From a bacterium (GTDB taxonomy: Archaea > Nanoarchaeota > Nanoarchaeia > Woesearchaeales > UBA10216): a DNA stretch of 14,399 bases. The notes under the pieces were generated by a model, which did not search any database, was not told where the DNA came from, and was given only the letters and a program-made list of their open reading frames with translations. Numbering within the stretch: the stretch's first letter is position 1; every line of letters begins with the position of its first letter. Location: contig JAAGZO010000214.1 in assembly GCA_024206195.1 (NCBI GenBank), forward strand, positions 1 through 14,399. Direction: 5' to 3'. Position numbers and translations under genes: made by a program. Shown here in pieces: positions 1 through 14,399 of this stretch.

Positions 1-387
1 AATCCCTGGGCGATACCCCGGACAGATAGAGTGAAAGCTCGTGCAGCCAAAGGAGAGTCAGAAGCCTCCATCCAGAGAAAGACTGAGGATTACCTGGACT
101 ATGTGGGACTAAGGTACATTCGACTTCCAGATAACCTGTATATGACGGTGAAGACCTCTCACCAACCTTCCTATGTGAAAGCACGTATTATGCAAAATAT
201 TCGAGGGGTGCCAGACTTGGTGGTTCTGAAGAAAGATGGTGACTTCAACCAGACGTTGCTACTGGAACTGAAAAAAAAGGGCGGCCGACTTTCGCAGGGA
301 CAGAAGAATTGGCACAAGGGTCTGAACGTGGCTGTCGTCTATGGCTTTGAGGAAGCTAAGGAAATTATAGACTCTTTCAACTCCTAA
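1..387 (+). CDS. VRR-NUC domain nuclease (probably 5'-partial)
   Basis: Probable PD-(D/E)XK-type VRR-NUC nuclease, a family common in phage replication modules that cuts branched or replication-intermediate DNA. Numbering from the GTG at position 31: an N-terminal helix with SEASIQ (10-15), GVPDLVV (59-65) with D62, LELKKKGG (78-85) giving the E79-x-K81 pair, and a Q91 in QGQKNW. This is the family's usual motif order, and about 118 aa is a full small VRR-NUC. The frame stays open to the window edge and the GTG has no good SD, so the true start may lie upstream. It is followed by the helicase module, which supports a replication or recombination role. The family call is firm; the substrate is inferred. 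Confidence 0.8.
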   Translation, partial: NPWAIPRTDRVKARAAKGESEASIQRKTEDYLDYVGLRYIRLPDNLYMTVKTSHQPSYVKARIMQNIRGVPDLVVLKKDGDFNQTLLLELKKKGGRLSQGQKNWHKGLNVAVVYGFEEAKEIIDSFNS

Positions 388-406
388 ATCTTTTTTAAAA
401 TAAAAT

Positions 407-433
407 TTGCTTTTTGTGGTTGGAGAGTATAGA
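407..433 (+). promoter_or_regulatory. Possible sigma70-type promoter
   Basis: TTGCTT (407-412) and TATAGA (428-433) are separated by 15 bp, shorter than optimal. The pair follows the nuclease stop and an A/T-rich stretch, and would start transcription just ahead of the hairpin at 476-537 and the replication genes. The call rests on box matches only. Confidence 0.3.
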
Positions 434-444
434 TTTGGAAGTAT

Positions 445-543
445 GAATGTCGAAATTCACAAAGGAAAAGTTTAAGAGTTAGTCTGGTCTCCTGTTTGCC
501 GGGTCGTTTTCGACATTCTACCCGGACAGGCTAACTCGTTTTT
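445..543 (+). other. Structured intergenic element: bulged hairpin with loop complementary to upstream strand
   Basis: Three coaxial helices stack into one long hairpin: GAGTTAG (476-482) with CTAACTC (531-537), CCTGT (491-495) with ACAGG (526-530), and CCGGGT (499-504) with ACCCGG (520-525). The bulges (TCTGGTCT, TTG) all lie on the 5' arm, and the apical loop spans 505-519. The loop segment 508-518 is an exact 11-nt complement of 445-455, so a pseudoknot or an alternative fold is possible. A GTTTTT run (538-543) follows, so the hairpin could also act as an intrinsic terminator or attenuator. It ends about 8 nt before the ATG of the next gene, which lacks an obvious SD. Confidence 0.5.
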
Positions 544-550
544 GGCTAAA

Positions 551-733
551 ATGAGTGAAAACACAACCCATATTAAAGACCCTATTTGCACTATAAGTGG
601 ATGCACCTACTTTGACGTAAAATCTAAAAATAACTGTGTGTGGTATGAGGAGGAGACGCTTTGGTGTAAAGATGAACGTTTTATTTCCAGTTTTTATAAG
701 CCCACAAAGTCAAGGGATAAATCAGATGGCTGA
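551..733 (+). CDS. Small Cys-rich hypothetical protein
   Basis: This 60-aa product is unrecognised. Four cysteines are present: two in PICTISGC, one in NNC and one in LWC, within a Trp/Tyr-rich middle. A small Zn-binding fold is conceivable but unproven. The start chosen is ATG 551; an in-frame TTG at 542 lies within the T-run after the hairpin. Neither start has a recognisable SD, so initiation may depend on the upstream structured element. The stop overlaps the start region of the next gene by 8 nt, which suggests translational coupling. It is placed in the replication cluster between the nuclease and the DUF6291-like gene. Confidence 0.5.
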   Translation: MSENTTHIKDPICTISGCTYFDVKSKNNCVWYEEETLWCKDERFISSFYKPTKSRDKSDG

Positions 734-1352
734 AGGAAAAAATACTTTTATGCTTTATGCCGACATGATTGGTGTGTTTGAGAAGTTGCCAGATGACAAA
801 GCAGGTCAATTAATCAAACACATTTTTCAGTACGTAAATGATCAAAATCCTGAGACTGAAGACCTTATTTTGAATATTGCTTTCGAACCCATCAAGGCAA
901 AGCTAAAGCGGGATTTGCGTAAATGGGAGGAAATCTGCCAAAAAAACAAGGAAAATGCAAATATGCGGTGGAATAAAAATAATGCGGTCGCATGCGGTCG
1001 CAAAATTCGCAATGCCAAAAATGCCGATAAGGATAAGGATAAGGATAAAGATACTATTACTTCTTCTCCGAAGAAAGCTCCCAAGAAGCCAAGAGAGCCA
1101 GACGTAGTATGGGACACCGTCTCTTCCCTTTTCTTTGGAGGCAATCCGGCTAAGGGGGATTTGGCTCGGTTAGGGAAACTGGTAAGGGACCTTAAACAGA
1201 AAGGTGCTTCCCCTGATGGGATCCGCTCTCACCAGAAATATTGCTTCGATCTCTGGGGAAAGAAACCGTTTGGGCCTGAGGCTCTTCTGAAACACTGGGA
1301 TGTCCACGAGCAGACCATGAATCTTGTCACTGAATTTGAGAGGCCATTCTAA
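726..1352 (+). CDS. DUF6291-like phage replication-associated protein
   Basis: The 208-aa product starts at ATG 726, behind AAGGGAT at a good distance. The N-terminal ~80 residues match the DUF6291 pattern as I recall it: FMLYADMIGVFEKLPD, then GQLIKHIFQYVND, then a basic KRDLRKWEEICQKN segment and a MRWNKN motif. A (Lys-Asp)n linker follows at about residues 100-107, encoded by tandem GATAAG repeats, then a Pro/Lys-rich hinge and a C-terminal globular part with FGPEALLKHW. Proteins of this type sit beside phage helicases and resemble replisome organisers or helicase loaders; that role is inference. The stop overlaps the helicase ATG (TAATG), implying coupled translation. Confidence 0.75.
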   Translation: MAEGKNTFMLYADMIGVFEKLPDDKAGQLIKHIFQYVNDQNPETEDLILNIAFEPIKAKLKRDLRKWEEICQKNKENANMRWNKNNAVACGRKIRNAKNADKDKDKDKDTITSSPKKAPKKPREPDVVWDTVSSLFFGGNPAKGDLARLGKLVRDLKQKGASPDGIRSHQKYCFDLWGKKPFGPEALLKHWDVHEQTMNLVTEFERPF

Positions 1353-2290
1353 TGCCAACAGTCGGAGAACTAACCAAGGGTGCAGCCAGAACAGTAGACC
1401 TGGATGAGGCTTTTAATAAGCTGGAGGAGCATTACGATAAAGGTCTTCCTCCTGGTAGAAGCACAGGCTGGCCAGGATTTGACAAGTTCTTTCAGTTCAC
1501 CCCAGAAGGGCAGCTCAATGTGGCAACAGGCGCCCCTTCTGCGGGAAAAAGTGAGTGGGTGGATTCCCTAGCTATCAATATGATGGTAAACTATAGCTGG
1601 AAAGTTCTTTCGTATAGTCCAGAGAGCCATCCCTTGGAGTTTCACTTCCGAAAGTTATGTGAGAAAATTTCCGATAAACATTTTAGCGGAGAATTTACTG
1701 GGTATGAGAGAATGACAAAAGAAGAGCTGCATATGTGCAAGGCTGTTTTTAAGGAAAATTTTGTATCCATAGACACTAATCGGAAAGTACCGGAAATTAA
1801 AAACATCCTCCAAACTATCAGATGTGAGAATTTCCATAAAAAAGTTGACATGGTGATATTGGATCCATGGAATAAGCTGGAACACAGTATGGTAAACAAG
1901 GGTGAGTCTCGTACTGAATTAATTGGAAAGCGGCTAACAGAGATTCAAATATTTGCCAGACAATTTGGTATCAGTTTCTGGGTGGTCGCGCACCCTGCTA
2001 AACCAGTGAAAATGAAAAATGGAGATTACCCAAATTTAACCTTGTATGATGTGGCTGATTCTGCCCATTTTTACAATATGGTGGATAATGGCTTTATATT
2101 CACCCGAGACCGGCAGTCAAAACTAAACGACAGCGGAATTGTCAAATGCTCCATAGAAAAAATAAAGAATCGTTTTTATGGAAAGATGGGTGAGTGTTAT
2201 TTCAAATTCGATCCAAGAACCTCAAAATTCTCTGAGTGCCTACCTACCGAGCCGGAAGAAAAAGAGGAGAAGAAAGACGCATGGACCTAG
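1352..2290 (+). CDS. DnaB/Twinkle-like replicative DNA helicase (RecA fold)
   Basis: This 312-aa product is a hexameric-helicase-type ATPase, probably unwinding DNA at the phage fork. Walker A is GAPSAGKS (60-67). The YSPES segment (88-92) supplies the likely catalytic Glu91. Walker B is VDMVILD (165-171), and the sensor-like WVVAHPAKP spans 210-218. The WPGFDKFFQFTPEGQ lead-in (40-54) is typical of Twinkle/T7-gp4-like helicase domains. There is no primase domain or N-terminal DnaB collar, so it is a minimal helicase, about 310 aa against ~450 for DnaB. The C-terminus is an acidic/lysine tail. It is coupled to the upstream gene by TAATG and overlaps the next gene by 10 nt. Confidence 0.88.
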   Translation: MPTVGELTKGAARTVDLDEAFNKLEEHYDKGLPPGRSTGWPGFDKFFQFTPEGQLNVATGAPSAGKSEWVDSLAINMMVNYSWKVLSYSPESHPLEFHFRKLCEKISDKHFSGEFTGYERMTKEELHMCKAVFKENFVSIDTNRKVPEIKNILQTIRCENFHKKVDMVILDPWNKLEHSMVNKGESRTELIGKRLTEIQIFARQFGISFWVVAHPAKPVKMKNGDYPNLTLYDVADSAHFYNMVDNGFIFTRDRQSKLNDSGIVKCSIEKIKNRFYGKMGECYFKFDPRTSKFSECLPTEPEEKEEKKDAWT

Positions 2291-2481
2291 AAGACTACAG
2301 ACAACTAGCCCTGGCTTACCGGGAACTACTACAGACTGAACTGGCTTTGGCTTGTGGCTCCCAGGAGGGTGCTAGACGTACTATGATATTAATGGATGAG
2401 ATGGCTAAGAAAATGGCAACTGAACAGAAGGACAGTAAGTTCCAAAATGGAACCAACCACAAGGAAAAGAATGGAAACTGA
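2281..2481 (+). CDS. Small helical hypothetical protein
   Basis: The 66-aa product is unrecognised. It starts at ATG 2281 within the 3' end of the helicase gene, with GAGGAG about 11 nt upstream. The sequence is strongly helical and charged (MDLEDYRQLALAYRELLQ, then RTMILMDEMAKKM), with a hydrophilic Asn/Lys tail. A small partner of the helicase is possible from position alone. Its last 11 nt overlap the next gene. Confidence 0.65.
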   Translation: MDLEDYRQLALAYRELLQTELALACGSQEGARRTMILMDEMAKKMATEQKDSKFQNGTNHKEKNGN

Positions 2482-2620
2482 AAATAATATGGCGTTTGAC
2501 TGGTCTTTCCAGGATTGGTGGATTATGTGGATGATTGTGAGAGATAAATTAATCGAAAGGGAATTTTTTATAAACAAAGGATTACGGTTTAGAATGGAGA
2601 GATACAGAGGGGGCTGGTAA
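2471..2620 (+). CDS. 'METENN' family small protein, copy 1
   Basis: The 49-aa hypothetical product starts at ATG 2471 with AAGGA five bases upstream. It opens METENNMAFDW, has a Trp-rich core (DWWIMWMIV) and ends with a basic segment (RFRMERYRGGW). Two further METENN starts lie at 2620 (truncated) and 3313. The C-terminal RFRMERY resembles QFRIGRY of the 3313 copy, so these are paralogs in a local duplication. Amphipathic or membrane-associated behaviour is conceivable; the function is unknown. Confidence 0.6.
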   Translation: METENNMAFDWSFQDWWIMWMIVRDKLIEREFFINKGLRFRMERYRGGW

Positions 2621-2660
2621 TGGAAACAGAAAATAACCTCTCCATTGACTGGTGGCGCTA
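2618..2660 (+). repeat. 43-bp direct repeat, copy 1
   Basis: Identical to 3311-3353. It covers the start codon and first 13 codons of the METENN reading frame. The two copies are 693 bp apart and bracket the gene at 2718-3056 and the hexanucleotide tract, the expected footprint of a duplication or insertion by homologous recombination. Confidence 0.85.
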
Positions 2661-2661
2661 A
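2620..2661 (+). pseudogene. Truncated 'METENN' copy (13 codons)
   Basis: ATG 2620 overlaps the stop of copy 1 (TAATG) behind a GAGGGGG SD-like run. The frame reads METENNLSIDWWR and then stops at TAA 2659-2661. The intact copy at 3313 has the same first 13 codons and continues for 24 more. This is best explained as a gene interrupted or left behind by a recombination event at the 43-bp repeat. A functional micropeptide cannot be excluded. Confidence 0.55.
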
Positions 2662-2717
2662 GAACCTTAAAAAATGTGGAGTGATGGAGAATAACCAACA
2701 CAAACAAAGGAGAAAGA

Positions 2718-3056
2718 ATGAGAACATTAAATATTTCAGAAGAAACATACAATAAAATCAAAGACCAGATAAAAGAGTCTGAGATAAAAGATGTGGATCA
2801 ATGGAGTGATCTGCTTGGGGCAAAGATGTTTTTTCGAACTGTCACTTACCATTTTACGGGTAGGGTGAAAAAAATAGTAGGTTCATTTTGGGAGTTGGAG
2901 GATGCAGCATGGCAAGCCTACGAGCCCCGTTTAAATGATTTTTTAAAAAAAGGAACGGTGAATGAGGTTGAGCCTATAGGGAGAATGTGGATAAATATTG
3001 AATCTTGTACTGATTTTATGCCTTATGAGCATTCATTGCCCACGGAGCAGAAATGA
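2718..3056 (+). CDS. Conserved-looking phage hypothetical protein
   Basis: The 112-aa product starts at ATG 2718 behind AAAGGAG. The N-terminus (ISEETYNKIKDQI) is helical. The middle holds a beta-rich segment (MFFRTVTYHFTGRVKKIVG, then FWELEDAAW), and the end reads VEPIGRMWINIESCTDFMPYEHSLP. I recall similar sequences in metagenomic phages with no assigned function; that is memory, not a search result. The stop overlaps ATG 3053 as ATGA. The gene lies inside the segment bracketed by the 43-bp direct repeats, so it may have arrived with that segment. Confidence 0.75.
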   Translation: MRTLNISEETYNKIKDQIKESEIKDVDQWSDLLGAKMFFRTVTYHFTGRVKKIVGSFWELEDAAWQAYEPRLNDFLKKGTVNEVEPIGRMWINIESCTDFMPYEHSLPTEQK

Positions 3057-3313
3057 ATATAATTACAAGATATAAGCCTTGGTGGCTATATGTTGGAAGC
3101 CAAAGCCGAAGCCAAAGCCTAAGCCAAAGCCTAAGCCAAAGCCGAAGCCAAAGCCGAAGCCTAAGCCAAAGCCAAAGCCAAAGCCGAAGCCAAAGCCGAA
3201 GCCGAAGCCAAAGCCAAAGCCAAAGCCGAAGGCGAAGCCTAAGCCTAAGCCGAAGCCAAAGCCAAAGCCGAAGCCGAAGCCAAAGCCAAAGCCAAAGCCG
3301 AAGAGGGTTATAA
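3053..3313 (+). CDS. Possible Ser/Arg/Gln-repeat ORF with the best translation start
   Basis: ATG 3053 has the best initiation context around the hexanucleotide tract: an ATGA overlap with the upstream stop and GGAG (3044-3047) at good spacing. It reads MNIITRYKPWWLYVG, then an (S-Q/R/L)n repeat, ending RRGL at 3313 (86 aa). However, the tract's variable base is the second codon position here, giving Gln, Arg or Leu, so no conservation is visible in this frame. It may be an entry point from which ribosomes shift to the Lys-Pro frame, or a short leader. Compare the overlapping KP-frame entry. Confidence 0.35.
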   Translation: MNIITRYKPWWLYVGSQSRSQSLSQSLSQSRSQSRSLSQSQSQSRSQSRSRSQSQSQSRRRSLSLSRSQSQSRSRSQSQSQSRRGL

Positions 3314-3426
3314 TGGAAACAGAAAATAACCTCTCCATTGACTGGTGGCGCTATCATGAGAGATATGATTCCAGGGTATTGTTTTTAATATGGAGAAATA
3401 TTCAATTCAGGATAGGGAGGTATTGA
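3079..3426 (+). CDS. (Lys-Pro)n repeat ORF fused to 'METENN' domain, copy 2
   Basis: The frame is open from TTG 3079 (GTG 3082 is an alternative) through 33 Lys-Pro pairs and one Lys-Ala, then continues without a stop into METENNLSIDWWRYHERYD and ends QFRIGRY at 3426. Neither TTG nor GTG has an SD, and a stop lies just upstream (3073-3075). So either translation reaches this frame by shifting from ATG 3053, or only the METENN part is made from ATG 3313, which has its own AGAGGG SD. Variation in the tract is almost wholly synonymous here (CCA/CCG/CCT), favouring this frame as coding. A KP arm would be extended and strongly basic. The METENN product from 3313 is the safest part. Confidence 0.5.
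   Translation: MVAICWKPKPKPKPKPKPKPKPKPKPKPKPKPKPKPKPKPKPKPKPKPKPKAKPKPKPKPKPKPKPKPKPKPKPKRVIMETENNLSIDWWRYHERYDSRVLFLIWRNIQFRIGRY
3097..3303 (+). repeat. AAGCCN hexanucleotide tandem repeat
   Basis: There are 34 tandem units of AAGCCN plus a final AAG. Reading the units, N is A in 17, G in 11 and T in 5, and one unit is AAGGCG. All units are 6 bp, so slippage never changes the reading frame. The units encode Lys-Pro in one frame and Ser-Gln/Arg/Leu in another; the third forward frame is broken by TAA. Reverse frames give Gly-Phe/Leu and Trp/Arg-Leu repeats that are not credible genes. Confidence 0.95.
3311..3353 (+). repeat. 43-bp direct repeat, copy 2
   Basis: Identical to 2618-2660. It encodes the start of the intact METENN copy (ATG 3313). 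The sequences diverge immediately after the GGTGGCGCTA end. Confidence 0.85.
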
Positions 3427-3427
3427 G

Positions 3428-3718
3428 GTGGAAAAAGAATGGACATGTCCAGAATGTGAAGCAGAGAACTACCTCTGTGATTGCGAAAAAGAAAAACTAC
3501 AAAAGGAAAATGAGGAATTGAAAGAAGGAATACGCCAATTTATTTGTAATGCAGAGCCGTGGGACTGTGGCAGCATTGACGGAGAGGATTTAATGGAATT
3601 TGCCATATCAATAGGAGTAGGGGCAAAATTACCTTACAATCGTGCGATACATGGTGATTACATTGGTGATGGTATAGAAGAGGGTGACGAAATTTACTGG
3701 TTTGGAAAGGAGGATTGA
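3428..3718 (+). CDS. Zinc-ribbon-like / coiled-coil hypothetical protein
   Basis: The 96-aa product has a GTG start at 3428, chosen because GGGAGG (3415-3420) lies 7 nt upstream. The N-terminus WTCPECEAENYLCDC gives CPxC and CxC pairs that could bind zinc. A charged helix follows (about residues 20-36, EKEKLQKENEELKEG), probably coiled coil. The C-terminal half is acidic with a DGIEEGDEIYWFG end. The function is not recognised. It belongs to the run of small + strand genes and is followed by AAAGGAGG for the next gene. Confidence 0.7.
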   Translation: MEKEWTCPECEAENYLCDCEKEKLQKENEELKEGIRQFICNAEPWDCGSIDGEDLMEFAISIGVGAKLPYNRAIHGDYIGDGIEEGDEIYWFGKED

Positions 3719-3719
3719 G

Positions 3720-3950
3720 ATGGAATTTGTAAAACTAGACCCAAAAACTGGTGTGTTCCATTTTAGGGAAAATGATGGTCGCCCCCTACATTTAGTCTCT
3801 GAGGGTGCAATGGATTGTGCTTGTGCAAACTACCGAAAGGAAATTGAGGAATTGAAAGATTTCTGTGTCTGGCTTACTGGATGCGGGTATGATTTTTGCA
3901 AACACGAATATTTTTGTAAAATGAGAGATAAGCTTTTGAAGGGGAAATGA
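3720..3950 (+). CDS. Cys-rich hypothetical protein
   Basis: The 76-aa product starts at ATG 3720 behind a near-perfect AAAGGAGG (3706-3713). It opens MEFVKLDPKTGVFHF, continues with CACANYRKEIEELKDF and ends CGYDFCKHEYFCKM. The six cysteines and one histidine in the second half suggest a small metal site. The YRKEIEELKDF segment resembles the coiled-coil stretch of the preceding gene. No family is recognised. The TGA stop lies within an ATGA. Confidence 0.7.
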   Translation: MEFVKLDPKTGVFHFRENDGRPLHLVSEGAMDCACANYRKEIEELKDFCVWLTGCGYDFCKHEYFCKMRDKLLKGK

Positions 3951-4072
3951 ACGGTATAAAATGGGCTTGAGTACGAAATCCAGAAGCGTTAAACTATACA
4001 GCCCAGGATTACAATTATTCTGGGGGAGCGGGTCTGCCCTTATAGTGGCCCATATTTTAACCGGAGGAAACT

Positions 4073-4168
4073 ATGAAAGATCTAAACAAAGTCGAATACG
4101 TGTGCATAGGCTGTATTTTAATCTGCCTATTTCTGTTAGCCCTTAACTTTGCGGGGGTACTGCAATGA
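4073..4168 (+). CDS. 31-aa single-pass membrane peptide
   Basis: It reads MKDLNKVEYVCIGCILICLFLLALNF in two parts: a charged N-terminus followed by an uninterrupted hydrophobic helix (about residues 9-27). GGAGG (4063-4067) lies 5 nt upstream, and the stop overlaps the next ATG as ATGA, so it is very likely translated. It is a predicted inner-membrane micropeptide of unknown role. The 122 nt before it (3951-4072) hold only a seven-codon ORF at 3947 and a weak CCCAG/CTGGG hairpin. Confidence 0.6.
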   Translation: MKDLNKVEYVCIGCILICLFLLALNFAGVLQ

Positions 4169-4602
4169 GTGATCATTGCCGATGCGGGAATCTCGCTACA
4201 GTGACGTGCAATGGTGCGCTGTATTGTCATGATTGTTATACTAGATTGGGATTTGACAAACTGGACATTTCCAAGAAAGGCGGTATGGACCAGTGCAAAG
4301 CAGCAGCTAAGGAAGAAGCAGAGAGAGCCAGTGCTGAACTTGAAAGACTGTCCCGGTGTGAGAACTGCAAGCATGAGTATAAGGCTAAGGCTCACCCGCT
4401 GGATGAACAGACAAATTATTTAGTAGATTTGGTTGTAAATAACAGTACTGTAAGCGGGGATTATTTCGAAAAAAAGCTTCGGGCGCTCCTCTATGAGAGT
4501 ATCAAATACGGTGTAAAATCTATGATGGAAAAACATTTGTATGATGATAAATGCTTCCATGCAGACCTAAAAAGAGACGGCCATGAGGATTGGATTGTAT
4601 GA
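4165..4602 (+). CDS. Zinc-finger-like protein with coiled-coil linker
   Basis: The 145-aa product starts at ATG 4165, overlapping the upstream stop (ATGA). N-terminal cysteines at 5, 7, 15, 21 and 24 (HCRCG, VTC, YCHDC) look like a B-box or ribbon-type zinc site. A long helix follows (about 42-65, CKAAAKEEAERASAELERL), then CENCKH, a second CxxC pair. The C-terminal region is mixed and ends HEDWIV. The family is not recognised. A protein- or nucleic-acid-binding adaptor is the natural guess, but that is inference. It is coupled to the next gene by ATGA at 4599. Confidence 0.7.
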   Translation: MSDHCRCGNLATVTCNGALYCHDCYTRLGFDKLDISKKGGMDQCKAAAKEEAERASAELERLSRCENCKHEYKAKAHPLDEQTNYLVDLVVNNSTVSGDYFEKKLRALLYESIKYGVKSMMEKHLYDDKCFHADLKRDGHEDWIV

Positions 4603-4793
4603 CATATAAATTTTTAATTACCAAACAGACATGGAAAAACAACAGCGGAAACACTAAGTTCTCCATAATAAAAGTTTCGTTAGACGTTGATACACTGGAA
4701 GAAGCTGTCTGTCGTATACATGCGAAGTACCCTAATTATCATGTTGACATAGATTGGAGGAGTGATGCAGGTAATCATTGCCGGAGGGCGTAA
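4599..4793 (+). CDS. Small hypothetical protein
   Basis: The 64-aa product starts at ATG 4599 (ATGA overlap), with GAGGA (4585-4589) upstream. It opens MTYKFLITKQTWKNNSG, continues with a beta-like KFSIIKVSLDV stretch, then a helix (TLEEAVCRIHAKYP) and a short YHVDIDW strand, so it may be a compact alpha/beta domain. The last 29 nt overlap the SLOG gene in another frame. Function unknown. Confidence 0.6.
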   Translation: MTYKFLITKQTWKNNSGNTKFSIIKVSLDVDTLEEAVCRIHAKYPNYHVDIDWRSDAGNHCRRA

Positions 4794-5145
4794 TATACAT
4801 GACTATTGCATCCTATTGGATTGTATAGTTAAGTCTAAATTTGACATAACATCTATCTCCTGTGGATGTTGTAGTGGAGTAGACGAACTAGGCAGAAGAT
4901 GGGCTCGTCAGAACCAGATACCTGTGAAGTTTTTCCCGGCCGAGTGGAAGAAGTGGGGGCGGAAGGCGGGTCCTATAAGGAATAAGGAGATGGCAGTAGC
5001 CTCTAGTGCCCTCATCCTTCTCTGGGACGGTAAAAGCAAAGGGAGCCTCAACATGTTCTATGCCGCTAAAAACTATGGATTAAAGGTTTACGAGAGGATT
5101 ATTGATGGACCAGAAAGTATTGCAGATAAAACTGCGAAAAAGTGA
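4765..5145 (+). CDS. SLOG / DUF2493 (YspA-like) family protein
   Basis: The 126-aa product opens MQVIIAGGR, the Rossmann-like first strand and glycine turn of SLOG proteins. It continues with SGVDELGRRWA (37-47), FFPAEWKKWGRKAGPIRN (56-73, the AGPIRN signature) and LLWDGKSKGS, the order typical of DUF2493. SLOG domains bind nucleotides or nucleotide-derived signals; many phages carry them with no defined substrate. ATG 4765 is preferred over GTG 4762 because GGAGG (4756-4760) is too close to the GTG. Its 3' end overlaps the first RHH gene by 41 nt, suggesting cotranscription. Confidence 0.82.
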   Translation: MQVIIAGGRNIHDYCILLDCIVKSKFDITSISCGCCSGVDELGRRWARQNQIPVKFFPAEWKKWGRKAGPIRNKEMAVASSALILLWDGKSKGSLNMFYAAKNYGLKVYERIIDGPESIADKTAKK

Positions 5146-5242
5146 AATTGAGCGTTTAGAACTCCTGAGAAAGGAGTACGGATTTTCAAGGGCAGACTTA
5201 ATCAAACAGGCTGTTCGAGAGTTTATTGAAAAGAATTCTTGA
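5105..5242 (+). CDS. Ribbon-helix-helix (CopG/Arc-like) DNA-binding protein 1
   Basis: The 45-aa product follows the classic RHH layout: strand KVLQIKLRK, helix A (SEIERLELLRKEY), turn GFS, and helix B (RADLIKQAVREFIEKNS). RHH dimers insert the paired strands in the DNA major groove and usually repress transcription from short repeated half-sites. The start is ATG 5105 with AGAGG seven bases upstream, inside the end of the SLOG gene. The stop codon TGA is embedded in the -35 box TTGACA of the promoter for the second RHH gene. Confidence 0.75.
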   Translation: MDQKVLQIKLRKSEIERLELLRKEYGFSRADLIKQAVREFIEKNS

Positions 5243-5267
5243 CAAACGGGTATATGCGGTATATATT
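5239..5267 (+). promoter_or_regulatory. Near-consensus sigma70-type promoter for the second RHH gene
   Basis: TTGACA (5239-5244, perfect) and TATATT (5262-5267, five of six) are separated by exactly 17 bp. This is the strongest promoter match I find in the window. It would give a start near 5274 and a ~25-nt leader to ATG 5300. The -10 overlaps GTATAT repeats, so it is probably controlled. Confidence 0.8.
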
Positions 5268-5275
5268 GGATATAC
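5250..5275. promoter_or_regulatory. Putative RHH operator (GTATAT/ATATAC half-sites)
   Basis: Half-sites GTATAT at 5250-5255 and 5259-5264 form a direct repeat with a 9-bp period; ATATAC at 5270-5275 makes an inverted pair with the second. They cover the spacer, -10 box and start region, so occupancy would block RNA polymerase. RHH proteins are known to use closely spaced short repeats. Assignment to either flanking RHH protein is inference from proximity. Confidence 0.55.
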
Positions 5276-5299
5276 ACACTAAGCAAAAGGAGTCAGTAA

Positions 5300-5473
5300 A
5301 TGCCGAAAAGGAAGAATTCTAAGGCAATTTGCTTTAACATGGACGAGAAATTAACGAAACGATTGGACGATTATCGTCTCAAGCATCTGCGTCCATTTGA
5401 GGACCGGACTAAATTTATGGAAAAGGCGGTATCATTACGGTTAAAAATGTTGGGGGAAGGTGGTAAACGGTAA
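5300..5473 (+). CDS. Ribbon-helix-helix-like DNA-binding protein 2
   Basis: The 57-aa product starts at ATG 5300 with AAAAGGAG (5285-5292) in good position. A basic leader (MPKRKNSK) precedes strand AICFNMD, helix A (EKLTKRLDDYRLKHL) and helix B (DRTKFMEKAVSLRLKML), matching the RHH pattern though weaker than the preceding gene. It is transcribed from the near-consensus promoter directly upstream, whose -10 lies in candidate operator repeats, so autoregulation or cross-regulation by the two RHH proteins is likely. A lifecycle or copy-control role is possible but not shown by the sequence. Confidence 0.68.
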   Translation: MPKRKNSKAICFNMDEKLTKRLDDYRLKHLRPFEDRTKFMEKAVSLRLKMLGEGGKR

Positions 5474-5510
5474 TTTCTTTTCGTAGGATATAGTAAAAAG
5501 GAGAGAAGAA

Positions 5511-5774
5511 ATGTACCCAGCAGACGCGAATGCTATTGCCTATGCCACAATAACCGTTTCAGTTGCGGCTGTAGCGATAGCGGTAATAAACAAGTGGAAA
5601 CCGGCAAAAAAGGAAGATACGAGTCAAAAGGTGGATGAGATAGTGAGACTTTGCAGGCATTTAAAGACCAGGGCGGATTCAGCTCACGAGAGTCTTACAA
5701 CGATGAAAGCAGCCTTAGACATGCTTGAACGGGGGCTGGATAGTTTTTTAAACTTAAAGAGGCGAGGGAAATGA
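5511..5774 (+). CDS. Membrane-anchored coiled-coil protein
   Basis: The 87-aa product starts at ATG 5511 behind AAAAGGAGA. An N-terminal hydrophobic helix (about residues 8-26, AIAYATITVSVAAVAIAVI) is followed by a lysine-rich stop-transfer (NKWKPAKKED) and a long helical region (QKVDEIVRLCRHLKTRADSA and beyond) with heptad-like hydrophobics. The N-terminus probably faces outward and the coiled coil inward. Phage holin-like or spanin-like proteins share such size and topology, but no lysin is seen nearby, so this stays a membrane protein of unknown role. The stop overlaps the next ATG (ATGA). Confidence 0.7.
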   Translation: MYPADANAIAYATITVSVAAVAIAVINKWKPAKKEDTSQKVDEIVRLCRHLKTRADSAHESLTTMKAALDMLERGLDSFLNLKRRGK

Positions 5775-5965
5775 TACGATTAAAGGAGATAACAGGAGAC
5801 AGCTATTATTCCTGCCTGGAGCAGTTGAATGAGGATGCTACCATAGAGGTTGTTAACATAGAGTCCGGAAGCTTTTCTAAGGAGCCCTACAGTATAGGTT
5901 TTTATATGAAGGTCTGGTATAAGGCTATTCCTTCTGGGTGTATTTCAATTAGGGGAAGCGAATGA
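5771..5965 (+). CDS. Small hypothetical protein
   Basis: The 64-aa product starts at ATG 5771 (ATGA overlap) with GAGGCGAGGGA upstream. The sequence alternates short predicted strands (TIEVVNIESG, YSIGFYMKVWYKAI) and ends CISIRGSE, so a small beta-rich fold is likely. Function not recognised. Its stop overlaps the Tat-signal gene (ATGA), placing both in one translational unit. Confidence 0.65.
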   Translation: MIRLKEITGDSYYSCLEQLNEDATIEVVNIESGSFSKEPYSIGFYMKVWYKAIPSGCISIRGSE

Positions 5966-6306
5966 AGCGTAGAAACTTTCTTCAATGGTTGGGCCTGGGG
6001 GCTGCAGCAGCGCCTTCTCTGGCTAAGGAGTTGAAAGAATTTGAGATTCAGGAGCCAGGTATCTATGACATAAGTGCTGGTGATTTGCAGGGGACTTATG
6101 ATGTTGGAACAGATTCTATGAAGTCCCTTATTCTTAAGAACCAAAGAAAGCAAATGGAGAACTGGGAAAATAGGCTGAGAAGTGAATCAATGATATCAGA
6201 CTCCTGGGCCAATCTCACCGGGCATGTTTATCTCCCGGGTAAAAAGAAGATTCGTATGGTGATTGATGCAAAAGTAAAGGAAATTAGGGAAAGATGGGCG
6301 AAGTAA
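5962..6306 (+). CDS. Protein with twin-arginine (Tat) signal-like N-terminus
   Basis: The 114-aa product begins MKRRNFLQWLGLGAAAAP. The twin arginines in KRRNFLQ followed by a weakly hydrophobic Gly/Ala stretch match the Tat consensus (S/T-R-R-x-F-L-K), and a cleavable end is plausible near PSLA. The mature part is small and hydrophilic: EPGIYDISAGDLQG, MKSLILKNQRKQMENW, GHVYLPGKKKIRMVIDAKV. No cofactor motif is seen. Export of a folded phage protein by the host Tat system would be unusual; the N-terminus may instead act as an uncleaved anchor. GGGGAAGCG precedes ATG 5962. The 3' end overlaps the next gene by 13 nt. Confidence 0.72.
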   Translation: MKRRNFLQWLGLGAAAAPSLAKELKEFEIQEPGIYDISAGDLQGTYDVGTDSMKSLILKNQRKQMENWENRLRSESMISDSWANLTGHVYLPGKKKIRMVIDAKVKEIRERWAK

Positions 6307-6497
6307 ACGGAAAGAAGCGGATACCTAAAGAGGTATTGGAGAAGTACAAGGAAGTCCTCTCAGGAGGCCGTAGACAGGGTTTATCCGGGAGAGAACTACG
6401 TAGGTGGGCTTACAGAGCGTTTAAGAAGACGGAAGAATACACAAAATTAGCCACTGTCCCTTTCACAGAGATGGGGCCCCAGGAGGAGGAGATATGA
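6294..6497 (+). CDS. Small basic hypothetical protein
   Basis: The 67-aa product starts at ATG 6294 with AGGGA upstream, inside the end of the Tat-signal gene. It is very basic in the first two thirds (KKRIPKEVLEKYKEVLSGGR, then GRELRRWAYRAFKKTEE), mostly helical, with a short acidic tail (PQEEEI). Nucleic-acid binding is plausible from charge only. The stop overlaps the following micropeptide gene as ATGA. Confidence 0.65.
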   Translation: MGEVNGKKRIPKEVLEKYKEVLSGGRRQGLSGRELRRWAYRAFKKTEEYTKLATVPFTEMGPQEEEI

Positions 6498-6604
6498 ATA
6501 AATGGACAAAGAGAGTATTATGGACAGCCTTTGGCGCCTGGACGGTTTGGTCCTTATTGGTAAACTACTGGTTTTTCACCATGGTAGGCTATTTACGTTT
6601 TTGA
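6494..6604 (+). CDS. 36-aa Trp-rich membrane peptide
   Basis: It begins MNKWTKRVLWTAFGAWTVW and continues SLLVNYWFFTMVGYLRF, one hydrophobic, Trp-rich helix after a basic start. The start is ATG 6494 in an ATGA overlap, behind an AGGAGGAGGA run, so translation is likely. Its last 16 nt overlap the 3' end of the convergent minus-strand gene. Function unknown; it is a predicted single-pass inner-membrane peptide. Confidence 0.6.
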   Translation: MNKWTKRVLWTAFGAWTVWSLLVNYWFFTMVGYLRF

Positions 6605-6915
6605 GCCTGTTTCTTGGTTTTCACTGTAGAAGGGGGACGTTTGAGTTTACCGGACTTAATTAAAGCTTCATGCTTAACCTTTAATTCTTTAAGCATATCC
6701 CGAACTCCCTTACTTCTTGCTGCCTTTAAGGGACTGAAAACAGGGCTAGGTCTATCTTTCTTCACCTTCTCATATTCACCGCCATGATGCTTGAGAACGT
6801 CACTAATCACACTCCCAAGAGAATCGCGCTGTGCTTTCGTCATCTTCCCCAGATTCATTTTCAAAGCTTGTTTTTCATGCTTCTCTTTTTCTTTACCAGT
6901 TAACTTACCAGGCAT
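6589..6915 (-). CDS. Lysine-rich hypothetical protein
   Basis: The 108-aa product is on the minus strand with start ATG at 6915, preceded by AGAGGAGG four bases upstream and a TATAAT farther up. It is highly basic: KEKEKHEKQALKMNLGKMTK, a middle helix (RDSLGSVISDVLKHHG), SPLKAARSKGVRDMLKEL, and a Lys/Arg-rich tail ending KKQAQKRK. No cysteine is present. A DNA- or RNA-binding role is plausible by charge; no family is recognised. It is an isolated antisense gene between two + strand runs and overlaps the end of the Trp-rich peptide gene. Confidence 0.72.
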   Translation of the reverse strand: MPGKLTGKEKEKHEKQALKMNLGKMTKAQRDSLGSVISDVLKHHGGEYEKVKKDRPSPVFSPLKAARSKGVRDMLKELKVKHEALIKSGKLKRPPSTVKTKKQAQKRK

Positions 6916-6947
6916 AAAACCTCCTCTTAATAACTTACTTAATAGAA

Positions 6948-6976
6948 ATTATACACTCCCAGCAAAAGGAAAATAA
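6948..6976 (-). promoter_or_regulatory. Promoter for the minus-strand lysine-rich gene
   Basis: On the minus strand a perfect TATAAT (plus-strand ATTATA, 6948-6953) is followed downstream by an AGAGGAGG ribosome site and the ATG at 6915. The -35 at 17-bp spacing (6971-6976, TTATTT) is poor. The site lies in the divergent spacer shared with the + gene at 6979. Confidence 0.45.
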
Positions 6977-6978
6977 TA

Positions 6979-7059
6979 ATGGATGCAGCACTACAAATAC
7001 TAGAAAGTCATGAAAGAAGCATGGATATGGGTAGGGCTATGGAAGCTAAGGAGCTGTAG
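6979..7059 (+). CDS. 26-aa micropeptide
   Basis: It reads MDAALQILESHERSMDMG and then RAMEAKEL; it is helical and acidic/Met-rich. The start ATG 6979 follows AAAAGGA, and the stop is immediately adjacent to the next ATG, whose AAGGAG SD is embedded in this ORF. It is probably translated as the first gene of the divergent unit, or serves as a coupling leader. Function unknown. Confidence 0.45.
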   Translation: MDAALQILESHERSMDMGRAMEAKEL

Positions 7060-7332
7060 ATGACTGATTATTCCCCAAAAGCCCTAGCCAAGAGATTCCC
7101 TGTCAAATATGCCCAGGACTCCCAAAAAAAAAGAATAACCCTAGGAGATTTAGTCCAGGAATACGTCCTCCTAAGAGAAATAGGCTGCACATCAGAAGAA
7201 TCAGTAGACTTCATCGACAGAGAGTTCCTTTTCGGAACCTGGGGAGAATACTCAAAAAATCTACCAAACCAAATGCTAAGAGATATCCGTGGCTTCATCC
7301 ATCATGTCTACGACTACACCAAGGAGTTATAA
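7060..7332 (+). CDS. Hypothetical protein
   Basis: The 90-aa product starts at ATG 7060 with AAGGAG (7045-7050). It opens MTDYSPKALAKRFPVKYAQD and then has a helical body with LGDLVQEYVLLREIG, TSEESVDFIDREFL and MLRDIRGFIHHVYDY. The segment from 20 to 45 could contain a helix-turn-helix-like arrangement, but it is not convincing. Not recognised. The stop overlaps the next ATG (TAATG), so the two are coupled. Confidence 0.7.
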   Translation: MTDYSPKALAKRFPVKYAQDSQKKRITLGDLVQEYVLLREIGCTSEESVDFIDREFLFGTWGEYSKNLPNQMLRDIRGFIHHVYDYTKEL

Positions 7333-7496
7333 TGGTTGGCTATTCTTTATACGATCTCCTTGACGAAGAAGGGCAAGAAGAATGGGACTACTGGGTAAAT
7401 CTTAGGATATTGCGATTCATTTGGTCACAATTACCCATAAATCACCCTCTATTGGAGTATGAGGATAGGCAGGTGCAGGACAGCCAGTCCGCTTAA
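7332..7496 (+). CDS. Small acidic hypothetical protein
   Basis: The 54-aa product starts at ATG 7332 with AAGGAG (7321-7326) inside the previous gene. It reads MVGYSLYDLLDEEGQEEWDY with a Trp/Leu-rich middle (WVNLRILRFIWSQLP) and an acidic/Gln end. Not recognised. It is the last gene of the first + strand run; a long gene-free spacer follows. Confidence 0.6.
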   Translation: MVGYSLYDLLDEEGQEEWDYWVNLRILRFIWSQLPINHPLLEYEDRQVQDSQSA

Positions 7497-7658
7497 ACTT
7501 ACACGGAACCGAAGGTAAGTGTTCCATAGGTCCCAGTAATACATATACCAAGTAACAACCCCTAAACACATTTGCAGTATACCCGTTTAAATTTTAGAAA
7601 TTCTATATTTTTTTAAGCTATAATCCTATTTTTTAAGAGAGTAGCTCACAGGGAGAGA

Positions 7659-7702
7659 GGAGCGTTCAGGAGTAGAGAGGTATTATTCTCCTAAACCGCT
7701 CC
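7659..7702 (+). other. Large imperfect hairpin
   Basis: GGAGCG (7659-7664) pairs with CGCTCC (7697-7702), and AGGAG (7668-7672) with CTCCT (7688-7692). The short TTC/AAAC internal region can add two pairs. The loop is 15 nt. A TATAAT lies about 35 bp upstream. It lacks a T-run, so it is not an intrinsic terminator. Confidence 0.5.
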
Positions 7703-7721
7703 CGCCCAGCCGCCCAGCTTC

Positions 7722-7734
7722 GGGGATACCCCAC
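7722..7734 (+). repeat. GGGGAYACCCCAC repeat, copy left of the terminase gene
   Basis: GGGGATACCCCAC is itself a GGGG/CCCC dyad. A 12-of-13 match (GGGGACACCCCAC) lies at 8623-8635 on the other side of the minus-strand gene, in the same orientation. Both are followed within 10-19 nt by CTCACTT. Confidence 0.5.
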
Positions 7735-7854
7735 CCCTTAGTACTCACTTGTGCAGTGCCCTAGTGTTCACTACTCACTATAGTGCTCAAAACAGCCAAT
7801 TTAAGCCATTTATATCATGCTATACCAATAGTAAGTCATAAGGCTATGCTTATA

Positions 7855-7872
7855 ATATACTATATGGTATAT
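7855..7872. promoter_or_regulatory. GTATAT dyad like the RHH operator
   Basis: ATATAC (7855-7860) and GTATAT (7867-7872) form a perfect 6-bp inverted pair six bases apart. The same half-sites occur at the RHH promoter (5250-5275), and the 8-mer GGTATATG is shared. A TATAAT (7851-7856) overlaps the left half. A second target of an RHH regulator is possible. Confidence 0.3.
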
Positions 7873-7971
7873 GGGTACTCCACCGGGAGTAATTGACACA
7901 TACGACCTAGAATGGCCAGTTAGTGGGTAAGGGGTGTTGAGAGGGGTATGCGGATAATGTACTATTGTAGG

Positions 7972-8583
7972 CTAGTCTATCTTAAATGCCGGTAACTCGC
8001 CGGGTGTCTCTGACTGGGGTAATAGCTGTTTATCGCCCGTTTTGGCAGGTTTCGACAAATAGTTGTTTATTTGGATGTTTACTTGTTCATTTCGCTCAGT
8101 TTTTGAAGTATTTATGTCTATTTTGTCTTGATATCCTAGCTTGTTAATTGCATAGAATTTCGCAAAACTTGCGTTATATTGGCCAGTTAAGCCGAATTGT
8201 ACTACCATCTCCTCTGTTAAAATCCCTCTATACTTATTAAGCGTTTCAAATAGATATGGGTATTCAGCCTTCCAATTCCAAAGGGTGGCTAGTGTAACCC
8301 CAATTGCTTTGGCTAGTTGGGTAGCTGTCGGAAGTTTGTTAGGGACCATTTTCATTTCAGTAGTGACGTTGCCTTGTTTATCCTGCTTATCGACGGGCAT
8401 TTCATAGTAGAACTCATAGTTTTGATAGAAGTTTATCATTTTTCTCATTCTAAGCTTACTTAGTTTGGACTTAGTACCAATAAGCTTTTGTAGATAGCCT
8501 TTAATAACCTTTTCATTGGATTCTCTTCTTATATCGTTAATATCTTTTCTGGAGACGTTTTTAGCGTACTGAGCTATTGTCAT
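7972..8583 (-). CDS. Probable terminase small subunit (TerS-like, HTH)
   Basis: The 203-aa product is on the minus strand with start ATG at 8583 and AAAGGA about 10 nt upstream. A basic N-terminal helical region (1-50) is followed by a helix-turn-helix (ATQLAKAIGVTLATLWNWK, 87-105). The segment GLTGQYNASFAKFYAINKLG (131-150), then YQDKIDINTSK, resembles the oligomerisation part of phage small terminases, which bind the packaging site and feed DNA to the large subunit. The tail is polar and Pro/Gln-rich. No large terminase is in view, so a different HTH protein is the main alternative. It is the only gene in the two spacer regions and is opposite to its neighbours. Confidence 0.6.
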   Translation of the reverse strand: MTIAQYAKNVSRKDINDIRRESNEKVIKGYLQKLIGTKSKLSKLRMRKMINFYQNYEFYYEMPVDKQDKQGNVTTEMKMVPNKLPTATQLAKAIGVTLATLWNWKAEYPYLFETLNKYRGILTEEMVVQFGLTGQYNASFAKFYAINKLGYQDKIDINTSKTERNEQVNIQINNYLSKPAKTGDKQLLPQSETPGELPAFKID

Positions 8584-8622
8584 ACTGTTCTATCCTTTCA
8601 CTTCGATTCTCTTAGAAATTAT

Positions 8623-8635
8623 GGGGACACCCCAC
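8623..8635 (+). repeat. GGGGAYACCCCAC repeat, copy right of the terminase gene
   Basis: GGGGACACCCCAC pairs with the copy at 7722-7734. It is followed by a GTGAG (8640-8644) / CTCAC (8654-8658) hairpin, and lies in the 5' leader of the minus-strand gene. Confidence 0.5.
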
Positions 8636-8694
8636 TATCGTGAGTGTAGGGCTCTCACTTCGTTCAAGATATGGGCTCTTTCTTAAAATAAAAT

Positions 8695-8723
8695 TTGACT
8701 TTTGGTCTATGCCGCCCTATATT
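8695..8723 (+). promoter_or_regulatory. Strong sigma70-type promoter, plus strand
   Basis: TTGACT (8695-8700) and TATATT (8718-8723) are separated by exactly 17 bp and preceded by an A/T-rich stretch. Predicted start is near 8730. It faces away from the minus-strand gene and toward the accessory operon, but an intrinsic terminator at 8859-8887 lies between it and the first gene. Confidence 0.75.
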
Positions 8724-8887
8724 AGATACAGCTTAATATTTGAATTGATAAAGAACTATTAATTTTAATCACTTAACAATAGGGGCTAATTATGCGGATT
8801 AAATAAACAACCATTCTCAACAGAGATACACGATAATATATAATTAATTAGATATTATAGCCTTGTCATAACCGGCAAGGCTTTTTC
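8724..8887 (+). ncRNA. Candidate small RNA or attenuated leader
   Basis: The segment from the predicted start (about 8730) to the terminator (8887) is ~158 nt and contains no ORF beyond a four-codon MRIK after AGGGG. It is AT-rich, with the perfect inverted pair ATAATAT/ATATTAT just before the terminator stem. Two readings fit: a stand-alone phage small RNA, or a leader whose terminator controls read-through into the 9071-13854 operon (attenuation or antitermination). Nothing in the sequence decides between them. Confidence 0.45.
8859..8887 (+). terminator. Rho-independent terminator
   Basis: A perfect 7-bp stem, AGCCTTG (8859-8865) with CAAGGCT (8876-8882), encloses a 10-nt loop and runs directly into TTTTT. 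It is the clearest intrinsic terminator in the window and acts on + strand transcripts. No A-run precedes it, so it is not bidirectional. The rest of the spacer to 9070 is gene-free. Confidence 0.85.
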
Positions 8888-9051
8888 TATGCCCTTTCAC
8901 GTATTAATACTATTACTGCCCGCTTGTGCACTACTGCAAACTTTCTTTACTTTCTAATCGTTTTTGCTATCTATTCAATCGAAAAAGGCTACAATTCTTT
9001 CTCTTTTCTGCTATCTTTGGGATATGCCAGTAAAAACTTTTACAACACAAT

Positions 9052-9073
9052 CAAACAGGAGACTAGAGAAATG
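9052..9073 (+). promoter_or_regulatory. Extended RBS cassette (first of a repeated series)
   Basis: The 22 nt ending in the ATG of the 9071 gene are identical to 9563-9584, which precede the next gene. The core is AGGAG, three to four variable bases, AGAGAA, ATG. Variants precede the starts at 9760, 10029, 10217, 10453, 10598, 11279, 11513, 11716 and 12033. Confidence 0.85.
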
Positions 9074-9562
9074 AGCCACTTATCAGATTTAGAAACACTA
9101 AAAGAATGCAAATGGACACATCCGAGTGATTACGGGGGACATTCTCCTGATGGAGACTATTGTGTCTATTCTCGAAACAGAGGTAGTAGTATACTCGAAA
9201 ACTGTAATTATGACATAATCCTTGAGGAACTGTCAATATTAGATAAGAAAGTATATGATTTTCGCGCTGGCCATTGGGCTTGTGGATGGATAGAATATAT
9301 AATAGTACCCGCCAATTCCAATAAAAAAACCCTCGAAAGGGCTGAAGAAATACTCCGCTCGCTTGCTGATTACCCTGTTTTAGATGATAGCAAATGCTCT
9401 GAAATGGAAATTGAAGCTAGAAATGAATATTGGTCCAGCCTAGATATATCCGAAAGAATAGAGCTAATCAATGAGGCAAATGGCAATATCTTTGCTGCAC
9501 GTCACGACTATATTACAGAAAATGCAGATCCACAGGGTTTCATGTTAGAAGAGATTTGTTAA
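9071..9562 (+). CDS. Conserved-looking phage hypothetical protein
   Basis: The 163-aa product starts at ATG 9071, set by the RBS cassette AGGAGACTAGAGAAATG; an upstream extension of the frame to 8924 lacks any ribosome site. It opens MSHLSDLETLKECKWTHPSD, then SPDGDYCVYSRNRGSSILE, YDFRAGHWACGWIEYIIVP and ISERIELINEANGNIFAARH. I recall close relatives in diverse phages, always of unknown function, with this DFRAGHWAxGWxEY core. It is the first gene of the long accessory operon, ~180 nt after the intrinsic terminator, so its expression may depend on read-through. Confidence 0.82.
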   Translation: MSHLSDLETLKECKWTHPSDYGGHSPDGDYCVYSRNRGSSILENCNYDIILEELSILDKKVYDFRAGHWACGWIEYIIVPANSNKKTLERAEEILRSLADYPVLDDSKCSEMEIEARNEYWSSLDISERIELINEANGNIFAARHDYITENADPQGFMLEEIC

Positions 9563-9581
9563 CAAACAGGAGACTAGAGAA

Positions 9582-9740
9582 ATGTATTCATTTTATGCAA
9601 AAAACTACGAAAAAGACCAAATCTATATTACAAGGCTACAGCTAATAGAAAAGATAGGCTTTGATTACAAAAAAACAGCACAACGATATAGTTATTTTAA
9701 TGAAGCGTTTTTAGGAATAATCTTAATAGAAGCTTGCTAA
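9582..9740 (+). CDS. Small hypothetical protein
   Basis: The 52-aa product starts at ATG 9582 behind a 22-nt copy of the preceding gene's RBS cassette. It reads MYSFYAKNYEKDQIYITRLQ, then a helix (LIEKIGFDYKKTAQRYSYFN) and a hydrophobic end (AFLGIILIEAC). Tyr- and Lys-rich. Not recognised. The strong, stereotyped ribosome site is the main evidence that it is a gene. Confidence 0.6.
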   Translation: MYSFYAKNYEKDQIYITRLQLIEKIGFDYKKTAQRYSYFNEAFLGIILIEAC

Positions 9741-9759
9741 CCAATAGGAGTAAAGAGAA

Positions 9760-10032
9760 ATGAGCCAAAATTCACACGGAGTAATTTGTGATAACTGCGG
9801 GAAATACGTATTGCCCATAGTAAACCAAAAAGTAAACCATCACAGCTTTATCGGTGGTGTCGTACTACACTCGCATGTTGAATGTGGGGATACACCGGGC
9901 TTTGTTAAAGTACGCAATAGGTTTAACCGGGTTTTGAATGCAGGTTTAAGAGTAAAACGGATAGACAAGACAAGCGATTTACTCACACAAATCTTAACAA
10001 AACATTTAACCAATAGGAGTAAAGAGAAATGA
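9760..10032 (+). CDS. Zinc-finger-like hypothetical protein
   Basis: The 90-aa product starts at ATG 9760 after the AGGAGTAAAGAGAA cassette. CDNCGKY (10-16) and HSHVEC (37-42) give a CxxC plus HxxC arrangement suited to one zinc ion. The C-terminal half is basic (FVKVRNRFNRVLNAGLRVKR, then LLTQILTKHLTNRSKEK). Its last 26 codons are duplicated as a non-coding relic at 10521-10600. The stop overlaps the next ATG by four bases. A nucleic-acid-binding role is possible. Confidence 0.7.
   Translation: MSQNSHGVICDNCGKYVLPIVNQKVNHHSFIGGVVLHSHVECGDTPGFVKVRNRFNRVLNAGLRVKRIDKTSDLLTQILTKHLTNRSKEK
9952..10031 (+). repeat. 80-nt duplication, parental copy
   Basis: It covers the 3' end of the zinc-finger-like gene and the RBS cassette up to the next ATG. 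It aligns without gaps to 10521-10600 with six mismatches. Here it is coding. Confidence 0.8.
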
Positions 10033-10199
10033 AAAAGAATAAATATTTGTATGGCTGGAAGTTTTACGCCAACTATGGGCAAGGCTGGGAGTATGAGTGT
10101 TTCGAAACTACCTACAAGGGTATGGTTGAAAATAGGAAAGCGTACAGAGAAAATTGCCCATATCCTGTAAAAATTTCAAAAGGCAGAGAATTAAACTAA
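10029..10199 (+). CDS. Small aromatic-rich phage protein
   Basis: The 56-aa product starts at ATG 10029 (overlaps the previous stop) behind AGGAGTAAAGAGAA. It reads MKKNKYLYGWKFYANYGQGW, then EYECFETTYKGMVENRKAYREN and ends CPYPVKISKGRELN. I recall this GWxFYxNYGQGWE...RENCPYP pattern in phage small-gene clusters with unknown function. Aromatic, probably a compact beta-alpha fold. Confidence 0.72.
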   Translation: MKKNKYLYGWKFYANYGQGWEYECFETTYKGMVENRKAYRENCPYPVKISKGRELN

Positions 10200-10216
10200 T
10201 AAAGGAGAATAGAGAA

Positions 10217-10438
10217 ATGAAAACAGTACGAGATATATCATTATTAACGTTTTTCGAAAAGGAAGGATTTATCACTCTGCACCATCAAACAGGAAAAAAG
10301 GTAACAACTCCCTTTGGAGCGAAAATAACAGCCTATTATATAGACGGTCTAGTTAATGGCTGGTTTAAATACAAAAATAAAACCTATACAAAAGAATATG
10401 CATCTGGTTCTTTTAACCCTTATTTAATGGAAAGCTAA
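10217..10438 (+). CDS. Small hypothetical protein
   Basis: The 73-aa product starts at ATG 10217 behind AAAGGAGAATAGAGAA. It opens MKTVRDISLLTFFEKEGFIT, then a Thr/Lys-rich strand region (GKKVTTPFGAKITAYYIDG), GWFKYKNKTYTKEYASGSF and PYLMES. A small beta-rich domain is likely. Not recognised. The RBS cassette matches that of the following micropeptide exactly (TAAAGGAGAATAGAGAAATG). Confidence 0.68.
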   Translation: MKTVRDISLLTFFEKEGFITLHHQTGKKVTTPFGAKITAYYIDGLVNGWFKYKNKTYTKEYASGSFNPYLMES

Positions 10439-10452
10439 AGGAGAATAGAGAA

Positions 10453-10524
10453 ATGACTTGGATACTATGGTACTTAGTTGGACTTTTAACCCTGGTTTTT
10501 TTGGCCGGGATAATTTGGGAGTAA
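10453..10524 (+). CDS. 23-aa single-pass membrane micropeptide
   Basis: It reads MTWILWYLVGLLTLVFLAG and then IIWE: one hydrophobic helix with Trp at both ends. The start follows the same AAAGGAGAATAGAGAA cassette as its neighbours, which is the main reason to believe it is translated. Its stop lies in the first bases of the 80-nt duplication. Function unknown. Confidence 0.55.
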   Translation: MTWILWYLVGLLTLVFLAGIIWE

Positions 10525-10600
10525 AACGGATAGACAAAACAAGCTATTTACTCACACAAATATTAACAAAACATTTAACCAGTAGGAGAATAGAGAAATG
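10521..10600 (+). repeat. 80-nt duplication, relic copy (gene 3' end plus RBS)
   Basis: This is a copy of 9952-10031 with six mismatches. In the parental frame it still reads VKRIDKTSYLLTQILTKHLT and on to EK, then runs past the ATG of the next gene, but it has no start and follows the stop of a membrane micropeptide. It acts now as a spacer that supplies the RBS of the 10598 gene. It marks a recombination junction inside the operon. Confidence 0.8.
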
Positions 10601-10780
10601 TCTAGAAAAACAGCAATTGAATTAATCAAAATATCTGGATATCACCAGGATGGTGACTGGGTAAGAGTCTACTGTGAAAATAGAATAAGTAGACAAGTCG
10701 CGGATAAAGCCTATCAAACAGGATACCAGATGAAAATGAACGGCGTAAAATGCAATTGTTTAAACTGTAAAGGGGCGTGA
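10598..10780 (+). CDS. Small Cys-containing hypothetical protein
   Basis: The 60-aa product starts at ATG 10598 behind AGGAGAATAGAGAA, brought by the duplicated segment. It reads MSRKTAIELIKISGYHQDGD, WVRVYCENRISRQVADKAYQ and ends VKCNCLNCKGA. The clustered CNCLNC end plus one upstream Cys could bind metal. The N-terminal half looks like a small alpha-beta unit. Not recognised. The next ATG lies two bases after the stop. Confidence 0.65.
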   Translation: MSRKTAIELIKISGYHQDGDWVRVYCENRISRQVADKAYQTGYQMKMNGVKCNCLNCKGA

Positions 10781-10781
10781 A

Positions 10782-11168
10782 ATGACCGAATACACGAAAA
10801 AACAGCAAATCACTTTCATAGAAGAATTGTTTTACAAATTAGCAAGAGCCCTCGAAAGTACACGCCACTTTAAGCAATTTGTCAATCAAGTAAAGAAGGG
10901 CGAGCGAGATCACCGCATACTGGCACCATATGGAATAAAAAACGGCTTAACAGTCAGTCAAGCAGTAAAATACTTTGTCTGTAAATATATAGCAGAGGGA
11001 AAAATAGACAAAAAGCCCGATTGCAAAAATATTCTGTGGGTGAAAAGTGAAGTTTTTTATGGCTATTCTCTATATGTGAACTATAGAAAAAAGCTTTCAC
11101 CCATTCTTAAACCAGCTATAACCAAAAGAATCAAACAGTATGATTATCCAGAATATATGAATAGTTAA
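10782..11168 (+). CDS. Basic hypothetical protein
   Basis: The 128-aa product starts at ATG 10782 after AAAGGGG. It is helical and basic: KKQQITFIEELFYKLARALE, FKQFVNQVKKGERDHRILAP, GLTVSQAVKYFVCKYIAEG, then YGYSLYVNYRKKLSPILKPA and a C-terminal KRIKQYDYPEYMNS. LTVSQAVKYFVCKYI could be part of a DNA-binding helical bundle, but no clear HTH is seen. Unlike most of its neighbours it lacks the AGAGAA cassette. Confidence 0.7.
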   Translation: MTEYTKKQQITFIEELFYKLARALESTRHFKQFVNQVKKGERDHRILAPYGIKNGLTVSQAVKYFVCKYIAEGKIDKKPDCKNILWVKSEVFYGYSLYVNYRKKLSPILKPAITKRIKQYDYPEYMNS

Positions 11169-11214
11169 ACTTAATAGCCCGGTTATCCGGACAAAGGTAA
11201 AAGGGTGAACACCT

Positions 11215-11265
11215 ATGAATAAGTACCCACAACCAAATAACAACAGCCAGGGACGGCACAACTAA
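11215..11265 (+). CDS. Possible 16-aa micropeptide
   Basis: ATG 11215 follows AAGGGTG at a suitable distance and reads MNKYPQPNNNSQGRHN. It fills most of the 110-nt gap between the flanking genes. AGGT/ACCT around the SD could form a short stem. Composition is low-complexity, so translation is uncertain. Confidence 0.25.
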   Translation: MNKYPQPNNNSQGRHN

Positions 11266-11278
11266 GGAGCAAAGAGAA

Positions 11279-11500
11279 ATGAGCCAAGAAAAATTAGAGG
11301 CCGGGTATTGCCCGCGCACTTTCATAAATACCAACTCACACAAACCAGTAAACAGCCACTACAAACAGGGGTATGTTTGCTTTGTTAAAAACAGCGCCGG
11401 AACTAAATATTATAAGGAAAACGAAGTTGATGAGGCCTTGGAATACGCAAGGGCTACGGACGGTAAAGTTGGTCAGATTTTTAAATATTCAGACAAATAG
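11279..11500 (+). CDS. Small hypothetical protein
   Basis: The 73-aa product starts at ATG 11279 behind AAGGAGCAAAGAGAA. It opens MSQEKLEAGYCPRTFINTNS, then HYKQGYVCFVKNSAGTKYYK and a helix (ENEVDEALEYARATDGK) ending VGQIFKYSDK. The arrangement suggests a compact beta-alpha domain in which the strand pair precedes the helix. Not recognised. One of the run of genes sharing the same ribosome-site cassette. Confidence 0.68.
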   Translation: MSQEKLEAGYCPRTFINTNSHKPVNSHYKQGYVCFVKNSAGTKYYKENEVDEALEYARATDGKVGQIFKYSDK

Positions 11501-11512
11501 GAGCAAAGAGAA

Positions 11513-11719
11513 ATGACTTTAACACAAATCAAAACAGCCATAGAAGAAGGAAAAAAGGTTCATTGGGGCAATTCAGCCTATGAAGTGATAAAGGATGGTA
11601 TAGACGAGTATCTGATAATGTGCTCCCATAATGAAAACTGCATTGGACTCACTTGGAAAGATGGTGTAACCCTGAATGGTAAAGAAAGTGAATTTTTCAT
11701 GGAGGAAGAAGAGAAATGA
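11513..11719 (+). CDS. Small phage protein, GLTWKDGVTLNG type
   Basis: The 68-aa product starts at ATG 11513 behind ATAGGAGCAAAGAGAA. It reads MTLTQIKTAIEEGKKVHWGN, AYEVIKDGIDEYLIMCSHN and CIGLTWKDGVTLNGKESEFF with an acidic tail. I recall similar phage proteins with the VHWxNxxYxVIKD...IGLTWxDGVTLNG pattern and no known function. The acidic C-terminus doubles as the SD region (GGAGGAAGAAGAGAA) of the next gene, and the two overlap by four bases. Confidence 0.75.
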   Translation: MTLTQIKTAIEEGKKVHWGNSAYEVIKDGIDEYLIMCSHNENCIGLTWKDGVTLNGKESEFFMEEEEK

Positions 11720-12036
11720 ACAGAGAACAGGCAGAAATACTAGAGAAAAAGCATAATGTAGTCATTGATGAAAAAGGGCTTCAATGGAATATCAACGATG
11801 CTCAGTACGGCTGGGAACCTATACCTGATGAATGGTTGAAAGAACTGGAGGAAAATATGGACCAATGTAATTGTGAACAGGCCTTGTATTACAAGAAAGT
11901 GATTTCTGATTTAGCAAAAACCTGCAAAAACGCTCTTGAAGATTTACTCGCATTAGGAGCTAAAGACAGTCAATTAAGCGGAATAATTCCAGAACTCGAA
12001 AAAGCCATTAAAAAAGCGGAGGAAATAGAGAAATGA
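11716..12036 (+). CDS. Acidic coiled-coil-like hypothetical protein
   Basis: The 106-aa product starts at ATG 11716 (ATGA overlap). It opens MNREQAEILEKKHNVVIDEK; WEPIPDEWLKELEENM, CNCEQALYYKKVISDLAKTC and a C-terminal helix (IIPELEKAIKKAEEIEK) follow. Mostly helical, acidic, with a CNC pair. Not recognised. The final codons carry the GGAGGAAATAGAGAA ribosome site of the next gene, again overlapping by four bases. Confidence 0.68.
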   Translation: MNREQAEILEKKHNVVIDEKGLQWNINDAQYGWEPIPDEWLKELEENMDQCNCEQALYYKKVISDLAKTCKNALEDLLALGAKDSQLSGIIPELEKAIKKAEEIEK

Positions 12037-12247
12037 GACAAACTACAAATATTGACGGAGCACAAGCCGCTATCTATGCCCATAAAATAGCTAAAGGGGA
12101 ATCTATCCACACAGGCCCACAGGAGGGCGTGATAGAGCTAATGACTGATTTGTGCCACTATGTAGGAGGAGACTGTTTAAAAGCTGACAAGCTCTTCTCT
12201 GAGGCTCTGAGAAGGTATATAGATGAACGTTATCAAAGGAGGACAGC

Positions 12248-12251
<4 letters not shown>
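12033..12251 (+). CDS. Small helical hypothetical protein
   Basis: The 72-aa product starts at ATG 12033 (ATGA overlap). It reads MRQTTNIDGAQAAIYAHKIA, EGVIELMTDLCHYVGGDCLK and ADKLFSEALRRYIDERYQRR. The ELMTDLCHYVGG...FSEALRRYIDE segment resembles a small helical domain common in phage accessory genes: a helix with a central loop, followed by a final amphipathic helix. No function is known to me. The stop overlaps the Imm-5-like gene's ATG. Confidence 0.68.
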
Positions 12252-12840
<589 letters not shown>

Positions 12841-12844
<4 letters not shown>

Positions 12845-13068
12845 TACTATCAGCCAACAAAGAAGACCTACACAAAATAGGTGAACTATTCCTTGCCTAT
12901 GGGTCCAGGCATGATGAAACCAAAGAGCTGGGAACACCTAACCAGGTCTGTTATCTCAGAAAATGGGTGCTAATTGACAAACAATTCCGTGCAGCCGGTT
13001 TAAATGATGCCGGTAAACTAGCTGATTATGTCTATATGAAAGATAATGAACAATTAACCATGATATAA
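12841..13068 (+). CDS. Small hypothetical protein
   Basis: The 75-aa product starts at ATG 12841, overlapping the Imm-5-like stop (ATGA), with GGGGGAAAA as a weak SD, so translation is probably coupled. It reads MILSANKEDLHKIGELFLAY, ELGTPNQVCYLRKWVLIDKQ, FRAAGLNDAGKLADYVYMKD. Helical; not recognised. A partner of the preceding Imm-5-like protein is possible from coupling alone. Confidence 0.62.
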
Positions 13069-13080
13069 GGAGAAATGATT

Positions 13081-13410
13081 ATGAAACACACACCAAAACC
13101 ATGGAATATTGATTATGGAAATTGTCATGTTGGAGGTATTGCAACGGTATATGGTCTTCCTGGCGAAAGAAAGATGCTTTCTCCCGATAAAAGATGGGCA
13201 GAAATATGGGCTCCTCATTCTATCGATGGAAAAACTCAAAAAGCCAATTTGGACCTAATCGTCGCGGCTCCTGATTTACTGGAAGCCCTGAAAGAAATGA
13301 TTATAGCCACTGACTGGGAAAACCCTCCAAAAAGAGGAAATGCTATCTACCTGGATGCAGTTGCCAGACCAGCTGCCTTAAAAGCTATTAAAAAGGCGGA
13401 GGAATCATGA
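13081..13410 (+). CDS. Phage hypothetical protein, 'AAPDLLEALK' type
   Basis: The 109-aa product starts at ATG 13081; an in-frame ATG at 13075 is only two bases from AAGGAG, so the second is favoured. It opens MKHTPKPWNIDYGNCHVGGI, as many phage proteins of this type do (HTPxPW). The signature ANLDLIVAAPDLLEALKEM (about 57-75) is followed by PAALKAIKKAEES. Such proteins are frequent in phage accessory clusters and have no established function. The end overlaps the next ATG. Confidence 0.78.
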   Translation: MKHTPKPWNIDYGNCHVGGIATVYGLPGERKMLSPDKRWAEIWAPHSIDGKTQKANLDLIVAAPDLLEALKEMIIATDWENPPKRGNAIYLDAVARPAALKAIKKAEES

Positions 13411-13640
13411 GTAAACCAGCATTTCCAAGACCAATGTCCTGTGATCCTGAAGATTATCGAAACCCTGAATATTATTGTGGTCAGACAGGCATGACCATGC
13501 TTGAATACGCCTCTCTTGAAATATTAAAAGGGTTGATGCTTCGACATAAGGAAGATGGATATGAGGATGACGCCGCAATATCAGAATCCGTTAGACTAGC
13601 AAATAGATGGATAGAACGCATTGAAATAGAAAAGAAATAA
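13407..13640 (+). CDS. Phage hypothetical protein, 'GMT' type
   Basis: The 77-aa product starts at ATG 13407 (ATGA overlap) with GCGGAGGA upstream. It opens MSKPAFPRPMSCDPEDYRNP; GQTGMTMLEYASLEILKGLM and ISESVRLANRWIERIEIE follow. The PAFPRP start and GMTxxxYxxxxxLxGLM helix, then a second helix, match a family I recall as common in phages beside the AAPDLLEALK type, which fits its neighbour here. Function unknown. Confidence 0.75.
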   Translation: MSKPAFPRPMSCDPEDYRNPEYYCGQTGMTMLEYASLEILKGLMLRHKEDGYEDDAAISESVRLANRWIERIEIEKK

Positions 13641-13680
13641 GCTACGTCGAAGAAGATGAAGAACACGAAAGGAGACAGAA

Positions 13681-13854
13681 ATGATTGAATTACTAAGAAT
13701 TGGCATTCCAACAACAGTAATATTCATAGCCTGCATGGTTTTCATATGGGCCCCCGACAAATGCTGGAAAGGAATAGGCCTAGCATGGATACTAGTACCC
13801 TTTTTCATTCAAATTATGAGGATAGCAGATGCCCTGCAAAATATTTCAAAATAA
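13681..13854 (+). CDS. 57-aa two-helix membrane protein
   Basis: The start is ATG 13681 behind AAAGGAGA. Two hydrophobic helices, IGIPTTVIFIACMVFIW (about 7-23) and GIGLAWILVPFFIQIM (about 31-46), are joined by PDKCWK, with a polar end. Holin-like in size and topology but with no lysin nearby. It is the last gene of the accessory operon; the structured non-coding block follows directly. Confidence 0.6.
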   Translation: MIELLRIGIPTTVIFIACMVFIWAPDKCWKGIGLAWILVPFFIQIMRIADALQNISK

Positions 13855-13883
13855 TACTTGTATTATGGGTTTAAGTATATTAT

Positions 13884-14171
13884 CTTGGGAGAAGTGCTCT
13901 AGGTTGGTGTCATGGCCAAACCGAAAGCCCTCCCGACATCGGGTTGAGCACTTCTCTAAAAGTCGGGAAACAAGGATGTCGGAATCTAACATGAAATTTT
14001 CCGAGACCAAAAACCCAGAGTTTTTCTCTGGTCTGAGCTTTCCTCAACAAGAGCGAGCGAGTGAACACGTTATTGTCAACTCGGATGGAGCTTGAGAGGG
14101 TGCGCAATGGGCGGTGGACACGTTCATTGGGGGGTTCTTCCCGGCATTACCTAAGATTGTGTGATCTTGGG
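13884..14171 (+). ncRNA. Candidate structured non-coding RNA with pseudoknot potential
   Basis: The block has no credible gene but many nested helices. P1: GAGAAGTGCTC (13889-13899) with GAGCACTTCTC (13946-13956), 11 bp. Inside it, GGTTGG/CCAA-a-CC (13902-13922) and CCCG/CGGG (13932-13943). CCGACATC (13933-13940) is an 8-bp complement of GATGTCGG (13975-13982) outside P1, a pseudoknot; CCCGAC/GTCGGG (13962-13967) competes. Further helices: TCGGAA/TTCCGA (13979-14004), CCAGAG/CTCTGG (14015-14031), CGAGT/ACTCG (14058-14083) inside CTCAA/TTGAG (14043-14096), CAATG/CATTG (14105-14129) and CCTAAGAT/ATCTTGGG (14150-14171). The single T-G wobble in the last favours the + strand. The class is not recognised. 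Confidence 0.5.
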
Positions 14172-14195
14172 GGCTGGGGGGTTTTGGTCTATACT
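14167..14195 (+). promoter_or_regulatory. Possible promoter for the last gene
   Basis: TTGGGG (14167-14172) and TATACT (14190-14195) are 17 bp apart. The -35 is poor and overlaps the last hairpin of the structured block. It would drive the partial gene at 14245. Confidence 0.3.
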
Positions 14196-14244
14196 ACGTA
14201 TTATTTTAAAAGCGAAGCGAAATGATTAAACAGAAAGGGATAAA

Positions 14245-14399
14245 ATGGAAGCTGATAATATAGGTAAAAAAGAGATATTAGAATTACTGGATAGAATGGA
14301 GGCTATGGGCCTTCCAATGGTGGAAGAATGCAGAAGAGAACTAGAAATTGCTGAAATGACAGGTTCAAAATTATTATCAAATATTGACAATGAAGATAT
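14245..14399 (+). CDS. Hypothetical protein, 3'-partial
   Basis: The start is ATG 14245 behind AAAGGGAT; 51 codons are visible before the window ends. It opens MEADNIGKKEILELLDRMEA, then MGLPMVEECRRELEIAEMTG and SKLLSNIDNED. Helical and acidic, with coiled-coil character. Not recognised. An alternative short ORF from ATG 14222 ends after 13 codons in another frame and is less likely. Confidence 0.6.
   Translation, partial: MEADNIGKKEILELLDRMEAMGLPMVEECRRELEIAEMTGSKLLSNIDNED

Follow-up and report, generated by a model that had tools for sequence, protein, structure and literature searches.

What is encoded in the 390 nt (13855-14244) that separate two genes of a phage accessory operon? An earlier note on this DNA had picked out positions 13884-14171 for their structured look, and the block could be a gene, the leader of the gene that follows, a site that acts as DNA, a spacer that happens to fold, or an RNA in its own right. 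We examined it within the window, that is, the whole stretch of DNA analyzed here (14,399 nt). In our assessment the chance is close to even, if slightly short of it, that 13884-14191 of the plus strand encodes a structured non-coding phage RNA of about 310 nt with two modules, a model that draws its structural evidence from the folding of one single sequence.

Results

Genomic context and coding potential

Family matches to a DnaB-type helicase, a VRR-NUC nuclease and a terminase small subunit identify the window as phage DNA. Among the best-listed helicase relatives in the phage collection, identity is about 30%, and that collection holds no near DNA match to the window taken as a whole. The window appears to be one complete contig, which carries no direct terminal repeat of 12-300 bp. 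Elsewhere in the window, a frame at 3079-3426 (plus strand) contains a long Lys-Pro repeat, and on both strands several frames stay open through this repeat. The block is flanked by two genes:

13681..13854, plus strand: upstream gene, 57 aa, without a Pfam or PHROG match
14245..14399, plus strand: downstream gene, open at the contig end, without a family match

The stop codon of the upstream gene lies 33 nt 5' of the first predicted domain (D1), and the protein search with the downstream gene returned no relative except its own entry. The earlier note had described the rest of the operon as packed, which is true of the accessory operon, where gaps in a hand-picked gene list do not exceed 197 bp between 9563 and 13854, but not of the window beyond it, since the same list has gaps of 475 bp (7497-7971) and 466 bp (8584-9049), both longer than that of the block. 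By this list the block occupies the longest gap after 9050. The two longer gaps flank the reverse-strand terminase small subunit gene on both sides, and there is moderate folding inside them (z of -1.85 for 7600-7900 and -1.75 for 8600-8900).

The absence of a supported ORF between the genes, also noted earlier, held up in the frames tested. Six frame stretches that overlap the block have codon scores of -0.15 to 0.09, similar to those of the controls (reversed genes average 0.04, shifted genes 0.01, the shift being by one). The score was trained on the 25 reference genes themselves, 24 of which lie at 0.10-0.35 and the other at -0.06. The downstream gene, which was outside the training set, is coding-like at 0.36, and the upstream gene scores 0.15. 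The longest forward ORF in the block has no homologue among about 5.8 billion proteins and no Pfam or PHROG match. A protein-coding block is rejected on the codon score of all six stretches and on the lack of homologues and family matches for this longest forward frame.

Exact pairings

The sequence observation that first drew attention to the block is confirmed: both the perfect 11-bp stem 13889-13899/13946-13956 and the exact 8-nt complement between 13933-13940 and 13975-13982 are present. The stem is the longest perfect inverted repeat in 13855-14244, and none of 150 dinucleotide shuffles of this stretch contained one of 11 bp (10 bp was reached in 3 of 150). A perfect repeat of at least 8 anywhere in 390 nt is ordinary (80/150 shuffles); an 8-nt complement between these two particular loops is uncommon, occurring in 20 of 5,000 loop shuffles. 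The block has a second inverted repeat, of 13 nt with 12 matching, and its direct repeats are limited to two short families of two copies each.

Predicted structure

Folding places two domains and one hairpin in the block, which we group into a 5' module (D1 and P2, side by side) and a 3' module (D2):

13888..13957, plus strand: Domain 1 (D1), outer stem 13888-13899/13946-13957, with 11 perfect bp and one end pair
13902..13922, plus strand: hairpin X in D1, state B, 13902-13908/13915-13922, from the constrained fold; unconstrained P 0.41-0.56
13926..13945, plus strand: hairpin Y in D1, state B, 13926-13930/13941-13945, from the constrained fold; unconstrained P only 0.18
13964..14003, plus strand: hairpin P2, 13964-13970/13997-14003, P 0.90-0.94
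14004..14190, plus strand: Domain 2 (D2), predicted to be a five-way junction, with closing stem 14004-14012/14182-14190 and four arms that are hairpins
14015..14031, plus strand: D2 arm a, 6-bp hairpin, P 0.92
14041..14100, plus strand: D2 arm b, long hairpin with interruptions, the three longer helices having P 0.86-0.98
14101..14133, plus strand: D2 arm c, hairpin core 14105-14113/14121-14129, P 1.0 for four core pairs
14137..14181, plus strand: D2 arm d, base 14137-14145/14173-14181 with P 0.84, tip 14150-14158/14163-14171 with P 0.97

What the outer stem of D1 encloses differs between two states, an extended hairpin in state A and a three-way junction in state B. State A, the minimum-energy fold, has no kissing contact and makes D1 one long hairpin, at -40.8 kcal/mol for 13884-14003. 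Forcing both octamers free gives state B at -35.8 kcal/mol, to which the octamer duplex would add -11.8 kcal/mol before any loop penalty; here the second octamer (13975-13982) remains in the loop of P2, and the first (13933-13940) is displayed in the 10-nt loop (13931-13940) of arm Y. The 8-bp contact can thus be read, in this model, as the kissing of two hairpin loops. Against it, a rival extended hairpin (P 0.44) takes up the first octamer about half of the time in the ensemble computed without the contact, and the arm that presents this octamer forms with P 0.18; the octamers are unpaired with probabilities of 0.49 and 0.33. A switch of D1 and P2 between the two states is possible.

The closing stem of D2 and its listed arm helices have mean pair probabilities of 0.83-1.0 across four contexts of 308 to 800 nt and are nearly independent of context. 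The 9-bp closing stem was absent from the stems listed earlier, and whereas the block had been taken to end at 14171, the predicted structure runs on to 14190. The 9-mer of the closing strand occurs three times exactly in the window and, with at most one mismatch, 9 times against 6.5 expected. As a separate observation, the 13-nt motif TTTTGGTCTATRC is found at 14182-14194, on the 3' closing strand of D2, and at 8700-8712, within a promoter-like site at 8695; these are its two exact matches, the motif was chosen after it had been sighted, and 38 of 200 shuffles had at least two matches at up to two mismatches.

Folding statistics

On the plus strand the fold of the block is more stable than its composition predicts, both for 13884-14191 as a whole (z -3.34) and for the D2 stretch 14004-14191 (z -4.00), with none of 500 shuffles as good in either case. 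The shuffles preserve dinucleotide content, so G-richness alone cannot account for these z-scores. The minus strand gives z -2.62 (7/500) and -2.93 (2/500) for the same two stretches, and 13884-14003 reaches z -2.94 (2/500) on the plus and -2.45 (5/500) on the minus strand; the plus strand is thus lower in all three stretches, by a modest difference. For the wider 390 nt the values are -2.64 (1/100) and -1.97 (4/100), respectively. Smaller pieces do less well: 13884-14000, which holds D1 and a clipped P2, has z of only -1.65 (7/100), and the D2 interior 14018-14176, which lacks the closing stem and truncates arms a and d, is no better than shuffled sequence (z -0.96, 18/100). The folding statistic of D2 leans on its closing stem.

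A plus-strand scan with 25 shuffles had ranked 14001-14200 first of 142, a result softened by the larger scan of both strands (200-nt windows, 142 on each strand and 284 in total, with 60 shuffles apiece; standard deviation of z across all windows, 1.19). There, 14001-14200 on the plus strand came fourth (z -3.06), behind the windows that start at 5201 (minus), 5101 (plus) and 3101 (minus). The folding statistic of the block is good, yet other sites in the window score as low. The windows at 5101 (plus) and 5201 (minus), with their strong z-scores, lie at a small open frame, ~5105-5242 on the plus strand, which overlaps the end of the gene at 4762-5145 and which, judging by eye, presumably encodes a protein resembling ribbon-helix-helix DNA-binding proteins.

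Transcription signals

Upstream of the block we found no convincing σ70 promoter: the best match agrees at 7 of 12 positions, while the window's 11 best sites agree at 10-11. A -10-like hexamer, TATATT, does lie at 13876-13881 just 5' of D1, without a -35 partner (7/12 overall), and no intrinsic terminator was found on the plus strand of 13400-14399. In another part of the window, a σ70-like site (TTGACT-17-TATATT) at 8695-8723 on the plus strand is followed, some 140 nt 3', by a hairpin and T run that look terminator-like by eye (~8861-8891, plus strand); together, these possibly make a short leader RNA or attenuator.

Known RNA families

By-eye comparison with five kinds of known RNA had suggested no match, and a covariance-model search with the 4,227 families of Rfam came out likewise empty, with no match on either strand of 13841-14260 at E up to 10. 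GOLLD, ROOL and pRNA should be among these families. Searching the whole window at E up to 1 gave five matches; all of them lie outside the block and fall short of the gathering score. Those to isrG and to miRNAs fall in the GCT repeat at 12531-12752 and were rejected, as was a CRISPR-repeat match at 14275-14302, inside the downstream gene. The repeat at 12531-12752 (plus strand) is Ala-rich and of low complexity, and the isrG and miRNA matches are likely spurious. ARAGORN predicted no tRNA and no tmRNA gene in the window. A group I or II intron, which would interrupt a gene with its two exons in continuity, does not fit: the upstream ORF stops by itself at 13854, the downstream ORF has a start of its own, and there is no Rfam match. 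A G-quadruplex was dismissed, there being no four-tract run on the plus strand.

Search for relatives

The block has no usable relative in the phage collection, where its three matches all have E values of 1 or more, in the plasmid collection or in the E. coli genomes, and no confirmed relative in the viral-contig and genome-contig collections. Locus searches require exact peptide stretches and direct patterns exact bases; therefore, moderately diverged relatives would be missed. Two motif scans of the viral contigs returned 34 and 21 stretches, which look like chance and were set aside: nhmmer found none of the 55, blastn matches were limited to 13-30 nt with E values no better than 0.22, tblastn with ten proteins of the window gave nothing, and none of the 34 continues into the second octamer in its flanks. 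One further candidate, MT839813.1, had E = 5 in the phage collection; in a set of 35 loci it reached E = 6e-4 with blastn and 0.039 with nhmmer, values that mean little because the locus had entered the set through the first match. We took it for chance as well, since no D1 stem was seen before the match and the sequence is coding by eye, with a resemblance that we take to be to IS66 transposase. For the protein at 13407-13640 there is a single relative, P0003, which shares 58% identity and is encoded on an NCBI contig of 37.9 kb. Searches with this relative or with the pair did not reach that contig in the viral or genome contigs (two short patterns) or in the plasmids, and gave only one weak match, at E 0.3, in the phage collection.

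Discussion

Weighing the explanations

Our analysis suggests that the block is a credible candidate for an unclassified structured phage RNA of about 310 nt. In the model that we prefer, an RNA from 13884-14191 would be made with the transcript of the accessory operon or cut from it; its 5' module would consist of the D1 stem and the neighboring P2 hairpin, with loops that an 8-bp kissing contact may lock, and its 3' module would be a five-way junction shut by the 9-bp stem. Such an RNA would presumably act during infection in folded form, as a scaffold, a protein-binding element or a regulator, rather than as a messenger, and would do so independently of the next gene.

A rival reading is a cis-acting leader. 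The block would then lie in the 5' untranslated region of the downstream gene (start at 14245), with a strand just upstream of D1 pairing with the ribosome-binding site (RBS) and start codon, and with the domains setting the timing of translation:

13859..13886, plus strand: possible anti-RBS strand, with the partner 14237-14262 at the downstream gene's RBS and start, within the native background

In its favor, the block ends about 54 nt 5' of the start codon on the same strand, and each of the three tested contexts that include the two pairing strands yields the predicted helix (mean P 1.0 for its outer part and 0.87 for the Shine-Dalgarno part). Its duplex energy of -16.0 kcal/mol is equaled by 7 of 1,000 shuffles of both sides, the RBS at 14245 is the best partner of 13859-13886 among 30 RBS regions, and by pairing over more than 150 nt this start ranks second of 28 (0.61). 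Yet 19 of 675 upstream stretches of 27 other genes pair with their own RBS at least equally well, the RBS region ranks only seventh of 28 starts by overall pairing, two other RBS regions come within 1.6 kcal/mol against the same strand, and with a wider 3' stretch 32 of 1,000 shuffles equal the value. Masking of the RBS is thus predicted but stays within the native background, and we dropped it as the main function; the leader as a whole we regard as quite unlikely.

That a G-rich, non-functional spacer folds well by chance is an unlikely explanation too, with several points in its favor: z-scores of about -3 or lower occur elsewhere in the window, the 8-nt complement is ordinary over 390 nt, the part of D2 without its closing stem does no better than shuffles, no relatives testify to conservation, and the block was picked in the first place for looking structured. 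What speaks against chance is that dinucleotide-preserving shuffles never matched the block or D2, and that the hand-picked gene list has no longer gap after 9050, in an operon that is tight elsewhere. We consider it highly improbable that the inverted repeats act as DNA, in an origin, a packaging signal or a protein-binding site. The perfect 11-bp repeat and the 13-nt one would fit such an element, as would the recurrence of the motif of 14182-14194 at the promoter-like site, but the lower z of the plus strand (a modest difference), the few direct repeats and the near-expected frequency of the closing-strand 9-mer in the window all point the other way.

Relation to known systems

To our knowledge, few kinds of large folded phage RNA have been described, and those such as GOLLD have no known function. 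The pRNA of phi29-type phages is a phage RNA of about 174 nt with pairing loops, and its loop pairing joins molecules. The block resembles it as a putative phage RNA whose loops may pair, the contact being a candidate one, and differs from it in that both octamers lie within one molecule, in its length and in having no Rfam match. Lysine and cobalamin riboswitches combine a multi-helix junction and a kissing contact upstream of a gene, an arrangement that the block shares in prediction; in the block, however, the possible kissing contact lies outside the five-way junction, Rfam returns no match, and the downstream gene has neither a family match nor a relative.

Further parallels are GOLLD, whose function is called unknown in the part of PMC12286853 consulted, and ROOL; the two are presented there as phage and prophage RNAs with kissing loops, often close to tRNA islands. 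Like them, the block would be phage-encoded, non-coding and multi-domain, with a candidate loop-loop contact. In contrast to them, it measures about 310 nt, where many GOLLD RNAs exceed 800 nt (same part of PMC12286853), it has no tRNA in its window, and it lacks an Rfam match even at E up to 10. Candidates in phages or close to phage genes also appear in surveys that look for structured RNAs, as far as the portions of PMC8040213 and PMC2864571 consulted go.

The earlier note had proposed a new phage RNA class or a divergent member of a large one. Of this reading, the folding statistics, the lack of coding signal in the tested frames and the empty Rfam search support a non-coding, structured and pseudoknot-capable block, but neither class assignment is established. 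We lean against, while keeping as a tentative idea, the fuller proposal of a new class of phage non-coding RNA, compact and two-module at about 310 nt, its kissing-loop switch of D1 and P2 being coupled to a five-way junction, in an unstudied phage lineage. At present the block is one candidate. If the proposal is true, such an independent class, smaller than the large phage RNAs and equipped with a kissing contact, would lend itself more readily to study, and it would suggest that RNAs of this sort are more varied than the catalogues show.
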